Source: Shinella zoogloeoides
GTDB lineage: Bacteria > Pseudomonadota > Alphaproteobacteria > Rhizobiales > Rhizobiaceae
Assembly (NCBI RefSeq): GCF_033705735.1
Contig: NZ_CP131131.1
Span: forward strand, 1,798,001 to 1,862,000
Direction: 5' to 3'
DNA: 64,000 nucleotides
This document shows, one piece after another, positions 1 to 64,000 of this stretch; position 1 is the stretch's first letter, and every line of letters begins with the position of its first letter. Position numbers and translations under genes: made by a program. The notes below the pieces were generated by a model. That model was not told the DNA's origin. It made no database searches and was given only the letters and a program-made list of their open reading frames with translations.

Positions 1-906
1 CGCCTGCGGCAGGCCGATGAGATTGAGCAGGGTGAAGAGCGCGAAGAGGCTGAGCGCCCCGAACACCGCGCTCCAGATGGAGCCGCGCCCGCCGAGAAGC
101 TGCGCGCCGCCGATGACGCAGGCGGCGATCGCCTGCAGTTCCAGCCCCTCGCCGGCATTGACGGAGACGCCGGAAAAACCGCCGATCAGGATGCCGGCCG
201 TCACCGCCGAGACCGCGGAAACCACGAAGGCGAGGATGCGCGTTGCGGCGACCGGCGTTCCGGCGAGCTCCGCCGCCCGCGGATTGTCGCCGACGGCGAG
301 CGCCCGCTTGCCGTAAACGGTGCCGTTGAGACCCCACCAGGCGAGCGCCACGAAGCCGGCAAGGACGATGGCCGCCAGCGGCAGCACGCCGAGGACGGGA
401 ACGTCGCGCCAGACCAGACGGCCGAGATTGCGGAAATTGTCCGGCAGGTCGCCGCGCGCCGCCCCGCCCGACCAGGCGAGCGCCAGCCCGTTGACGGAGA
501 GCATCGTGCCGAGCGTCGCGATGATCGAGGGCACCTTGAGGAAGGCGACGACGAGGCCGTTCACGAGGCCGACGGCGATGCCCATGGCATAGAGCACGCC
601 GATGACCGCCCAGGTCGTCTCCGGATCGCCGTTGATGAGGATCGAGGCGGCGAGCACGACCAGCGTCGCGACCGCTCCCATGGAAAGATCGAAGCCGCCC
701 GTCAGGACGACGTAGAGCTGGCCGCAGGCAAGGATGACGAGCGGCGCGGCGCGGCGCAGGAAATTCATGAAGAGGCCCGGCTCCAGATAGTTCGGCTGGA
801 GGAAGGCGATGCCCGCATAGAGCGCGAGGAAGATCACGAGGCCGGCATTGACCGCGATGCGCGCCGGGCGGCGAAGGGAGGAAGGGGTCTGCGGGACGGG
901 GCTCAT
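1..906 (-). CDS. sugar ABC transporter permease, RbsC type (partial)
   Basis: Inner-membrane permease of a ribose/galactoside-type importer. The frame begins at an ATG (complement at 904-906) and runs off the left edge with no stop, leaving about 302 visible residues. Translated by eye it shows a basic N-terminus, then alternating hydrophobic segments, with the family motif GGFDLSMGA near residues 70-78 and a late GLELQAIAACVIGG block. Its start overlaps the stop of the next permease in an ATGA, so the two are translationally coupled and probably form a heterodimeric channel. It is the last visible gene of a leftward operon (epimerase, ATPase, permease, permease). The binding protein expected for such a system is not in the window and may lie beyond the left end. 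The sugar cannot be read from the sequence. Confidence 0.85.
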   Translation of the reverse strand, partial: MSPVPQTPSSLRRPARIAVNAGLVIFLALYAGIAFLQPNYLEPGLFMNFLRRAAPLVILACGQLYVVLTGGFDLSMGAVATLVVLAASILINGDPETTWAVIGVLYAMGIAVGLVNGLVVAFLKVPSIIATLGTMLSVNGLALAWSGGAARGDLPDNFRNLGRLVWRDVPVLGVLPLAAIVLAGFVALAWWGLNGTVYGKRALAVGDNPRAAELAGTPVAATRILAFVVSAVSAVTAGILIGGFSGVSVNAGEGLELQAIAACVIGGAQLLGGRGSIWSAVFGALSLFALFTLLNLIGLPQA

Positions 907-1880
907 GCGACATGCCCCTTCGAGCGGACGGCGTGGATGGCGACGGCGGCAACGACGATGGCCCCGCGCAGCACCTGCTTGAGGAAGGCGTCGATGCCGA
1001 GCATGTTGAAGCCCGCATCGAGGCTGGCGAAGAGCAGGACGCCCGCCAGCGTGCCGGCGACGCCGCCCTTGCCGCCGGCAAGGATGGTGCCGCCGATGAC
1101 CGTCACGGCGATGGATTCGAGGTCGTAGATGCCGTCGCGGCCGATCCAGGGCGTGCCGGATTGCAGCCGGGCGGCGAGATAGAGTCCCGACGCACCGGCA
1201 AACAGGCTGGCGACCACATGGGCGGACAGCGTGACGCGCTCCGTGCGGATGCCGGCGAGCCGCGCCCCGTCCGGATTGCCGCCGACGGCATAGATGCGCG
1301 CGCCGAACAGCGTGCGGTCGAGCACGAAGGCGGCGGCGAACGAGAGGGCGGCAAGCAGCAGGATGGAGTAGGGCACGCCCAGCACGCCGCCATAGGCGAC
1401 GACCTGGAATTCCCGCGCCACCGCGCCCTGCAGCATGCCGAACGAGGCGGCGAGCACGCCCTGGATGACGAGCCCCGTGCCGAGCGTCGCGATCAGCGGA
1501 TTGATGCCGCCATAGGCGACGAGCGCACCGTTGACGAGGCCGACCGCAAGGCAGAGCCCGAGGCAGATCACGATAGCCGGCAGGATCATCGCCGGATCGC
1601 CCTGCATGATATGCGAGGCGAGGACGGCGACGGCGCTGATGAGCGCGGCGACCGAAAGATCGATCGACCCGACGAGGATCACGAAGGTTTGGCCGACCGC
1701 GACCAGCCCGAGGGCCACCATGCGCTGGAGGAGGCCGACGATGCCCTGCCCGCCGAGCTGCGCGGTCTCGCCGGTCGCAAGCGCGACCACGACGAAGAAA
1801 CCGATGGAGAGGCCGGCCAGCATTACCGCAATGGAGAGGCCCGCAGCGGCCGGCTTCGGTTTCACGATATCCGTCGTCAT
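903..1880 (-). CDS. sugar ABC transporter permease, RbsC type
   Basis: A 325-residue inner-membrane permease of the BPD_transp_2/RbsC family, of ordinary length. It has about eight to ten hydrophobic segments, the motif GSIDLSVAA near residues 71-79, and the conserved GGxxxxGGKGG region near residue 264 onward (GGTILAGGKGGVAGT). It overlaps the ATPase gene upstream and the second permease downstream by 4 bases each (ATGA), which indicates a tight operon. With the partial permease at the left edge it would form the translocation channel. Substrate is inferred only as a sugar, from the family and from the epimerase gene at the head of the operon. Confidence 0.88.
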   Translation of the reverse strand: MTTDIVKPKPAAAGLSIAVMLAGLSIGFFVVVALATGETAQLGGQGIVGLLQRMVALGLVAVGQTFVILVGSIDLSVAALISAVAVLASHIMQGDPAMILPAIVICLGLCLAVGLVNGALVAYGGINPLIATLGTGLVIQGVLAASFGMLQGAVAREFQVVAYGGVLGVPYSILLLAALSFAAAFVLDRTLFGARIYAVGGNPDGARLAGIRTERVTLSAHVVASLFAGASGLYLAARLQSGTPWIGRDGIYDLESIAVTVIGGTILAGGKGGVAGTLAGVLLFASLDAGFNMLGIDAFLKQVLRGAIVVAAVAIHAVRSKGHVA

Positions 1881-3394
1881 GCGCGTGCCTCCGCTTGCGG
1901 CGCATCCGCAAGGCCGAGGGCAAGATGCATGACGTCCTCCTCGCTCGCGCCCCTCGGCAGTTCGCCGGACAGGCTGCCCTGGTGCATGACGAGGATGCGG
2001 TCGGCGATGCCGATCAGCTCGGGCATGTCGGAGGAGATCACGACGATGCCGCGGCCGGAATCGGCGAAGCCGCGCATCGTCTCATAGATCGCCGCCTTGG
2101 CCGCGATGTCGATGCCGCGGGTCGGCTCGACGAAGACGAGGATATCGGATGCCTGCGCCAGCCAGCGTACGATGATCGCCTTCTGCTGGTTGCCGCCGGA
2201 GAGCGTGCCGACCTCCTGGCCGAAATCCCCGGCCCGCACGTCCATGCCGCGCAACCGTTCGTCGATGGCGGAAGGCGCGAAAGCGCCGCGCTCGGGCCGC
2301 GTGAAGAGGCCGGCCACAGAGCGCAGGGTCAGGAGCGCGTTGTCGCGCACGGACTGGCGCAGCGCCAGCCCCTCGCGCTTGCGGTCGCCCGGCAGGTAGC
2401 CGATGCCGGCGGCCGTCGCCTGCCGGGGCGTGCGAAGGGCGACCGGCCTGCCGCGCAGCGCGACCGCGCCGCCGGAGAACGGCGCATCGCCGACCAGCGC
2501 CTGCGCCAGCGCGCCCTTGCCGGAATCCTCCAGGCCCGCGACGCCGACGATCTCGCCGGCCCGCACGCTGAGGGCGATGTCGCGCAACGCCGCATTCACC
2601 CCGCCCTCGACAGCAAGGAGGACCGCGCCCGGCGCGGAGACCGGCGGCGCGGGGTAGAAATCCTTGAGGTCGCGGCCGACCATCGCCCGCACGATCTCGC
2701 CGATCGGGGCGGCCTCGCGCGGCCGCGTCCAGACCTTCCTGCCGTCCTTGAGGACGGTGATGCGGTCGGCGATCGCCGTGACCTCCGGCATGCGGTGGGA
2801 GATGTAGACGATCGAGACGCCCTCGCCCTTGAGGGTTTGCACCAGCGCGAGCAGCGTGCGGCTGTCGCGCTCGTCCAGCGCCGCCGTCGGCTCGTCCATG
2901 ACGAGGATGCGCGCATTGAGGAGAAGCGCCTTGGCGATCTCCACGAGCTGCTGCGTGGCGATGGAGAGCGAGGAAACAGGCGCCTGCGGATCGACCTTCG
3001 CGCCGATGCGGCGAAGGAGCGCCGCCGCCTTCTCCCGCATCGCCGCCTTGTCGAGGATGCCGCGCCGGGCGATCTCGCGCCCCATGAAGATGTTTTCCGC
3101 CACCGTGCGATGCGGCAGCAGGCTGAGCTCCTGATGGATGATCGAAATGCCCGCTTCCGCCGCCTGCCGGGGATGGGTGAACTGCACGGCCCTGCCGTCG
3201 AGGCGGATCTCGCCGGCATCCGGCCGGTAGCTGCCGCCGAGGATCTTCATCAGCGTCGACTTGCCGGCGCCGTTCTCGCCGCAGATCGCATGGACCTCGC
3301 CGGGCAGGCAGTCGAAATCGACGCCGTCGAGCGCGCGCACGCCCGGAAAGACCTTGCTGATGCCGGACATGCCGAGGGCGGGGACAGCCGTCAT
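1877..3394 (-). CDS. sugar ABC transporter ATP-binding protein (double NBD, RbsA type)
   Basis: A 505-residue ATPase with two nucleotide-binding domains, the usual length for RbsA/MglA proteins. I chose the ATG at 3394 because the ABC domain starts there (TAVPALGMSGISKVFPG) and it overlaps the epimerase stop in an ATGA; the longer frame upstream is a shadow of the epimerase. NBD1 has Walker A GENGAGKST and Walker B ILVMDEPTAALD. NBD2 keeps the signature LSGGNQQK, but its Walker A-like loop is degenerate (GLEDSGKGA) and its Walker B reads ILVFVEPTRGID, with Val where the family usually has Asp. Degenerate second domains are common in this class, so the protein is probably functional, powered by NBD1. 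Confidence 0.88.
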   Translation of the reverse strand: MTAVPALGMSGISKVFPGVRALDGVDFDCLPGEVHAICGENGAGKSTLMKILGGSYRPDAGEIRLDGRAVQFTHPRQAAEAGISIIHQELSLLPHRTVAENIFMGREIARRGILDKAAMREKAAALLRRIGAKVDPQAPVSSLSIATQQLVEIAKALLLNARILVMDEPTAALDERDSRTLLALVQTLKGEGVSIVYISHRMPEVTAIADRITVLKDGRKVWTRPREAAPIGEIVRAMVGRDLKDFYPAPPVSAPGAVLLAVEGGVNAALRDIALSVRAGEIVGVAGLEDSGKGALAQALVGDAPFSGGAVALRGRPVALRTPRQATAAGIGYLPGDRKREGLALRQSVRDNALLTLRSVAGLFTRPERGAFAPSAIDERLRGMDVRAGDFGQEVGTLSGGNQQKAIIVRWLAQASDILVFVEPTRGIDIAAKAAIYETMRGFADSGRGIVVISSDMPELIGIADRILVMHQGSLSGELPRGASEEDVMHLALGLADAPQAEARA

Positions 3395-4251
3395 GCCAGC
3401 CGCTCTCCCGCCGCCGCCCATTCGCGGCGGATGAAGGCGACACTCTCGGAGAAGAGGCCGTCGAGATCGTCGAAGAGATCGCGCCAGACCCGCGTCGCGC
3501 CGGCAAGCTCCGGCAGGGCGCGGCCGAAGGATTCGACCGTCAGCCAGCCGTCGTAGTTGCAGCGGCGCAGCGCGTCGAAATGCGCCGCGAAGGGCACATG
3601 GCCGGAGCCGGGAACGCCGCGGTCGTTTTCCGAGACATGGAAATGGTTGATCTCGCCGTGATAGCGCTCGAAGGCCGCCGGCGGGTCCTTTTCCTCGATA
3701 TTGGCGTGGAACGTGTCGAACATGTAACCGTAATTGGGATGGTTGACGGCGCGGTAGATGGCCGATGCCTGAGCGATGGTCGACATCATGTAGCATTCGA
3801 AACGGTTGACCGCTTCCGCCGAAATGCGCACGCCCGCCGGCGCCGCATATTCCGCCATCGCGCGCATCGCCTCCACGCAGCGGCCCGTTTCCTCCGGCGT
3901 CGGCCCGAAGCCGGTGAAGACGCCGACGGGCGAATGGAGGGGCCCCGCGACAATCTCGCCGCCCATCGCCGCCGTGCAGTCGACGATCCAGCGATGGTGG
4001 TCGCGCGCTTTCGCGCGCACCGCCGGATCGGGGCTGACGGGATTGGCTTCGGGCGTCGCGACGGCCGCCGCGCCGGCCGTCAGGCCGATATCGGCAAGGA
4101 GCCGGCCGAGCGCCGCATAGTGCTCCTGCTTGCCGGAAAAGACCGGGACTTCCACCGCGTCATAGCCGAGCGCCTTCAGCCGTTCGAGCTGGCGCGCGTG
4201 CTGCAGGCCGATATCCGCGCCGATGACGAGCAGGTTGAATGCGACTTTCAC
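3391..4251 (-). CDS. sugar isomerase/epimerase, D-tagatose/D-psicose 3-epimerase-like
   Basis: A 286-residue TIM-barrel enzyme of the xylose isomerase-like family. The start is taken as GTG at 4251 because a strong ribosome-binding site (GGGGAGGA) lies 5-6 bases upstream; a longer frame has no such site. Metal-site motifs typical of ketose 3-epimerases are visible: SAEAVNRFE near the middle, MFDTFHANIEE, HFHVSENDRGVPGSGHVPF and TVESFG, giving the expected Glu, Asp, His and Glu ligands. Family members interconvert free ketohexoses at C3 using a divalent metal. As the first gene of the sugar ABC operon it probably converts the imported sugar. The exact sugar is unknown; other sugar-phosphate epimerase roles remain possible. 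Confidence 0.8.
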   Translation of the reverse strand: MKVAFNLLVIGADIGLQHARQLERLKALGYDAVEVPVFSGKQEHYAALGRLLADIGLTAGAAAVATPEANPVSPDPAVRAKARDHHRWIVDCTAAMGGEIVAGPLHSPVGVFTGFGPTPEETGRCVEAMRAMAEYAAPAGVRISAEAVNRFECYMMSTIAQASAIYRAVNHPNYGYMFDTFHANIEEKDPPAAFERYHGEINHFHVSENDRGVPGSGHVPFAAHFDALRRCNYDGWLTVESFGRALPELAGATRVWRDLFDDLDGLFSESVAFIRREWAAAGERLA

Positions 4252-4390
4252 TGATATCCTCCCCTTTGCCGCGCCGGCCTCTCCCATCGGCCTGCGCGAC
4301 ATGGGCCACAATGGCAGGCTTGACTCGGCAATTCTTGCGGACGACAACAGTGGTAAATTTCTTAAGTCATTTTGTGTTGGGAGGCGCGAC

Positions 4391-5407
4391 GTGAACAGAC
4401 ATGCGGTGATTTCGCCGGCCGATTGCCGGCCCTCGGTCTTCCGCCAGCCGGACTCCGTCATGTATGCCGACAACTGCAAGGAATTGCAGGCCGCCGCCCG
4501 GCGCGGCGAGGTCGAGCTTCACGCCTGGACGCGCGGCAGCTATCCCGGCACCTCGCTCGGCGAGCGCCTGCCGGGCATTCGCACCGTCGGCTTCTGGGAT
4601 GCGCGCCACGGCCAGTCCTGGGGGCTCGGCCGGCATTGCAACGAGGGCTTCAAGATCGCCTATCTCGCCCGCGGCAGTCTCGACCTCGTCGTGGACGAGC
4701 GGAGCTATGCGATGAAGCAGGGCCAGTTCATCGTCATCCGCCCCTGGCAGCTCCACTCCATCGGCAATCCGAATGTCGGGCCGAGCCGGCTCTTGTGGAT
4801 CATCCTCGATGCGGGCCTGCGCCGGCCGAGCGAGACGCCCGACTGGCCGGACTGGCTCGTCTTCTCCAGGGACGAGGCGGCGCGGCTCGGCGATATCCTG
4901 ACGCAGAACAACCAGCCGGTCTGGGACGGCGGCGCCGAGCTCTGCCGCGCCTTCGAGGCCATTCCCTTCATCCTGCTCGAGCGCAGCCCGGAGGACGGCG
5001 AGACGCGCCTGAAGGTGGCGATCAACGCCATGATGCTGAGCCTGATCGATCGGATGGGCGAGCAGGCGCCGACGCTCGATCCCGATCTTTCGACCTCGCA
5101 GCACACCGTCGCGATCTTCCTGCGGCGGCTCGCCCATGCGCTGGAGGAGGACTGGTCGCTGGAAGGCATGGCCGAGGAATGCGGGCTCTCGCGCACCCGC
5201 TTTTCCGACTATTGCAAGAAGCTCACCAACATGGCGCCGCGCCAGTATCTCCAGCACCTGCGGCTGGAGCACGCCTCGCGCCTGCTGCAGGAGCCGCGCA
5301 ACACCAGCGTCACCGAGATCGCGCTGAGCTGCGGCTTCAATTCGAGCCAGTATTTCTCCAACGCCTTCAAGAAGCGCTACGGCCACTCCCCAAGCAGCTA
5401 CAGATAG
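4391..5407 (+). CDS. AraC-family transcriptional regulator
   Basis: A 338-residue regulator with an N-terminal cupin-like sugar-sensing domain (around residues 40-170; GRHCNEGFKIAYLARGSL, then VIRPWQLHSIG) and a C-terminal pair of helix-turn-helix motifs (about 235-335; LEGMAEECGLSRTRFSDYCKKL and VTEIALSCGFNSSQYFSNAFKKRYG). The GTG at 4391 is preferred because GGGAGG lies 7 bases before it; an in-frame ATG at 4223 sits inside the divergent promoter region and lacks such a site. It is transcribed away from the epimerase-ABC operon across about 140 bp, so it is the obvious candidate regulator of that operon, probably activating it in response to the sugar. Confidence 0.87.
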   Translation: MNRHAVISPADCRPSVFRQPDSVMYADNCKELQAAARRGEVELHAWTRGSYPGTSLGERLPGIRTVGFWDARHGQSWGLGRHCNEGFKIAYLARGSLDLVVDERSYAMKQGQFIVIRPWQLHSIGNPNVGPSRLLWIILDAGLRRPSETPDWPDWLVFSRDEAARLGDILTQNNQPVWDGGAELCRAFEAIPFILLERSPEDGETRLKVAINAMMLSLIDRMGEQAPTLDPDLSTSQHTVAIFLRRLAHALEEDWSLEGMAEECGLSRTRFSDYCKKLTNMAPRQYLQHLRLEHASRLLQEPRNTSVTEIALSCGFNSSQYFSNAFKKRYGHSPSSYR

Positions 5408-5416
5408 GAAAGCCGC

Positions 5417-6658
5417 TCACCTGCCCGCGTCGAAAGGCGGATTGGCGAAGCGGATGAGCTCGCGTGCCTGCTCGGGGAACCAGCCGCCGGCCGCCGGCGC
5501 CACGATCCCGCGGGCGGGATCGGCCGGTCCGGATGTGCCGCGATGGCAGGGGCCGTCCGATTCGCCGGGGACTTTTATCCAGAGGAAGCCGTCGATATAG
5601 GGATCGCCCGTCCGAAGCGTCGGACGCCGGCCGAGGCCCCGTTCCGGCGGGTTGCACCACGCTTCGGCATCCTCGTACTTGCCGTCGGGCGCTTTCCATG
5701 AACCCGCGCCGTTGCGGCTGGTGTCGATGATCGCATGTTTCTGCCCGGCCGGGTCGCGCGTCAGCCCGGCTTCCGCGAAGGCGCGGTCATAGGCCGCGTC
5801 CGTTTCCGCCCAGGTCGTCACGTCGTCGAAGGTCGCGGGGTGGAACTGGCTCGGGCAGTTTTTTGCTTCAAGGCTACCTGCTGTGACGAGGGCGAGGCAG
5901 TCGCTCAGCCATGCCGCGAACCTCGTAACCCGCTCGTCGCTCTCGAAATTCGAGACGTTGAGGAAGAACCCGTCCGCCCTGCCGATATCCGCCCTGATCA
6001 GGCGGTCGGCGGCGTCGCCCGGCGAAAGCCAGTTGCTGCCGGTGCCGTCGAGATAGACCCGGGCGCCCGGCAAGGCCTTGAGAATTTCCACCGCCCGGCT
6101 CAACTGCGCGAAGCGCTCCGCCGCGGCATGGGCGGGGTCGGCCTTTTCCGGCTGGCAGGGCTCCAGGTCACCGGCGACGTTCCTGTTGAACGGGATGACG
6201 CCGAGGCCGTCCGGCTCAAGGATCACGATCGCCTTGCGGCTGCCGATCCCCGCGGCGAAGGCCTTGATCCACTGGATGTAGTCGGCCGTGTTCTTCGCGC
6301 CGCCCGCGGAATAGAGCGCGCAGTCCCGGTGAGGAATGTTGTAGGCGACGAGAACCGGGATCGCCTGTTCGGCGGAAGCCCGCTTCACGATATCGGCGAC
6401 AGCTGCCTTCGTTTCCTTTGCGGAGCCCGCCATGAACCACGTTGCGGAGGGGATACGCGACAGGGCGAGGGCATCCGTCTTCGCCTGCCCTTCCAGCGTC
6501 CCGGCCGCAACGCGCGCGCCGCTCCTGTCATTGACAAAGAGTTTTTCCGCGTCCTGCGAAAAGGCCGCGGAAATTCCCGCCGTGGCAACGCAAGCCGCCG
6601 CAAGCACCGCCGCGACAATCCCCCTCCATCGCGAACTGGCGCTGCCAACCGGGCTCAT
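5417..6658 (-). CDS. glycoside hydrolase family 6 (cellulase-type) protein
   Basis: A 413-residue secreted glycosidase. A signal peptide covers about residues 1-35 (hydrophobic AAVLAAACVATAGISAAFS). GH6 hallmarks are present: YNIPHRDC with the probable catalytic acid Asp, ILEPDGLG, DGTGSNWLSPG, and the HAIIDTSRNG signature. GH6 enzymes cut beta-1,4-glucan with inversion as endoglucanases or cellobiohydrolases. The ATG at 6658 overlaps the stop of the TPR gene in an ATGA, making this the last gene of the cellulose operon, where the usual endoglucanase (BcsZ/CelC) belongs to GH8. It probably trims nascent cellulose in the periplasm or outside the cell. The family is clear; the exact specificity is not. 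Confidence 0.85.
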   Translation of the reverse strand: MSPVGSASSRWRGIVAAVLAAACVATAGISAAFSQDAEKLFVNDRSGARVAAGTLEGQAKTDALALSRIPSATWFMAGSAKETKAAVADIVKRASAEQAIPVLVAYNIPHRDCALYSAGGAKNTADYIQWIKAFAAGIGSRKAIVILEPDGLGVIPFNRNVAGDLEPCQPEKADPAHAAAERFAQLSRAVEILKALPGARVYLDGTGSNWLSPGDAADRLIRADIGRADGFFLNVSNFESDERVTRFAAWLSDCLALVTAGSLEAKNCPSQFHPATFDDVTTWAETDAAYDRAFAEAGLTRDPAGQKHAIIDTSRNGAGSWKAPDGKYEDAEAWCNPPERGLGRRPTLRTGDPYIDGFLWIKVPGESDGPCHRGTSGPADPARGIVAPAAGGWFPEQARELIRFANPPFDAGR

Positions 6659-8781
6659 GGGCGCCGGTCTCGCTCGTCGCGCATTTCGGCCAGCGCGCGG
6701 ATGGCATCCTGCCGGCCGGTCTCGCCGAGGGCCTCGAAGAGGCGCAGCGCATCGGCGCGCAGGCCGAGATTCTTGTAAGCGTAGGCGCGCAGCACCATCA
6801 GGTCCGCCGGCTCGGCCACGACCTGCTTGCGCTGGTCGAGGTACACGATGGTTTCGCGATAGCGCGCCGCGCGGAAGCTGCTGACGGCCCGGTCGGACAG
6901 GATCGCGGCCTGCAGCTCCGCGCCGCGGCGGCCATCGAGCTTTGCCCTGGTGGCGGCGACGGCGGCATCGCTCGTCAGGCCCGCGCGAAGATAGGCAAGG
7001 CTCTGGCCATAGGCCGCGTCGCCGCGCACCCGCCCGCCGCCCGCCAGCGCGGCCTCGAAGGCCTGCGCCGCCTCCAGCGGCCGGTTGATCTCCATCAGGC
7101 ACCAGCCGAGCGAGAGCGCGCCGGCTGGCGACAGGCCGGCCGGATCGCTCGCGGTGCGGCAATTCGCGACGCCCGCCACGCGGCGCGCGGTGCGCTTTAC
7201 GCGTTGCGGCCGCAGGGCGACTTCCTCCACCGGCTGCGCGAGCTCCTCGGCGATGCGGTCCGAAACCACCTTACGCTCGACCGGCACGGCCTTCCGCCCG
7301 CCCCTGCGGACTACCTCGTCATCGGCATTCCGTTCGCCAAGCCGCGCGATGCGCTCGGACCGGGCGCCCCAGGCCTGCCGGCCCGTGCGATCCTCGAGCC
7401 GCAAACGGGCGACGCCGAGGCCATAGGCGGCGGGCTCGTAATCCGCCTTCCATTGCAACACCTGCGCGAACCATTCCTCCGCCGTTTTCGGCTGGTTCAT
7501 GGCGAGCGCATACCAGCCGAACTGCTCGCCCGTCTCGGAGTGCTTTTGCTCAATGGCGACGGCGGCGATGCGACCAAGGACCTTGCCGTCGAGCTTCGGC
7601 GGCGGATCGAGCGCCAGGAGATTGGCGGTGGCGGCGAGATAGGTCTCCATCGCCTGATCGGAGGTCGTCCGCCAGGGATACATCGCCTCCTCCGCCTCCG
7701 CCGGCATCTTGCGGGCGAGGAGGATGAGGGCGAGCCCCTGCGAGGCGGAGGCGGAATCCTCGATGGTGCGCGCCTTGCGGAAGAAAGGCTCCGCCACGGC
7801 ATTCTCGTCGCGGCGCAGGTGATACCAGCCGAGCAGCAGGGCGTCCGAGGCAAGCCCCTGATCCGTCGAGAGCTTCTCGACGATCTTCAGATAGGCCGGC
7901 GCCACGGCGATCTTCGGATCTTCGGCGCCCTCGCCCACGAAGCGGCGGGCGAGATCCGGCCGCAGCGTATCGAATTCCATGGTTCCGTCGGCGCCCTTGC
8001 GCTCGCGGGCAAGCAGGTCCTGCATGTCGCTGTAGCCGAGCACAGTGGAGGCCTTCTGCACCGTGGCAAGCCGGACGGCCGCGTCCGCGCAATTGTCGAG
8101 CATGTAGCCATAGGCATCCCGCGCCCGCTGCGGCCGGCCGGTCTTGGCGAAGGCGTCCGCGACGCGCCAGAGCACGTCGGCATCGCTGCAGGTGAGAAGG
8201 CTCGGGGTCTCGGCGCCGAGGCGCACCACCTCCTCGCTGTTGCCGGCATTCGAGGCGGCGACGAGCGCGGCGCGCCTTTCCGCGACGTCCAGCCGGTCGA
8301 CGAGATCGGCCGGCGGAACCCATTGCGGGTCTTCCTTCTGCCGCCTGGCGATGGCGGCCCGGACGTCGGCATAGCGGGAGCGGCTGTAGAGCGCCCACAT
8401 CTCCTCGAGCTGCCTGTCCTCGTTCACCGGCACGGCGAGCGGGTTTTCCGGCGGGATCCAGGTGGGATAGAGGGTGCGAAGGCGCGCGATCTCGGCATTG
8501 AGGCGGGCGGTATCGCCCCGCGCGGCAAAATAGCGAAGCGCGCTTTCGTCGACGGCAGGCTTGTCCGCCGCGGCGTCCGAGGTGCCGGCCGGCTGCGGGG
8601 TCTGGCCGTCCTGCCCGGCCTGCGCGACTTCCACGCGGGACTGCTTGCCGGGCTGAAGCATTCCCGTACCGCCGGCACTGGGCAAACCCTTGGCCGCGTC
8701 GCCCGACACGCCGAAGGAGAGGCCGGCGACGCTGGCAGCCCCGGCAGAGACGAGGACGAGCGCCATAAGGATCGACTTCAT
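6655..8781 (-). CDS. periplasmic TPR protein of the cellulose operon
   Basis: A 708-residue protein with an N-terminal signal sequence (MKSILMALVLVSAGAASVAG) followed by helical tetratricopeptide-like repeats over most of its length (segments such as DVLWRVADAFAKTGRPQRARDAYGYML). The start at 8781 is chosen for its signal peptide and an AAGGAAA site; an in-frame ATG at 8811 adds a basic stretch. It lies between bcsB and the GH6 gene and overlaps the latter by ATGA. TPR proteins in this operon position correspond to the N-terminal scaffold half of BcsC, or to the protein named BcsK in rhizobial-type operons. The sequence ends without a beta-barrel, so it cannot itself be the outer-membrane pore. 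Function as an assembly scaffold is inferred. Confidence 0.75.
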   Translation of the reverse strand: MKSILMALVLVSAGAASVAGLSFGVSGDAAKGLPSAGGTGMLQPGKQSRVEVAQAGQDGQTPQPAGTSDAAADKPAVDESALRYFAARGDTARLNAEIARLRTLYPTWIPPENPLAVPVNEDRQLEEMWALYSRSRYADVRAAIARRQKEDPQWVPPADLVDRLDVAERRAALVAASNAGNSEEVVRLGAETPSLLTCSDADVLWRVADAFAKTGRPQRARDAYGYMLDNCADAAVRLATVQKASTVLGYSDMQDLLARERKGADGTMEFDTLRPDLARRFVGEGAEDPKIAVAPAYLKIVEKLSTDQGLASDALLLGWYHLRRDENAVAEPFFRKARTIEDSASASQGLALILLARKMPAEAEEAMYPWRTTSDQAMETYLAATANLLALDPPPKLDGKVLGRIAAVAIEQKHSETGEQFGWYALAMNQPKTAEEWFAQVLQWKADYEPAAYGLGVARLRLEDRTGRQAWGARSERIARLGERNADDEVVRRGGRKAVPVERKVVSDRIAEELAQPVEEVALRPQRVKRTARRVAGVANCRTASDPAGLSPAGALSLGWCLMEINRPLEAAQAFEAALAGGGRVRGDAAYGQSLAYLRAGLTSDAAVAATRAKLDGRRGAELQAAILSDRAVSSFRAARYRETIVYLDQRKQVVAEPADLMVLRAYAYKNLGLRADALRLFEALGETGRQDAIRALAEMRDERDRRP

Positions 8782-8912
8782 CCCGATTTTCCTTCGGTAC
8801 GCGTTCGACATCAGGCTCCGGCTTGGACCGCGACGACACCATGCGCCTTGAACGCAGGAATACGGACCCGTATCCCCCAAGATGAGCCAACCACCTGCGA
8901 TAAAACCGCGAT

Positions 8913-8924
8913 ATGGTTAACCAT
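8913..8924. repeat. 12-bp perfect palindrome between bcsB and the TPR gene
   Basis: ATGGTTAACCAT is a perfect palindrome just after the bcsB stop, in the 157-bp gap before the TPR gene. This gap is the largest inside the cellulose operon, and a site here could serve a second promoter or a regulator. It could also be chance; no partner copy was found. Confidence 0.25.
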
Positions 8925-8938
8925 GGGTAAACGGACGG

Positions 8939-11326
8939 TCATGAGCCGCGCCCGAAGCGGTTGAGCAGCGCCGATGTGGCAATACCCAGCAGGATCGACA
9001 GACCGCAGAACGCCACCGCATAGGCAAGGATGTTTGAGGAAAGCCAGTTTGCCGCCACCAGACGCATGTTGGAAAATGTCCAGGGTTGCGTGGTGACGAA
9101 GCGGGCGCGATTGACCGGACGAACGTCGAGCAGCTCCTTCCCGTCTTTGCTTTCCAGACTCGCATAGCCACCGAGCTGCTGCCAGCGCGTGTCCTGTGCG
9201 AGAGCATCCATTCCGGTCCGCAGGGCGTCTCCCGTCGGTGCCGCGAGCACCGTCCATGCGCCGGTCTGTTCCGGGCTGTCGCCCTGCGCGACAAGGAAGC
9301 CTGCGCTGGCATCGGGAAGAATCTCCTGTTCGGGACCCGGCAGGAGGCGCAGGGAGGAGAAGGATATGTCGAAGGTGCTGTGCAGCCATTCCTCGAAGGC
9401 GGTGATCTGCCCGCGCCAGGAGCCGGTTCGCACGCGCGACTGCCATTCGTTGAACGCGTCCTGTGTCGCGCGCTGCTGTCCGCCGCCGGCCGCCGCGCCC
9501 CAGGACGATGCGCTCTCGCCGGCAATATGTGTCTGGGCGAGCACGAGCGGGGGAAGCTGCGAAATGGTGCCGACGAGGATCGCGTTGCGCTCCCCGATGG
9601 CGAGCGCCGAGGCTTCCGGCCGAATCTGCAGCACCCGGCCGCTCGCGACCGCCACCTTGCCGAGGAAGGTCGCGCCCGCCGAAAGCGTATCGCCATCCAG
9701 CCGGTCGAGATAGAGCGCAACCGGATCGGTCAAACCGTTATAGGGAAAGCCGGTGCCGGAAAGCGCATCGAGATTCGGAAGCTGCGCCATGCGGGCAAAG
9801 CGCGGCATGCGCAGCTCGGACGTATCGAACAGTGCGAAGCGGGGCTCCGGCAGGGCGCTGGCCCCCGGCGCGCAGACCGCATCCGCCTGCGTCCGCAGGA
9901 TCGTCTCGACGTCGATGCGGTTGGGGCCGGGGCGGAAGTGGCGCATGGTCACGCGGATCGGCAGATGCCGGAAGATTCCGCCGCCGCTGTTGGTGATCGG
10001 CACGGTGGAGGCGATATTGCCGTTGACATAGATGTCGATATGGCTGCCCGGCAGCACCTCGGAGGAATAGGCGGCATCGAGCATCAGCGTCGCCTCGCCA
10101 TAGGCGTCGGCATAGAAGTCCGACGGTATGCCGATGTCGAAGCCGGTGCGGAAACGCCGGCCGCTGAATTCGCTGGTGGGCACGCCGAGCGAAGAGAAGG
10201 TCAGCGCCGCCTCGCCCGTGACGAGCGGCATTTCCGCGGCATTGCGCTGGCGCACGCTGAGCGCCTCGCGCGTGACGCCGAGCGGCCGGTCGACGGGCGA
10301 GACGACGCCCTCCACCGCACCCTCGATCGAAGGCCAGCTCGGCCCGCTCAGCACGAAGACCTTCCGCCCGCCGGGCGCATCGACGAAGGTCGCGAGCGCC
10401 GCCGTCTGCGCCGAGGCCGGCAGGGCGGGCAGCAGCGGCGAGAGGTCTCCGGCGGTGCCGACGAGCACGGTCAGTTCGCCCGCCTCGGCCTTTTCGGGCA
10501 GGGCGTTGACGATATCGAAGGTCTGGTTCGGCATCTTCGCCATCAGCGCCAGCCCCTGGCTGAGACGCATCAGGGCGTTCGTGGCGGCGGGCTGGCCCAT
10601 CTCCGGCACGACCATGCGGAACTTCGTCCGGCCCGTCGGTCCGAGGCCCACGGCGGCGATGTCGTCGGTCGTCAGCAGGGCGCCGCCCTTGTCCGCCGGC
10701 AGGGTCAGGTACGTGCGCGCGGGATCGACGGCCGTCCACAGGTCATAGGTCGACTGGATCGTGCAGTCGGTACGGTGACGCTGCGCGACGCTGAAGGTCA
10801 CGCGGTTGACGCCCGGCCGCAGCAGGCCGGGCGTCAGCGGGAGGCGCATGTCCGTCGTACCCTCGGGCGACTGAACCGCCATTTCTTTCACCGGCACGTC
10901 GTTGATGGTGACCGTGAATTTCGAGGCTTCCGGCGCGACCACCACCGCGTTTGAATATCCGATGCTGATGGCATCCGCGCCGGCGGCCTGCTCCTTGGTC
11001 AGGAAGACCGGAAAGGAGCGGCTTGCCATCTCCCCTTCCAGAAGCAGGGTCTCCGCCGGAATGATGTAGCGCCGCACGGCGGGATCGACCGTCGCTGCCT
11101 TCTTTTCCGGTTCGCCGGTCTGCGTCACCGGCGTCTCGGCAAGAGGCGTCTCGGTAGCGGGCGTCTGTGTGGCAGGCTTCTCCTCCTCTATTGCCGTGGG
11201 CTTTTCGACAGCGGGGCCGCGCTCGCCGGACATGTCGAAGGGGGTCGCCTGCTCCTGCGCGAAGGCCGCGGAAGCCGAAAGGACGAGGGCAAGGCCGAAG
11301 GAAGCGGCGGTTTTGCGATAAGCCAT
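8939..11326 (-). CDS. bcsB: cellulose synthase regulatory/periplasmic subunit BcsB
   Basis: A 795-residue BcsB-family protein. It has a signal peptide (about residues 1-24, ending ASAAFA), a Pro/Thr/Glu-rich linker (about 25-70), a long periplasmic region of carbohydrate-binding and flavodoxin-like domains, and one C-terminal membrane helix (LAYAVAFCGLSILLGIATSALL) that would anchor it beside BcsA. BcsB guides the nascent glucan through the periplasm and is needed for synthase activity. The ATG at 11326 shares one base with the bcsA stop (TGATG), so the two are translationally coupled, as in most cellulose operons. A longer frame upstream is a shadow of bcsA. Confidence 0.9.
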   Translation of the reverse strand: MAYRKTAASFGLALVLSASAAFAQEQATPFDMSGERGPAVEKPTAIEEEKPATQTPATETPLAETPVTQTGEPEKKAATVDPAVRRYIIPAETLLLEGEMASRSFPVFLTKEQAAGADAISIGYSNAVVVAPEASKFTVTINDVPVKEMAVQSPEGTTDMRLPLTPGLLRPGVNRVTFSVAQRHRTDCTIQSTYDLWTAVDPARTYLTLPADKGGALLTTDDIAAVGLGPTGRTKFRMVVPEMGQPAATNALMRLSQGLALMAKMPNQTFDIVNALPEKAEAGELTVLVGTAGDLSPLLPALPASAQTAALATFVDAPGGRKVFVLSGPSWPSIEGAVEGVVSPVDRPLGVTREALSVRQRNAAEMPLVTGEAALTFSSLGVPTSEFSGRRFRTGFDIGIPSDFYADAYGEATLMLDAAYSSEVLPGSHIDIYVNGNIASTVPITNSGGGIFRHLPIRVTMRHFRPGPNRIDVETILRTQADAVCAPGASALPEPRFALFDTSELRMPRFARMAQLPNLDALSGTGFPYNGLTDPVALYLDRLDGDTLSAGATFLGKVAVASGRVLQIRPEASALAIGERNAILVGTISQLPPLVLAQTHIAGESASSWGAAAGGGQQRATQDAFNEWQSRVRTGSWRGQITAFEEWLHSTFDISFSSLRLLPGPEQEILPDASAGFLVAQGDSPEQTGAWTVLAAPTGDALRTGMDALAQDTRWQQLGGYASLESKDGKELLDVRPVNRARFVTTQPWTFSNMRLVAANWLSSNILAYAVAFCGLSILLGIATSALLNRFGRGS

Positions 11327-13491
11327 CACGACGCCTCCTTCCTGCCGCCCGTGAAGTTGCGCATGAGATAGATCAGGCCGCGGCTGGTCTGGTAGAGCGC
11401 GATGCCGAGGAACCAGAGCGATCCGCGCACGAGGCCGGGATTGTAGCGGCGCGAGACCTGGAAATCGCTCCACTGGTTCGAGTTGGCGAAGATCAGGTCG
11501 GCGACGAGGGAATGGTGCCTTGCCTCCTCCGGCATGAAGCGGCAGCCGACGGCGACGACACTGCCGAGGTTCTCCGTGTTGCGGATGTCGATGGGGAGCG
11601 TTTCCTGATGCTCGCTCCCATAGGGCGTGAAGCGGAGCGCCGCGTGGGCGCCGGGGGCCAGCTCCCCCTCCAGTCCGAAGACCTGCATGCGCGCGCCGTT
11701 GGCCGAGACGTTCTCCAGCGTCCCCGGATATTCCCGTCCGTCATAGGAGAAGACGCAGCGGCGGTTGATGGTCACGCGGCGGCTCGCCGCCCGCTCGCTG
11801 CGCTCGGAGACGACGCCGAGCGCACACCCGGCGATGACGAGGTTGAGCAGGTTCCAGCCGCCGACGACGAAGGTGACGTCCGCCTTGTAGGGTTCCGAAT
11901 AGAAACGGTAGACGCTCATCAGGAAGGCGATGAACAGCACGGCGAAGATCACGAAGAACGGCCGGCTGATCTCCGACAGCCGCGCCACCTTGATCGATTC
12001 GTCCTTCGCCGTGACCTTGAATGTCGGCCTGGTCGGGTTGAGCATCACGGAGACGACGGCCGGCAGCAGATGCACGCTCTGCACATATTCGTAGAGCTCG
12101 GATATCCACGGCCAGCGGAACGAGCCGTAGAGATAGTTCTGCATCATCAGGTTCACGAGCATGTAGGCCAGCGTATAGCCGAGGAACTCGCCGCCGGAGG
12201 CGGTGAATATCTCCAGGTCGAAGAAGAGATAGAAGAGCGGCGCGAAGAGGAAGATCGTGCGCGGGAACGGGAACAGCCAGAACAGCGTCGAGGACATGTA
12301 GCAGAGGCGCTGCGGCACCGAGAGCCCGCTCTTGAAGAGCGGGAAGCGGAAGCGCAGGATCTGCATCATGCCCTGCGCCCAGCGGCTGCGCTGGCCGATG
12401 AAGCTGGCGAAGGTGGCGGGCTGCAGGCCGGCGATCAGCGGCTTGTCGACATAGACGCTGTTCCAGCCGCGGGAATGGAGCGCCAGCGCCGTCTCGCAGT
12501 CCTCGGTGATCGACAGGCCGCTGAAACCGCCCGCCTCGTTGAGCGCCGTGCGGCGCAGCACGGCCGCCGAGCCGCAGAAGAAGGCGGCATTCCACTTGTC
12601 GAGGCCGCGCTGGATGATGCCGTAGAACATCTCGTTCTCGCTCGGCATCGTCTCGAAGGTGCGCAGGTTCCGTTCCAGCGGGTCGGGATTCAGGAAGAAG
12701 TGCGGGGTCTGGACGAGGAAGAGCTTGGGATCGTCGCCGAAATAGCCGACCGTTTCGCGCAGGAAATCGCGCGCCGGGGCGTGGTCCGCATCGAAGACGG
12801 CGATGAGCTCGCCGGTCGAATGCTGCATGCCGTTGTTGAGGTTGCCGGCCTTCGCATGCTCGTTGCGGGCGCGGGTGAGATAGTTGACGCCGAGATCCTG
12901 GCAGAGCGCCTGCAACTCGCGGTGCCGGGCCTGCGCACCCTGGCCCTCGACGACCGCCGTGGCATTGCGCTTCTGCTCCGTGCCGCCGTCGTCGAGCAGC
13001 CATACCGTGAACCGGTCGGCGGGATAGTCCATCGCCTTGGCGGCGGCGAGCGTGTTGGCGAGGAGCGCGGCATCCTCGTTGTAGCTGGGCACGAAAACGT
13101 CGACGGAGGGGAGCCGGCCCTCATCGGCCATGCGGCTCTTGCGCGGTGGCAGCGGCATCGCGACGACGAAGAGGCTGAGCGCCAGCATCAGCACGCTGTA
13201 CATTTCCGCAAGGTAGAGCAGGAAGCCGGGAATGAAGTTCTCGAGCTGGTTCAGCGGCGGCAGGGTGCTCGTCGTGCGCCAGTAGACATAGCGCAGCACC
13301 ACGGCGGTGCCGAAGGCGAGCGCGATGAGCCGCCAGATGCCCTCGGCGCGCAGCACCTTGATCACCGCCATGAACGTGACCACGGCAATGCTGGCGATAA
13401 GCTGCGTCTGCAGATTGATGGGTAGTGTGATTACGAGGATCACGAGCGCGGACACGAGTGCCCACAGCATGATCGTACCGGTATATCTCAT
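11326..13491 (-). CDS. bcsA: cellulose synthase catalytic subunit BcsA (UDP-forming)
   Basis: A 721-residue GT2 family synthase that polymerises UDP-glucose into beta-1,4-glucan and exports it through its membrane helices. Visible order: N-terminal helices (about 5-115), glycosyltransferase domain with DDGG (167-170), DAD (234-236), TED (329-331) and QRSRW (367-371), further helices (about 400-560), then a C-terminal PilZ domain with RxxxR (R567-R571) and NxSxxG (N594-G599). The PilZ motifs indicate activation by cyclic di-GMP. It lies between bcsN and bcsB and is coupled to bcsB. All catalytic residues expected for the family are present. Confidence 0.95.
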   Translation of the reverse strand: MRYTGTIMLWALVSALVILVITLPINLQTQLIASIAVVTFMAVIKVLRAEGIWRLIALAFGTAVVLRYVYWRTTSTLPPLNQLENFIPGFLLYLAEMYSVLMLALSLFVVAMPLPPRKSRMADEGRLPSVDVFVPSYNEDAALLANTLAAAKAMDYPADRFTVWLLDDGGTEQKRNATAVVEGQGAQARHRELQALCQDLGVNYLTRARNEHAKAGNLNNGMQHSTGELIAVFDADHAPARDFLRETVGYFGDDPKLFLVQTPHFFLNPDPLERNLRTFETMPSENEMFYGIIQRGLDKWNAAFFCGSAAVLRRTALNEAGGFSGLSITEDCETALALHSRGWNSVYVDKPLIAGLQPATFASFIGQRSRWAQGMMQILRFRFPLFKSGLSVPQRLCYMSSTLFWLFPFPRTIFLFAPLFYLFFDLEIFTASGGEFLGYTLAYMLVNLMMQNYLYGSFRWPWISELYEYVQSVHLLPAVVSVMLNPTRPTFKVTAKDESIKVARLSEISRPFFVIFAVLFIAFLMSVYRFYSEPYKADVTFVVGGWNLLNLVIAGCALGVVSERSERAASRRVTINRRCVFSYDGREYPGTLENVSANGARMQVFGLEGELAPGAHAALRFTPYGSEHQETLPIDIRNTENLGSVVAVGCRFMPEEARHHSLVADLIFANSNQWSDFQVSRRYNPGLVRGSLWFLGIALYQTSRGLIYLMRNFTGGRKEAS

Positions 13492-13575
13492 GCACCGTCC
13501 TTCGCCGTCATAGCGCGTACGGGAAGACCTTATCCGCCATATCCTTAAGGAAAAATTAGGCGCAAATGCCTTGCG

Positions 13576-14529
13576 TCACCTGCAGGTTGCCGAACCCGCA
13601 GCGCCGGTCACGCAGACGGGCGACGGCACCACGACGGCCTCGCCTTCCGATGCCGCCGTCCCACCCGTCGGAGAAGGAACGATCACGCCATTACTGGTAT
13701 CGGTCGCCTCAACCTTGCGAACGGGCGCGCGCTCCTCGGCCCGATGGGTCGCCGGCACGCGCTGCTGCGTGCGGGCCGCGACCGGCACCTTGCGCTCCTC
13801 GAAGGGAACACGCAGCGGCTCCCCGCCGCCGACCTGACTATCGACGGAAGCGGGCGTGCCGTAGGGATTCCATGTCGCGCCGGAAAAGCCGCCAACGATG
13901 GTGTAGCCATACATCATCTCGACCAGATCCTTTTCCGAAGCCCCCGCCTGGCAGACGCGCAGGCGAATCTGGATCATGCCGAGGTCGCGCATCCTGTCGC
14001 GGTCGGCAACGTCCGAACGGATTTGCTGCCAGCCGTAGAGGCACCCGTCGTCGCCCGCGCCGCGGCCGTAGGCATAGCCGAACGGCCCGTAGCCGTTGCG
14101 CACGAAGTTGCTGGAGATCGGCAGGCTGCGGCCGGGAAAATAGGTGCGGATCTCCGCCCGGATCGCCGAATGCCGAACGGGCTTGAAGGCGAGCGTGCCA
14201 GCGGGCATCGCGACCGTCTGAGCCGGGCCGAAGGCCTGGATGCTCAGGAAATTCTGCCCGGAGGTCGCCGCGGATGTCGACAGGGCGACCTGCTGTTCGA
14301 CGGCATTGGTATATTGCCGCTGGACGACGCTGACGATGGAATAGGTGCCCGGCGCAGGCAGGACCAGTGCGCTCGAAGCCGGAACGATTGCCGACATCGT
14401 GGCAACACCCACGCCGGGGCGCGTCGTACATCCCGCCGCCGCCATCGCCGTGACCACCGCCAACACGGCGGCTTTGCCAAGGAGCGGTCCGCCGCGACGT
14501 GAAAAACGAATCTTCGCCGAATCTTCCAT
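13576..14529 (-). CDS. bcsN: cellulose biosynthesis protein BcsN (putative lipoprotein)
   Basis: A 317-residue protein with an N-terminal signal (about 15-36) ending in MAAAGC, a weak lipobox that suggests a lipoprotein. The region from about residue 40 (VATMSAIVPASSALVLPAPG) and the later FSGATWNPYG block match my recollection of the BcsN family, which marks rhizobial-type cellulose operons. It is the first gene of the operon, 84 bp upstream of bcsA. The molecular role of BcsN is not established. The ATG at 14529 gives the complete signal sequence but has no clear ribosome-binding site, so the start is somewhat uncertain. Confidence 0.75.
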   Translation of the reverse strand: MEDSAKIRFSRRGGPLLGKAAVLAVVTAMAAAGCTTRPGVGVATMSAIVPASSALVLPAPGTYSIVSVVQRQYTNAVEQQVALSTSAATSGQNFLSIQAFGPAQTVAMPAGTLAFKPVRHSAIRAEIRTYFPGRSLPISSNFVRNGYGPFGYAYGRGAGDDGCLYGWQQIRSDVADRDRMRDLGMIQIRLRVCQAGASEKDLVEMMYGYTIVGGFSGATWNPYGTPASVDSQVGGGEPLRVPFEERKVPVAARTQQRVPATHRAEERAPVRKVEATDTSNGVIVPSPTGGTAASEGEAVVVPSPVCVTGAAGSATCR

Positions 14530-14666
14530 GGCAAAGTCATAGTTCGCCTGCCGGCAAATAGGAATCCCCCGATATGCGCGCCGATTGATCAACCCGGCCG
14601 GCGAATTGCAGGCAAGACGGAACAGACCGGCCGCTTCGGGAAGGCGGCTCGGCCTCGAACCGCAGC

Positions 14667-15593
14667 CTATGCGGCTTCCAGCTCCACGCGGGCGTAGCGC
14701 TCTTCGAGGAGGGCGAACAGCCGGTCGTGATCGACATCGGTCATGACCAGGCAGTTCGGCGCGCGGCCGGCCAGCTCCCGCTTGGTGACGCTGACGACGC
14801 TCTGGCCTATGGCGAGGGGCGAAACGCAATCCACCTCGACGAAGCCTTCGACGCCGGAGAAGATTTCCGGCTCGATCAGATAGGCGATGACACAGGGATC
14901 GTGCAGGCAGGGATCGCCCGCACCATAGGCGTTCAGCATGTCGGCGATGATGCCGCCGACCCTGCCGAGGCGCTTCAGCCGCGCCGTCCGCTCCTGCGTG
15001 ATGATCGCCTTGTGGGTGACGTCGAGGCCGAACATCACCATGGGAACGCCGGAGGCCACGACCGCCTGGGCGGCATGGGGATCGAAGTAGAAGTTGAACT
15101 CCGCCCGCTCCTTGATGTTGCCCGGGCAGAAGGCCGCGCCGCCCATGAAGACGATGCGCCTGATCAGCGGCGCGATGCCGGGATCGATCGAGAGGGCGAC
15201 CGCGATATTGGTCATGGGGCCGAGGACGGCGAGCGTCACCTCGCCCGGCGCGGCACGCACCTGGTCGATGATGAACTGGACGGCGGTGCGTTCGGCCGGC
15301 GGGGAGGCCGGCTTCGGCAGGCCGATATCGCCGAGCCCGTCTTCACCGTGCACGGTGACGCCAGCGCGCTCGGGATAAAGCAGCGGACGGCCGCAGCCCT
15401 GGAAAACGGGAATATCCGTCCGGTTGGCGAGCTCGCAGATCAGCCGCGCATTCACCTCCGTCTTTTCGAGCGGGATATTGCCGGCGACAGCGGTGATGCC
15501 GAGGATCTCGACCTCGCTCGACCCGAAGGCGAGCAGGATGGCGGCGGCATCGTCGACGCCGGGATCACAATCGATGATAATACGTTCGGTCAT
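14667..15593 (-). CDS. nucleoside hydrolase (IunH/RihB family)
   Basis: A 308-residue N-ribohydrolase. The calcium-binding signature is complete near the N-terminus (IIIDCDPGVDDAAAILLA, residues 5-22), with further family blocks VLGPMTNIAVAL and FNFYFDPHAA and a late Asp-His pair (TDVDHDR). The family cleaves purine or pyrimidine ribonucleosides to base and ribose in the cytoplasm. It starts directly after the second permease stop with no gap, as the last gene of a BMP-type nucleoside importer operon. Import followed by hydrolysis is therefore the likely pathway. Purine or pyrimidine preference cannot be decided here. Confidence 0.9.
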   Translation of the reverse strand: MTERIIIDCDPGVDDAAAILLAFGSSEVEILGITAVAGNIPLEKTEVNARLICELANRTDIPVFQGCGRPLLYPERAGVTVHGEDGLGDIGLPKPASPPAERTAVQFIIDQVRAAPGEVTLAVLGPMTNIAVALSIDPGIAPLIRRIVFMGGAAFCPGNIKERAEFNFYFDPHAAQAVVASGVPMVMFGLDVTHKAIITQERTARLKRLGRVGGIIADMLNAYGAGDPCLHDPCVIAYLIEPEIFSGVEGFVEVDCVSPLAIGQSVVSVTKRELAGRAPNCLVMTDVDHDRLFALLEERYARVELEAA

Positions 15594-16568
15594 TCAACGC
15601 TCTTTCGTATAGGGTATGCCGCCGGCCTTCGGGGGAATGGCGCGGCCCATGAAGCCGGCCAGCAGAACCACCGTGAGGACATAGGGGAGAGACTGGACGA
15701 TCTGGGTGGAAAGCGCCGGCCCCAGCCCGAAATCGAAGGCCTGGAAGCGGATCGACAGGGCTTCGAGGAAGCCGAAGAGAAGGCAGGCGAAGAGGACGGG
15801 AACCGGCCGCCACTTGGCGAAGATCAGCGCCGCCAGCGCCATGTAGCCCTTGCCGGCGGACATTTCCCGCACGAAGCCCGCCGACTGGGCGATCGAGAGA
15901 TAGGCCCCGGCGATGCCGCAGAGGATAGCCCCGCAAAGCAGCGCGCGGTAGCGCAGCCAGTCGACGGAGATGCCGGCCGTATCGACCGCGGCGGGGTTTT
16001 CGCCGACGGCGCGAAGGCGGAGGCCGAACCGCGTGTGGTGGAACACCCACCACGTCACCGGCACCGCGGCGAAGGCGATGTAGACGAGGATGTTGTAGCC
16101 GGAAATGAGGTCGGCATAGATTGCCCCGAGGACGGGTACCGGGCGCATCTCCTCGGCAAAGGGCAATATCACCGTGGGGAAGCGTGCCTCCGGCTGGAGC
16201 TGCGGCGTCCTGCCGCCGAGCGCGAACCAGCCCACCGCGAGGAGAACCGTCAGGCCCGACGAGATGAAGTTGATCGCCACGCCGGAGATGATCTGGTTGC
16301 CCTGATGCGTCACCGAGGCAAAGCCGTGGATGAGGCTGAGAAGGACGGCGACGAGGATCGCGAAGACGAGGCCGACCCAGGCGGAATCGAACTGGTAGGC
16401 CGCCGCCGCCGCGGCGAAGGCCGCAAACAGCATCTTGCCTTCGAGGCCGATATCCCAGACGCCGGAGCGCTCGGAGAAGAGGCCGGCAAGCCCGCACAGG
16501 ACGAGCGGCACCGACAGGCGGAGCGTCGAGCTCAGCAGGAGGATGACCGTAGTGAGAAATTCCTGCAT
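15594..16568 (-). CDS. nucleoside ABC transporter permease (second subunit)
   Basis: A 324-residue integral membrane protein of the BPD_transp_2 family, matching the shorter permease of BMP-linked nucleoside importers. Motifs include ERSGVWDIGLEGKMLFAA (about 29-46), AVGENPAAVDTAGISVDWLRYRA and the C-terminal IPPKAGGIPYTKER. About eight to nine hydrophobic segments are visible. It is separated by 3 bases from the longer permease upstream and touches the nucleoside hydrolase downstream. It would pair with the longer permease to form the channel. Confidence 0.88.
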   Translation of the reverse strand: MQEFLTTVILLLSSTLRLSVPLVLCGLAGLFSERSGVWDIGLEGKMLFAAFAAAAAAYQFDSAWVGLVFAILVAVLLSLIHGFASVTHQGNQIISGVAINFISSGLTVLLAVGWFALGGRTPQLQPEARFPTVILPFAEEMRPVPVLGAIYADLISGYNILVYIAFAAVPVTWWVFHHTRFGLRLRAVGENPAAVDTAGISVDWLRYRALLCGAILCGIAGAYLSIAQSAGFVREMSAGKGYMALAALIFAKWRPVPVLFACLLFGFLEALSIRFQAFDFGLGPALSTQIVQSLPYVLTVVLLAGFMGRAIPPKAGGIPYTKER

Positions 16569-16571
16569 CGC

Positions 16572-17675
16572 TCAGGCCTCCCGTTTCGAGAAGCGGAAGA
16601 GATCGACCAGCGAATAGACCGAGCTTCGGAACATCAGGCTGAGCGCGCCCGCGAAGAGGATGACCAGCCCCTGGATGAGCATGATCAGCTCCCGCGTGAT
16701 GTTCGGCATCCAGAAGGAGATTTCCGCACCGCCCTGGTAGAGGACGCCGAAGAGGACCGAGGCGACCGCGATGCCGACCGGATGGCCGCGCCCCATGAGG
16801 GCGACCGCCACCCCGACCAAGCCGATGCCGGCCGGGAAATCGAGCTGCAGCTTGCCGAGGTCCCCCATCAGGATATTGACGCCGGCAAGGCCCGCCAGCG
16901 CGCCCGAGATCAGCATGCAGACGATGGTGATCTTGACGTAGCCGATGCCGGCATTGCGCGCCGCCGCGGGATTGGCGCCCGTCGCGCGGATCTCGAAGCC
17001 GAGCTTGGTCTTCCAGATGAGGACCCAGACGAAGACGGCGGCCGCGATGGCGATGAACAGGCTGATATTGAGCGGCGCCGTGCCGATATCGACGGGCAGG
17101 ATCTCGCCGAGCTTCGGCACGAGGCCGCCGGCATCGAAGAGGCGCGTCTGCGGCGCCATGCTGCCCGATTCCTTGATCAGGTTGACGAGCACGTAGATCA
17201 TGACCGACGAGGCGATGAAGTTGAACATGATCGTCGTGATGACGAGATGGCTGCCGCGCCTTGCCTGCAGATAGGCCGGAATGAAGGCCCAGGCCGCGCC
17301 GAACAGCATGCCGGCCATCGCCGCGGGCACGAGCGTCACGTACCAGGGAACGACCTTGTCGAGCGCCAGGCACACGAGCGCGATGCCGAGGCCGCCGAGA
17401 TAGGCCTGCCCTTCCGCGCCGATCGTGAAGAGGCCGGCATGCGACGCCACCGCGACCGCCAGCCCCGTGAACATGAAGCTGGTGGCGAAGTAGAGCGTGA
17501 AGCCGATCCCCTCGCCCGAGCCCAGCGAACCGCTGACGAGATAGCCCACCGCCTCCAGCGGGTTCTGGCCGACGAAGAGCACCACCAGCCCCGAGATCAG
17601 GAGCGCGACGGCGACATTCATGAGCGGCAGGATCGCGAAATCGACGATCTGCCTTATGTTGAGAAAGCTGGCCAC
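16572..17675 (-). CDS. nucleoside ABC transporter permease (first subunit)
   Basis: A 367-residue permease of the BMP-linked nucleoside importer type. GTG at 17675 is chosen because GGGGAGAGG lies just upstream and the frame then begins VASFLNIRQIVDFAILPL, directly after the ATPase stop; a longer in-frame start lies inside the ATPase gene. Typical features are the first helix, FTIGAEGQAYLGGLG near residue 80, and IRATGANPAAARNAGIGY. It is encoded between the double ATPase and the shorter permease in a compact leftward operon. Nucleoside specificity is inferred from the BMP-type binding protein and the hydrolase. Confidence 0.87.
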   Translation of the reverse strand: MASFLNIRQIVDFAILPLMNVAVALLISGLVVLFVGQNPLEAVGYLVSGSLGSGEGIGFTLYFATSFMFTGLAVAVASHAGLFTIGAEGQAYLGGLGIALVCLALDKVVPWYVTLVPAAMAGMLFGAAWAFIPAYLQARRGSHLVITTIMFNFIASSVMIYVLVNLIKESGSMAPQTRLFDAGGLVPKLGEILPVDIGTAPLNISLFIAIAAAVFVWVLIWKTKLGFEIRATGANPAAARNAGIGYVKITIVCMLISGALAGLAGVNILMGDLGKLQLDFPAGIGLVGVAVALMGRGHPVGIAVASVLFGVLYQGGAEISFWMPNITRELIMLIQGLVILFAGALSLMFRSSVYSLVDLFRFSKREA

Positions 17676-17676
17676 C

Positions 17677-19218
<1,542 letters not shown>

Positions 19219-19243
19219 GGCCTCCTCCAGACTATGCTTGGAA

Positions 19244-19268
19244 GGGCAGGCGCCTTAAACGCCTGCCC
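19244..19268 (-). other. intercistronic stem-loop behind the nucleoside-binding protein gene
   Basis: Nine-base arms GGGCAGGCG and CGCCTGCCC with a 7-base loop lie between the binding-protein stop and the ATPase start. No U-run follows on the transcribed strand. Such hairpins commonly protect the 3 prime end of binding-protein mRNA or attenuate read-through. Confidence 0.6.
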
Positions 19269-19276
19269 GCCGTTCC

Positions 19277-20266
19277 TCAGAGAGGGCACTTGTCGTCCGA
19301 CATGTAGTCGTGGACATCGAGCGTGCCGGCGGCGATCTCGTCCTTCGCCTTCCTGGCGGCCGCCTCGACCTCGGGAGTGATCAGGCTGCGGTTATGCTCG
19401 TCCAGCGCCCAGTCGACGCCGTTCTCGGCAAGGCCGAGCGACTGCACGCCGCCGGTGAAGTGGCCTTCCTTGGCATCCTTCAGCGCATTGTAGACCGCGA
19501 CGTCGACGCGCTTGACCATGGAGGTCAGCATGACGCCCGGATGCATGTAGTTCTGGTTGGAATCGACGCCGATGGCGAACTTTCCGGCATCCGCGACCTT
19601 CTGGAGGACACCGATGCCCGTGCCGCCGGCCGCGGCGAAGATGACGTCCGCACCCTGGCCCATCTGGGAGGCCGCGATCTCGCCGCCCTTGACCGGGTCG
19701 TTGAAGGCGGCGTTCGTCGTGCCCGTCATGTTGCGGATGATGTTCGTCGCGCCGCCGGCCGCCGCGCCCTGTGCAAAGCCACAGCCGAACTTGCGGATGA
19801 TCGGGATATCCATGCCGCCGATGAAGCCGACGGCCTTGCTCTTGGAGGAGAGCGCCGCGATCAGGCCGACCACGTAGGACCCCTGCTCTTCCTTGAAGGT
19901 GACGGAGCGGACATTGGGAAGATCGACCACGTCATCGAGCATCACGAAGTCGATGTCGGGGAATTCTTTAGCGACCTTGGCGAGCTGGTCCTTGTAGCCG
20001 AAATTCGTGACGATGACCGGGCTGAAGCCGCGGCTGGCGAAGTTGCGGATGCCCTGCTCCGCCTGGGAATCGGCCTGCGCCTCGAAATCGCGGTAGCTGG
20101 AGCCGGTGTCCGCCTTGAACTTTTCCGCGCCCGTATAGGCCATCTCGTTGAACGACTTGTCGAACTTGCCGCTCGTTCCGTAGACGATCGCCGGGTTGAA
20201 ATCGGCCGCCGCCGCGCCCGCCGTCATCGCCGCCAAGGCGACCGTCACCATCAGATGTTTCAGCAT
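19277..20266 (-). CDS. BMP-family nucleoside-binding protein of an ABC importer
   Basis: A 329-residue periplasmic binding protein of the basic membrane protein (BMP/PnrA) family. A signal peptide spans about residues 1-22 (LMVTVALAAMTAGAAAADF). The family opening FNPAIVYGTSGKFDKSFNEM follows, and later blocks include FAAAGGTGIGVLQKV and the DSNQNY ligand region. The ATG at 20266 is preferred over that at 20272 because the AGGGAGGGGA ribosome-binding site is better spaced for it. It heads an operon with the ATPase, two permeases and a nucleoside hydrolase, so purine or pyrimidine nucleosides are the probable ligands. Confidence 0.88.
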   Translation of the reverse strand: MLKHLMVTVALAAMTAGAAAADFNPAIVYGTSGKFDKSFNEMAYTGAEKFKADTGSSYRDFEAQADSQAEQGIRNFASRGFSPVIVTNFGYKDQLAKVAKEFPDIDFVMLDDVVDLPNVRSVTFKEEQGSYVVGLIAALSSKSKAVGFIGGMDIPIIRKFGCGFAQGAAAGGATNIIRNMTGTTNAAFNDPVKGGEIAASQMGQGADVIFAAAGGTGIGVLQKVADAGKFAIGVDSNQNYMHPGVMLTSMVKRVDVAVYNALKDAKEGHFTGGVQSLGLAENGVDWALDEHNRSLITPEVEAAARKAKDEIAAGTLDVHDYMSDDKCPL

Positions 20267-20377
20267 TGTCATTCCCCTCCCTGGATGCCGGGGCATGCAG
20301 CGCCGGCGAGACCGATCCTAATGTCTATACATATGACGGCCGGACTATTCGCTGTCAACAGAAAACCGGCCGTTTCC

Positions 20378-20417
20378 ACGTTAGTTAAACGTGTATCTAA
20401 GCGCAGGTAAACGTGTA
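20378..20417. promoter_or_regulatory. putative operator repeats before the nucleoside importer operon
   Basis: Upstream of the binding-protein gene lie an inverted repeat ACGTT-5-AACGT (20378-20392) and two direct copies of TAAACGTGTA (20386-20395 and 20408-20417) spaced 22 bp apart, about two helical turns. They are 110-150 bp before the start codon. The arrangement suits a dimeric regulator binding on one face of the helix. The regulator is unknown; the LacI-family gene that starts about 1.2 kb away is one candidate. Confidence 0.4.
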
Positions 20418-20549
20418 CTTTGGCGAAAGCTACTCCGTCAAGGCCTCTCGTAGAGCGGGCTAAATAACGGTGCCTGAATGCAGGTGCGAAACAATTTCAC
20501 AGGTGCCATGACACGGGCACTTGAACGCCATCGGAAGCATCCCGCTCCG

Positions 20550-21545
20550 TCAGGTCGTGGTGCGGCTGACGACCGTGGGCATGATGGTGATGGCCTCGCC
20601 CTTGCGGTCCGGATCCTCGAGGAAATCGATGAGGGCGTTCGTCGCGACGCGGCCGGAATGGGCGATGCGCCGGTCCACGGTCGAGAGCGGATGCTCCAGC
20701 AGCGGAGAGAGGTAAATGTTGTCGAAGCCGATCACCGCGCAATCCTCCGGCACGCGCCGGCCGCGCTCGCGCAGGGCGACCATCGCGCCGATGGCCAGCA
20801 TGTCGTTCATGCAGCAGATCGCCGTGAAATCGGTGCTGTCGATGAGGTCCAGCGTGGCCTGATGGCCGAACCTGTGCTGGAATTCCTTGCAGCGCACCAG
20901 CTCGGGATCGAAGGGAATGCCGGCTTCGGCGAGCGCGTCCCTGTATCCGGAAAGGCGGATCTGCGTGTTCGAGCGATGCGGCGCACCGCTGAGGAAGGCG
21001 ATGCGGGTATGGCCCTTTTCGATCAGATGGCGCGTCGCCTGGAAGGCGCCGCTGCGATAGTCGGTATCGACCGTCGCGACGAGCTGCGCCACCGGGCCGA
21101 TCTCCCGGTCCATGCAGACGACGGGGATGCGCAGGGCATCGAGAAGCTCCGTGTCGGGAATGACGTCGCTGGCGGCGAGCAGGACGCCATCCACGCGGTG
21201 CCCCCCGAAGGAGGTGAGGTGCGCCGTCTCGATCTCCGCTATGCCCTCGGAATTGCAGACGAGGGTCGTGTAGCCGCGCAGGCGCGCGGCGTCGTCGCAG
21301 GCGCGCACCAGCTCCGTGAAATAGGGATTGAGGATATCGGGAACGATGATGCCGATGACATGCGACTTGCGCGTGACGAGCGAGCGCGCCAGCGAATTCG
21401 GCGTGTAGTTCAGTTCACGGGCGAGCGACAGGACCTTCTGGCGCGTCTCGTCCCCGATCACCGAATCCTTCCGGTTCAGGACCTTCGACACCGTCGCGGT
21501 CGAGACCCCGGCCTGTCTCGCAATATCCTTGATCGTAACCGCCAC
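20550..21545 (-). CDS. LacI-family transcriptional regulator
   Basis: A 331-residue repressor. The N-terminal helix-turn-helix is canonical (VTIKDIARQAGVSTATVSKVLN, about residues 3-24), followed by the hinge region (LNYTPNSLARSL) and a periplasmic-binding-protein-like effector domain (VIGIIVPDILNPYFTELV onward). It lies 161 bp downstream of the sugar ABC ATPase gene in the same orientation, so it probably controls the sugar operon at 21.7-28.6 kb; control of the neighbouring nucleoside operon cannot be excluded. A 9-bp inverted repeat sits 48-78 bp before its start. The effector is presumably the imported sugar or a product. Confidence 0.9.
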   Translation of the reverse strand: MAVTIKDIARQAGVSTATVSKVLNRKDSVIGDETRQKVLSLARELNYTPNSLARSLVTRKSHVIGIIVPDILNPYFTELVRACDDAARLRGYTTLVCNSEGIAEIETAHLTSFGGHRVDGVLLAASDVIPDTELLDALRIPVVCMDREIGPVAQLVATVDTDYRSGAFQATRHLIEKGHTRIAFLSGAPHRSNTQIRLSGYRDALAEAGIPFDPELVRCKEFQHRFGHQATLDLIDSTDFTAICCMNDMLAIGAMVALRERGRRVPEDCAVIGFDNIYLSPLLEHPLSTVDRRIAHSGRVATNALIDFLEDPDRKGEAITIMPTVVSRTTT

Positions 21546-21592
21546 GAAACCCCACCATTGCCTGCCCGATGCTCCTGTTATCGGCGCATTGG

Positions 21593-21623
21593 TTCGTGTC
21601 GTCTAGCTTGCCGCCGACACGAA
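21593..21623. promoter_or_regulatory. inverted repeat upstream of the LacI-family gene
   Basis: Perfect 9-bp arms TTCGTGTCG and CGACACGAA are separated by 13 bases, between the sugar ATPase stop and the lacI start. It may be an autoregulatory operator, or a hairpin in the read-through transcript. A second hairpin (ACGGCGC-GTC-GCGCCGT, 21690-21706) directly abuts the ATPase stop. Neither is followed by a U-run. Confidence 0.35.
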
Positions 21624-21706
21624 TGTCCATAGCAGGCTCGCCATGCGGCCGGGCCAGCGGTGAGATGGCGGGAAGGACGCGATGCCCTGACGGCGCGTCG
21701 CGCCGT

Positions 21707-23194
21707 TCAGTGCACCGCGGCGTACATGATGCTCTCGCTCGACGCGTCGATGGGCGAGAACTCCTCCACCACCCGGCCCTGCCTTGCGACGAGGATGCGG
21801 TCGGAGAGGGAGAGGATTTCCGGCAGGTAGGAGGAAATCACCACCACGGCCAGCCCCTCGTCGGCCAGCCGCTGGATGAGCGCGTGGATCTCGGCGACCG
21901 CACCCACGTCGACGCCGCGCGTCGGCTCGTCGAAGATGATGAGCCGCGGCTTCTGAATGAGCGCCTTGCCGATCACCACCTTCTGCTGGTTGCCGCCGGA
22001 AAGCTCGACGACGCGCGCCTCCCCGCCGATGGAGCGGATGGCGAGCCTGTCGGTCCATTCCTCCGCCAGCGCCTTCATCTCCGCCATGGAGACGAAGGGA
22101 AAGCGGTTCTTTCCGGCCGCCAGCAGCCCGGCATAGAGGTTTTCGGCGATCGACATGTTCTCGAAGAAGCCTTCGAGTTTGCGGTCCTCGGTGACATAGA
22201 CGATACCGTCGGCGACCGCCGGGCCGGGCGTCGCATAGCGCACGGGACGGCCTTCATATTCGATGGCGCCGCCGCGCAGGAAATCGCGCTTGAAGACGCC
22301 GGCGACGATCTTGGCCGTCTCGGTGCGACCGGAGCCGACGAGGCCGAAGAGGCCCGTCACCTGCCCGGCGAAGACGGAGAAGGACGTGTTGCGGACGAGC
22401 GCGCCCATCGAGACGTCCTCGACCGAAAGCACGCGCTGTCCGGCCGGACGGGTCTTGGTGCGCGGCGCAAACTCGGTGGCGAGCTCGCGGCCGACCATCG
22501 CCTGCACGATGCGTGCCTGCGTCAGGTCGCCGGCCTTTTCCGTCAGCACCCTTCTGCCGTCGCGCATGACGGTGATGCGGTCGGACATCTGCAGCGCCTC
22601 TTCCAGCGCGTGGGTGATGAAGATGATCGCGACGCCCCGGGCGCGCAGGCGGTCGATCAGCGAGAAGAAATGCCGCCGCTCCTCGGGCGTCAGCGTCGCC
22701 GTCGGCTCGTCGAAGATGATGACCTTGGCATTCAGCCGCACCGCGCGGGCGATCTCGACCATCTGCCGCTTGGCGGCTCCGAGGCTGGAGACCAGCGCCG
22801 TCGGGTCCACGGTGAAGTTCAGCGATTGCAGGAACTGCTGCGCCGCGATGGTGATGCCGCGCAGGCGGTTGAACGCCTTTTCATGGCCGAGGAACAGGTT
22901 CTGCGCCACGGTCATCGAGGGCACGAGGCTGGTTTCCTGATAGACCATGGCGATGCCGCGGCGCAGCGCCTCCGCCGGCCCTTCGGCCCGCAGCGGCTCT
23001 CCCTGATAGAGGATTTCGCCGCCTTCGGGCGGATAGACGCCGGCCAGAAGCTTGCTGAAGGTGGACTTGCCCGCCCCGTTCTCGCCGAGCAGGGCGTGGA
23101 CTTCGCCCGCCTCGAGCGTGAAATCCACCGCATCCACCGCGACATTGCCGTGGAAGGCCTTGGTCAGCGCGCGCGCCTCGAGGATTGCTGTCAT
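21707..23194 (-). CDS. sugar ABC transporter ATP-binding protein (double NBD)
   Basis: A 495-residue RbsA/MglA-type ATPase. The ATG at 23194 overlaps the stop of the propeller gene (ATGA) and is where the ABC domain begins (TAILEARALTKAFHG). NBD1 has GENGAGKST, signature SLGAAKRQMVEIARA and Walker B VIIFDEPTATLT. NBD2 has GLVGSGRTET in place of a strict Walker A, then LSGGNQQK and LIIFDEPTRGVD. It powers the permease encoded at 27.6 kb and the permease-propeller fusion at 24.3 kb. It is the last transport gene before the LacI regulator. Confidence 0.9.
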   Translation of the reverse strand: MTAILEARALTKAFHGNVAVDAVDFTLEAGEVHALLGENGAGKSTFSKLLAGVYPPEGGEILYQGEPLRAEGPAEALRRGIAMVYQETSLVPSMTVAQNLFLGHEKAFNRLRGITIAAQQFLQSLNFTVDPTALVSSLGAAKRQMVEIARAVRLNAKVIIFDEPTATLTPEERRHFFSLIDRLRARGVAIIFITHALEEALQMSDRITVMRDGRRVLTEKAGDLTQARIVQAMVGRELATEFAPRTKTRPAGQRVLSVEDVSMGALVRNTSFSVFAGQVTGLFGLVGSGRTETAKIVAGVFKRDFLRGGAIEYEGRPVRYATPGPAVADGIVYVTEDRKLEGFFENMSIAENLYAGLLAAGKNRFPFVSMAEMKALAEEWTDRLAIRSIGGEARVVELSGGNQQKVVIGKALIQKPRLIIFDEPTRGVDVGAVAEIHALIQRLADEGLAVVVISSYLPEILSLSDRILVARQGRVVEEFSPIDASSESIMYAAVH

Positions 23195-24258
23195 GGCTGG
23201 GCCTCCCGGCTCGGGATATCGACGATCTCGCCCGCCCCTTTCAGCGCGACCAGCCGCGCCTGCGGCAGGTCCAGCACAGAGACCGCGCCGTGGCGCTGGC
23301 CGTCCGCGCGCGAATGCAGGCTGGCGAGCGGGCGGAACGCCGCGTCCAGCCGGGCGACGAGGCCATAGGACCGCGCCGGCGCCCAGGGCTTGCGCACGCC
23401 CATCGTGCGTACCCCGCCGCGCTGCAGGGGCTCCAGGAAACTCTCGCCCGAGCGCAGCGCGGGGGCGATCCAGTAATCCTGCGGCACGGTGGCGATCATG
23501 TCGGCGCGGAAGCGATCCTCGCGCAGCACGAGCTCGATCAGCCGGTTGCGCGGGGCGAAGACCGGCAGCCACCAGCCGCCCGCTCGCGCCGGCGAAAGCC
23601 GGCCCGGATAGCCGGGGATGCGGTCGAGGACGGTACGCGGCCGGCCGCCGAGGGCGACGAGCCGATGGGCGAAAGCCTCGGCCACCACCGGCGCGCCAGC
23701 CTCATCGCGCGCCAGCCCGGTCGGGAAGGCGAGCCCGCCCGCGATCCGCTCCGCCTTGCCGCCGGCAAGGTCGAGCCGCCAGACGGCGCCGTCGCGGCGC
23801 TTGCGCATCAGCGCCGGCACCCATTCCGTGGCGGCATGGCTGGCCGAGCCCTGCGCGACCAGCAAAGTGCCATCATCGTTCGCCAGCAGCGCCGTCGCCG
23901 AGACGGCGGCGGGAAAGGCTTGGCGCAGATCCCGGCTTGCGCCATCGCGCCGAAGGATCAGGCCGCCATCTGCCAGCGCCACGACGAGCCCGCCGCCCGG
24001 CAGGGCCGAAAGCGCGGTGATGGGCGCGGCGAAGGTCTCGGCCGGTTTGGCCTTCTCGTCCTCCAGCCGGTAGAGCACGGGGCCGCCGGTCAGCCAGATC
24101 GTTCCCTCGCTGTCCTCTGCGAGATTGTCGGCCTCCGGCAGCGCGGCAACGTGCGCCGCCGTTTCCAGTTGCGTGTTCGGTTTCCATGCGCCGTCATAGG
24201 GCGGGATGGTGACGGCTTCGCCGCGGAACGGGTCGAGCAGGCGGTCGAGGAGCGTCAT
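23191..24258 (-). CDS. SMP-30/strictosidine synthase-like beta-propeller protein
   Basis: A 355-residue protein that resembles the six-bladed propellers of the SMP-30/gluconolactonase and strictosidine synthase-like families. Blade-like repeats are visible (DNLAEDSEGTIWLTGGP, AFPTGLARDEAGAPVVAE, RIPGYPGRLSPARAGGWWL). No signal peptide is seen, so a cytoplasmic location is likely. The ATG at 24258 overlaps the stop of the upstream fusion gene and its own stop overlaps the ATPase start, so it is embedded in the sugar importer operon. Related enzymes hydrolyse sugar lactones or other esters; here the metal-site residues are less clear than in the fusion protein. Activity is inferred, and it may be a divergent partner of the fused propeller. 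Confidence 0.7.
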   Translation of the reverse strand: MTLLDRLLDPFRGEAVTIPPYDGAWKPNTQLETAAHVAALPEADNLAEDSEGTIWLTGGPVLYRLEDEKAKPAETFAAPITALSALPGGGLVVALADGGLILRRDGASRDLRQAFPAAVSATALLANDDGTLLVAQGSASHAATEWVPALMRKRRDGAVWRLDLAGGKAERIAGGLAFPTGLARDEAGAPVVAEAFAHRLVALGGRPRTVLDRIPGYPGRLSPARAGGWWLPVFAPRNRLIELVLREDRFRADMIATVPQDYWIAPALRSGESFLEPLQRGGVRTMGVRKPWAPARSYGLVARLDAAFRPLASLHSRADGQRHGAVSVLDLPQARLVALKGAGEIVDIPSREAQP

Positions 24259-26393
24259 GCCCTGTCTCCCCAGTAGGAATTCCAGCTCGTCCAGTCCGGA
24301 TCGGCATCTGGCAGGCGAATGCGGCCGATGCGGTTGTTGAGGATGCCGCCGATATACAGCCAGCCCTTGTGCTCGCGCATGGACGTGACCATCGGATGAG
24401 CCGCGCCGCCGAGATCGCCGAGGGTCGCGACGATGGCGCCCGTCTCGTCGAACTTCACAACGCCGCCGGTGTTGATGTTCGGGAAGAGCCAGTCGTCCTG
24501 CGGCAGGTTGCGTGTCATGCGCTTGCGCATGGCGGGGTGGCGGAGCGCCAGGTCGAAGCTCGGCGTGCGCATGCCGAGCCATGCCATCCAGTAGGTGCCG
24601 TCCGAGGCGCGGTTGATGTTGTCGGGATAGCCGGGCATGTCGCGGATCATCGTTTCGAGCTGGCCTTCCTTCGGCCCGGCGATCCAGTAGCGGTGCACCG
24701 AGCAGGCCCAGCTTTCGGCGATCAGCAGCGACTGGCCGTCATGGGAGAGGCAGACGCCGTTGGCATAGCGCAGGTTCTTCAGCACCGTGCGCGTCCTGCC
24801 GGTCTTCGGGTCATGGACAAGGAGGCGGCCGGTCGGCCGGCTCTCGATGGAATCCAGCGCCCAGTCATGGGCATCGTAGCGCGTGGTGGAATCGGTGAAC
24901 CAGATGCGCCCGTCCGGGCCGATGTCGCAGTCGTTCGGATCGCGCAGGCGCGCATCGTCGACGACAGAGAAGAGCGAGCGCCGCGTTTCGGTGGAAAGCT
25001 CGCGCACCCCGCCGTCCTTCGCCACGCCGTAAAGGCCCATGGCGCCGACGCAGGAGACGATCTGCCCGTCGCGGGCCATGGCGAGGCCGAGCGGAAAGCC
25101 GCCGATATGGGCGAACACTTCGGAACGGGTATAGTCCGGCGCGAACCAGCGCACGATCTCGCCATGGCGCGTGCCGGCATAGAGATTGTCGTCGGCGTCG
25201 AGGATCACGTCCTCGGGCCCCTCCACCGTGCCGAGCGCGATGGGCTCGGCCGAGGCCAGCGCATCGTTCAGCGCATAGGCCGTGCCGGAACCCGGCAGCG
25301 CCGACTGGGCGGGCTGCATGGCATGGTGCAGCGGGGCGACATAGACTTCCGACAGCACCTTGTGACGGTTCTTCAGCCAGCGCACGTCGAGAACGATGGC
25401 GGCCGCCAGCAGCAGCCCGACGATGAGCTGGCTGGTGCCGGTGCCCGCGCCCATGCGGATGAGGCCGTTGGTGATGAGCAGCACGACGATGGCGCCCATC
25501 AGCCCCTTGGCGATGGAGCCGCGCCCGCCGCCAAGGCTGTTGCCGCCGACGACGGCGGCGGTGAGGGCGGCAAGCTCCAGACCGAGCCCCGTTCCCGGGC
25601 CGACGCCCGAAAGGCGCGCGGCGAAGAGGAAGCCGGCGAGGCCGCAGGCAGCCCCCGAGATGACATAGGTGAGGAAGATCGTGCGGCGCACGTTGATGCC
25701 GACATTGAAGGCCGAACGGCGCGCGCCGCCGACGGCGGTAAAGTGCCAGCCGATGCGGGACCGGCTCATCACCAGATGGGCGATCAGCGCGAAGGCGAGC
25801 GCGATCAGCGCGCTGATCGGCTGGCCCCAGACCGCGCCCATGCCGATATGGTCGAACGTGTCGTTGAATACCGGCGAGCTCTGGATGCGGGCGCCCCATG
25901 TGGTGATCAGGATGTCGTAGATCGAGCGGCCGATGATGAGCGTGACCAACGTGGTCAGGAAGGCGCGCAGGCGCAGATAGCCGACGAGAAAGCCGTTGAG
26001 CGCGCCGAACAGCGCGCCGGCCCCGAGCGCGGCGAGGAAGGCCAGCCACACCGGCCCCTCGGCGATATAGATGACGGCGAGGGTCGCGAACGCGCCCAAC
26101 GCGAAGATGGAGCCGACGGAAAGATCGATGCCGCCGCCGATGATGACGACCGTGAGGCCGAGCACGACGATCAGGAACTCGCCGAGCTGGCGGGTGGTGT
26201 CGAGGAGGCTCGACGGCGCGAAGAAGCCCGGCAGGAGAATGCCGAAGGCGGCCACCACCACGACGAGGAAGGCGAAGGGCACGAGATTGTCGGCCCAGCT
26301 CTTCGACAGGATTTCACCCAGCAGGTGATCGGGCACCTTGTTGTAGCGCAGGCGGGTCAGTCTTTCACGAAGCGTCATTCGGGCCGGTTCCAT
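24255..26393 (-). CDS. ABC sugar permease fused to a strictosidine synthase/SMP-30-like propeller
   Basis: A single 712-residue frame with two different halves. Residues 1-340 are a complete RbsC-type permease (IIGGGIDLSVGSIFALG near 84-100; GGNSLGGGRGSIAKG near 283-297). After a linker of about 45 residues, residues 386-700 form a six-bladed propeller with strictosidine synthase-like blocks: GTVEGPEDVILDADDNLYAG, RDPNDCDIGPDGRIWFTDS, TGRLLVHDPKTG, LRYANGVCLSHDG and DMPGYPDNINRASDGTYW. The Glu, Asn and Asp positions expected for the metal site appear to be kept. In RbsC-type permeases the C-terminus is thought to face the cytoplasm, so the propeller may act on substrate as it enters. The start at 26393 lacks a clear ribosome-binding site; the ATG at 26378 is an alternative. 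No frameshift is needed to join the halves. Confidence 0.85.
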   Translation of the reverse strand: MEPARMTLRERLTRLRYNKVPDHLLGEILSKSWADNLVPFAFLVVVVAAFGILLPGFFAPSSLLDTTRQLGEFLIVVLGLTVVIIGGGIDLSVGSIFALGAFATLAVIYIAEGPVWLAFLAALGAGALFGALNGFLVGYLRLRAFLTTLVTLIIGRSIYDILITTWGARIQSSPVFNDTFDHIGMGAVWGQPISALIALAFALIAHLVMSRSRIGWHFTAVGGARRSAFNVGINVRRTIFLTYVISGAACGLAGFLFAARLSGVGPGTGLGLELAALTAAVVGGNSLGGGRGSIAKGLMGAIVVLLITNGLIRMGAGTGTSQLIVGLLLAAAIVLDVRWLKNRHKVLSEVYVAPLHHAMQPAQSALPGSGTAYALNDALASAEPIALGTVEGPEDVILDADDNLYAGTRHGEIVRWFAPDYTRSEVFAHIGGFPLGLAMARDGQIVSCVGAMGLYGVAKDGGVRELSTETRRSLFSVVDDARLRDPNDCDIGPDGRIWFTDSTTRYDAHDWALDSIESRPTGRLLVHDPKTGRTRTVLKNLRYANGVCLSHDGQSLLIAESWACSVHRYWIAGPKEGQLETMIRDMPGYPDNINRASDGTYWMAWLGMRTPSFDLALRHPAMRKRMTRNLPQDDWLFPNINTGGVVKFDETGAIVATLGDLGGAAHPMVTSMREHKGWLYIGGILNNRIGRIRLPDADPDWTSWNSYWGDRA

Positions 26394-26399
26394 GGGGGT

Positions 26400-26430
26400 G
26401 GAGGAGGCGGGCCGCTGGCCGGCCTCCTCC
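26400..26430 (-). other. intercistronic stem-loop behind the sugar-binding protein gene
   Basis: Nine-base arms GGAGGAGGC and GCCTCCTCC enclose a 13-base loop that can itself pair (GGCC-gct-GGCC region). It lies between the binding-protein stop and the start of the permease-propeller gene. It probably raises binding-protein mRNA relative to downstream messages. It also sequesters the area where a ribosome-binding site for the fusion gene would be expected. Confidence 0.6.
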
Positions 26431-26439
26431 CTGTCTTCA

Positions 26440-27468
26440 TTACTTCTTGGCGGCGGCCTCGATGGCGGCCTGGCTCCAGCACGTATCCGGCGTCAGGTCT
26501 TTCTTCGAACGGGCGATCTCATGCGTATAGAGATAGTTCTTGCTGTCGCCCGGCTTGATGCCGCTCTGGAGCAGGATCTTGATGGCGGCCACGACGTCCT
26601 GCGACTGGCGCGGCAGCTCGCTCGTCACGATGGCGCCGAAGGTGCCGTCCTCGATGAGCTTGCAATCGATCGCTTCGCCCGAGCCCGTCGTGGCGAGGAA
26701 GATCTTGTCCTTGAGGCCGGCATCGCGGATCGCCGAGGCGGTGCCCTGCGCCGTCGCATCCCAGAAATCGACGATGCCGCAGACGTCCGGGTGCTGCTGC
26801 AGGATGGTGGCGGCGGCGTTGCGCGCCGTCGTCGCATCCCAGTTGGAATCCGCGGTGCCCGCGACCGTCCAGCCCGGATTGCGCTCCAGCACGGCCTGTA
26901 CGCCGGCCCACTGGTCTAGGCTCGACGAATTCACCTGGTCGCCCTGGATGACGGCGATCTTCTTGGAGGAGCTTTCACCGCAATGGTCGATGACGGCCTG
27001 CGTCTCCAGTTCGCCGAGGCGCTTCCAGTCCGAGCCGGCGAAGACGTCGGAGGCGTAGTTCGACGGGTTGTCGAGCTGCACGACGAAGATGCCGGCTTCC
27101 TGCGCGCGCTTGAAGAGGCGCGAATAGGAGTTGAGGTCCGGCGTCTGGACGATCAGCACGTCGGGCTTTTCGGCCGAGGAGATCAGGTCGGTGATCGCCT
27201 GCGCGCCGGCATCGACGCTCCAGTTGGGGTCGCGCGTTTCCCAGATGCCGCCGAACTGCTTGACTTCCTCGCCGATGAAGTGGTTCCAGCCCTGCGCGAG
27301 GTCGAAGCCCATGGTCATGGGCACCATCACCACGCGCTTGCCTTCCAGCGCCGAGCGATAGGCTTCGGGGCCGGGATTGGTTTCCTGCGCCTGTGCGCCG
27401 ATGGCGGCGCCCGCAAGGCAGGCCCCCGCCAGGACGACGCGCCGGAGTGTCTTTCTCAGATTGCTCAT
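26440..27468 (-). CDS. sugar ABC transporter substrate-binding protein (Peripla_BP_4 type)
   Basis: A 342-residue periplasmic binding protein with a Sec signal (about residues 1-28, ending IGAQAQE). The mature part shows the two-lobed class I pattern: VVMVPMTMGFDLAQGWN, KPDVLIVQTPDLNSYSRLFKRA, KKIAVIQGDQVNSS, DVCGIVDFWDATAQG and FLATTGSGEAIDCKLIEDG. GGAGG lies 9 bases before the ATG at 27468. It is encoded between the two permease genes of the system. Its ligand is unknown; the adjacent propeller proteins hint at a lactone or another sugar derivative, which is inference only. Confidence 0.88.
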   Translation of the reverse strand: MSNLRKTLRRVVLAGACLAGAAIGAQAQETNPGPEAYRSALEGKRVVMVPMTMGFDLAQGWNHFIGEEVKQFGGIWETRDPNWSVDAGAQAITDLISSAEKPDVLIVQTPDLNSYSRLFKRAQEAGIFVVQLDNPSNYASDVFAGSDWKRLGELETQAVIDHCGESSSKKIAVIQGDQVNSSSLDQWAGVQAVLERNPGWTVAGTADSNWDATTARNAAATILQQHPDVCGIVDFWDATAQGTASAIRDAGLKDKIFLATTGSGEAIDCKLIEDGTFGAIVTSELPRQSQDVVAAIKILLQSGIKPGDSKNYLYTHEIARSKKDLTPDTCWSQAAIEAAAKK

Positions 27469-27609
27469 GTCATGCCTCCGCTAGGATGCGCCCCTCTCCG
27501 GGCCGCGATTGTTGCCATTGTTCACGGGCATCGGGCCACGCGACCCTCCGCCCAGAGTTCTTCCGCATTTCCGAACGCAAAACCGCTGCGCACTTTTGCT
27601 GGAAATGCT

Positions 27610-28632
27610 CTAGATGTCGCCCTGCTGACTGGTCTGCTCGTCGCGGGGATTGAGTTGCCCATCGAGGATGATCGCGCCGAGCAGGATCAGCGCCTTGATG
27701 AGATTCTGGTGGATGTTCGGCAGGTTGAGGATGGTCATGCCGTTGAGCAGGATGCCGATCAGCAGCGCGCCCACGACCACGTTGCGCATGCCGCCCTTGC
27801 CGCCGGAAAGCCCGATGCCGCCGATCACCACGACCAGCACCACGTCGTAGAGCAGGGCCGAGTTGACCAGCCGCGTGTTCATGCTCTGCAGGCTGACGGC
27901 GCTCGCCATGCCGGCAAGCCAGGCAAGGAGCGCGCTTGCGACGAAGGAGGCGACGATCAGCGGGCGCACCGGGATGCCCATGGTGCGCGCGGCCTGGAAA
28001 TTGTCGCCCATCAGGTAGAGGAAGCGGCCCGGCCGCGACCAGCGCAGCAGCACCAGCGCCACCGCCACGACGGCGAGGAAGACGACGACGTCGAGCGGCA
28101 GGCCGAGGATGCGGGCCTTGCCGAGCCAGAGCAGCGTTTCGGCCGTCTCGGGAATGTAGATGACGTCCTGCGAGAGGATCTGCGAGCGGACGAAGCCGAA
28201 GACGAAGGCGCTCGAGGCCAGCGTGGCGAACAGCGCCGAGACGCCGGCATAGGCCACCATGAAGCCGTTCATCGCGCCGAGCCCGATGGTGATCGCCGCG
28301 ACGAGCGCGCTCGCCGACCAGAGCGACCAGCCCGCCTGCAACAGCTGAAGCTGGATGGCGACCGTCACCACCATGATCGAGACCATGGACAGATCGATGC
28401 CGCGCCCGATGACGACGATGCCCATGCCGGCGGCGAGGATGCCGAGCACGGAGACGCTGCGCACGATGTTGAGGAGGTTCGCCGGCGCGGTGAACCCATC
28501 GAGCGCCACGGCGAAACCGACGAACAGCACCACCGCCATCAGGAGAACGATGGTTTCCTGCGTGAATATCCTGAACAGGGGTCGGCTAGCTGGCACCTGA
28601 TGATTTCCGTCTAGAGCATTCGGATCGGGCAC
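27610..28632 (-). CDS. sugar ABC transporter permease, RbsC type
   Basis: A 340-residue permease of the BPD_transp_2 family. Typical blocks are LAAGMGIVVIGRGIDLSMVSIMVVT, GDNFQAARTMGIPVRPLIVASF and VVVIGGIGLSGGKGG. The frame as given begins with GTG at 28632 and has about 25 non-membrane residues before the first helix; no strong ribosome-binding site supports it, and a GTG at VPASRPLF further in is possible. It is the promoter-proximal gene of the second sugar operon, 141 bp before the binding-protein gene. It would pair with the permease half of the fusion protein. Confidence 0.85.
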   Translation of the reverse strand: MPDPNALDGNHQVPASRPLFRIFTQETIVLLMAVVLFVGFAVALDGFTAPANLLNIVRSVSVLGILAAGMGIVVIGRGIDLSMVSIMVVTVAIQLQLLQAGWSLWSASALVAAITIGLGAMNGFMVAYAGVSALFATLASSAFVFGFVRSQILSQDVIYIPETAETLLWLGKARILGLPLDVVVFLAVVAVALVLLRWSRPGRFLYLMGDNFQAARTMGIPVRPLIVASFVASALLAWLAGMASAVSLQSMNTRLVNSALLYDVVLVVVIGGIGLSGGKGGMRNVVVGALLIGILLNGMTILNLPNIHQNLIKALILLGAIILDGQLNPRDEQTSQQGDI

Positions 28633-28732
28633 GCCCGCGGATTAAGGTGATACTGCCGGAGCTAACTACCGACAATATCTATAGATTTTCTTTTATATAC
28701 TGAATCGGACAGGTTTTTGCGGGAACGAGGCG

Positions 28733-29731
28733 TCACGCGGAAAATCCATCCATCGTCAAGATCGTCGATCCGGTCGTCGCGCGCCCTTCGAGCGCGCGAT
28801 GCGCTTCCACCGCCGCGCGCAGCGGCAGGCTGGACGCCGCACCGGCGCGAAGGCTTCCCGAGACGAGGCGCGTGAACAGCTCCGCGCTGCGCTCGCGTCG
28901 TTCCTCGGCGCTCGTCAGATAATCGAAGACGACGGGCCGGATGGCCGACCTGGACCCCGCCGCCAGATCGGAAATGCGGAAGCCCTCGATCGGCCCGGAT
29001 GCCTGGCCGAAGCTCACGAAACGGCCGTGCGGGCGCAGACAGGCGAGCGAGCCGCGCCAGGTATCCTTGCCCACCGCGTCGAAGACCGTGTGGCACAGGG
29101 CGCCGCCAGTCAGCTCCGCCACGCGGGCGGCAAAGTCCTCGCGGCGGTATTCGATCACGGCGTCATATCCGTGCGCCAAGGCCAGTTCGGCCTTTTCCCG
29201 CGATCCGGCGGTGCCGATGGCACGCGCGCCGAGGGCGGCGATCCACTGCCCGAGCAGCAGCCCGACCCCGCCGGCGGCGGCGTGGACGAGCACCGTCTGC
29301 CCCGCCAGAACGGGCGCGGCGGTGGACACCAGCACCTGCGCCGTCAGTCCCTTGAGCAGGACCGAGGCGGCCAGCGCCGCGTCGATCCCGTCCGGCAGCA
29401 TGATCAGCCTGTCGGCGGGCATGACCCGCATCTCGCGATAAGCGCCGGTGCGCTCCAGATAGGCGACGCGCTGGCCGACCGAAAGCGTCTCGACGCCTGG
29501 GCCGAGCGCGACCACCGTGCCCGCCGCCTCCGCGCCCGGCACGAGCACGTCGCCCGGCCAGGGATAGAGCCCGGAGCGGTAATAGGTGTCGATGAAGTTG
29601 AGCCCCGCCGCTTCCTGGCGGATCAGCACCTCGCCGGGGCCGGGCGTTTCCACCGCAAGCTCCGTCCATTCCAGGACATCCGGCCCGCCGGGTTGGCGCG
29701 CGATGACCGCGCCTGCCTTGATCGCGGCCAT
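28733..29731 (-). CDS. NADPH:quinone oxidoreductase-family protein
   Basis: A 332-residue medium-chain dehydrogenase/reductase of the zinc-independent quinone oxidoreductase group. The N-terminal GroES-like domain contains EAAGLNFIDTYYRSGLYPW, then PGAEAAGTVVALGPGV; the nucleotide fold has VHAAAGGVGLLLGQW and AVGKDTWRGSLACLRPHGRFVSFG. Family members reduce quinones or enones with NADPH. It follows the AhpD-like gene by 3 bases, so both are cotranscribed with the aminotransferase upstream. The physiological substrate is unknown; a role in detoxification or carbonyl reduction is plausible. Confidence 0.85.
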   Translation of the reverse strand: MAAIKAGAVIARQPGGPDVLEWTELAVETPGPGEVLIRQEAAGLNFIDTYYRSGLYPWPGDVLVPGAEAAGTVVALGPGVETLSVGQRVAYLERTGAYREMRVMPADRLIMLPDGIDAALAASVLLKGLTAQVLVSTAAPVLAGQTVLVHAAAGGVGLLLGQWIAALGARAIGTAGSREKAELALAHGYDAVIEYRREDFAARVAELTGGALCHTVFDAVGKDTWRGSLACLRPHGRFVSFGQASGPIEGFRISDLAAGSRSAIRPVVFDYLTSAEERRERSAELFTRLVSGSLRAGAASSLPLRAAVEAHRALEGRATTGSTILTMDGFSA

Positions 29732-29734
29732 GTC

Positions 29735-30145
29735 TCAGCTCTCGACCAGGAACTGCGGATCGATCGGCAGTTGCAGCGCGTTGAGCAGGGCATTGGTCTG
29801 CGAAGCCATGCCGATCACCGCCAGAAGCTCGGCGTGCTGGTCCCCGGTCATGCCCTTGGCCTTGGCCGCCGCGGTGTGGGAATGGACGCAATAGCTGCAG
29901 CCATTGGCGACCGACACGGCGATATAGAGCATTTCCTTGACCAGCGGATCGAGCGCGCCGGGCTTGACCATGACGTCCTTCAGGCCGGACCAGATGCGCT
30001 CCAGCGTATCCGGCTGGTTGGCGAGCGCCCGCCACACATTGTTGACGAAATCGGACTTGCGGGTGGCGCGGATGTCGTCGAACACCGCCTTGACGCGCGG
30101 GTTCGCTTCGGCTTCGGCGTCGGTCCACAGGCGAACGGTACTCAT
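29735..30145 (-). CDS. carboxymuconolactone decarboxylase/AhpD-like protein
   Basis: A 136-residue all-helical protein of the AhpD/CMD superfamily. The redox signature is intact: ANGCSYCVHSHTAAA, with CxxC and a following His pair, typical of alkylhydroperoxidase-like disulfide reductases rather than true decarboxylases. Its neighbours are an aminotransferase 20 bp upstream and a quinone oxidoreductase 3 bp downstream. It may protect against peroxides or electrophiles made by the pathway. No signal peptide is present, so it is cytoplasmic. Confidence 0.85.
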   Translation of the reverse strand: MSTVRLWTDAEAEANPRVKAVFDDIRATRKSDFVNNVWRALANQPDTLERIWSGLKDVMVKPGALDPLVKEMLYIAVSVANGCSYCVHSHTAAAKAKGMTGDQHAELLAVIGMASQTNALLNALQLPIDPQFLVES

Positions 30146-30165
30146 GGCAAGTCTCCTTTCGGGCG

Positions 30166-31020
30166 TCAGCTATGCGCCCAATCCCAGTAAAGCTGCCGCG
30201 CCCGGCGGGCGAGCGGGCCATAATCGAAGGTGCGGTCGTCGAAGCCAAGGACCGGCATGACCTTAGAGATATTGCCGGTGCTGAAGATCTCGTCGGCCGC
30301 CCGGAAATCCTCGACCGTCAGCGTCTTCTCGTGCACCGCAACGCCGTCCGCGCGCAGCAGGCCGATCACCCGCTGGCGGGTGATGCCGTCGAGGAACGTG
30401 CCGTTCGGCACCGGCGTGAACACCTCGCCGTCCTTGGCCATGAATACGTTCGAGGTCGCCAGCTCCGCCACATTGCCGAGCGTGTCGCAGACCAGCGCAT
30501 TGCCGAAGCCCCTGGCGCGCGCCTCGGCCAGCATGCGGGCATTGTTGGGATAGAGGCAGGCGGCCTTGGCGTTGACCGGCATGGTCTCCAGCGTCGGACG
30601 GCGAAAACGGGTCGTCGTGATGGTGAAGCCGCCGGGCACGGCCATCGGCCGCTCCTCCAGGCAAAGGGCGAAGGCCGTCGATGCGGGATCGGGCGCGACG
30701 ACGCTCGCATCGCTCTCCTCCGCCCAGTACATGGGGCGGATATAGACGGCGGCGTCGGGCGGGAAATGCGCCAGCCCCTCCTGCACGCGCTCCATGATCT
30801 GCGCGGCGGTGAGCGTCGGCCGGAGGCCGAGCGCGCGGGCGGATGCGTTGACCCGCTCCGCATGGAGGTCGAGATCGGGGATCACACCCTCGAAGCGGCG
30901 CGCGCCGTCGAACACCAGCGAGCCGAGCCATGTCGCATGCGAGCCGGCGCCGAGAATACGCACATCGCCCGCGTGCCATTGGTTCTCGTACCACGTCCGG
31001 ACGGAAGGCGCTTGCGACAT
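30166..31020 (-). CDS. class IV (branched-chain-type) aminotransferase
   Basis: A 284-residue PLP enzyme of fold type IV. Visible motifs include GAGSHATWLGSLVFDGARRFEG at the N-terminal substrate region, VYIRPMYW, the probable PLP lysine in METMPVNAKAACLYPNN-like context (PVNAKAACLYPNNARML), and NVAELATSNVFMAKDG with the conserved Glu. Members transaminate branched-chain amino acids, D-amino acids or aminodeoxychorismate; the N-terminal pattern favours the branched-chain group. It heads the leftward operon with AhpD-like and quinone oxidoreductase genes and is divergent from a LysR gene. A catabolic role is likely because a regulator is dedicated to it. Confidence 0.8.
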   Translation of the reverse strand: MSQAPSVRTWYENQWHAGDVRILGAGSHATWLGSLVFDGARRFEGVIPDLDLHAERVNASARALGLRPTLTAAQIMERVQEGLAHFPPDAAVYIRPMYWAEESDASVVAPDPASTAFALCLEERPMAVPGGFTITTTRFRRPTLETMPVNAKAACLYPNNARMLAEARARGFGNALVCDTLGNVAELATSNVFMAKDGEVFTPVPNGTFLDGITRQRVIGLLRADGVAVHEKTLTVEDFRAADEIFSTGNISKVMPVLGFDDRTFDYGPLARRARQLYWDWAHS

Positions 31021-31135
31021 CGGAAACCTCGATTTTAATGGTCCCGCACCCTACGCACAGCTTGCTTCATGCGTCCAATGCAAATATCCCTCGGCGATGC
31101 ATGCAGGATCGGCATGAATTGGCGGGAGACGAAGG

Positions 31136-32029
31136 ATGGACGAGCGGCTGTTGAAAAGTTTCGTGACGACCGCCCAGCTCGGCAGTGTCACCTCGGCGGC
31201 CGAGCGGCTGAACCTCACCCAGCCCGCATTGTCGCGGCAGATCCAGCGGCTCGAGCAGGAGCTCGGGCTGACGCTCTTCCAGCGCAGCGGCCGCAACCTG
31301 CGCCTCTCGGTGCAGGGCGACCGGCTGCTGATCGACGCGCAGGCCGTCCTTGCCGCCAGCAAGCGCCTCCATGACGCGGTCGCCGAGATGCGCGAGGGCG
31401 AATGCGGCCTGCTGCGCGTCGGCGCCTGCTCCCAGGTGATCGAGCGCCATATGAGCGAGGTGTTGCCCGCCTGGAAGCAGGACAATCCCAATATCGACAT
31501 AAGGCTGGAGGAAGGCGGCGGTGCGGAGCTTGCCCGCCGGCTCGACGACAACGAGCTGCATCTGGCGATCAACGCCCGCCATTTCGCGCGGCCCGACCGC
31601 TTCAGCCGCGTCGATATCGGCGCGATGCGCGTGCGCGCCTTCTCGCTCCCCTCGGTCTTCGCCTGTGAGACCCGGACCATCACCCTGGCGCAGCTCTGCC
31701 GCCAGCCGCTGCTGCTGCTCAATCGAAGGCATTTCACCCGCGAGCTGCTCGAAACCGCCTGCCAGGCGGAAAGCTGCCTCGCGCAGCCGACGCTGGAATC
31801 CTCCTCGCCCCATACGCTGCTGGCGATTGCCCGCAGCAGCGGCGGCGTCGCGGTCGTGCCCCATCTCGGCACCGGCCCCGTGGAAGGGCTGGTCGCCTAC
31901 GACATCCTGCACCGCGGCAAGCCGCTCGACTTCGAGATGTCGGCGATCTGGCCGTCCTCGGTGCCGCTCCCCGGCTACGGCCAGCGCTTCATCGCCTATC
32001 TGCGCGACCGGCTCCTGCCTTCCGCCTGA
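31136..32029 (+). CDS. LysR-family transcriptional regulator
   Basis: A 297-residue regulator with the N-terminal winged helix of LysR proteins (LLKSFVTTAQLGSVTSAAERLNLTQPALSRQIQRLE, split here by residues 4-38) and a C-terminal effector-binding domain. It is divergent from the aminotransferase operon across 115 bp, the classic LysR layout, and is also 131 bp upstream of the BMP importer operon in the same direction. It therefore may control either unit. The start ATG at 31136 has GGGAGACGAAGG upstream. Confidence 0.9.
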   Translation: MDERLLKSFVTTAQLGSVTSAAERLNLTQPALSRQIQRLEQELGLTLFQRSGRNLRLSVQGDRLLIDAQAVLAASKRLHDAVAEMREGECGLLRVGACSQVIERHMSEVLPAWKQDNPNIDIRLEEGGGAELARRLDDNELHLAINARHFARPDRFSRVDIGAMRVRAFSLPSVFACETRTITLAQLCRQPLLLLNRRHFTRELLETACQAESCLAQPTLESSSPHTLLAIARSSGGVAVVPHLGTGPVEGLVAYDILHRGKPLDFEMSAIWPSSVPLPGYGQRFIAYLRDRLLPSA

Positions 32030-32160
32030 GCGCCACGACGGCGCTGTCTCGGCTGTGAACTTCCGCTGCAACCGATTGCTGCCATTTCGAATTTCCCCTA
32101 CATTGACCAAACGGTAAAAGACGCATTTCAAAAACGCGCAATCAACCAGAGGGGACGTTC

Positions 32161-33177
32161 ATGCAAAGCAATTTCGGCATTTCCAGACGCCGGCTGATCC
32201 AGGCCGCCGGCGCATCCGCGCTCGTGGCGGCGGCGGGCTTGCCAAGCCGCCTCTTCGCGGCCGAGCCGATCAAGGTCGCGGCGGTCTTTACCGTTCCGGT
32301 CGAGCAGCAATGGGTGAGCCGCATCCACAAGGCCGCAAATGCCGCCAAGGACCGCGGCGAGATCGAATATGTCTATTCGGAAAACACCGCCAACAACGAT
32401 TATGAACGCGTCATGCGCGAATATTGCGAGGCCGGGCACAAACTCATCCTCGGCGAGGTCTTCGGCGTCGAGGATGCCGCGCGCGCCGTCGCCCGTGACT
32501 ATCCCGACGTCGCCTTCCTGATGGGTTCGAGCTTCAAGCCCGATCCGGACCTGCCGAACTTTTCAGTCTTCGACAACTATATCCAGGACGCCTCCTATCT
32601 TTCCGGCCTCGTCGCCGGCGCGCTGACCAAGTCGAAGAACATCGGCATGGTCGGCGGCTACCCGATCCCCGAGGTTAACCGCCTGATGAACGCCTTCATG
32701 GCGGGCGTGAAGGAAGTGGCGCCCGACACCAGGTTCCAGGTCGCCTTCATCGGCTCGTGGTTCGATCCGCCCAAGGCCAAGGAAACCGCTTTCGCCCAGA
32801 TCGACGGCGGCGCCGACCTGCTCTATGCCGAGCGCTTCGGCGTATCCGACGCGGCCAAGGAGAAGAAGGTGCTTGCCATCGGCAACGTCATCGACACGCA
32901 GGCCGACTATCCCGATACCGTCGCCGCCTCGGCGCTGTGGCACTTCGAGCCGACCCTCGACAAGGCGATCGCCGAAGTGAAGGCCGGCACCTTCAAGGCC
33001 GACGACTACGGCGTCTATTCCTTCATGAAGAACGGCGGCTGTTCGCTCGCGCCGCTCGGCACCTTCGAAGGCAAGGTTCCGGGCGAGATCAAGGCGAAGA
33101 TCGCGGAGAAGGAAAAGGCGATCAAGGACGGTTCCTTCACCGTCGCGGTCGACGACAGCGAGCCGAAATCCAGCTAA
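32161..33177 (+). CDS. BMP-family substrate-binding protein with a Tat-type signal
   Basis: A 338-residue binding protein of the BMP/PnrA family. The N-terminus has a twin-arginine-like signal (ISRRRLIQAAGASALVAAAG) ending at LFAAEP. The mature region shows KVAAVFTVPVEQQWVSRIHKA, SENTANNDYERVMREYCEAGHKLI, NIGMVGGYPIPEVNRLMNAF and ADLLYAERFG. GAGGGGA lies upstream of the ATG. It is the first gene of an operon with an ATPase, two permeases and a cytosine deaminase-family enzyme, so a nucleobase or nucleoside ligand is likely. Tat export is unusual for this family and would mean export in a folded state. Confidence 0.87.
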   Translation: MQSNFGISRRRLIQAAGASALVAAAGLPSRLFAAEPIKVAAVFTVPVEQQWVSRIHKAANAAKDRGEIEYVYSENTANNDYERVMREYCEAGHKLILGEVFGVEDAARAVARDYPDVAFLMGSSFKPDPDLPNFSVFDNYIQDASYLSGLVAGALTKSKNIGMVGGYPIPEVNRLMNAFMAGVKEVAPDTRFQVAFIGSWFDPPKAKETAFAQIDGGADLLYAERFGVSDAAKEKKVLAIGNVIDTQADYPDTVAASALWHFEPTLDKAIAEVKAGTFKADDYGVYSFMKNGGCSLAPLGTFEGKVPGEIKAKIAEKEKAIKDGSFTVAVDDSEPKSS

Positions 33178-33182
33178 GTCCC

Positions 33183-33223
33183 TCCGCCCGGGGGCGGCCG
33201 CGCCGCGGCCCCTCCCGGGCGGA
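33183..33223 (+). other. large intercistronic stem-loop behind the BMP gene
   Basis: Ten-base arms TCCGCCCGGG and CCCGGGCGGA flank an inner GC-rich region that can fold further (GGCCGCG with GCGGCC). It begins 5 bases after the binding-protein stop and ends 39 bases before the ATPase start. No U-run follows. It probably stabilises the binding-protein message. Confidence 0.6.
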
Positions 33224-33262
33224 CGATCCCCTCTCCCACCGTTCCCTTCGGTCCGTATCGCC

Positions 33263-34792
33263 GTGTCCAGTACCCCTGTCCTCCGCCTTTCCGGCATCAG
33301 CAAGCGTTTCGGTCCGCTGAGGGCCAACGATGCGATCTCCTTCGAGCTGAAGCGCGGCGAAGTGATTGCCCTTCTCGGCGAGAACGGCGCCGGCAAGACG
33401 ACGCTAATGAATATTCTCTTCGGCCACTATGTCGCCGACGAGGGAACCGTCGAGGCCTTCGGCACGCCCCTGCCGCCGGGTGACCCGCGCGCGGCGCTTA
33501 ATGCCGGCATTGGCATGGTGCACCAGCACTTCACGCTCGCCGACAACATGACGGTGCAGGAGAATATCGCGCTCGGCACGCAAAGCCTGTGGAGCCCGCG
33601 GCTCGACAGGTCCGCCGCGCGCCGGCGCATCGAGGAACTGTCCGCCGACTTCGGCCTTGCCGTCGATCCCGCCGCCACCGTCGCCACCCTTTCGGTCGGC
33701 GAGCGCCAGCGGGTGGAAATCCTGAAGGCGCTCTACCGCGATGCCCGGATCCTGATCCTCGACGAACCGACGGCCGTGCTGACGCCCGCCGAGACGGAAG
33801 CCCTGTTCCGCACGCTGAAGCTGCTCGTCGCCAAGGGCCTGTCGATCATCTTCATCTCGCACAAGCTGCAGGAGGTCATGGCGGTCAGCGACCGCGTGCT
33901 GGTTCTGCGCGCCGGCAAGCTGGTCGGCGAGCGCGAGACGGCCTCGACCGACCGCAGGGAACTCGCCGCCCTGATGGTCGGCCAGGAGGTGAAACCGGCG
34001 GAGGTCAACCCGGCGAGGCTCGGCGCGCCGCTGCTCACGCTCGATCGCGTCTCCACCGCCCCGCACAACGGGGCCGGGCTTGCCGACGTGTCGCTCACCC
34101 TCACGGCCGGCGAGATCACCGGCCTTGCCGGCGTATCGGGCAATGGCCAGGCGGCGCTTGCCGCCCTGCTCTCCGGCATCCGGCGCCCGACCGGCGGCCG
34201 CATCTCCATCGCCGACCGGGAGGTCACCGACTGGTCGCCGCGCGCCGCGCTTGCCCACGGCATCGCCCGCATCCCCGAGGATCGCCATGCCGTCGGCACC
34301 ATCGGCGACATGAGCGTCACGGAGAACGTGATCGCCGAGCACTATGGCAGCCCGCGCTTCAGCCGCATGGGCTTCCTTAACTGGAAGGCCGCCCGGCGTT
34401 TCGCCGAGAAGATCATCGCCGACTACGACGTCAAATGCCCGTCGCCGGAGGCGCGCATCCGCCTGCTATCCGGCGGCAACATGCAGAAGCTCATCCTCGG
34501 CCGCGCGCTCGATCCCGATCCCGCGGTCATCCTTGCCAGCCAGCCGACCCGCGGGCTCGATGTCGGCGCCGTCGCCTATGTCCATCGCATGCTGCTGGCG
34601 GCGCGCGACCGGGGCGCGGCGATCCTACTGATCTCGGAGGACCTGGAGGAAATCCTGGCGCTGTCCGACCGGATCACCGTCATGTCGGCGGGGCATCTTT
34701 CCGCGCCGTCCGCGCGCGGCGAACGAAGCATCCGGGAACTGGGGGAACTGATGGCGGGCCATAGCGGGGAGCACAGCGATCATGCGGCTTGA
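33263..34792 (+). CDS. nucleobase/nucleoside ABC transporter ATP-binding protein (double NBD)
   Basis: A 509-residue ATPase starting with GTG at 33263. NBD1 has GENGAGKTT, signature LSVGERQRVEILKAL and Walker B ILILDEPTAVLTP. NBD2 has the degenerate GVSGNGQAAL, signature LSGGNMQKLILGRAL and ILASQPTRGLD with Gln at the catalytic Glu position, as in other BMP-linked ATPases. Its last 11 bases overlap the next permease gene in another frame, so the two are translationally coupled. Confidence 0.9.
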   Translation: MSSTPVLRLSGISKRFGPLRANDAISFELKRGEVIALLGENGAGKTTLMNILFGHYVADEGTVEAFGTPLPPGDPRAALNAGIGMVHQHFTLADNMTVQENIALGTQSLWSPRLDRSAARRRIEELSADFGLAVDPAATVATLSVGERQRVEILKALYRDARILILDEPTAVLTPAETEALFRTLKLLVAKGLSIIFISHKLQEVMAVSDRVLVLRAGKLVGERETASTDRRELAALMVGQEVKPAEVNPARLGAPLLTLDRVSTAPHNGAGLADVSLTLTAGEITGLAGVSGNGQAALAALLSGIRRPTGGRISIADREVTDWSPRAALAHGIARIPEDRHAVGTIGDMSVTENVIAEHYGSPRFSRMGFLNWKAARRFAEKIIADYDVKCPSPEARIRLLSGGNMQKLILGRALDPDPAVILASQPTRGLDVGAVAYVHRMLLAARDRGAAILLISEDLEEILALSDRITVMSAGHLSAPSARGERSIRELGELMAGHSGEHSDHAA

Positions 34793-35831
34793 GCCGAAGC
34801 CCGCACCGTCATTGGCGGTTACCCTGTCGTTCCCGCTGGCGGCGATCGTCACGACGCTGGTGCTGACGTCGATCCTCGTCCTCGTCGCCGGCGCGTCGCC
34901 GCTGTCGGTCTTTTATCTCGTCGCCAAGGGCGCCGCCGGTTCGCAGTTCGCGCTGATGGAGACCCTGACGCGCGCGACGCCGCTGATCTTCACCGGCCTT
35001 GCCATCGCCGTCGCCTTTCGCGCGCGGCTGTGGAACATCGGCGCCGAGGCCCAGCTCTATATGGGCGGCATCGTCACCGTGGCGCTTGGAACAGGGGCGC
35101 TGCCCCTGCCGTCCTTCATCCTGATCCCCGTGCTGATGATCGCCGCCATGGCGGCCGGCGCCCTCATCCTGCTCGGGCCGGCCGTGTTGAAGACGCGGTT
35201 CGGCGTCGATGAGGTGGTCACGACGCTGCTGCTCAATTTCATCGTGCTCCTCTTCGTCTCGATGCTGCTCGACGGCGTGCTGAAGGATCCGATGGGGCTC
35301 GGCTGGCCGCAATCGCAGAAGGTCATCGCCGAGGCGCAGTTGCCGCGCCTCATCCAGGGCAAGCGCCTGCACTACGGCTTCGTCATCGCCATCGCGGCCG
35401 CGGCCGTCGTCTGGGTGATCACGAAGAAGACCCTGCTCGGCTACGAGATGCGCGCCGTCGGGCACAATGCCGAGGGCGCGCGCTTCGTCGGCATCCCGGT
35501 CAACCGCGTGCTGATGAAGACGGCGCTGCTTTCGGGCGGCCTTGCGGCCCTTGCCGGCTTTTCGGAAGTGTCGGGACTCAAGGGCAACCTGACGCTCGAC
35601 CTCTCGCCCGGCTATGGCTACACCGGCATCGTCGTAGCGATGCTCGCCATGCTCAATCCCCTGGGTGTCGTCGCCTCCGCCATCTTCGTCGCCGGCATCT
35701 TCGTCGGCGCGGATGCCATGAGCCGCGCGGCCAAGGTGCCGAGCTACATCGCCGACGTGATGGTCGCCACATCGCTGCTGACGATGGTAGTCGCGATCCT
35801 TCTGACCCGCTTCAAGATCAGGTGGAGGTGA
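34782..35831 (+). CDS. nucleobase/nucleoside ABC transporter permease (first subunit)
   Basis: A 349-residue permease matching the longer subunit of BMP-linked importers. It shows a first helix after a short basic N-terminus, AFRARLWNIGAEAQLYMGG (about 74-92), MRAVGHNAEGARFVGIPVNRV and GYGYTGIVVAMLAMLNP. It begins within the end of the ATPase gene. It would form the channel with the next gene product. The product is of normal length with no disruption. Confidence 0.88.
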   Translation: MRLEPKPAPSLAVTLSFPLAAIVTTLVLTSILVLVAGASPLSVFYLVAKGAAGSQFALMETLTRATPLIFTGLAIAVAFRARLWNIGAEAQLYMGGIVTVALGTGALPLPSFILIPVLMIAAMAAGALILLGPAVLKTRFGVDEVVTTLLLNFIVLLFVSMLLDGVLKDPMGLGWPQSQKVIAEAQLPRLIQGKRLHYGFVIAIAAAAVVWVITKKTLLGYEMRAVGHNAEGARFVGIPVNRVLMKTALLSGGLAALAGFSEVSGLKGNLTLDLSPGYGYTGIVVAMLAMLNPLGVVASAIFVAGIFVGADAMSRAAKVPSYIADVMVATSLLTMVVAILLTRFKIRWR

Positions 35832-35832
35832 C

Positions 35833-36774
35833 ATGGACGCGCTGGACATCCTCTTTTCCGCCTCCTTCTGGGTCGCCGCGATCCGCATCGCCTCGCCGCT
35901 GATCTTCGCCACCATGGGCGAATTGATCTGCGAGCGCGCGGGCGTCCTCAATCTCGGCATCGAGGGCATCATGACGGCGGGCGCCTTCGCCGGCTGGTTC
36001 ACCGTCTATGCCGGCGGCGATCTCTGGACGGGGCTTGTGGTCGCCGCCCTCGTCGGCGCGCTGTTCGGCCTGCTGCATGCCACGCTCACCGTGCCGCTCG
36101 GCCTGTCGCAGCACGTCGTCGGCATCGGCGTGACGCTGCTCGCCACCAGCCTCACCTATTTCACCTACCGCCTCCTCCTGCCGGAGGTGACGTCGCCGCC
36201 GAAGATCGAGCCGTTCCAGCCGTGGCCCGTCCCGGGCCTGTCGAAGATCCCCGTGGTCGGCGAGGCGCTGTTCACGCAGACGCCGCTGACCTATCTCGCC
36301 TTCCTCTCGGTGGCGGTCGTCGCCTGGACCCTCTACCGGACGCCGGTCGGCCTTGCCGTCAGGGCGGCCGGCGAAAATCCCTCGGCCGTCGAGGCACAGG
36401 GCATTTCGGTGACCGGCATCCGCATGGGCGCGGTCGTCGCCGGCAGCGCGCTGATGGCGCTCGGCGGCGCCTTCCTCACCACCTCGGCCTTCAATTCCTT
36501 CTTCTTCCAGATGATCAACGGCCGGGGCTGGATCTGCATCGCGCTCGTCGTCTTCGGCTCCTGGCGGCCGGGCAAGGCGCTGATCGGCGCCATCCTGTTC
36601 GCCGCCTTCGATGCCTACCAGGTCCGTCTTCAGCAGATATCGGGCGGCATCGTGCCCTATCAGGTCTTCCTGATGATGCCCTATGCGCTGTCGATCCTGG
36701 CGCTGATCCTGGTCGCGCGCCGCGCCACCTATCCCAAAGCTTTGATGATCCCCTACCAGAAAGGCGAAAGATGA
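35833..36774 (+). CDS. nucleobase/nucleoside ABC transporter permease (second subunit)
   Basis: A 313-residue permease, the shorter partner of the pair. Family blocks are GELICERAGVLNLGIEGIMTAGAF (about 26-50, split around the helix), VRAAGENPSAVEAQGISV and the C-terminal PKALMIPYQKGER. It starts one base after the preceding stop and its own stop overlaps the deaminase start in an ATGA. That coupling ties the deaminase to this importer. Confidence 0.88.
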   Translation: MDALDILFSASFWVAAIRIASPLIFATMGELICERAGVLNLGIEGIMTAGAFAGWFTVYAGGDLWTGLVVAALVGALFGLLHATLTVPLGLSQHVVGIGVTLLATSLTYFTYRLLLPEVTSPPKIEPFQPWPVPGLSKIPVVGEALFTQTPLTYLAFLSVAVVAWTLYRTPVGLAVRAAGENPSAVEAQGISVTGIRMGAVVAGSALMALGGAFLTTSAFNSFFFQMINGRGWICIALVVFGSWRPGKALIGAILFAAFDAYQVRLQQISGGIVPYQVFLMMPYALSILALILVARRATYPKALMIPYQKGER

Positions 36775-38063
36775 GTTTCGACCTGATCGTGAAGGGCGGT
36801 ACGCTGCCCGATGGAACCGTCGCCGATATCGGCATCAAGGGCGAGAAGATCGCCGCCATCGAGCCACGCCTCGAAGCGGCGGCCGGCCGCGTGGTCGATG
36901 CCACCGGCAACCTCGTCAGCCAGCCCTTCATCGACCCGCATTTCCACATGGATGCGACGCTGTCCTACGGCCTGCCGCGCATCAATGCCTCCGGCACGCT
37001 GCTCGAAGGCATCGCGCTCTGGGGCGAGCTGAAGCCGCTCCTCACCCATGAAGCCGTCAAGGAGCGGGCGCTCGCCTATTGCGACTGGGCCGTCTCGATG
37101 GGCCTGCTCGCCATCCGCACCCATGTCGATACCTGCGACGACCGGCTTCTCGCGGTCGAGGCGCTGCTCGAGGTGAAGAAGGAGATCGCACCCTATATCG
37201 ACCTCCAGCTCGTCGCCTTCCCGCAGGACGGCCTCTACCGCTCTCCCAACGCGCGGGAAAACACCATCCGCGCGCTCGACCTGGGCGTCGACATCGTCGG
37301 CGGCATTCCGCATTTCGAGCGCACCATGGACGATGGCAGGCGTTCCGTCACCGAGCTTTGCGAGATCGCCGCCGAACGCGGCCTGATGGTCGACCTGCAT
37401 TGCGACGAGACCGACGATCCGCTGTCTCGCCATATCGAGCAGCTCGCCTACGAGACCCAGCGGCTCAGCCTGCAGGGCCGCGTGGCCGGCTCCCACCTGA
37501 CGTCCATGCATTCGATGGACAACTACTACGTCTCCAAGCTGCTGCCGCTGATCGCCGAGGCCGGGGTTTCGGCCATTCCCAATCCGCTGATCAACATCAT
37601 GCTGCAGGGCCGGCACGATAGCTATCCCAAGCGCCGCGGCATGACCCGCGTGCCGGAAATGCTGAAACACGGCATCCGCGTCGGCTGGGGCCAGGACTGC
37701 GTGCTCGATCCCTGGTATTCGCTCGGCACCGCGGACATGCTCGACGTCGCCTTCATGGGCCTGCACGTCGCGCAGATGTCCTCGCCGGCCGACATGCGCA
37801 CCTGCTTCGACATGGTCACGAAGGTCAATGCCGCCATCATGGGGCTCGATCATCTCGGGCTGGAGGTCGGCAAGACGGCGAGCCTTGTAGTGCTCGACGC
37901 AGGCAACCCCATCGAGGCGGTGCGCCTGCGGGCCGAGCGCCTGTGTGTCGTCGCGAAAGGCAAGGTCGTGGCCGAACGCGAAAAGCGCGACACTGCCCTT
38001 TCCATCAAGGGACGCCCGTCGAGCATCAACCGCCGCCATGTCGTGCCGCCGCAGGCGCAGTAA
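36771..38063 (+). CDS. codA: cytosine deaminase-family amidohydrolase
   Basis: A 430-residue cytoplasmic metal-dependent hydrolase. The start at 36771 follows a GAAAGG-type site and overlaps the permease stop. Compared from memory with E. coli CodA, the metal ligands line up with a constant offset of four: H57 and H59 (DPHFHMD), H210, D309, with Q152, E213 and H242 also kept. The block NPLINIMLQGRHDSYPKRRG is strongly CodA-like. The one striking change is C310, where E. coli CodA has Asp314, a substrate-contact residue (GQDC against GHDD). The enzyme therefore may prefer a related N-heterocycle rather than cytosine. It would act on the compound brought in by the BMP importer. Confidence 0.82.
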   Translation: MSFDLIVKGGTLPDGTVADIGIKGEKIAAIEPRLEAAAGRVVDATGNLVSQPFIDPHFHMDATLSYGLPRINASGTLLEGIALWGELKPLLTHEAVKERALAYCDWAVSMGLLAIRTHVDTCDDRLLAVEALLEVKKEIAPYIDLQLVAFPQDGLYRSPNARENTIRALDLGVDIVGGIPHFERTMDDGRRSVTELCEIAAERGLMVDLHCDETDDPLSRHIEQLAYETQRLSLQGRVAGSHLTSMHSMDNYYVSKLLPLIAEAGVSAIPNPLINIMLQGRHDSYPKRRGMTRVPEMLKHGIRVGWGQDCVLDPWYSLGTADMLDVAFMGLHVAQMSSPADMRTCFDMVTKVNAAIMGLDHLGLEVGKTASLVVLDAGNPIEAVRLRAERLCVVAKGKVVAEREKRDTALSIKGRPSSINRRHVVPPQAQ

Positions 38064-38064
38064 A

Positions 38065-38109
38065 GGGTCGGGAGCGCACCGGACCCGGACCGGTCCGGTG
38101 CTGCGACCC
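38065..38109 (+). terminator. stem-loop terminator after the deaminase gene
   Basis: An outer pair GGGTCG/CGACCC encloses a perfect 10-base stem GCACCGGACC/GGTCCGGTGC with a 6-base loop. It starts 2 bases after the stop and is followed by TATTGCTCTTT, a mild U-rich tract. It plausibly ends the importer-deaminase transcript. Confidence 0.7.
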
Positions 38110-38193
38110 TATTGCTCTTTCAACGGAGCAGCCATTGCGTTAAAAGTGGCGTGACAGATACTTCAATGCCGGCCGCGGCTTCGGACGATACCG

Positions 38194-38640
38194 ATGCGGA
38201 TGACGCTTCATACCGACTATGCCCTGCGCATGCTGATCTATCTCGCCAGCCGGCGGGACGGCGTCTGCACCGTCAACGACGTGGCGGAGGCCTACGGGTT
38301 GTCGCGCAACCACCTCCTCAAAGTGGCGCAGACGCTGCGCGATCTCGACCTTGTCGAAACCGTGCGTGGCCGTAGCAGCGGCATTCGTCTCGGCAAGAAG
38401 CCGGAAGACATCGGCATCGGGGCATTGGTGCGGGCGACGGAGGAGGAATTCTCGCTCGCCGAATGCATGCAGGCCGGAGGCGGTCGCTGTGTCATCTCGC
38501 CGGCCTGCCGGCTGAAGGGCATGCTGCACGAGGCGCTCGGCGCCTTCCTGGCCGTTCTCGACAAATACACGCTGGCGGACATCGTACTGGACCGGGCCCT
38601 GCTTCGCCCCCTGCTCGACATCGATATCCAGGCGGCATGA
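38194..38640 (+). CDS. nsrR: Rrf2-family regulator NsrR (NO-sensing, Fe-S)
   Basis: A 148-residue Rrf2-family repressor. It opens with the typical LHTDYALRMLIYLA and a winged helix (VNDVAEAYGLSRNHLLKVAQTL). Three cysteines follow in the pattern C-x7-C-x5-C (AECMQAGGGRCVISPACRLKG split over about 91-111), which matches the cluster ligands of NsrR. NsrR binds an iron-sulfur cluster that reacts with nitric oxide, relieving repression of NO-protective genes. It stands at the left border of the denitrification genes. Its own targets cannot be assigned with certainty, but the next genes on either strand are candidates. Confidence 0.85.
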   Translation: MRMTLHTDYALRMLIYLASRRDGVCTVNDVAEAYGLSRNHLLKVAQTLRDLDLVETVRGRSSGIRLGKKPEDIGIGALVRATEEEFSLAECMQAGGGRCVISPACRLKGMLHEALGAFLAVLDKYTLADIVLDRALLRPLLDIDIQAA

Positions 38641-38671
38641 GGGGAACGACGATGCCAGTGGAGATGCACCC

Positions 38672-38959
38672 ATGACCGCGCCGTTCGTTCTCAATCGGGA
38701 TGTAGATGGACAGTTCCTGCTGCCGGCGGACATGCTCGCTGAACGGTTCGGCTGGCCGACGCAGACTTTTCGCGACTACATGCGCCGGGGTCTCGTCGTA
38801 TCGCGCGTCGAGCGCGGCGAGGGAGAGGATGCCGGCCGGTGGCGGCTTTCGGTGCGCTGCGGAAACCGGCGCTGGCAGGCCGTGGTGGAAGCCGACGGCA
38901 CGATCGGCGCACAGCACCTCGACGTCCTGTCAACTTCAGGCCCCGCGCCCCAGCGGTAG
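38672..38959 (+). CDS. small conserved protein (DUF6522-like)
   Basis: A 95-residue soluble protein with no signal peptide. The sequence (MTAPFVLNRDVDGQFLLPADM, then AERFGW, TFRDYMRRGLVVSRVERGEGED and WRLSVRCGNRRWQAVVEADG) resembles, from memory, the DUF6522 family often seen near nitrogen-oxide genes. It starts 31 bp after nsrR in the same direction, so it is probably cotranscribed. Its function is unknown. The alternation of charged and hydrophobic residues suggests a compact mixed alpha-beta domain. Confidence 0.65.
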   Translation: MTAPFVLNRDVDGQFLLPADMLAERFGWPTQTFRDYMRRGLVVSRVERGEGEDAGRWRLSVRCGNRRWQAVVEADGTIGAQHLDVLSTSGPAPQR

Positions 38960-39000
38960 CCGGCCTCTGCGTGGAGCCGAGCACCACGCACGATGACGAC

Positions 39001-39150
39001 CTAGACGAAGATCATCACGGCCGCATAGCCGATCGCGATCAGGATCAGGCCGACGACAAGCATCGGCACAAGGCTGCTTCCCTCGACATCTCTGCCGCTG
39101 ACATTCTCGCCGGAGAACACCAGAGGCTTGCGGATTTCGTTCTGATCCAT
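39001..39150 (-). CDS. 49-residue small membrane protein
   Basis: A short intact frame: MDQNEIRKPLVFSGENVSGR, then DVEGSSLVPM and one hydrophobic helix (LVVGLILIAIGYAAVMIFV) up to the stop. An AGGAG site lies 5 bases before the ATG, and codon use is like the surrounding genes. The N-terminus is polar, so the likely topology is a single span with a cytoplasmic head. It is transcribed toward nsrR-DUF6522, which end 41 bp away. A partly palindromic, AT-rich segment sits 19-33 bp upstream. No family is recognised. Placement between nsrR and nap suggests a nitrogen-oxide role, but that is inference. Confidence 0.7.
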   Translation of the reverse strand: MDQNEIRKPLVFSGENVSGRDVEGSSLVPMLVVGLILIAIGYAAVMIFV

Positions 39151-39461
39151 GACCGCTCCTATTAATGAGGTAAATAATATACCACTTTAACATAGCCAGC
39201 GACGCGACAAAATAGCGCCGTTCGCTGCCGCGATGCGCGCTGGGAACGATGAATGGGAAATAAAGGTGAACGGTGCCAGCGGAGCGTACGGAAGGCCCGT
39301 CACGCTTGCCTCATCTGGCTCCGTGACCGGCAAGCCATGGCTTCAGCGGCGTCCGTGCGGCATTCCATCCGCAAACGCTTCAAGCCTTGTAGAAATACCG
39401 GATGCATGTCCCACACGGCTACCGCTCGTTACGATGGCGGAAAACGTCGTGGGTGCCGCCC
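39151..39461. other. 311-bp intergenic region upstream of the 49-aa gene
   Basis: This gap contains the ribosome-binding site and presumed promoter of the 49-residue gene. It includes an AT-rich element GGTAAATAATATACC (39169-39183) with inverted GGTA/TACC ends. The remainder shows no convincing coding frame: the frames present are short, arginine-rich and lack ribosome-binding sites. I see no RNA gene or mobile element. Confidence 0.5.
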
Positions 39462-40406
39462 TTACGTCGCGGCGAGAACCCCATCTTCCTGCACGGCGGC
39501 TTCGACCGCGATCCTCGCCATTTCAAGCGCAGCCTCCCGGGTCTTCGCCGCGGCGATGAAGCGGCCGTTGTGGCAGAAGGTTGCGCCGGCAACGCCGCAA
39601 GCCGCGGCGAGGGCCTCGCCGGTCAGGCCGGCCCAGGCCGCAGGAAGATCTGCCCGCAGCTCGAAGCCGTCGCTCGACCGCCGGATGCCTGTCAGGCACC
39701 AATCGGTATCGCGCGGATGGACGACGAAGAGAAGATGATCGGCGCCCGCCTTCACGATGGCAGGCCGGAAAGGCATTCCCATCGGCAGTTCGAGCACGCG
39801 CCCATCGCCGGCCGCGGCGATCGCCCTGAGAACGATGGCCTCGGCACGCAGTTTCGCGGCCGCCTGCCCTATGGTCGCCTCGACGAAACTGCGCGCGATC
39901 GCAAGCGCGGCGTGAAAGGCCCGGTCGTCCGCATCCGGCGCCCGGTCGTCGAAGACCGGCTTGAGCGTTTCCAGAAGGACCGGCAGGGTCAGCTTGCTCA
40001 GGGCGCCGGCCGCCGAGGAGCTGAGCGCACCGTTATCCATGAGGTCGACCGGCAGCACGAAATCGAGGTCGAAGCCCGCATGGAGGGCGTCGATATCGGA
40101 AGCGGGAATGCCGAGGTCCTTCAGGTAGTCCCGGCCAAACCGGCGCCAGATCAGCCCGAACGAGCTGAACGGCTGGCCATCGTCGCGCAGCGGCGCGCCG
40201 CGCTGGTGATGATCGAAAATCCCGGCATCCGGATCATAGGCGCCGCCGACATCATAGACGATCCTGTCCGGACCCGGCGTAATCCATTCGGGCGCCCGGC
40301 TGCGAACGAGGCGGGCAGCGGGGAACAGACGCGTCAGGATCACGCTCGACAGCAGCTCGTCCGCATGGAAGCCGCCGGAATGGGTTACGAGAAAGTCGGG
40401 GGCCAT
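39462..40406 (-). CDS. MYG1/UPF0160-family metal-dependent hydrolase
   Basis: A 314-residue protein of the MYG1 family, whose eukaryotic members are nuclear/mitochondrial 3 prime-5 prime RNA exonucleases of the DHH-like fold. Motifs: LVTHSGGFHADELLSSVIL at the N-terminus (residues 6-24), VYDVGGAYDP, then IFDHHQRG, and later THSGG-linked Asp/His positions consistent with a two-metal site. The ATG at 40406 starts the conserved domain; a longer frame adds an unconserved stretch. It lies downstream of napC in the same direction, with 161 bp between, so it may be independent. Its bacterial role is unknown. Confidence 0.8.
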   Translation of the reverse strand: MAPDFLVTHSGGFHADELLSSVILTRLFPAARLVRSRAPEWITPGPDRIVYDVGGAYDPDAGIFDHHQRGAPLRDDGQPFSSFGLIWRRFGRDYLKDLGIPASDIDALHAGFDLDFVLPVDLMDNGALSSSAAGALSKLTLPVLLETLKPVFDDRAPDADDRAFHAALAIARSFVEATIGQAAAKLRAEAIVLRAIAAAGDGRVLELPMGMPFRPAIVKAGADHLLFVVHPRDTDWCLTGIRRSSDGFELRADLPAAWAGLTGEALAAACGVAGATFCHNGRFIAAAKTREAALEMARIAVEAAVQEDGVLAAT

Positions 40407-40567
40407 GCCGGTCAACCTGTCGATGGTTCTGCGTTTCGGATCAAGGGGTCGGATACCCGTTGGCCATCGCGGTTTCAAGGGGGCGAGCCGTCCGCATCAC
40501 GGTCTTATGGAACACGTCGACGCCTTCGCCCTGCCGAGCGCAGGTTCCGCCATCTCCGAAGCGACCT

Positions 40568-41278
40568 TCAATACGTCGTCATGCCATGCGCGCTGGCGAC
40601 GGCGCGGCGCAGGTCGCCAATGGCATCGTTCGAGGCGGCCGGCAGTTCCCGGCCCTCGAGGTCCTTCGGCATCTTCCAGCCGGGATCGACCCCTTCCATG
40701 TTGGGAAGCTCGTGCGCGATCCCCTTGTGGCAGTCGATACAGGTCGCCTTGCCGGTCAGCAGATATTTCGCGTGGATGTCGGCGGCGCGCTGGGTCTGCT
40801 TGGTGAAATCCATCGCGACGGCGGAATGGCAGTTGCGGCATTCAAGGCTGTCATTCGCCTTGAGGCGCGCCCATTCGTGCTTGGCAAGCTCCAGGCGCTT
40901 GTCGAGGAATTTCTCGCGCGTGTTGATCGTTCCGAAGATCTTGCCCCAGACCTCCTTGGACGCCTGCATCTTGCGGGCGATCTTGTCGGTCCACTGGTGT
41001 GGCACATGACAATCCGGACAGGAAGCGCGCACCCCGGAGCGGTTGGTGAAGTGCACCGTGTTGGTCAGCTCCTGATAGACATTGTCCCGCATCTCGTGAC
41101 AGGAGGTGCAGAACTTTTCCGTGTTGGTCAGTTCCAGCGCCGTGTTGAATGCGCCCCAGAACATGACGCCGCCGACGAAGCCGCCGAGTGTCAGGAAGGC
41201 GAGGCTGAGCGTTGCCGCCGGCGTCGTCAAGAGGGTCCATACCCAGAGCAGGATTGCCTTGATGCGCGCCATCGTCAT
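40568..41278 (-). CDS. napC: periplasmic nitrate reductase tetraheme c-type cytochrome NapC
   Basis: A 236-residue membrane-anchored cytochrome. One N-terminal helix (about 22-42) is followed by four CxxCH heme sites at about residues 57, 87, 147 and 180, the NapC/NirT pattern. It takes electrons from quinol and passes them to NapB-NapA in the periplasm. Its ATG overlaps the napB stop (ATGA). It is the last gene of napEFDABC. Confidence 0.95.
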
Positions 41279-41766
41279 TCACTTCCCGCCTGCGTGACAC
41301 CCAGCTCGCTCATGTCCTTGAACGTGTTGCCGACGAGCGGCTTGCGGTCGGCCTGCGGCACATGGCAGGCGGTGCAGAAATAGCGGCGCGGCGAGACGTC
41401 GGCGAGCATCTGGCCCTCGCGGGTCATGTAATGGGTGATGCTGATCATCGGCGCACCGGCATCCTGCGAGAACTCGCGCTTGTGGCAGGAGAGACAGCGG
41501 TTGGCATTGACCGAGAGCTGGTAGCCGTCGATCGAATGGGGGATGATCGGCGGCTGCTCAGGATAGGCGCGCATGCGCCGGACATCGTCGATGACCCATT
41601 TCGGCAGCGGATCGGCCGGCAGGGTCTGCATCTTGTCGCCATCCGGGCCGGACAGCTGCGGCACCATCTGCGCCATGGCGCTCGTGGCGATGACGGCTGC
41701 GCCGATGGCAGCGAAAACCCACCCTGGAGAAGGGGTCAGGCGACGGGTTCGATCTTGACTGCGCAT
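41275..41766 (-). CDS. napB: periplasmic nitrate reductase diheme subunit NapB
   Basis: A 163-residue periplasmic cytochrome c. A signal peptide spans about residues 1-32 ([17 protein letters not shown]). Two CxxCH sites are at about 91-95 (RCLSCH) and 131-135 (FCTACH), with the conserved [10 protein letters not shown] between. The start at 41766 lies inside the last 31 bases of napA; the longer frame upstream is a napA shadow. It forms the NapAB complex and relays electrons from NapC. Confidence 0.94.
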
Positions 41767-44240
41767 TTCTTGAAATCCGTCTGTTTCGAGATGGGATCGG
41801 TGGCGTCGAGCGTGACCTTGTTGATGAGCTGGCTGGCATCGAACCACGGCACGAAGATCACGCCGGGCGGCATGCGGTTGCGCCCGCGCGTCTCGACGCG
41901 CGAGCGAATCTCGCCGCGCCGCGAGACGATGCGGATCTCGGAGCCCTGGTTGAGGCCGCGCTTGCGGGCATCGTCCGCATTCATGAAGCAGCGCGCGCCG
42001 GGGAAGGCCTTGAAGAGCTCCGGCACACGCATGGTCATCGAGCCGGAATGCCAATGCTCCAGCACGCGGCCGGTGACGAGCCAGGTGTCGTATTCGTCAT
42101 CCGGGGACTCGGCCGGCGGTTCGTAGGGCACGGCGATGATCGCCGCCTTGCCGTCCTTGTTGCCGTAGAACTTCACCCCTTCGCCAGGTTTCACATAAGG
42201 GTCGTAACCCTCGCGGTAGCGCCACAGCGTTTCCTTGCCGTCGACGACGGGCCAGCGCAGGCCGCGGACCTCGTGATAGGTGTCATAGGGTGCAAGGTCA
42301 TGGCCATGGCCGCGGCCGAAGGTGGCATATTCCTCGAAGAGGCCCTTCTGAATGTAGAAGCCGAAATGCTGCGCCTCGTTGTTGTCGTGGTCCGGCTTCA
42401 CCTCGTCGATGGGGAATTTCGCGACATCGCTTTCGGCATAAAGCACCTGATAGAGCGTCTTGCCCTTGTATTGGGGATTGGCGGCGAGAATCTCCACCGG
42501 CCAGACCTCGTCCGTGGTGAAGCGCTTGGAGAACTCGACGAGCTGCCAGAGATCGGAGCGAGCCTCGCCGGGCGCCTGCACGAGCTGGTGCCAGACATGG
42601 GTGCGCCGCTCGGCATTGCCATAGGCCCCTTCCTTCTCCACCCACATGGCCGCCGGCAGCACGAGGTCGGCGCTCATCGCCGTGATCGTCGGATAGGCAT
42701 CCGAGACGACGATGAAATTCTCCGGATTGCGATAACCCTGATAGGTCTCGTTCGCGGTGTTGGGCCCGGCCTGGACGTTGTTGTTGACTTGCACCCAGTA
42801 GAAATTGAGCTTGCCGTCCTTCAGCATCCGGTCCTGCTCAACCGCGTGATAGCCCGGTTTTTCCGGAATGATGCCATGCGGGATGCGCCAGATTTCCTCC
42901 GCATGCTTGCGATGCTCCGGGTTCGTCACGGTCATGTCGGCCGGCAGGCGATGGGCGAAGGTGCCGACCTCGCGCGCCGTGCCGCAGGCGGACGGCTGGC
43001 CGGTCAGCGAGAACGGGCTGTTGCCGGGCTCGGAAATCTTGCCTGTCAGAAGATGCAGGTTGTAGACCATCTGGTTCGCCCAGACGCCGCGCACATGCTG
43101 ATTGAAGCCCATGGTCCAGAGCGACATGACCTTGCGGTCCGGGTCGGCATAGAGCTCGGCGAGCTGCTTGAGGAAGCCGGCCTCGACGCCGGTCATCTCC
43201 ACGGCCTTTTCCAGCGTGTATTCGGCGACATGCGCCTTGAAGGCCTCGAAGTCGATCGCTTCGGTCCTGGTGGGATCGGCGGCATTCGCCGCCTTCGTTT
43301 CCTTCGGATCGTCGGGCCTGAGGCCGTAGCCGATATCGGTGACGCCGCGCACGAATTTCGTGTGGTTCTTGACGAAATCCTCGTTCACCCGGCCGGACTG
43401 GATGATGTGATTGGCGATGTAGTTGAGGATGACGAGGTCGGTGCCCGGCTTGAAGACCATGGGGATATCCGCAAGGTCCATGCTGCGATGGGTGAAGGTG
43501 GAGAGCACCGCCACGCGCACATGCTCGTTGCCGAGCCTCCGGTCGGCGATGCGTGTCCAGAGGATCGGGTGCATCTCCGCCATGTTCGAGCCCCAGAGCA
43601 CGAAGGCGTCGGCATGCTCGAAATCGTCATAGCAGCCCATCGGCTCGTCCATGCCGAAGGTGCGCATGAAGGCGTAGGCGGCCGAGGCCATGCAATGGCG
43701 GGCGTTCGGATCGAGATTGTTCGAGCGGAAGCCGGCGCGCATCAGCTTGGTCGCAGCATAGCCCTCGAAGATCGTCCACTGGCCGGAGCCGAACATGCCG
43801 AGCGCGGTCGGACCCTTCTCCTTCAGCACCTTCTTGGCCTGCTCGGCCATCACGTCGAAGGCCTCTTCCCAGGTGATGGGCTCGAACTCGCCGTCCTTGG
43901 CATAGGCGCCGTTCCGCTTGCGCAGGAGCGGCGTCGTCAGGCGGTCGGCGCCGTACATGATCTTGGAAAGGAAGTACCCCTTGATGCAATTGAGGCCACG
44001 GTTGACCTCGGCCTGCATGTCGCCATGCGTGGCGACGACCTTGCCTTCCTTGACGCCCACCATGACGCCGCAGCCCGTGCCGCAGAAGCGGCAGGGCGCC
44101 TTGTCCCACTTGATCTCCAGCGCGCTCACGCCGCCCGGCACGGGCTGGGCGGCGGCGGGTAGCGCGATGCCGGCTGCTGCTGCCGCGACACCCGCCGCCT
44201 GCGCCTTCAGGATATCACGCCGCGTCAGTTCGCTGCCCAT
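41736..44240 (-). CDS. napA: periplasmic nitrate reductase catalytic subunit NapA
   Basis: An 834-residue molybdoenzyme that reduces nitrate to nitrite in the periplasm. A Tat signal ([13 protein letters not shown]) covers about residues 5-32. The [4Fe-4S] cysteines are C50, C53, C57 and C85, and the molybdenum ligand is C183 in [13 protein letters not shown]. Length and order match full NapA with bis-MGD domains. The gene overlaps napD at its start by 26 bases and napB at its end by 31 bases, giving strict coupling. It is complete with no disruption. Confidence 0.97.
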
Positions 44241-44499
44241 CAGCCTCGTCCTCTTCCGTATAGATCTGTTCGAAAACCATGTTGGCGGCGATCACGCCGT
44301 CGATGAGGGAGATGCGCATGAGCGTATCGCCGAGTACGCCGGTGCTCGGCCCTTCGATCACCACGACGATCTTGCCCTTGTCCGCGCCGTGCACCTCGAC
44401 ATTCTCGAAGCCCGCAAGGGCCGCAAGGATGCTGTCGAGGCAGCCGGGCTTGGCGGCGATCACCGCGCTCGAAATGTGATGGGGCCGCGCCTCAGGCAT
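44215..44499 (-). CDS. napD: NapA maturation chaperone NapD
   Basis: A 94-residue cytoplasmic chaperone that binds the NapA Tat signal until cofactor insertion is finished. The ferredoxin-like fold pattern of NapD is visible: [19 protein letters not shown], then [17 protein letters not shown] and [19 protein letters not shown]. It overlaps napF by 8 bases and napA by 26. Standard length. Confidence 0.93.
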
Positions 44500-44992
44500 G
44501 GATAGCCTCCGCGTTCAGCGGCACGGCTGCGACCGCACCGACGGGACAGACGGAAATGCAGGCGCCGCAGCCGGTGCAGGCGCTCGCGATAAGGTCCGGC
44601 ACGAAAGGCCCGCCGCGCACCGGGCGGAAGCGGATCGCCGCCGTCGGACAGACGTCGCGACAGGCCTGACAGTCGACCCGCTGGAACGACAGGCAGGTGG
44701 CGGCAAAGGAAACGATGTGGTCGAAACGGTGAATATGGCCGGTCGTGAAGACCGGCTCGGGACAGTGCTCCGCGCAGGCGCCGCAGAAGGTGCATTCGCC
44801 GAGGGTGAAATCGAGCGCCGGCAGGCCATCGGCCAGGCTGATAATGCTGGCCGGACAATGCTCGACGCATTGGTCGCAGCCGGTGCAGGCAGCAAGCGCG
44901 TCTTCCACGATGCCCGGCGGCCGGATGCAGGCGGCTTCGCTCCGCTTCCCGCCGCTCAGGAAATCGCGTCTCGACAAGGCCTCCCGCTTCAT
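44492..44992 (-). CDS. napF: ferredoxin-type protein NapF
   Basis: A 166-residue iron-sulfur protein with three or four [4Fe-4S] cysteine clusters: CTGCDQCVEHCP, CTFCGACAEHCP, CQACRDVCP and CTGCGACISVCP. It carries an N-terminal SRRDFLSGG stretch, without a clear export signal. NapF is a cytoplasmic accessory linked to assembly or maturation of NapA. It follows napE by 11 bp. Confidence 0.93.
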   Translation of the reverse strand: MKREALSRRDFLSGGKRSEAACIRPPGIVEDALAACTGCDQCVEHCPASIISLADGLPALDFTLGECTFCGACAEHCPEPVFTTGHIHRFDHIVSFAATCLSFQRVDCQACRDVCPTAAIRFRPVRGGPFVPDLIASACTGCGACISVCPVGAVAAVPLNAEAIHA

Positions 44993-45003
44993 CGCGACGC
45001 TCC

Positions 45004-45195
45004 TCAGTGCCCGGGCGGGCCGGGGGGCCCGTAGACGATCTGGAACATCCAGACGAGGAAGCCGTAGCCGCCGACCACCCCCACCGCGACGATGGGCCAG
45101 ATGCCGAAGGCAAGAATGAAGAAAGTGATCAATTCACGGCGCCGGCTCGGCTTTCCAGCCTCCGGCGACAGATGTTCTGTCGTGACTTCGGACAA
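45004..45195 (-). CDS. napE: small membrane protein NapE
   Basis: A 63-residue protein with a polar N-terminus and one or two hydrophobic stretches (ELITFFILAFGIWPIVAVGV and GGYGFLVWMFQIVYG), typical of NapE. It is the first gene of the nap operon, about 100 bp from a perfect FNR box. The function of NapE is not established; it is common in alphaproteobacterial nap operons. Confidence 0.88.
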   Translation of the reverse strand: MSEVTTEHLSPEAGKPSRRRELITFFILAFGIWPIVAVGVVGGYGFLVWMFQIVYGPPGPPGH

Positions 45196-45290
45196 GCCTC
45201 GTTCCTCCGCGACAAGAGCACTGAGTAAAGTATAGCACTCGCAGGCGGAAAAGGAAGTATAATCAATTATACGGCATCGTCTTGCTGTAA

Positions 45291-45304
45291 TTGATAAATA
45301 TCAA
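45291..45304. promoter_or_regulatory. FNR-type box upstream of nap
   Basis: TTGATAAATATCAA is an exact match to the FNR/FixK/Anr consensus TTGAT-N4-ATCAA. Its centre lies about 102 bp before the napE start, so with a 60-base leader it would sit near -41.5 for class II activation. It differs from the TTGCx-type boxes before nir, nor and hemN, implying oxygen control of nap by an FNR or FixK protein encoded elsewhere. Confidence 0.8.
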
Positions 45305-45428
45305 CTGTCGATATATTTGCAAAAATACAACGATTGATGTTTACAGATTTACTAAATTGCCATGCAAGAGCATCACAACCGGATGTGCTTCGATAATTTT
45401 AAGCTTGATACACCCGCATCGGGGCAAT

Positions 45429-46151
45429 TCAGTCGCGCGCGCCGTCGGCGAGCGATGAAAGGCCGGGCAGATCGCGGATGAGCAGCTTCTGCCGGCCGCC
45501 CTCGACGAGGCCGCGGGACTCCCAGGCGCTCAGGATGCGCGAAACGGTGTGCAGCGTCGTGCCGGTCATCTCGGCGATGTCCTGCCGCGAGATCGGGAAG
45601 TCGATACGCACGCCATCCGCTTCCTTCCTTCCGGCCTGCTGCGAAAGCCGCAGCACGGCATGGGCGACGCGGCGCTCCACCTCCTGCGTCGACATCTCGC
45701 GGATGCGGGTATGGGCCTCTTCCAGCCGCTGGCCGATCGTCTGCATGGCCGTGACGGCAAGGCGGGGATTCTGCTCGACGAAATGCGGCCAGAGGTCCGT
45801 CGGCCAGCCGAGGATCACGCTTTCCGTCGCCGCCCGCGCGGTGCCGGGATAGTCCGCCCGCTGCAGGGCCTTGGCGAAGCCGAAGAGATCGCCGGGATGG
45901 ACGACGCGCACGATGATCTGCTGGCCGTCCTCCGTCACCTGCGTCACCTTGAGCCGGCCATGCAGGAGGAGGAAGAAGCTCGCCGCCTGCTGGCCCTGCT
46001 CGAAGACGGCGTCGCCCTGCGCCACGCGGCGCGCGGTCGCATGGGCGAGAAGCCTGTCGAGGTCCTCGTCGCTCATCCTCTCGAACAGGGCGAGCGAGCG
46101 GACGACGGTCCGGTCGATTTTCAAGGTCGCGTTCCTCTCGCGTGCCGTCAT
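45429..46151 (-). CDS. nnrR: Crp/Fnr-family regulator, probable NnrR
   Basis: A 240-residue regulator with an N-terminal cyclic nucleotide-binding-like domain (ALFERMSDEDLDRLLAHATA; VHPGDLFGFAKALQ) and a C-terminal helix-turn-helix (ISRQDIAEMTGTTLHTVSRILSAWE). It lacks the N-terminal cysteine cluster of FNR, so it is not an oxygen sensor of that kind. The recognition helix reads HTVSR, where FNR has ETISR; this fits a regulator of TTGCx rather than TTGAT sites. It lies 49 bp behind nirV and upstream of nap. In alphaproteobacteria NnrR activates nir, nor and nnrS in response to nitric oxide, probably through heme. The name is an inference from context and motif. Confidence 0.75.
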   Translation of the reverse strand: MTARERNATLKIDRTVVRSLALFERMSDEDLDRLLAHATARRVAQGDAVFEQGQQAASFFLLLHGRLKVTQVTEDGQQIIVRVVHPGDLFGFAKALQRADYPGTARAATESVILGWPTDLWPHFVEQNPRLAVTAMQTIGQRLEEAHTRIREMSTQEVERRVAHAVLRLSQQAGRKEADGVRIDFPISRQDIAEMTGTTLHTVSRILSAWESRGLVEGGRQKLLIRDLPGLSSLADGARD

Positions 46152-46200
46152 CGGCGTGAAGGTTACCGGCTTCTATCACGCCTTGCCGCCCGCCGGAAGT

Positions 46201-47118
46201 TCAGAGCGGGATGCCGCGCGCCCGGAATGCGGCGAGGAGCGGCGCGTACCAGCGGGTATCCTTGACGAGCCGGAACCCCACATTGTCCGGCGGCACGCCG
46301 ACGGCGCAGCCGCCGCCCTTGGGATTGCGCACGAAGGAACTCATCGCCGCGCGGTGCTTGCCGCTGGCGACATAGATGCCGCAGGAGGAGGTGTCGTTCA
46401 GCACCTCGCCCGCTTTGTCGAGATTGACGCGGCGATTGCAGGTCGTCGTCCATTCCCAGACATTTCCGGCGAAATCGGCAAGGCCGTATTCGTTCTCGCC
46501 GAAGCGGCCGAGCGGCTGGGGAACGGGATCGCGCGAGGCCTTGCGCGCCGTCTCGCGGCGATAGTCCGCCAGCCAGCGTTCCGCCGGATTGGTGCTGTCG
46601 ATATCGACGCCGAGCGCATCGTCGGGGAAGCGTTCCCCGGCGGCGAAGGCGAGGTCCCGGTCGCTCGGCAGCGTCCAGATCTCGCCGGTGCGCGCGCTGA
46701 GCCAGGCGGCATAGGCGGCCGCGTCGTCATAGCTGACGCCGGTCGCGGGTGTGTCGGCGGCGTCCTTCGGGGCGAAGCCGGGCTCGGCCGCCGCGCAGGC
46801 GCCATCCGCCACGCAGCGCCCGTAATCGGCGGCCGTGACCTGGTATTTCATGATGGTGAGCGCACGGCTTGCCGTGACGGTCTTCTGCGGCCCGTCGACG
46901 GCATAGCCGGCGCGGTAGAATTCGCCGCTCTCGCGATAGGTGAAGCTGCGCGGGGCGATCTCCACCGTCAGCGGCTCGTCCAGCACATGGCCAACCGGCG
47001 CGCCGCCGACGAGGTCGGTCTTGACCGCGAGCGCCCCGGCGAGGGCGGCGAGGGCGGCGAGCAAGAGGGCGGGAAGGGTGAGCGACGTCCAGGATGTGCC
47101 CGATGTCAGTGCAGCCAT
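46201..47118 (-). CDS. nirV: NirV, formylglycine-generating enzyme-like protein
   Basis: A 305-residue protein with an N-terminal membrane helix or signal (LTLPALLLAALAALAGALAV) and a SUMF1/FGE-sulfatase domain (MKYQVTAADYGRCV; ATGVSYDDAAAYAAWLSARTG; GNVWEWTTTC; NVGFRLVKD). Such nirV genes lie behind nirK in many denitrifiers; the biochemical role is unknown, and the catalytic cysteines of true FGE cannot be assigned with certainty. It follows nirK after 124 bp containing a stem-loop. Confidence 0.87.
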   Translation of the reverse strand: MAALTSGTSWTSLTLPALLLAALAALAGALAVKTDLVGGAPVGHVLDEPLTVEIAPRSFTYRESGEFYRAGYAVDGPQKTVTASRALTIMKYQVTAADYGRCVADGACAAAEPGFAPKDAADTPATGVSYDDAAAYAAWLSARTGEIWTLPSDRDLAFAAGERFPDDALGVDIDSTNPAERWLADYRRETARKASRDPVPQPLGRFGENEYGLADFAGNVWEWTTTCNRRVNLDKAGEVLNDTSSCGIYVASGKHRAAMSSFVRNPKGGGCAVGVPPDNVGFRLVKDTRWYAPLLAAFRARGIPL

Positions 47119-47208
47119 GGTGGCCTCCTTGCACCGCGCCCGGACGATCGTTCGGCGTCCGGGACGGCGCCGATGGGGAACCGGACCGCCGGCGGCGGCC
47201 CGGAAGGA

Positions 47209-47232
47209 TGCGCCCGCCTGAGGACGGGCGCA
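47209..47232 (-). other. intercistronic stem-loop behind nirK
   Basis: Arms TGCGCCCG and CGGGCGCA with an 8-base loop lie about 10 bases after the nirK stop and before nirV. No U-run follows on the transcribed strand. It probably leaves nirK more abundant than nirV and nnrR messages. Confidence 0.55.
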
Positions 47233-47242
47233 CCGGGGAGCG

Positions 47243-48382
47243 TCAGACGCCGTTCGGCGGCGTGACCGAGGTCATCAGGTCGTCGTTCCACTCGCCCGTG
47301 ACCGTGAAATGCGCGGCCGCGCCGAGCTCGAAGGCTTCGATCAGGTTGTGGTTGACATAGGCGTAGATGCCCGGCTGCTCGAAGGTGTAGAAGGCCGCGC
47401 CCGCCGTGCCGCCCGGAATGAACCAGGTCTCCTGGTCGACATCCGGCACGTTGCGGAACTTGCCGGTCGACCAGACATAGTCGCCATGGCCGCCGATGAG
47501 GTGCGGACGGGTGTCACGGTTGGCCTGCGAATGCACGATCAGCACCTTCTCGCCCACCTCGGCCTTCAGGGCGTTCTCGCCGGTGAGGGCCCCGACCGCG
47601 CCGTTGAAGACGATGTGGCTCGGGGTCAGCGTGCGCATGACCTTCAGCGTGTCGTCATAGGCCTCGCCGACGCTGTCGTACTTCTTGTAGTTCCCCGCTT
47701 CGTCGCGAGGCACGTAGAAGTCCTGCTCGCCGACATAGTAGACGCGGTCATAGGTCAGCTCCTTGCCGTGCCCGTCCGTCAGGCCCTCGCGCGGCAGCAC
47801 CATGATGGCGCCGTTCATGCCCGAGGTGACGTGCCAGGGCACCATTCCGGGAGGTGCGCAATGGTAGACGAAGACGCCGGCCTTGGTGGCCTTGAAGCGC
47901 AGCACCGTCCGCTCGCCCGGGTTGACCACGGTCAGCGCGCCGCCGCCGAGGGCGCCGGTGGCCGAATGGAAGTCGATATTGTGCTGCAGCTCGTTCGTCT
48001 CTGGGTTGATGAGCGTCAGTTCGACATAGTCGCCCTGGTGCACCACCATCAGCGGGCCGGGGACCGAGCCGTTGAAGGTCATGGCATGGACTTCCGTGCC
48101 CTTGTCGTCGAGGATCATCTTCTTTTCCTCGATCGTCATGGTGAATTCGTAGATCTTGGGTCCGCCTTCGGCCTTCTGGCTATGGGCGTGGACGAAGGGC
48201 GGCTTGACCAGCTCGACCTTCACCCGCTCCAGCCTGGCGATGTCGGCCGGTGCGGCCTTGCCGGCTTCCGCCGCGCCGCCCTCGGCATGCGCCATCGAGG
48301 CCGCAATGATCGGCGTCAGGACGCCCGCAAAGGCGGCTCCGCCCAGGATCGTGCGGCGAGTCATCTGAAGCTGCTCAGTCAT
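47243..48382 (-). CDS. nirK: copper-containing nitrite reductase NirK
   Basis: A 379-residue periplasmic enzyme that reduces nitrite to nitric oxide. A Tat signal ([14 protein letters not shown]) covers about residues 7-33. Two cupredoxin domains carry type 1 copper ligands H134, C175, H184 and M189, type 2 ligands H139, H174 and a C-terminal His near 345, and the catalytic Asp D137 ([33 protein letters not shown]). The spacing matches class I NirK. It is divergent from nnrS, and two palindromic boxes lie between them. All active-site residues are present. Confidence 0.97.
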
Positions 48383-48460
48383 TGCCTTATCTCCTTTTCA
48401 AAGGACGAGGCGGTGTATCGCCCTGTCCCTTCTGTTCTAGGAGCATTCGCGCCGTCCTCT

Positions 48461-48474
48461 TTGTGTTGGCTCAA
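48461..48474. promoter_or_regulatory. NnrR-type box upstream of nirK
   Basis: TTGTG-TTGG-CTCAA, flanked by T and A to give CTTTG...CAAAT. The centre is about 85 bp before the nirK start. It resembles the other TTGnn-N4-nnCAA sites of the window, though its inner bases are less conserved. Confidence 0.6.
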
Positions 48475-48523
48475 ATTACCCCTTCAGGTTGCTGCGGCAT
48501 TTTGGCAGGCGCCGATTTGCTCT

Positions 48524-48537
48524 TTGCCATCTCGCAA
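48524..48537. promoter_or_regulatory. NnrR-type box between nirK and nnrS
   Basis: TTGCC-ATCT-CGCAA, extended to CTTTG...CAAAG. The centre is about 65 bp before nnrS and 148 bp before nirK, so it best serves nnrS. It shares the extended palindrome with the boxes at 58706 and 59617. Confidence 0.75.
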
Positions 48538-48595
48538 AGAAGCGGCACCGCGCCTGCCCTAGAAGGGACCGGTCATTTGCAAAGGAGCAGCGATC

Positions 48596-49810
48596 ATGAC
48601 TGCAAGCCAATCCGCCGCGCGCGTCAGCCGCGCCGTCCCGCGCGGCCTTTCCCGCACGGGGCCGGTGCTGTTTTCCTACGGTTTCCGGCCCTTCTTCCTC
48701 GGCGGCGGCCTCTGGGCCATCGTGGCGATGGCCTTGTGGATCGCGGCGATCTCCGGGCGGATCGACCTTGCCGGCGACTATGGCGCGGCCAACTGGCATG
48801 CGCACGAAATGCTCTTCGGCTTCGCCTCCGCCGTGCTCGCCGGCTTCCTGCTGACGGCCGTGCCGAACTGGACGGGGCGCCTGCCGGTGTCGGGCTGGCC
48901 GCTCGGCGGCCTCTTCGCCCTCTGGTGCGCCGGGCGCCTCGCGCTGCTCGCCACGGACGGGATCGGCGTCGTGGCCGCCGCCGTGATCGACGGGCTGTTC
49001 CTTCCCGTGCTGCTCGCCATCTGCACGCGCGAAGTCGTGGCGGGCCGCAAGTGGAAGGACCTGAAGGTGCTGGGCGGCCTGCTGGCGCTGTCGCTCGCCA
49101 ACGGCATCTTCCATGTCGCGGTGATCGACGGCGGCCATGACCACATGGCGCTGCGCCTTGCCGTTTCGGCCTATATCGTGCTGGTGATGATCGTCGGCGG
49201 CCGCATCGTGCCGAGCTTCACGCGCAACTGGCTGAACAAGTTCGGCCGCACGGATTTTCCCGTGCCGTACAACCGCTACGACACCGTCGCCATTCTCGGC
49301 GGCGTGGCGGCGCTCGCCGCCTGGGCGGCCGCGCCGGACCATCCCGTCACGGCGGTGCTCGGCGCTGCCGCCGCCCTCGTGCATGCCGCCCGCCTCTACC
49401 GCTGGCGCGGATGGACGGTGGCGCCGGAAAAGCTGCTGCTCGTGCTGCACGCCGCCTATGCCTTCATCCCGCTCGGCCTTGCCGCCATCGGCGTCAGCGC
49501 GCTCGGCCTCCTGGAGGAGCGGTCGGTGCTGCATCTTCTTTCGGTCGGCGGGGTCGCCTGCATGATGCTGGCGATGATGACGCGCGCGAGCCTCGGCCAT
49601 ACCGGCCATGCGCTGACGGCCTCGCGCCTGACGATCGCCGCCTATGCGGCCTTGATCCTCTGCGCGCTGGTGCGCCCGCTCGGCGAGATCCTGCCCGATG
49701 CGAGCGCCACGATCTATGCCGTCGCCGGCCTACTCTGGATCATCGCCTTCGGCCTCTTCTCGTTCGAATATGCGCCGATCCTCGCGCGCAAGCGGCGCAC
49801 GCCGCTCTGA
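48596..49810 (+). CDS. nnrS: NnrS family heme/copper membrane protein
   Basis: A 404-residue integral membrane protein with about twelve helices. Conserved NnrS features are visible: FSYGFRPFFLGGGLWA at the N-terminus, NWHAHEMLFGFASAVLAGFLLTAVPNW, VGGRIVPSFTRNWLN and MMTRASLGHTGH. NnrS proteins bind heme and copper and protect denitrifiers against NO-linked iron chelate stress. An AAAGGAG site precedes the ATG. It is divergent from nirK and shares its control region, so NO-dependent expression is likely. Confidence 0.93.
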   Translation: MTASQSAARVSRAVPRGLSRTGPVLFSYGFRPFFLGGGLWAIVAMALWIAAISGRIDLAGDYGAANWHAHEMLFGFASAVLAGFLLTAVPNWTGRLPVSGWPLGGLFALWCAGRLALLATDGIGVVAAAVIDGLFLPVLLAICTREVVAGRKWKDLKVLGGLLALSLANGIFHVAVIDGGHDHMALRLAVSAYIVLVMIVGGRIVPSFTRNWLNKFGRTDFPVPYNRYDTVAILGGVAALAAWAAAPDHPVTAVLGAAAALVHAARLYRWRGWTVAPEKLLLVLHAAYAFIPLGLAAIGVSALGLLEERSVLHLLSVGGVACMMLAMMTRASLGHTGHALTASRLTIAAYAALILCALVRPLGEILPDASATIYAVAGLLWIIAFGLFSFEYAPILARKRRTPL

Positions 49811-49818
49811 AGGCGAAA

Positions 49819-49842
49819 ACGGCCCGGATATCTCCGGGCCGT
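49819..49842. terminator. bidirectional terminator between nnrS and the MIP18-type gene
   Basis: A perfect stem of ten bases (ACGGCCCGGA/TCCGGGCCGT) with loop TATC lies between the convergent genes. On the minus strand it is followed by TTTTC; on the plus strand by CTCTCGTT. Confidence 0.75.
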
Positions 49843-49849
49843 CTCTCGT

Positions 49850-50152
49850 TCATGCGTCCATCATGTCCGGCGTCCACGGCGGCTCGTAGGTCATATGCAC
49901 CTCGGCATATTCCACGCCCGGCACATGCCAGACGCAATTGCCCACCGCTTCCTTCAGATAGCCGCTCGCCGGGCAACCGCGCGTCGTCGTGGTCATGGTG
50001 ACGCGGACGACGCCGCCCTCTTCCACCGCGACGTCGTAGATCAGGCCGAGATCGACGATGTTGCGGCCGATCTCCGGGTCGATAATCATGCGCAGCGCGT
50101 TGCGGATATCGTCCGCGAGCGCGGCCTTTTCCTCGTCTTCCATCGCGCTCAC
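49850..50152 (-). CDS. MIP18/PaaD-like metal-sulfur cluster assembly protein
   Basis: A 100-residue protein of the DUF59/MIP18 family (IIDPEIGRNIVDLGLIYDVAV; MTTTTRGCPASGYLKEAV), with the conserved Cys in RGCP. Family members act in iron-sulfur cluster assembly or metal-enzyme maturation. It ends a four-gene operon with two DUF2249 genes and an NnrS-like membrane protein and overlaps the preceding gene by 4 bases. A role in maturing a nitrogen-oxide enzyme is inferred. Confidence 0.82.
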   Translation of the reverse strand: MSAMEDEEKAALADDIRNALRMIIDPEIGRNIVDLGLIYDVAVEEGGVVRVTMTTTTRGCPASGYLKEAVGNCVWHVPGVEYAEVHMTYEPPWTPDMMDA

Positions 50153-50679
50153 CCCTTCGGCCGGCCGGCCCGCACGAGGATGCGGTAGGCGGTGCCGGCC
50201 TCATCGAAATTGCCGGCCCACTGGTGGCCACGCTTGACGAGTTCGGGGAACAGGAACACCGGCTCGCGCGAGAGCAGCGCGAAAAGCACCTCGCCCGCCT
50301 CCAGCTTTTCCGCGGCGGCGAGGAGGCGCACCATCGGTTCCGGCGGATCGAGGTCCGAGAGGTCGAGATGGAAGGAGGGATCGGGCCAGGTCTCGGGATT
50401 GCCGGCATCGGCCGAGGTCTCGACCGATGCGGCAGGCTGCGGCGTGAACAGCACTTCCCAGTGACCGTCCGCGATCTCGCGGGCCTCATGATCGAAGCCG
50501 CGGCCCTCCATGACGCGGAAGAGCGGCTGCGGGCGGAAGGGGGCGACGAGCTTCAGCCCCTGCCCGGGCGCGAGCTCCCGCACCGCCTGCATGATCTCCT
50601 GGAACGGCTCGCCGCCGTTCTGGAGGATCGGCCGCACGTCGAGGACTTTCGGTGCGATCTCGGTTGAAACATCGGGCAT
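50149..50679 (-). CDS. tandem DUF2249 protein
   Basis: A 176-residue cytoplasmic protein made of two DUF2249-like units (about 10-85: VLDVRPILQNGGEPFQEIMQ, LKLVAPFRPQPLFRVMEGRG; about 98-172: LDLSDLDPPEPMVRLLAA, VLFALLSREPVFLFPELVKRG). DUF2249 has the SirA/TusA-like fold but its biochemical role is unknown; genes of this family recur beside denitrification genes. It overlaps the MIP18-type gene and lies 3 bp behind the membrane gene. Confidence 0.8.
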   Translation of the reverse strand: MPDVSTEIAPKVLDVRPILQNGGEPFQEIMQAVRELAPGQGLKLVAPFRPQPLFRVMEGRGFDHEAREIADGHWEVLFTPQPAASVETSADAGNPETWPDPSFHLDLSDLDPPEPMVRLLAAAEKLEAGEVLFALLSREPVFLFPELVKRGHQWAGNFDEAGTAYRILVRAGRPKG

Positions 50680-50682
50680 CGG

Positions 50683-52035
50683 TCATCTCCTTGAGAGGGA
50701 AAGGGGCAGGAAAAGGTGCGGCCGCACCGCGCCGTCCGGCGCGCGCAGCGCCGCCGGCACGATGGCGAGGCGGCGCGTGCGGACGAATTCGCGCATCAGG
50801 GCCAGCGTCGCGAGAAGCTGCATGCACACGATGGGACGGAACGCGCCCGCCGCACCCGCGAGAAGCGCCAGCGCGGCGGCGGCCACCGCACCGTAGTATA
50901 TCAGGAAGAGAATACGCGCGCGGCCTTCCTCGACAAGATCCTGCACCCGCGGCACCGGCGCGCGGCCGAGAACCGGCCCATAGGCTTCCAGCCAGGTGAG
51001 GAAGGCGACGATCTTGTAGAGCTGGGCAAGCCCCAGCCCCGTCAGCCAGCCGAAGACGAAGAGATAGACGAGCGCCGCGACGCCGTCCCCTTCCCGCACG
51101 GCGGGGATGTTGACGAGGAGGACGCAGACGGCGAGCGCGGCGAAGGCCGGAAAGGTCGCGCGGATGTTCAGCTCCGCCTGCTTGCGCCTGCGCGCGCGGT
51201 AGAGATGCAGGACATCGCCGCCATAGAGCAGCGCCGCTACCAGCGACAAGAGGAGCGCCGCGGCGAAGAGCAGGCCCACGCCGGAGACGGCGAGAAGCAC
51301 GAGCGGAATGCAGGCCGCGATGAGGCCGATCGCCAGTGCCGTCGCCCACCAGGCCGCATGGCTCGTCCGACGCTCGATTTCCGGCGCGAGCAGGAACATG
51401 GCGAGGAGGCGATAGCTGACGCCGACGGCGGTGATGCTGAGCCAGCCGCCGAGCCCGAGCGCCGCATGCAGCCCCAGGCCGTCGGCGACCAGCCGGGCGA
51501 AGGGCTCGGCATCGACGATGCCGGAAAGGGCGAGGGTGAAGGTCGCGCCGACGAGGACCGTCGCCGTGAGCGCGGCGAGCCCCAGGGCGACGAAGCGGGC
51601 GGGCAGCGGCAGGGGCCGCGCCGCGTGGAGCGTCGCCGCGAGGATGGCGACGACGAGGCCGAAACCGAGGAGCAGCAGCCCGCCGCCGGCCGGCAGGAGA
51701 AGGGGCGGTAGGTCGACGAGGCCGGAAAGCGCGACGAAGCCGGCGACGAGCAGGCCGAGGCCGCCGACGACGAGCGCCAGCGCCGGGGCCGCGAACCGGC
51801 CGCCGACCAGCGGCCGGGCGATGAGCACCGGCACGAATTGCAGGAGCGCGCCCGCCATCAGCAGGCTCAGCCAGCCGATGGCGAGGACATGGACGTGGAC
51901 CAGCGTCTCCGGCGCGCCGATGGCGGCGGCCGGATAGCCGTAGCCGGCGACCATCAGCCCCTGCCCCGCAAGGAGCATCAGGCAGGCGACGGCGAAGTAG
52001 GACATGGTCCAGCGGGAAAGCGTGGCGCCCGGCAT
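50683..52035 (-). CDS. polytopic membrane protein, NnrS/heme-copper oxidase-like
   Basis: A 450-residue protein with about twelve hydrophobic segments. The start at 52035 has an excellent GAGGAGG site; a longer frame upstream is not coding. Two regions carry His followed by a Gly-Trp helix: ETLVHVHVLAIGWLSLLMAG (H47, H49) with LLQFVPVL after it, and GLHAALGLGGWLSITAVG (His near 190). These resemble the heme-binding helices of NnrS and subunit I-like proteins. No catalytic copper-site histidine cluster is evident. Function is unknown; placement between DUF2249 genes behind an NnrR-type box suggests NO handling or metal insertion. Confidence 0.7.
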   Translation of the reverse strand: MPGATLSRWTMSYFAVACLMLLAGQGLMVAGYGYPAAAIGAPETLVHVHVLAIGWLSLLMAGALLQFVPVLIARPLVGGRFAAPALALVVGGLGLLVAGFVALSGLVDLPPLLLPAGGGLLLLGFGLVVAILAATLHAARPLPLPARFVALGLAALTATVLVGATFTLALSGIVDAEPFARLVADGLGLHAALGLGGWLSITAVGVSYRLLAMFLLAPEIERRTSHAAWWATALAIGLIAACIPLVLLAVSGVGLLFAAALLLSLVAALLYGGDVLHLYRARRRKQAELNIRATFPAFAALAVCVLLVNIPAVREGDGVAALVYLFVFGWLTGLGLAQLYKIVAFLTWLEAYGPVLGRAPVPRVQDLVEEGRARILFLIYYGAVAAAALALLAGAAGAFRPIVCMQLLATLALMREFVRTRRLAIVPAALRAPDGAVRPHLFLPLSLSRR

Positions 52036-52061
52036 CTTGATTCCTCCTCGCCGCGGAAGGC

Positions 52062-52340
52062 TCAGTGATCGGAGCCGCAGCAGCAATCGCAGCCGCCGTC
52101 TTCCAGCCGGTCGATCTCGACGCGCCAGACCTCCGGCCCCTGTTCCAGATAGTCCCAGCCGAACTGTCCGGGGAAATTCGTCTCGAGCTGGTAGTGCAGC
52201 GGACGCGGATCGTGGTCGCTGGTGATCAGCATCGACTTGCCGGGAAGCAGCGCGCCGAGCATGCCGAAGATGCGCGGATGGCGTTCGCGCGGCGGGACCG
52301 TGCGGACATCGATGAGGGGCTTTTCCTGAAGGTCTGACAT
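52062..52340 (-). CDS. DUF2249 protein with a cysteine-rich C-terminal tail
   Basis: A 92-residue cytoplasmic protein. The DUF2249 core is visible (PLIDVRTVPPRERHPRIFGM; PGKSMLITSDHDPRPLHYQL; EVWRVEIDRLE), then a tail ending GGCDCCCGSDH with four cysteines and a histidine, a likely metal-binding cluster. It is the first gene of the accessory operon, with a palindromic box about 110 bp upstream. No other start fits as well as the ATG at 52340. Function is unknown; metal or sulfur handling is inferred. Confidence 0.8.
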   Translation of the reverse strand: MSDLQEKPLIDVRTVPPRERHPRIFGMLGALLPGKSMLITSDHDPRPLHYQLETNFPGQFGWDYLEQGPEVWRVEIDRLEDGGCDCCCGSDH

Positions 52341-52442
52341 GTTCGGGTGTTCCGTCCCGGCCGCTCCGGTTTGCGTTCCGCAAGGGCACGGCCCGACCCG
52401 AACGGAACCGGCCAAGGCTAGCGCCGCGCCCGTCCCGCCACT

Positions 52443-52456
52443 TTGACCATGCGCAA
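52443..52456. promoter_or_regulatory. NnrR-type box upstream of the DUF2249 accessory operon
   Basis: TTGAC-CATG-CGCAA, within TTTGACCATGCGCAAA. The centre is about 110 bp before the leftward 92-aa gene and about 119 bp before hemN. Orientation cannot be decided from the box alone. Confidence 0.65.
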
Positions 52457-52491
52457 ACAATTCCCGGTTTGCCGGGGCGATGGCGTCTTGC

Positions 52492-52505
52492 TTGGCTTTT
52501 CGCAA
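52492..52505. promoter_or_regulatory. NnrR-type box upstream of hemN
   Basis: TTGGC-TTTT-CGCAA, about 70 bp before the hemN start, a distance suited to activation. The right half CGCAAAG is identical to that of the nnrS box. Confidence 0.7.
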
Positions 52506-52568
52506 AGAAGCCCCGCGCGCCGGCTCTTAGGCTTTCGTCAATCGACCGAACGAAAGAAGGAGCGCGCC

Positions 52569-53921
52569 ATGCAACAGGCATTGATCGAGAAATACGGCGA
52601 GGCGCGGCTGCCGCGCTACACGAGCTACCCGACCGCACCCGCCTTCTCGCCTTCCGTCGGCGCGGGCACCTATGGCGACTGGCTCTCCGGCATCGCGCCG
52701 GGCACCGATGCCTCGCTCTACCTGCACATTCCCTTCTGCCGGTCGATGTGCTGGTACTGCGGCTGTCACACGACCATCACCCAGCGCGACGAGCCGATCC
52801 TCGACTATATCGACATGCTGCGAAAGGAGATCGGCCTCGTCTCCGACAGGGTCGGCAACCGGCCGAGGATCCGCCACGTCCATTTCGGCGGCGGCACGCC
52901 GACGATCATGCAGCCGGAGGAGTTCCGCGACCTGATCGGCCTGATGCGTGCCCGCTTCGCCTTCACGGCCGGCATGGAGATCGCCGTGGAGATCGACCCG
53001 CGCACGTTGACGCCCGACATGGCCGATGCGCTCGGTGAGGCCGGCGTCACCCGCGCCAGCCTCGGCGTGCAGAGCTTCGATCCCGTCGTGCAGAAGGCGA
53101 TCAACCGTATCCAGAGCGAGGCGCAGACGCTGGATGCCGTTCAGCGGCTGCGCAAGGCCGGCATCGGCGGCATCAATTTCGACCTCATCTACGGCCTGCC
53201 GCACCAGACGGTGGCCTCCTGCATCGAGACGGCGCGGGCGGCGATCGCCATGCGGCCGGAGCGCTTCGCCGTCTTCGGCTATGCGCATATCCCCTCCTTC
53301 AAGAAGCACCAGCGGTTGATCGACGAGCGCGCCCTGCCGGATGCGGCGATGCGCGCCGAGCAGGCCGAGGCCATCGCCGAGACGCTTGCCGCCGCCGGCT
53401 ATGTCCGCATCGGCCTCGACCATTACGCCCTGCCGGCCGACAGCCTTGCGCTTGCGGCAAGGCGCAGCCGGTTGCACCGCAATTTCCAAGGCTACACGAC
53501 GGATGCCTGCACGACGCTGATCGGCTTCGGCGCCTCGTCCATCGGGCGCACGCCGGAAGGCTACGTCCAGAACGAGGTGCCGCCCGGGCTCTACGCCCAG
53601 CGCATCGCCTCCGGCCGGCTCGCGACCGTCAAGGGCTACCGCATCACGCCGGAGGACCGGCTGCGTGCCGAGATCATCGAGCGGCTGATGTGCGATTTCC
53701 GCGCCGATGTCGGCACCATCGCCGGCCGGCACGGCTTCGATCCGGCGGCGCTTATCGAGGGCAATGCCCGACTGGCGGCGCTGGAACAGGACGGGGCGGT
53801 CGACATCCGCGGCGGCACGATCACCGTGCGGCAGGACCATCGCTTCATCATCCGCGCCGTCGCTGCGGCCTTCGACGCTTATATCGACCAGTTCGCCCGC
53901 ACCCACAGCAAGGCCGCCTGA
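52569..53921 (+). CDS. hemN: oxygen-independent coproporphyrinogen III oxidase HemN
   Basis: A 450-residue radical SAM enzyme of anaerobic heme synthesis that decarboxylates two propionate side chains to give protoporphyrinogen IX. The cluster motif C-x3-C-x2-C-G-C is complete (IPFCRSMCWYCGC, about residues 55-67), with HFGGGTP, YLHIPF and the HemN-specific RYTSYPTAP opening and C-terminal domain. Length matches HemN rather than shorter HemW. An AAGGAG site precedes the ATG at 52569. It would supply heme for cytochromes of the nap and nor systems under low oxygen, consistent with the upstream box. Confidence 0.95.
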   Translation: MQQALIEKYGEARLPRYTSYPTAPAFSPSVGAGTYGDWLSGIAPGTDASLYLHIPFCRSMCWYCGCHTTITQRDEPILDYIDMLRKEIGLVSDRVGNRPRIRHVHFGGGTPTIMQPEEFRDLIGLMRARFAFTAGMEIAVEIDPRTLTPDMADALGEAGVTRASLGVQSFDPVVQKAINRIQSEAQTLDAVQRLRKAGIGGINFDLIYGLPHQTVASCIETARAAIAMRPERFAVFGYAHIPSFKKHQRLIDERALPDAAMRAEQAEAIAETLAAAGYVRIGLDHYALPADSLALAARRSRLHRNFQGYTTDACTTLIGFGASSIGRTPEGYVQNEVPPGLYAQRIASGRLATVKGYRITPEDRLRAEIIERLMCDFRADVGTIAGRHGFDPAALIEGNARLAALEQDGAVDIRGGTITVRQDHRFIIRAVAAAFDAYIDQFARTHSKAA

Positions 53922-53927
53922 AACGAG

Positions 53928-53961
53928 AAAGGCCCGGCATGGTGCGGCATGCCGGGCCTTT
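53928..53961. terminator. bidirectional terminator between hemN and norD
   Basis: A perfect 13-base stem AAAGGCCCGGCAT/ATGCCGGGCCTTT with an 8-base loop lies between the convergent ends. The terminal A and T bases give short U-rich tails in both directions. Confidence 0.85.
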
Positions 53962-53981
53962 CCGCGCTGGTCCTGCGTCCT

Positions 53982-55880
53982 CTATCCCACAAGACCGCGA
54001 TAGATCGCCGGCAGCGCCGCAGGCAGCCTGGCGATATTGCTGACGATGGCATAGCCATTGCGGCCGAACATGGCCGGCACATAGGCCTGCGCCTCCCGGT
54101 CGACCGTCACCCCGAACACGCTGACGCCGGTACGGCGCGCCTCCGTCACGGCGCGGCGGCTGTCCTCCAGCGCGAAGCGGCCCTCGTAGTGGTCCACGTC
54201 GTTCGGCTTGCCGTCGGTGAGGACGAGGAGGAGCTTGCGGCGGTTCGGCTGCTCGCGGAGCTTGGCCGCCGCATGGCGGATCGCCGGGCCGATCCGGGTA
54301 TAGAAGCCCGGCTTCAGCGCCGCGATGCGCGCCTCCACGCCATGGCCCATCGGCTCGCCGAAATCCTTCACCGTCTCGATGCGAACCCAGGAGCGGCGGC
54401 GCGAGGTGAAGGTGAGGATGGAATGGTTGTCGCCGCAGGCGGCAAGGCCATGAGCGAGCACCGTCAGCGCCTCCTTCTCGACGTCGAGCACCCGGCGGTT
54501 GTCGAACCAGGCGTCGGTCGAGAGCGAGACGTCGACGAGGATGGTGACGGCAAGGTCATGCGCCTGCGGCCGGCTCATCAGGTGGATGCGGTCGCTGCCC
54601 TGCCCGCCGGCGGCAAGGTCGCTGCGCGCCCTGACCACGGCGTCGAGGTCGAGTTCCGCCCCGTCGAGCTGTGCGCGCAGCATCTCGTGCCGCGGCCGCA
54701 GCACCTCGAACTGCCGGCGCACGCGGCGGATGAGGCTCTTCGTGTCGGCATCGGCCTCCGGCACAGCGGCCGTGTCCGGCGCAGGCGAGGCGAGCACGCG
54801 GCAATGGTCCGGCAGGTAGGTCGCCGTGCGGTAGTCCCATTCGGGATAGGTGTATTCGCCGGTCAGCCGGGTGCGGTCGAGCGCCTCCGGCGGCAGGTCG
54901 AGATCGAAATGGAAGCGGGCGGCGGGCCTTCCCTTGCGCTCGCCGAGCGTCATGTCGTCCAGCTCGTCGGCGGCGGAGGCGTCGTGGTCGTCGCTGTCGT
55001 CGCCGGGGCGATCGACATTGACCATCTCGGCCATGGCAAGGATCTTCTCGAAGCGATTGAGGATGAAGGGGCTGCGCTCGCTCTTGCGGTTCTCCGCCTT
55101 CTCGCGCTCAGCCACATGCCGGCCGGTCTCGGCGGCCTGTGGATCGCCGCCGCTCGCCGGCTGGTCGTCCTCTCCTCGTCCCTCGCCGTCCTCGCGGGCG
55201 AGCGCATCCGGCCAGAGCGGCACCGGCAGCATGGGTAGGTAGCCGGGCGGGGCACGATGGGGGAAGATGACCGGCAGCATGTCGTCGGCCAGCCCCGCCC
55301 CTTTCTTCAGCAGGCCGAGGATGCGGTTCTCGATATGGCGTTCGATGGACGGAAGCGGCCGACTGCGGCGCGCTGCAAGCGTCGCGGCGCAAAGCCGACG
55401 ATAGCGCCGAGCAAGGCCCGGAAAGGCGGCAAGCACCGCCTTCGCCGTCGCCTCTGCCCGCGCCAGGATCGCAAGGTCGCGCTGGAGCGGGTCGGCATGC
55501 GTCACCTGGTCCAGCGGCATGACCGCCATGGCGGCGGCGAGCCAGACATAGAGGTCGCGGTTGAGGCCGCGGTCGGCGAAGAGGGCGATCTCGCCGGGCA
55601 GCATCAGCGTCGCGTGGTCGCGGCCGGGCTGCACCAGCTTCTCCTCGCCGAGCCCCATGCGCTGGCGCAGCCGCAGGCGGTGCGTCGAGGTGCGCCCGCG
55701 CGCCGGCGCGATCTGCACCGCGCCCTCCCCGCCGAAGCCACGGAAGCAGACGGCGAGCACGGGCCGGACGTCCTCCAGCCGGACGGTGTGATCCGGGTGG
55801 CGTTGCCATGTGGCAGTGTTGCCGACGAGCCTGTGCCAGGCCCGGCCGACGGTTTCCTCCAGCTCCAGGAAATCCAGCAT
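53982..55880 (-). CDS. norD: nitric oxide reductase accessory protein NorD
   Basis: A 632-residue protein with a C-terminal von Willebrand A domain whose metal-site motif is visible (ILVDVSLSTDAWF, DxSxS type) and a later LLVLTDGKPND. The N-terminal half is helical and poorly conserved. The ATG at 55880 begins the conserved MLDFLELEETVGRAWH, 8 bp after norQ. With the MoxR-type ATPase NorQ it helps insert cofactors into or assemble NorCB. Last gene of norCBQD. Confidence 0.92.
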   Translation of the reverse strand: MLDFLELEETVGRAWHRLVGNTATWQRHPDHTVRLEDVRPVLAVCFRGFGGEGAVQIAPARGRTSTHRLRLRQRMGLGEEKLVQPGRDHATLMLPGEIALFADRGLNRDLYVWLAAAMAVMPLDQVTHADPLQRDLAILARAEATAKAVLAAFPGLARRYRRLCAATLAARRSRPLPSIERHIENRILGLLKKGAGLADDMLPVIFPHRAPPGYLPMLPVPLWPDALAREDGEGRGEDDQPASGGDPQAAETGRHVAEREKAENRKSERSPFILNRFEKILAMAEMVNVDRPGDDSDDHDASAADELDDMTLGERKGRPAARFHFDLDLPPEALDRTRLTGEYTYPEWDYRTATYLPDHCRVLASPAPDTAAVPEADADTKSLIRRVRRQFEVLRPRHEMLRAQLDGAELDLDAVVRARSDLAAGGQGSDRIHLMSRPQAHDLAVTILVDVSLSTDAWFDNRRVLDVEKEALTVLAHGLAACGDNHSILTFTSRRRSWVRIETVKDFGEPMGHGVEARIAALKPGFYTRIGPAIRHAAAKLREQPNRRKLLLVLTDGKPNDVDHYEGRFALEDSRRAVTEARRTGVSVFGVTVDREAQAYVPAMFGRNGYAIVSNIARLPAALPAIYRGLVG

Positions 55881-55888
55881 GGCGGGCC

Positions 55889-56692
55889 TCAGCGGATCAT
55901 CGCGTCGGCGATTTCGAGAAGCGCGGTGCGGACGTCCGGCTCGTCGGTGAGCGGCTCGATCATGGCGGCGCGGACCGCCTCGCGCACCGTCATGCCGCTG
56001 TCGATGAGGCAGGCGCAATAGACGAGAAGGCGCGTGGAGACGCCCTCCTCCAGATCGTGGCCCTTGAGGGCGCGCAGCCGGTGAGCGAGCGCGACGAGCG
56101 GGGCGACGCGCGCCTCGTCCAGCCCGCTTTCCGTGGCGACGACGGCGATCTCGGCCGCCTTCGGCAAGAAGTCGAACTCAATGGCGACGAAGCGCTGGCG
56201 CGTCGATGGCTTCAGCGCCTTCAGGAGGTTCTGGTAGCCGGGATTGTAGGAGACGACGAGCATGAAGCCGGCGGGGGCTTCCAGCACCTCGCCGGTGCGC
56301 TCCAGCGGCAGGATGCGGCGGTCGTCGGTGAGCGGATGGAGCACCACGGCGACGTCCTTGCGGGCTTCGACGATCTCGTCGAGGTAGCAGACGCCTCCCT
56401 CGCGCACGGCGCGGGTCAGCGGGCCGTCGACCCAGACGGTATCGCCACCCTTCAGCAGGTAGCGGCCGGTGAGGTCGGCAGCCGAAAGGTCGTCATGGCA
56501 GGAGACGGTGGAGAGCGGCAGGCCGAGCCTTGCGGCCATATGGCTGACGAAGCGGGTCTTGCCGCAGCCCGTCGGTCCCTTCAGGAGCAGCGGAAGCTGC
56601 CGCGTCCAGGCGGTCTCGAACAGGGCGCATTCGTTGCCGGAGGGGCTGTAGGCGGGGATGTCGGCGCGCGCGGCCTTGAGCATCACGTTCAT
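55889..56692 (-). CDS. norQ: nitric oxide reductase activation ATPase NorQ
   Basis: A 267-residue MoxR-family AAA ATPase. Walker A GPTGCGKTRF (about 39-48), Walker B VCYLDEI and sensor region VVSYNPGYQNLLK are intact. The ATG at 56692 has TGGAG eight bases upstream; another at 56710 (MNLETD) lacks a site. It works with NorD in activating the NO reductase. A strong stem-loop separates it from norB. Confidence 0.93.
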   Translation of the reverse strand: MNVMLKAARADIPAYSPSGNECALFETAWTRQLPLLLKGPTGCGKTRFVSHMAARLGLPLSTVSCHDDLSAADLTGRYLLKGGDTVWVDGPLTRAVREGGVCYLDEIVEARKDVAVVLHPLTDDRRILPLERTGEVLEAPAGFMLVVSYNPGYQNLLKALKPSTRQRFVAIEFDFLPKAAEIAVVATESGLDEARVAPLVALAHRLRALKGHDLEEGVSTRLLVYCACLIDSGMTVREAVRAAMIEPLTDEPDVRTALLEIADAMIR

Positions 56693-56722
56693 GTCGGTCT
56701 CCAGGTTCATAGAGGAAAATGT

Positions 56723-56750
56723 GCCGGCCCCGCGGGATGACGGGGCCGGC
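56723..56750 (-). other. intercistronic stem-loop between norB and norQ
   Basis: A perfect 10-base stem GCCGGCCCCG/CGGGGCCGGC with an 8-base loop, followed on the transcribed strand by ACATTTTCC. It could act as a partial terminator so that structural norCB mRNA exceeds norQD. Confidence 0.65.
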
Positions 56751-56756
56751 CAGCGC

Positions 56757-58103
56757 TCACTCGGCCGGCTGGACCATCCGGGTGAGGCTGTCGGCACGCT
56801 CGCGGCCGGGCACCAGCACCGCCCAGATGAACATCAGCGCCGAGACGAGGACGACGGCGCCCGAGCCGAGGCGGACCCAGTAGAACAGCGCGAGCTGGTC
56901 CTGCACGTCCATGAAGCTTTCGCCGAGCACGCGCTGCAGGTGGATCTGCACGACGCCCGCGAAGGTGAGCGCGAAGGTCATGACAGACATGGCCGTGCAC
57001 ATGATCCAGAACGAGGCGATCGAGAGCCACTGGTTGTAGGGCTGGCGGCCGCGGATCTCGGGGATCGCATAGGCCATCATGGCGAGATTCAGCATCACAT
57101 AGGCGCCGAAGAAAGCGAGGTGCCCGTGCGCGGCGGTGACCTGCGTGCCGTGGCTGTAGTAGTTCACCGACGACAGTGTGTGCAGGAAGCCCCAGACGCC
57201 CGCGCCGAAGAAGGCCATGACCGAGCAGCCGATCGACCAGAGCAGCGCCGCCTTGTTCGGATGGTTGCGGCCCGCCTTCCAGGTCATCACGAAGGTGAAG
57301 ATGACCATGGTGAAGAAGGGCGCCACTTCCAGCGTCGAGAATAGCGAGCCTATCCACTGCCAGTAGCCCGGCGCGCCGATCCAGTAATAATGGTGGCCGG
57401 TGCCGAGGATACCCGAGAAGAGGGCGAGGCCGACGATGACGTAGAGCCACTTTTCCACGACCTCGCGGTCGATGCCGTTGATCTTGATCATCAGGAAGGC
57501 GAGCACGGAGGCCATGATCAGCTCCCAGACGCCCTCGACCCACAGATGGATGACGTACCACCAGTACATCTTGTCGAGCGCGAGGTTCGCCGGATTGTAG
57601 AAGGCGAAGAGGAAGAAGAGCGCAAGGCCCCACAGGCCGAACAGCAGGATGTTGATGACCGTGGTCTTGCGGCCCTTCAGCGCGGTCATGGTGATGTTGA
57701 AGAGGAACATCAGCACGACGACGACGATGCCGACCTTGGCGATGAAGGTCTGCTCGAGGAATTCGCGGCCCTCATGGATGCGGAACATATAGCCGACGAC
57801 CGTCAGCCCCGCCGCCACGAAGAACAGCCAGAACTGGAGGACGGCGAGCTTCGGGCTGAACAGCTCGGTCTCGGTCTCCTCCGGGATCATGTAGTAGGTC
57901 GCGCCCATGAAGCCCATGAGCAGCCACACGACGAGCGCATTGGTGTGGATCATGCGCACGATGTTGAAGGGCAGGAGCTCGGAGAGCGTGTTCGGCAGCA
58001 CGTAGATCGTGCCGGCGAGGACCCCGAAGGCCACCTGCGCGAGGAACAGGCCGAGCGCGCCGTAGAAATACAGCATGGCGACCTTCTGTGTCTGATATTT
58101 CAT
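56757..58103 (-). CDS. norB: nitric oxide reductase large subunit NorB
   Basis: A 448-residue membrane protein of the heme-copper oxidase superfamily with about twelve helices, reducing two NO to N2O at a heme b3/iron centre. Expected histidines are seen in VRMIHTNALVVWLLMGFMG, HLWVEGVWELIM, GTGHHYYWIG and AAHGHLAFFGAYVMLNLAMM, and the Glu residues in the VEGVWE helix are kept. The length is that of a cytochrome c-dependent cNOR, without the quinol oxidase extension. It lies 24 bp behind norC. Confidence 0.96.
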   Translation of the reverse strand: MKYQTQKVAMLYFYGALGLFLAQVAFGVLAGTIYVLPNTLSELLPFNIVRMIHTNALVVWLLMGFMGATYYMIPEETETELFSPKLAVLQFWLFFVAAGLTVVGYMFRIHEGREFLEQTFIAKVGIVVVVLMFLFNITMTALKGRKTTVINILLFGLWGLALFFLFAFYNPANLALDKMYWWYVIHLWVEGVWELIMASVLAFLMIKINGIDREVVEKWLYVIVGLALFSGILGTGHHYYWIGAPGYWQWIGSLFSTLEVAPFFTMVIFTFVMTWKAGRNHPNKAALLWSIGCSVMAFFGAGVWGFLHTLSSVNYYSHGTQVTAAHGHLAFFGAYVMLNLAMMAYAIPEIRGRQPYNQWLSIASFWIMCTAMSVMTFALTFAGVVQIHLQRVLGESFMDVQDQLALFYWVRLGSGAVVLVSALMFIWAVLVPGRERADSLTRMVQPAE

Positions 58104-58127
58104 GTCTTTTCTCCTCAGGCCTGTCGC

Positions 58128-58580
58128 TCAGCCGGCATCGTTCGGCGGCCAGTTCTGGGTCTTGATCCTGCTCGTCCATTCGAGGAAGTCGGCAAGATCG
58201 TTGAGTTCCTGTTCGGTGAGGTTGAACTGCGGCATCTGCCGCCGGCCCTCCGCCCCGCTCGGCTGGGCGGCCATCCAGGCCTTGAAGGCCTCGCGCGCAC
58301 CCTCCGGGTCCTCCGCGCCGCCGTAGCGCTTCCACACATTGCCGAGCTCGGGCGCGAAATAGGCGCCTTCACCGAGCAGCGTGTGGCAGTTGATACAGGC
58401 GTTCTTTTCCCAGACGTGCTTGCCGCGGGTGACGCTGTCGGAGAGCGTCGCCTCGTCCGTCGAGGTGGTGCGCATGTAATAGTGCGAGTGGGCCGTAAGC
58501 CCCACGAAGATCGTGAAGAAGAAGATGGACCCGCCATAGAAGACGTTGCGGGCCCCGGTCTTGGTTAGGCGCTCTGCCAT
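58128..58580 (-). CDS. norC: nitric oxide reductase cytochrome c subunit NorC
   Basis: A 150-residue membrane-anchored cytochrome c. One helix (about 13-31) is followed by a single heme site CINCH (62-66) in the block KNACINCHTLLGEGAYFAPEL and a distal Met region (RRQMPQFNL). It donates electrons to NorB. It is the first gene of norCBQD, with an extended palindromic box 132 bp before its start. Confidence 0.96.
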   Translation of the reverse strand: MAERLTKTGARNVFYGGSIFFFTIFVGLTAHSHYYMRTTSTDEATLSDSVTRGKHVWEKNACINCHTLLGEGAYFAPELGNVWKRYGGAEDPEGAREAFKAWMAAQPSGAEGRRQMPQFNLTEQELNDLADFLEWTSRIKTQNWPPNDAG

Positions 58581-58705
58581 CCCCTGGTCCTTTCCCTTGC
58601 CGAACCCGAGAGGCCCGGCGCCAAAACCCCGCCGATCGGTTGCCGGCGATCCCCTCGCCGGCCTGCGGGACGTCTCCGGTTCTAGCCGCGGGAGAAAAGC
58701 CTTCT

Positions 58706-58719
58706 TTGCGAATAGGCAA
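58706..58719. promoter_or_regulatory. NnrR-type box upstream of norCBQD
   Basis: TTGCG-AATA-GGCAA, within the perfect extension CTTTG...CAAAG. On the minus strand it reads TTGCC-TATT-CGCAA, the same half-sites as the nnrS box. Its position between norF and norC lets norCBQD be started separately from norEF. Confidence 0.75.
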
Positions 58720-58735
58720 AGACCGGGGCGGTTCG

Positions 58736-59011
58736 TCAGCCGATCAAGTTGATGGCGAGCGCGCGCACGAGCGCGAGGGACAGCAGCGTCGCCGGCCAGG
58801 CGAGCAGCGCCGAGCGCATGAAGCCGCGGTTCGCCCGCAGTTCCATGAAATCGAGGATGACGAGGCGGCCCTTCGCATAGGCCATGACGAGCACGGCGGC
58901 GACCGGCACCAGCAGCCCGCCCGAAAGCCCGCCGACGAAGGCACCGCCGGCGGCGAGCGTCAGCAGCATGGCGAGGGTGGCGATAAACTGTTCGCGGGCC
59001 TGTCGGGTCAT
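58736..59011 (-). CDS. norF: NorF-like small membrane protein (cytochrome oxidase subunit IV family)
   Basis: A 91-residue protein with three hydrophobic segments and the central motif AYAKGRLVILDFMELR, as in bacterial cytochrome oxidase subunit IV-like proteins named NorF in denitrification clusters. It starts 10 bp after norE. NorF improves NO reductase activity or assembly in related bacteria; the mechanism is unknown. Confidence 0.82.
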   Translation of the reverse strand: MTRQAREQFIATLAMLLTLAAGGAFVGGLSGGLLVPVAAVLVMAYAKGRLVILDFMELRANRGFMRSALLAWPATLLSLALVRALAINLIG

Positions 59012-59021
59012 CGGAAAATCC

Positions 59022-59582
59022 TCACGTCAGATAGATGATGGGGAACATGACCAGCCAGACGAGATCGATCGCGTGCCAGAGCGTCGCGATCATCACGACA
59101 TTGCCGCGCGACGGCCGCCGGGCGACGAGAAGCAGGACCGCCGCGCCGAAGACGACATGCAGCAGGTGGAAGCCGGTGACGAGGAAATAGAGTTCGGCAA
59201 GCGTGCCGAGACCGCCGACACCCGCCTTCACTTCGAGCGTATATTCGAAGGCCTTCACCACGGCGAAGGCGAAGCCGAGCAGCGCCGCCAGGACGAGGGG
59301 ACGGCGAGCCGCCCTTTCCCCGGCGCTGAGCCGCACCGCCAGCGCCGCCTGCCAGCCGCTCAGCACGAGTATGATGGTGTTCGCGGCCGCAAGCCCCGGA
59401 TGAAGATGGGCGCGAAACAGCGCCGCCCCTTGCGGATCGAGCACCGTCAACACCATGAAGGCGACGAGCAGCGCCCCGAAGACGGCAAGTTCGCTCCAGA
59501 CCAGAATCCATAAAAGCAGGGAATCCGCTTCCCCGCTCTCCACCTTCGTTGCCGCCGTGCCGAGATCATTCGCTGCCGTCAT
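59022..59582 (-). CDS. norE: NorE, cytochrome oxidase subunit III-like protein
   Basis: A 186-residue membrane protein with five hydrophobic segments. Features of the subunit III family are LLLWILVWSELAVFGALLVAF, TIILVLSGWQAALAV, LVTGFHLLHVVFGAAVLL and a C-terminal WHAIDLVWLVMF. It is associated with NO reductase function but is not essential for catalysis in studied species. It starts 42 bp from an extended palindromic box and forms a unit with norF. Confidence 0.88.
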   Translation of the reverse strand: MTAANDLGTAATKVESGEADSLLLWILVWSELAVFGALLVAFMVLTVLDPQGAALFRAHLHPGLAAANTIILVLSGWQAALAVRLSAGERAARRPLVLAALLGFAFAVVKAFEYTLEVKAGVGGLGTLAELYFLVTGFHLLHVVFGAAVLLLVARRPSRGNVVMIATLWHAIDLVWLVMFPIIYLT

Positions 59583-59616
59583 GGCCTTTCCCTAGCAGGC
59601 CGGGCCGCGGCCTTCT

Positions 59617-59630
59617 TTGCGCAGGCACAA
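59617..59630. promoter_or_regulatory. NnrR-type box between norE and the 51-aa gene
   Basis: TTGCG-CAGG-CACAA within CTTTG...CAAAG. It lies 42 bp before norE (leftward) and 57 bp before the rightward 51-residue gene, so it may serve both. Confidence 0.75.
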
Positions 59631-59680
59631 AGATGGACCCGGCGGAACGCGGCATGGTGGCGGCAGAAAAGGATGGTTTC

Positions 59681-59836
59681 ATGAGCGACGCGCAGTTCGG
59701 CCTGATGGTCGCGGCCCCGGTGATTATCGGCTTTGCCCTCATGCTCTACCGCATGGGCGTGCTTCAGGGGGCAGGAACGCTTTCGGCCGTCGGTGCCTCG
59801 GTGGTCATCGCGGCCGTGCTGTTCTTCGGCCAGTAG
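59681..59836 (+). CDS. 51-residue small membrane protein
   Basis: A short frame (MSDAQFGLMVAAPVIIGFAL, then MLYRMGVLQGAGTLSAVGAS and VVIAAVLFFGQ) with two hydrophobic segments joined by a basic turn, hence a hairpin in the inner membrane. AAAGGA lies about 9 bases before the ATG; an in-frame ATG at 59654 has no site. It is divergent from norE behind an NnrR-type box and ends at a stem-loop. No family is recognised. The position suggests an accessory or small subunit for NO reductase or another NO-linked membrane enzyme. Confidence 0.72.
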   Translation: MSDAQFGLMVAAPVIIGFALMLYRMGVLQGAGTLSAVGASVVIAAVLFFGQ

Positions 59837-59863
59837 GGGCCGCAGCTTCCAGGCTGCGGCCCC
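59836..59863. terminator. stem-loop between the 51-aa gene and the receptor gene
   Basis: A perfect 11-base stem GGGGCCGCAGC/GCTGCGGCCCC with a 6-base loop separates two convergent genes. There is no clear U-run, so it may act with Rho or as a weak terminator in both directions. Confidence 0.6.
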
Positions 59864-59870
59864 ACTTCGC

Positions 59871-62800
59871 CTAGAACCGGTAGTTCACGCCCAGCTTGAT
59901 CTGGTCCATGCGGGGCTTGCCCTTCCATCGATAGGCGATGCCGTTGAGCTCCGGCGTCTCGAAGCTGCCATGCGACAGGTTGGCGAAGCTGTATTCGCCC
60001 GTGACGGTGACCTTGTCGGAGAGGGCATATTCGATGCCGCCGCCCGCCGTCCAGCCGGAGAAGCGGCTGTTGTCGGAGGCCTCGGACCAGACGAGCTGGC
60101 CGGCGATGCGCCGGGCGCGCTTGTATTTGCCATCCATGTCCGCCACGGCATAGCCCGCCTTGCCGAAGATCAGGATGTCGCCGATGGCATAGCCGATGCG
60201 CCCATGCACGCCGGCGAACCAGTTGGTATCGACCTCTCCACCCTGTATTCCGGTGATGACCATGTCCTTGTGGGTGTTCGACCACGAGAACTCGCCGCCG
60301 ACGCCGAGGACGACATTGTTGGCGAGCTGGTAGTCGTAGCCCATCTGGAAACCGGCGGCGTAGCCGGACGTGTCCCCGAAGCTGTAATTCTGCGGGTTCA
60401 TGCCGTTCTGGGAGAAATCGGCCATCTGGAAGCTGGTCAGCCCCGTGCCGGCATGAAGGCCGGCATGGAAACCGGTCCAGTCATAGGTGTCGGCATCGTC
60501 GAGGCCGAGCGCGCCTTCGAGGGAGGATGCGGAAAGATCGGTCGTCAGGCTGACGCGGATCGTCCGTCCCGGCGAGGGAACCCGCGTCAGGCTCAGCGGC
60601 TCGACATAATAGACGTCCGTGAGGTTCTCGACCGCAAGGCTGAGCGTCGCATAGTCGGTCAGCTTGTAGGACGCCCATACGTCGACGATGGTATAGGGCT
60701 TCCACGGAATCTGCGCGATGAGGCTGGCGCCGCCCTGCCCCGGAGCCTGGGCGCCGGCGGCGCGCGGCCCGATATGGGAAAACCGGCTGCTCAGCGAAAG
60801 CCGCTCGTCCAGCAGGGTCTGCGTCAGCGTCAGGTTCACCTGGTATTCCGGGGGAACGTAGTTCGTGGCGTAGTCGCTCGCAAGCGAGGAATTCGCGCAA
60901 GTCGCGACGGTCACGCAATATTCGACATTGGTGTAGTAGGAGCCGCCCAGCTCGGCGGTGAAGCCGCCGCGCTCGTAGCGGGCGGAAAGATCGACGCCCG
61001 AGAACTTCGCCTGCTCGATATTGCGGATCCGCATGGTCGTGCTGTTGACCCGCGTCCGGTTGATGTAGTCGTCGATCGTGCTGTCGAAATAGCCGACTTT
61101 CAGCCGCAGGCTGTCATCGCCGTCGAAGACGCCTTCACGGGTGAGGTTCGTGCCGAATTCCCAGGTTTTCGAGGTTTCGGGCCGCAAGTTCGGATCGACC
61201 ACCGTGGCGAAGCCGCCGGCCGATTCGAACAGGGACGGCAGGCGCGCGGCGTTCTTGTAGCTGCCATAGACGTTCCAGCCTTCGAGCGGCGTCACGGTCA
61301 GGGTGCTCGAATAGTCGAGCGCATCGTCCGTCTGGACCGGGTCGGTGTTTCCCGGAGCATTGTTGCGGGATTCGAAGCGATGGTAGCGCAGGCCGCCGTC
61401 GAGCTTGAGCCAGTCGAGCGCCTGCCAGCCCGCATTGGTGAAGGCCGAGGCCTCCCAACGCTCGCCGTTCCGCGGCGCGACATTTCCCCCGACATCCAGC
61501 GGCCGCGTCTCCTCGTGGAGATAGGACAGGCCGTATTGCAGGGAGATGTCGCCGAAGGACGTCTGGAAGCGCGAGGTGTTCGACAGATCCGTGCCCCGCA
61601 TCTGCGATTCCTTGGTGATCGTGCCGTCGACCGCTTGCGTCTCCTCGTCGAGCCAGCTTCCCCACAGGTTCCACTTGAGATCGACGAGGTCGCTTTCAGG
61701 GTCCCAGTGGTAGCGGCTGGTCAGGGTATCGACGCGGATATGGGAGGGATTGCGCTGGTAGGTCGAGTCGCTGTCGGTCGCCAGTTCCGTGGCATATTGC
61801 TCGCCGAAGGTGCTGTCATAGAGCGAATAGCCGAGTTCCAGCGTATGGTCGTCGCCGAAGCGAAATGTTCCTTTCAGCAGGCCGGAGTAGATGTCCTGCG
61901 AGGTGTTCAGGACCTCCTCGCCCGGAAGATAGATCGACAGGCCCTTCTCGTACCAGTCGAGCGCGCAATCGCGGCCGGCGGCATCGTCGCATGCCGCCGG
62001 GCTCGGCGCGCCGCTGCCGTTCCTGCCCGCGTGGTAATTGCCGGAAACGCGGCGCGAAAAGCCGCCCAGGATATCGACATTCTCGCTCCGTCCGGCGAGA
62101 ACGAGGCTCGCCGAGCCCGAATTGATGTCGAAGAGGCCCGGACGGTCCACCTTGCTTCCCGGCAGCGTCCAGAGATAGCCGGCCGTGTCCCGTTCACCGG
62201 AGAGCGCCAGGTGGCGCTTCGACAGGGACGTCCAGGGTGAGGTCGTGTTGCTGCTGCCCTCGATCTTCATGCGCGCGCCGAAATTCTCGCCTTCCGGGAT
62301 GATGTCGTCGGCATTCAGCGTGCGCATGCTGACCATGCCGCCGATGGCGCCGGCGCCGGTCGCGCTGGTGCTCGGTCCCTTCTCGACGGCGACGCCGCCG
62401 ATGAAATCGGGATCGATGAAGGTCGAATTGGCAATGCCCTGATAGCCCCGGTACATCGCGGTCGAGTTCTGCGCGCCGTCGACGGTGACGGGAACGCGGC
62501 CCTGGCCCTGCAGGCCGCGGATATTCGCGTCGATGCCGCCGCTGGCGCGGCTCTGGCCCGAATAGACGCCCGGCGCGCCCTTCAGGATATCGGCGGGGCT
62601 CGCCCCGCGATAGCGCTCGATCTGGTCGCCGGTGATATAGGCGCTCGAATCCGATGCGACATAGGGATCGTCGGCGCCGTTGCCGGTGCGGGCGCCGTCG
62701 ACCGTGATGGCCTCGAGCACCGTCGATCCGTCCGCATCGGCTGCCGCGCCGTCGATGGTGCCCGTCGCCTGGAGATCGACCAGCGCCGCGGTCGTCGGGC

Positions 62801-63146
62801 CGGTCATGCGCACCGAGAGGCCGCTGCCGGCGATCAGCCGTCGCAGCGCCGCGGCGGGCGGCATCTGCCCGGAAACCGCCTGCGAGCGCTTGCCGGAAAG
62901 CGCGCTTGCGGAATAGCCGACCTGCCAGCCGGTCGCGCGAATGAAGGCATCGAGCGCATCGGGCAAGGGCTGGGCCGGGATGGAGAAGGCAACGCCCCTG
63001 GTCTCCATGGAGACGCGGCTCGTCTTCTGCTGGGCGACCGCCTCGGCGGGCGTCATCGCAACGCTCGCCAATACCGTCGACGCCAGAAGCGCCCAACGGG
63101 TCGTCCTGCTGCCATGCCTCTTGTCGATACCACCGGCTTTCGCCAT
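59871..63146 (-). CDS. transducer-type TonB-dependent receptor fused to an Omp25-like 8-stranded barrel
   Basis: A 1091-residue outer-membrane protein. In order: signal sequence (about 15-40, ending AEAVAQQ); STN signalling domain (about 53-105, FSIPAQPLPDALDAFIRATG); TonB box-like EAITVDG (145-151); plug (about 155-275); a 22-stranded receptor barrel ending near residue 875 (VYYVEPLSLTRVPSPGRTIRVSL). The last 205 residues are a separate domain: YDWTGFHAGLHAG, VVLGVGGEFSWSN, FAGVHGRIGYAIGDILIFGKAGYA, FSGWTAGGGIEYAL and the terminal IKLGVNYRF, typical of Omp25/RopB-like barrels. The frame is continuous. A hemoprotein or siderophore ligand is likely because the receptor half resembles the hemoglobin/transferrin group and fecR lies upstream. 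Confidence 0.85.
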   Translation of the reverse strand: MAKAGGIDKRHGSRTTRWALLASTVLASVAMTPAEAVAQQKTSRVSMETRGVAFSIPAQPLPDALDAFIRATGWQVGYSASALSGKRSQAVSGQMPPAAALRRLIAGSGLSVRMTGPTTAALVDLQATGTIDGAAADADGSTVLEAITVDGARTGNGADDPYVASDSSAYITGDQIERYRGASPADILKGAPGVYSGQSRASGGIDANIRGLQGQGRVPVTVDGAQNSTAMYRGYQGIANSTFIDPDFIGGVAVEKGPSTSATGAGAIGGMVSMRTLNADDIIPEGENFGARMKIEGSSNTTSPWTSLSKRHLALSGERDTAGYLWTLPGSKVDRPGLFDINSGSASLVLAGRSENVDILGGFSRRVSGNYHAGRNGSGAPSPAACDDAAGRDCALDWYEKGLSIYLPGEEVLNTSQDIYSGLLKGTFRFGDDHTLELGYSLYDSTFGEQYATELATDSDSTYQRNPSHIRVDTLTSRYHWDPESDLVDLKWNLWGSWLDEETQAVDGTITKESQMRGTDLSNTSRFQTSFGDISLQYGLSYLHEETRPLDVGGNVAPRNGERWEASAFTNAGWQALDWLKLDGGLRYHRFESRNNAPGNTDPVQTDDALDYSSTLTVTPLEGWNVYGSYKNAARLPSLFESAGGFATVVDPNLRPETSKTWEFGTNLTREGVFDGDDSLRLKVGYFDSTIDDYINRTRVNSTTMRIRNIEQAKFSGVDLSARYERGGFTAELGGSYYTNVEYCVTVATCANSSLASDYATNYVPPEYQVNLTLTQTLLDERLSLSSRFSHIGPRAAGAQAPGQGGASLIAQIPWKPYTIVDVWASYKLTDYATLSLAVENLTDVYYVEPLSLTRVPSPGRTIRVSLTTDLSASSLEGALGLDDADTYDWTGFHAGLHAGTGLTSFQMADFSQNGMNPQNYSFGDTSGYAAGFQMGYDYQLANNVVLGVGGEFSWSNTHKDMVITGIQGGEVDTNWFAGVHGRIGYAIGDILIFGKAGYAVADMDGKYKRARRIAGQLVWSEASDNSRFSGWTAGGGIEYALSDKVTVTGEYSFANLSHGSFETPELNGIAYRWKGKPRMDQIKLGVNYRF

Positions 63147-63176
63147 TTCCCTACCCCTTCAAACGTCGTCGGATGC

Positions 63177-63201
63177 GGCGGCGGCATCCCCTGCCGCCGC
63201 C
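63177..63201 (-). other. stem-loop in the fecR-receptor gap
   Basis: A perfect 10-base stem GGCGGCGGCA/TGCCGCCGCC with a 5-base loop lies 31 bp before the receptor start and about 50 bp after fecR. There is no U-run. It may separate fecR and receptor messages. Confidence 0.5.
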
Positions 63202-63253
63202 AATACCCATTCGACGTAAGCCGCCGGGCAATCTCACAAAAAAACTTGAGAAT

Positions 63254-64000
63254 TTATCGAAGGATTATGACGCCGCCCGGAAGGCGGGTCCATTTCGCCC
63301 CGACGACTTCCGCCAGGCTGCGGATCGCGTTCTCGGCTTCCTCCAGGCGATAGTTGCCGCTGACCAGCACGTCCGCAGCGCGATCGTTCAGCGTGATGAC
63401 CCGCCCGCCGTAATAGCGGGAGAGCTCGCGGATCACCGCGCCGAACGGCTTGGAATAGAAGATCACCCGACCCTCGCGCCATGCGAGGTCACGCACGGGA
63501 TCGGCCGGACGGATGGGGGAGAGCGCATCCTCCTCCACCTCGATCATCTCGCCGGGCCGGAGTTCCACGCCCTGCCCACGGTCCGGCAGGCGGGCGACAT
63601 CGACCCGTCCGCGCTCCAGAACGACGCGGTCGCCTTCATCGCCGGAGCGGACGGCGAAGGACGTTCCCTTCACCTCGGCCTCGCCATAGCGCCCGGCGAC
63701 CCTGAAGGGGTGGGCCGGATCGTGCCTGACGTCGAACCACGCCTCGCCGTCCAGCACGCGCACGTCGCGCCGACCGCCTTCGAAGTCGAGCGCGACCGCG
63801 CTTGCCGTATTCAGCAGCATCCGCGAGCCGTCCGGCAGAGTGACATCCTTCTGCTCGCCGGCGGCCGTCAGATAATCCGCCTGCCAGCGGATCAGGAGCG
63901 CGGGATATTCCAGCACGCCGACGACGAGAGCGATGCACGCGGCCATCGCCGCCACGGTCCTCATCCCGGGTCGGCGCGCCGACCGGCCGCTTGCGGGAAC
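63254..64000 (-). CDS. FecR-family anti-sigma factor (partial)
   Basis: The frame is open to the right edge of the window; about 248 residues are visible and the N-terminal sigma-binding part lies outside. Visible are one membrane helix (MAACIALVVGVLEYPALLI), the FecR beta domain (TLPDGSRMLLNTASAVALDFEGGRRDVRVLDGEAWF split at about 30 residues, VKGTSFAVRS) and the C-terminal DUF4974/STN-like region (FGAVIRELSRYYGGRVI to LPGGVIILR). FecR proteins relay ligand binding at the receptor STN domain to an ECF sigma factor in the cytoplasm. The sigma gene is expected beyond the right edge. The adjacent receptor has the matching STN domain. Confidence 0.85.
   Translation of the reverse strand, partial: VPASGRSARRPGMRTVAAMAACIALVVGVLEYPALLIRWQADYLTAAGEQKDVTLPDGSRMLLNTASAVALDFEGGRRDVRVLDGEAWFDVRHDPAHPFRVAGRYGEAEVKGTSFAVRSGDEGDRVVLERGRVDVARLPDRGQGVELRPGEMIEVEEDALSPIRPADPVRDLAWREGRVIFYSKPFGAVIRELSRYYGGRVITLNDRAADVLVSGNYRLEEAENAIRSLAEVVGAKWTRLPGGVIILR

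Follow-up and report, generated by a model that had tools for sequence, protein, structure and literature searches.

In Shinella zoogloeoides, a complete RbsC-type permease and a six-bladed, strictosidine-synthase-like propeller are encoded in a single gene, and this fusion is conserved, old, and widespread, with a single origin. The best reading of the gene and its operon, to which we assign a slightly better than even chance, is an ABC importer whose tethered propeller hydrolyzes a neutral lactone or ester as it enters the cell.

The open reading frame of the fusion, located on the minus strand at positions 24255 to 26393 of the window (the whole 64,000-nucleotide stretch of DNA that was analyzed), runs from ATG to TGA and encodes 712 amino acids. 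This confirms the single permease-propeller frame reported in a preliminary description of the region, which had left the strand unstated. Because most of 29 aligned relatives begin at M6 (position 26378), the real start is probably M6, and the protein would then have 707 amino acids. The gene and its parts, with the evidence for each, are as follows.

24255..26393, minus strand: fused permease-propeller gene (frame, Pfam search, alignment with relatives)
25374..26393, minus strand: RbsC-type permease part, residues 1-340 (BPD_transp_2, helices from the model, loop charges)
25239..25373, minus strand: linker, residues 341-385 (strong conservation over its first 16 residues)
24294..25238, minus strand: six-bladed propeller of the strictosidine-synthase-like/TGW6 type, residues 386-700 (Pfam, model, fold search)

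The domain search of both halves that the preliminary description had proposed matched BPD_transp_2 to residues 64-331 of the permease half (E value, 3.5e-36) and SSL_N (372-416), Str_synth (487-573), and SGL (454-607) to the propeller half, with Str_synth scoring 75.2 bits against a Pfam cut-off of 25. With SSL_N and Str_synth domains and a six-bladed fold, the propeller belongs with the strictosidine-synthase-like/TGW6 proteins. The match list of the fold search of the fusion was filled by the propeller and was uninformative on permease structures. A 729-amino-acid frame on the opposite (plus) strand overlaps the fusion (24369-26558) and is probably the usual shadow found in GC-rich coding DNA.

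The fusion lies in an operon with four further genes of the predicted transport system.

21707..23194, minus strand: sugar-type double ATPase, XylG/YtfR/AraG-like (start overlaps the PROP2 stop by four bases)
23191..24258, minus strand: second propeller, PROP2, 355 amino acids (ligand residues mostly lost; start overlaps the fusion stop by four bases, ATGA)
26440..27468, minus strand: periplasmic binding protein, Peripla_BP_4 (Pfam; signal peptide by eye)
27610..28632, minus strand: second RbsC-type permease, PERM2, without a propeller (profile searches)

Since the fusion and PROP2, and likewise PROP2 and the ATPase, overlap by four bases, these three genes are probably translated together. 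All five components of the self-contained system proposed earlier were present, and the gene order PERM2, binding protein, fusion, PROP2, ATPase was kept in Alpha-, Beta-, and Gammaproteobacteria wherever the sequence of the locus sufficed. Among 106 loci, 98 contained a complete fusion; L002 to L008 were paralogous permeases of the window's genome, and L103 was a shorter piece. The 98-locus set includes the window itself (L001) and one duplicate (L089, of L009). The suggested count of the five-gene neighborhood found it complete (PERM2-SBP-FUS-PROP2-NBD) in 84 of the 98 loci, and in each of the 13 loci lacking PERM2 or more, the sequence upstream of the fusion frame was no longer than 1525 bases. 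At L019 the downstream sequence was too short as well, and the order at L015 was scrambled only by a long stop-free frame over the first genes. A second set comprised 47 loci, most of them with distant fusions. PERM2, the binding protein, and PROP2 were present in all 47 and the ATPase in 46; L197 in this set is a 10-kb contig. Pairwise distances between the six parts were correlated at 0.84 to 0.97 (74 loci; not corrected for relatedness).

The same junction was found in every set of genomes searched. A protein search returned 3702 homologues at E values of ≤0.001, of which the best 120 all carried both permease and propeller domains at 69 to 99% identity; of the 30 rows in the alignment, 29 showed no gap at the junction, and the remaining one (P0095) had two one-residue gaps. 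A scan of named genomes gave 148 pattern matches, 137 of which encoded a relative, and in all of the best 80 of these 137 a single frame ran from query residue 30 or earlier to residue 690 or later. The spacing between W339 and E391 was 53 amino acids in 94 of the 98 loci and 50 to 53 amino acids in 47/47 distant loci (53 in 25 of them), and the first part of the linker (residues 341-356) had a mean majority-residue share of 0.90 across the 47 distant-set loci.

Among 347 genomes of the order, 59 had a match to a propeller-only query at E values of ≤1e-15. The preliminary description had asked how many genomes carry this junction; in the order, 44 did, with 53 propeller places at identities of at least 48%, all in frames of at least 707 amino acids, and the 30 best places checked were all full fusions without stops. 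Fifteen unfused-looking places had only 28 to 36% identity (14 in frames of 336 to 444 amino acids and one, G490, in a frame of 664). Three more rows at 50% or above (G556 twice and G531:C6) lay in shorter frames, and the other, weaker partial rows are probably PROP2. At the class level, 10 of 385 genomes matched at E values of ≤1e-100, at 13 places, one of them (G368, where the fusion is cut) in a shorter frame. At the phylum level, 14 of 398 genomes matched at 1e-60, 11 with fusions and 3 with unfused propellers of 39 to 40% identity. Fourteen plasmid records, including one from Pantoea and one from Paraburkholderia, had a match at 1e-100, and every one of these matches covered 80% or more of the query. 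When P0155 was used as the query against 394 genomes of the family, 77 had a match at E values of ≤1e-40. Of 99 rows with at least 46% identity, 94 were in frames of at least 670 amino acids (two with one internal stop) and 5 were in shorter frames, of which two are the halves of a single place in G1387; a further row, G1060, was 39% identical in a 699-amino-acid frame, and 12 unfused rows had 33 to 37% identity. A plasmid search with P0155 gave back the 14 fusions already found there, plus a site where a circular record begins and a match of 36% identity.

The chance that a lost stop or frameshift joined two genes in this one genome is negligible, and this artefact was rejected, since all 80 loci taken from named genomes have the identical junction, which recurs in the samples drawn from the class, order, phylum, and family. 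Separate genes in near relatives, which the preliminary description had named as the sign of such an error, were not seen in the genomes searched: the class, order, phylum, and family searches turned up no cleanly unfused propeller with more than 40% identity. The protein database, however, contains at least six short proteins that start at the propeller. The propeller-only search of that database gave 716 matches; the 120 listed were 261 to 637 amino acids long and 53 to 84% identical. Among 15 of these 120 that were read, P0146, P0150, P0152, and P0165 keep the permease end, five begin inside the propeller, and P0155, P0163, P0188, P0216, P0218, and P0221 (58 to 75% identical) start at the propeller, where initiation is plausible. 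The latter six sit on contigs of 4 to 91 kb. Unfused close relatives of the propeller appear to be rare or broken copies; because such short propeller-only proteins exist, some strains may not need the connection between the two halves.

An unfused ancestor beside a permease was sought at 11 of the 15 unfused places in the order (excluding G457, G572, G456, and G490), with 8 to 12 kb inspected at each, and no relative of PERM2, the permease half, or the binding protein was found; nor was any found beside the three unfused propellers of the phylum sample. One distant ATPase match occurred near the unfused propeller at L147, and the neighbors of another, at L162, gave no substrate.

The propeller half retains the residues E, N/D, N, D (N), which we equate with the ligand positions of the calcium-dependent propeller hydrolases of the PON/DFPase/SMP-30 type, in all 98 loci of the first set and all 47 of the second; the two sets overlap, with 13 loci common to both.

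25212..25214, minus strand: E394, ligand position 1 (E in 98/98 and 47/47 loci)
24933..24935, minus strand: N487, ligand position 2 (N in 86 and D in 12 of 98 loci; D in 46 and N in 1 of 47)
24759..24761, minus strand: N545, ligand position 3 (N in 98/98 and 47/47 loci)
24618..24623, minus strand: D591-N592, ligand positions 4 and 5 (DN in 98/98 and 47/47 loci)

Loss of the ligands in all homologues, which had been named beforehand as grounds for abandoning the hydrolase idea, was therefore not seen. Strictosidine synthase has glycine at the positions of N545 and D591, whereas the fused propeller keeps both ligands, and Met668 of the fusion, invariant in 30/30 relatives, aligns near Glu309 of strictosidine synthase, presumably its catalytic glutamate. 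The solved propellers RPA3624, DFPase, and Drp35 differ from the fusion in being free-standing and are 14 to 19% identical to the window propeller. We regard the fused propeller as a putative metal-dependent hydrolase, the metal site being read from its residues. The site described earlier as apparently intact is so at the residue level: TGW6, the rice IAA-glucose hydrolase (PDB 8KG3), a plant protein that is free-standing, unlike the fusion, has the same five residues and yet showed no calcium in the crystal and preferred an indole ring (PMC10958001). This counts against a hydrolase, as does the better conservation of the ATPase (63%) than of the propeller (55%) in the more distant loci. A strongly conserved domain that only binds its ligand would look much the same.

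Such a domain might be a regulatory sensor that binds the imported compound uncut and slows down transport once the cell is replete. Trans-inhibition of this kind has precedents in MetNI and ModBC, and a sensor would suit a propeller tethered to the permease on the ATPase side, a paralogue without the ligands (PROP2) retained in the same operon, and a TGW6-type site that may lack metal. We nevertheless consider it unlikely, though a serious rival. The hydrolase residues are invariant across fusions that are 41 to 100% identical, while the binding proteins fall to about 30%; the substrates probably vary but the residues do not, and therefore chemistry fits better than sensing. In addition, the regulatory domains of ABC importers sit, to our knowledge, on the ATPase.

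The second propeller had been counted as part of the self-contained system. Its gene is present, as described, but its ligand residues, a point unseen at the time, are mostly gone. In 25 sampled sequences, aligned to the fused propeller at about 26% identity, the E394 position held D in 22 and E in 1, the N487 position T in 22, the N545 position Y in 15 and N in 2, the D591 position A in 20, and the N592 position R in 24 and N in 1. No convincing solved relative of PROP2 was found in a sequence search; a fold search did find solved relatives, PON1 appearing among the fold matches for PROP2 only. PROP2 thus has the propeller fold, mostly without the ligand residues. It was nonetheless matched in 98/98 loci and carries invariant segments of its own, which would be expected if both propellers served only as a scaffold, clamping the transporter or recruiting downstream enzymes. 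This possibility is also a serious rival, but seems improbable to us, as it leaves unexplained the five active-site residues of the fused propeller kept in every locus checked.

A full-length structure model was of middling quality (mean pLDDT, 67). With ten permease helices assumed from this model and their limits drawn by hand, the inner segments contained 7, 0, 2, 3, 1, and 3 lysine or arginine residues and the outer segments none, so on this model both termini of the fusion would be cytosolic. Both termini of RbsC are reported to be cytosolic. The propeller would then lie in the cytosol, and therefore its action would come after passage. By eye, PROP2 has no signal peptide and the binding protein has one.

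In the favored reading, the system would be an RbsABC-type importer with a strictosidine-synthase-like hydrolase propeller borne on the cytosolic C terminus of one of its two permeases. The binding protein would take up a neutral compound, most likely a hydroxy acid in lactone (or ester) form, which would cross the pore formed by the fusion and PERM2, driven by the double ATPase. At the inner face, the tethered propeller would open the compound to a charged acid unable to flow back, a metabolic trap, and the acid would then pass to acid or CoA catabolism. PROP2 would be a noncatalytic paralogue that probably partners the importer in a structural or regulatory role.

The substrate may vary by clade. 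In the clade of the window, the module is accompanied by the following genes (counts from the window and 79 further loci with 12 kb or more of sequence, 80 in total).

28733..29731, minus strand: NADPH:quinone-reductase-like oxidoreductase (cluster in 22/80 loci, window included)
29735..30145, minus strand: AhpD/CMD-family protein with CxxCxxxH (cluster in 69/80 loci, window included)
30166..31020, minus strand: class IV aminotransferase, NF009896/PRK13356, above cut-off (cluster in 19/80 loci)
31136..32029, plus strand: divergent LysR-type gene, a possible regulator of the operon (cluster in 23/80 loci)

The AhpD-like gene directly follows the ATPase in 45 of 68 loci. A "carboxymuconolactone decarboxylase" neighbor was rejected as proof of a lactone, as 68 of these 69 neighbors carry the AhpD-type CxxCxxxH and the AhpD core domain was found. 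Pantolactone was likewise set aside as a substrate: a PanB-like gene occurs in 26/80 loci, but one from Mesorhizobium misses the PanB cut-offs and lies about 7 kb away. More distant clades have other neighbors, partly following the tree (a quick tree with SH-aLRT support only), including an acyl-CoA dehydrogenase at L092, L180, and L181 and alcohol and aldehyde dehydrogenases at L168 and L205. The neighbors in these clades point to hydroxy-acid/CoA chemistry.

A degradative HMG-CoA reductase gene is found near modules of one clade (L165, L182, and L186) and, elsewhere, near L185, L200, and L206; it matches TIGR00532 above the cut-off at L165 and L185. The L185 module is also flanked by genes for a CoA-transferase, an enoyl-CoA hydratase, and an HMG-CoA lyase (NF004283, above cut-off). 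In a search of 34 of the 54 fusion genomes (class, order, and phylum samples), PF00368 was found in 6, in 5 of them on the contig of the fusion within about 15 kb (about 6 kb in G468, G486, and G604, about 11 kb in G340, and about 15 kb in G281); in G203 the distance was about 256 kb. No reductase was found in the other 20 fusion genomes, which are among the 347 of the order. By rough arithmetic, if a 5-Mb genome has one to three modules, a gene would lie 15 kb or less from one of them with a probability of about 1 to 2%. One clade's substrate is probably mevalonolactone or mevalonate.

Import of these compounds might instead be the ancestral, general function of the whole family, window included, given that two different tree branches (L165/L182/L186 and L185) have modules with the reductase next to them and that an HMG-CoA lyase accompanies L185. 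We regard this as very unlikely: the reductase was not commoner with the fusion in the order (3/44 fused genomes versus 36/303 others), 41 of 44 fused genomes lacked it, other clades have different neighbors, and no HMG-CoA reductase was found in a search of the window's genome. On these counts, HMG-CoA reductase was rejected as a family-wide marker. Because the window's genome lacks the enzyme, the mevalonate link does not extend to the window and is confined to one clade plus a few other loci.

The module resembles the RbsABC/XylFGH/AraFGH (CUT2) systems in having a BPD_transp_2 permease, a Peripla_BP_4 binding protein, and a double ATPase in one operon, and the best NCBIfam matches of the ATPase are XylG, YtfR, and AraG. 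It differs in the propeller fused to one of the two permeases and in the PROP2 gene between the fusion and the ATPase, and its proteins reach none of the sugar-transporter equivalog cut-offs (139 bits versus 398 for the ribose permease, for example). LplT-Aas fusions, in which an MFS flippase is joined to an acyltransferase, also place a transporter and a metabolic enzyme on a single chain; here, however, the transporter is an ABC importer and the attached domain hydrolase-like. The earlier statement that no characterized example was known still stands, as a literature search, in which broader queries were judged by titles and abstract openings, found no description of such a permease-propeller fusion.

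More broadly, it is quite possible, though we would put it somewhat short of even, that these modules form an undescribed family of ABC importers with an active hydrolase in the permease and a dead copy beside it, in which transport and ring opening are coupled. Such a family would provide bacteria with general lactone uptake and chemical trapping at the pore's inner end, its clades acting on different hydroxy-acid lactones and one of them on mevalonolactone. The general view is that an ABC importer does not alter the cargo that it releases. If the proposal is true, a hydrolase built into the permease would be a rare union of transport and chemistry on one chain in the ABC superfamily, and a function would be provided for proteins that so far carry just the name "SMP-30/gluconolactonase/LRE family protein" or the name "ABC transporter permease." For one clade, the mevalonate genes nearby supply a substrate that can be tested directly.

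The closest unfused propellers (approximately 40% identity) were found in the phylum draw at loci L162 and L164, where they lie near a gene for an oxidoreductase with distant likeness to the quinone-reductase-like oxidoreductase of the window. L162 also encodes an alpha/beta hydrolase and a thioesterase.

Among the 15 proteins read from the 120 listed of 716 matches in a propeller-only search, P0155, P0163, P0188, P0216, P0218, and P0221 consist of the propeller alone, with the N terminus at the propeller start and 58 to 75% identity to the fused propeller. Judged from their sequences, these proteins may be either natural splits or broken copies. Fusion genes that were seemingly disrupted, with two frames or one internal stop, were observed in the family draw of 394 genomes (G1387, contig C1, near 2864500; G1064, contig C6; and G1324, contig C11, near 33100). 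In L011, a Brucella pituitosa locus with an intact fusion, matches to the second propeller fell into two pieces, as did those to the binding protein, and both genes may be broken.

The fusion in L024, from a MAG labelled Xylophilus, a betaproteobacterial genus, was 81% identical to that of the window, and either transfer or mis-binning could account for it. P0187, a 637-amino-acid piece of a fusion on a 1,930-base contig, is labelled Escherichia coli and is probably contamination.

Additional ABC systems lie on either side of the operon in the window (17680-19254, 19277-20296, and 33029-34789) and include a Bmp-type binding protein and ATPases resembling that of the module. The fusion protein had 53 matches in the window's own genome, the majority to the permease half.

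Genes located 5 to 9 kb from the module recurred in 26 of 80 loci, for example in the Mesorhizobium records L054, L075, and L088, namely the following:

5 to 9 kb from the module, amidohydrolase, L-fucono-1,5-lactonase-like, scoring under that family's cut-off
5 to 9 kb from the module, PanB-like protein
5 to 9 kb from the module, fatty-acid-desaturase-like protein

A degradative HMG-CoA reductase gene adjoins the fusion module at L165 (Shinella sp. HZN7, pShin-02), L182, L185, and L186, and an HMG-CoA lyase gene is additionally present at L185. This gene content makes the modules at these loci candidate operons for the uptake of mevalonate or mevalonolactone.
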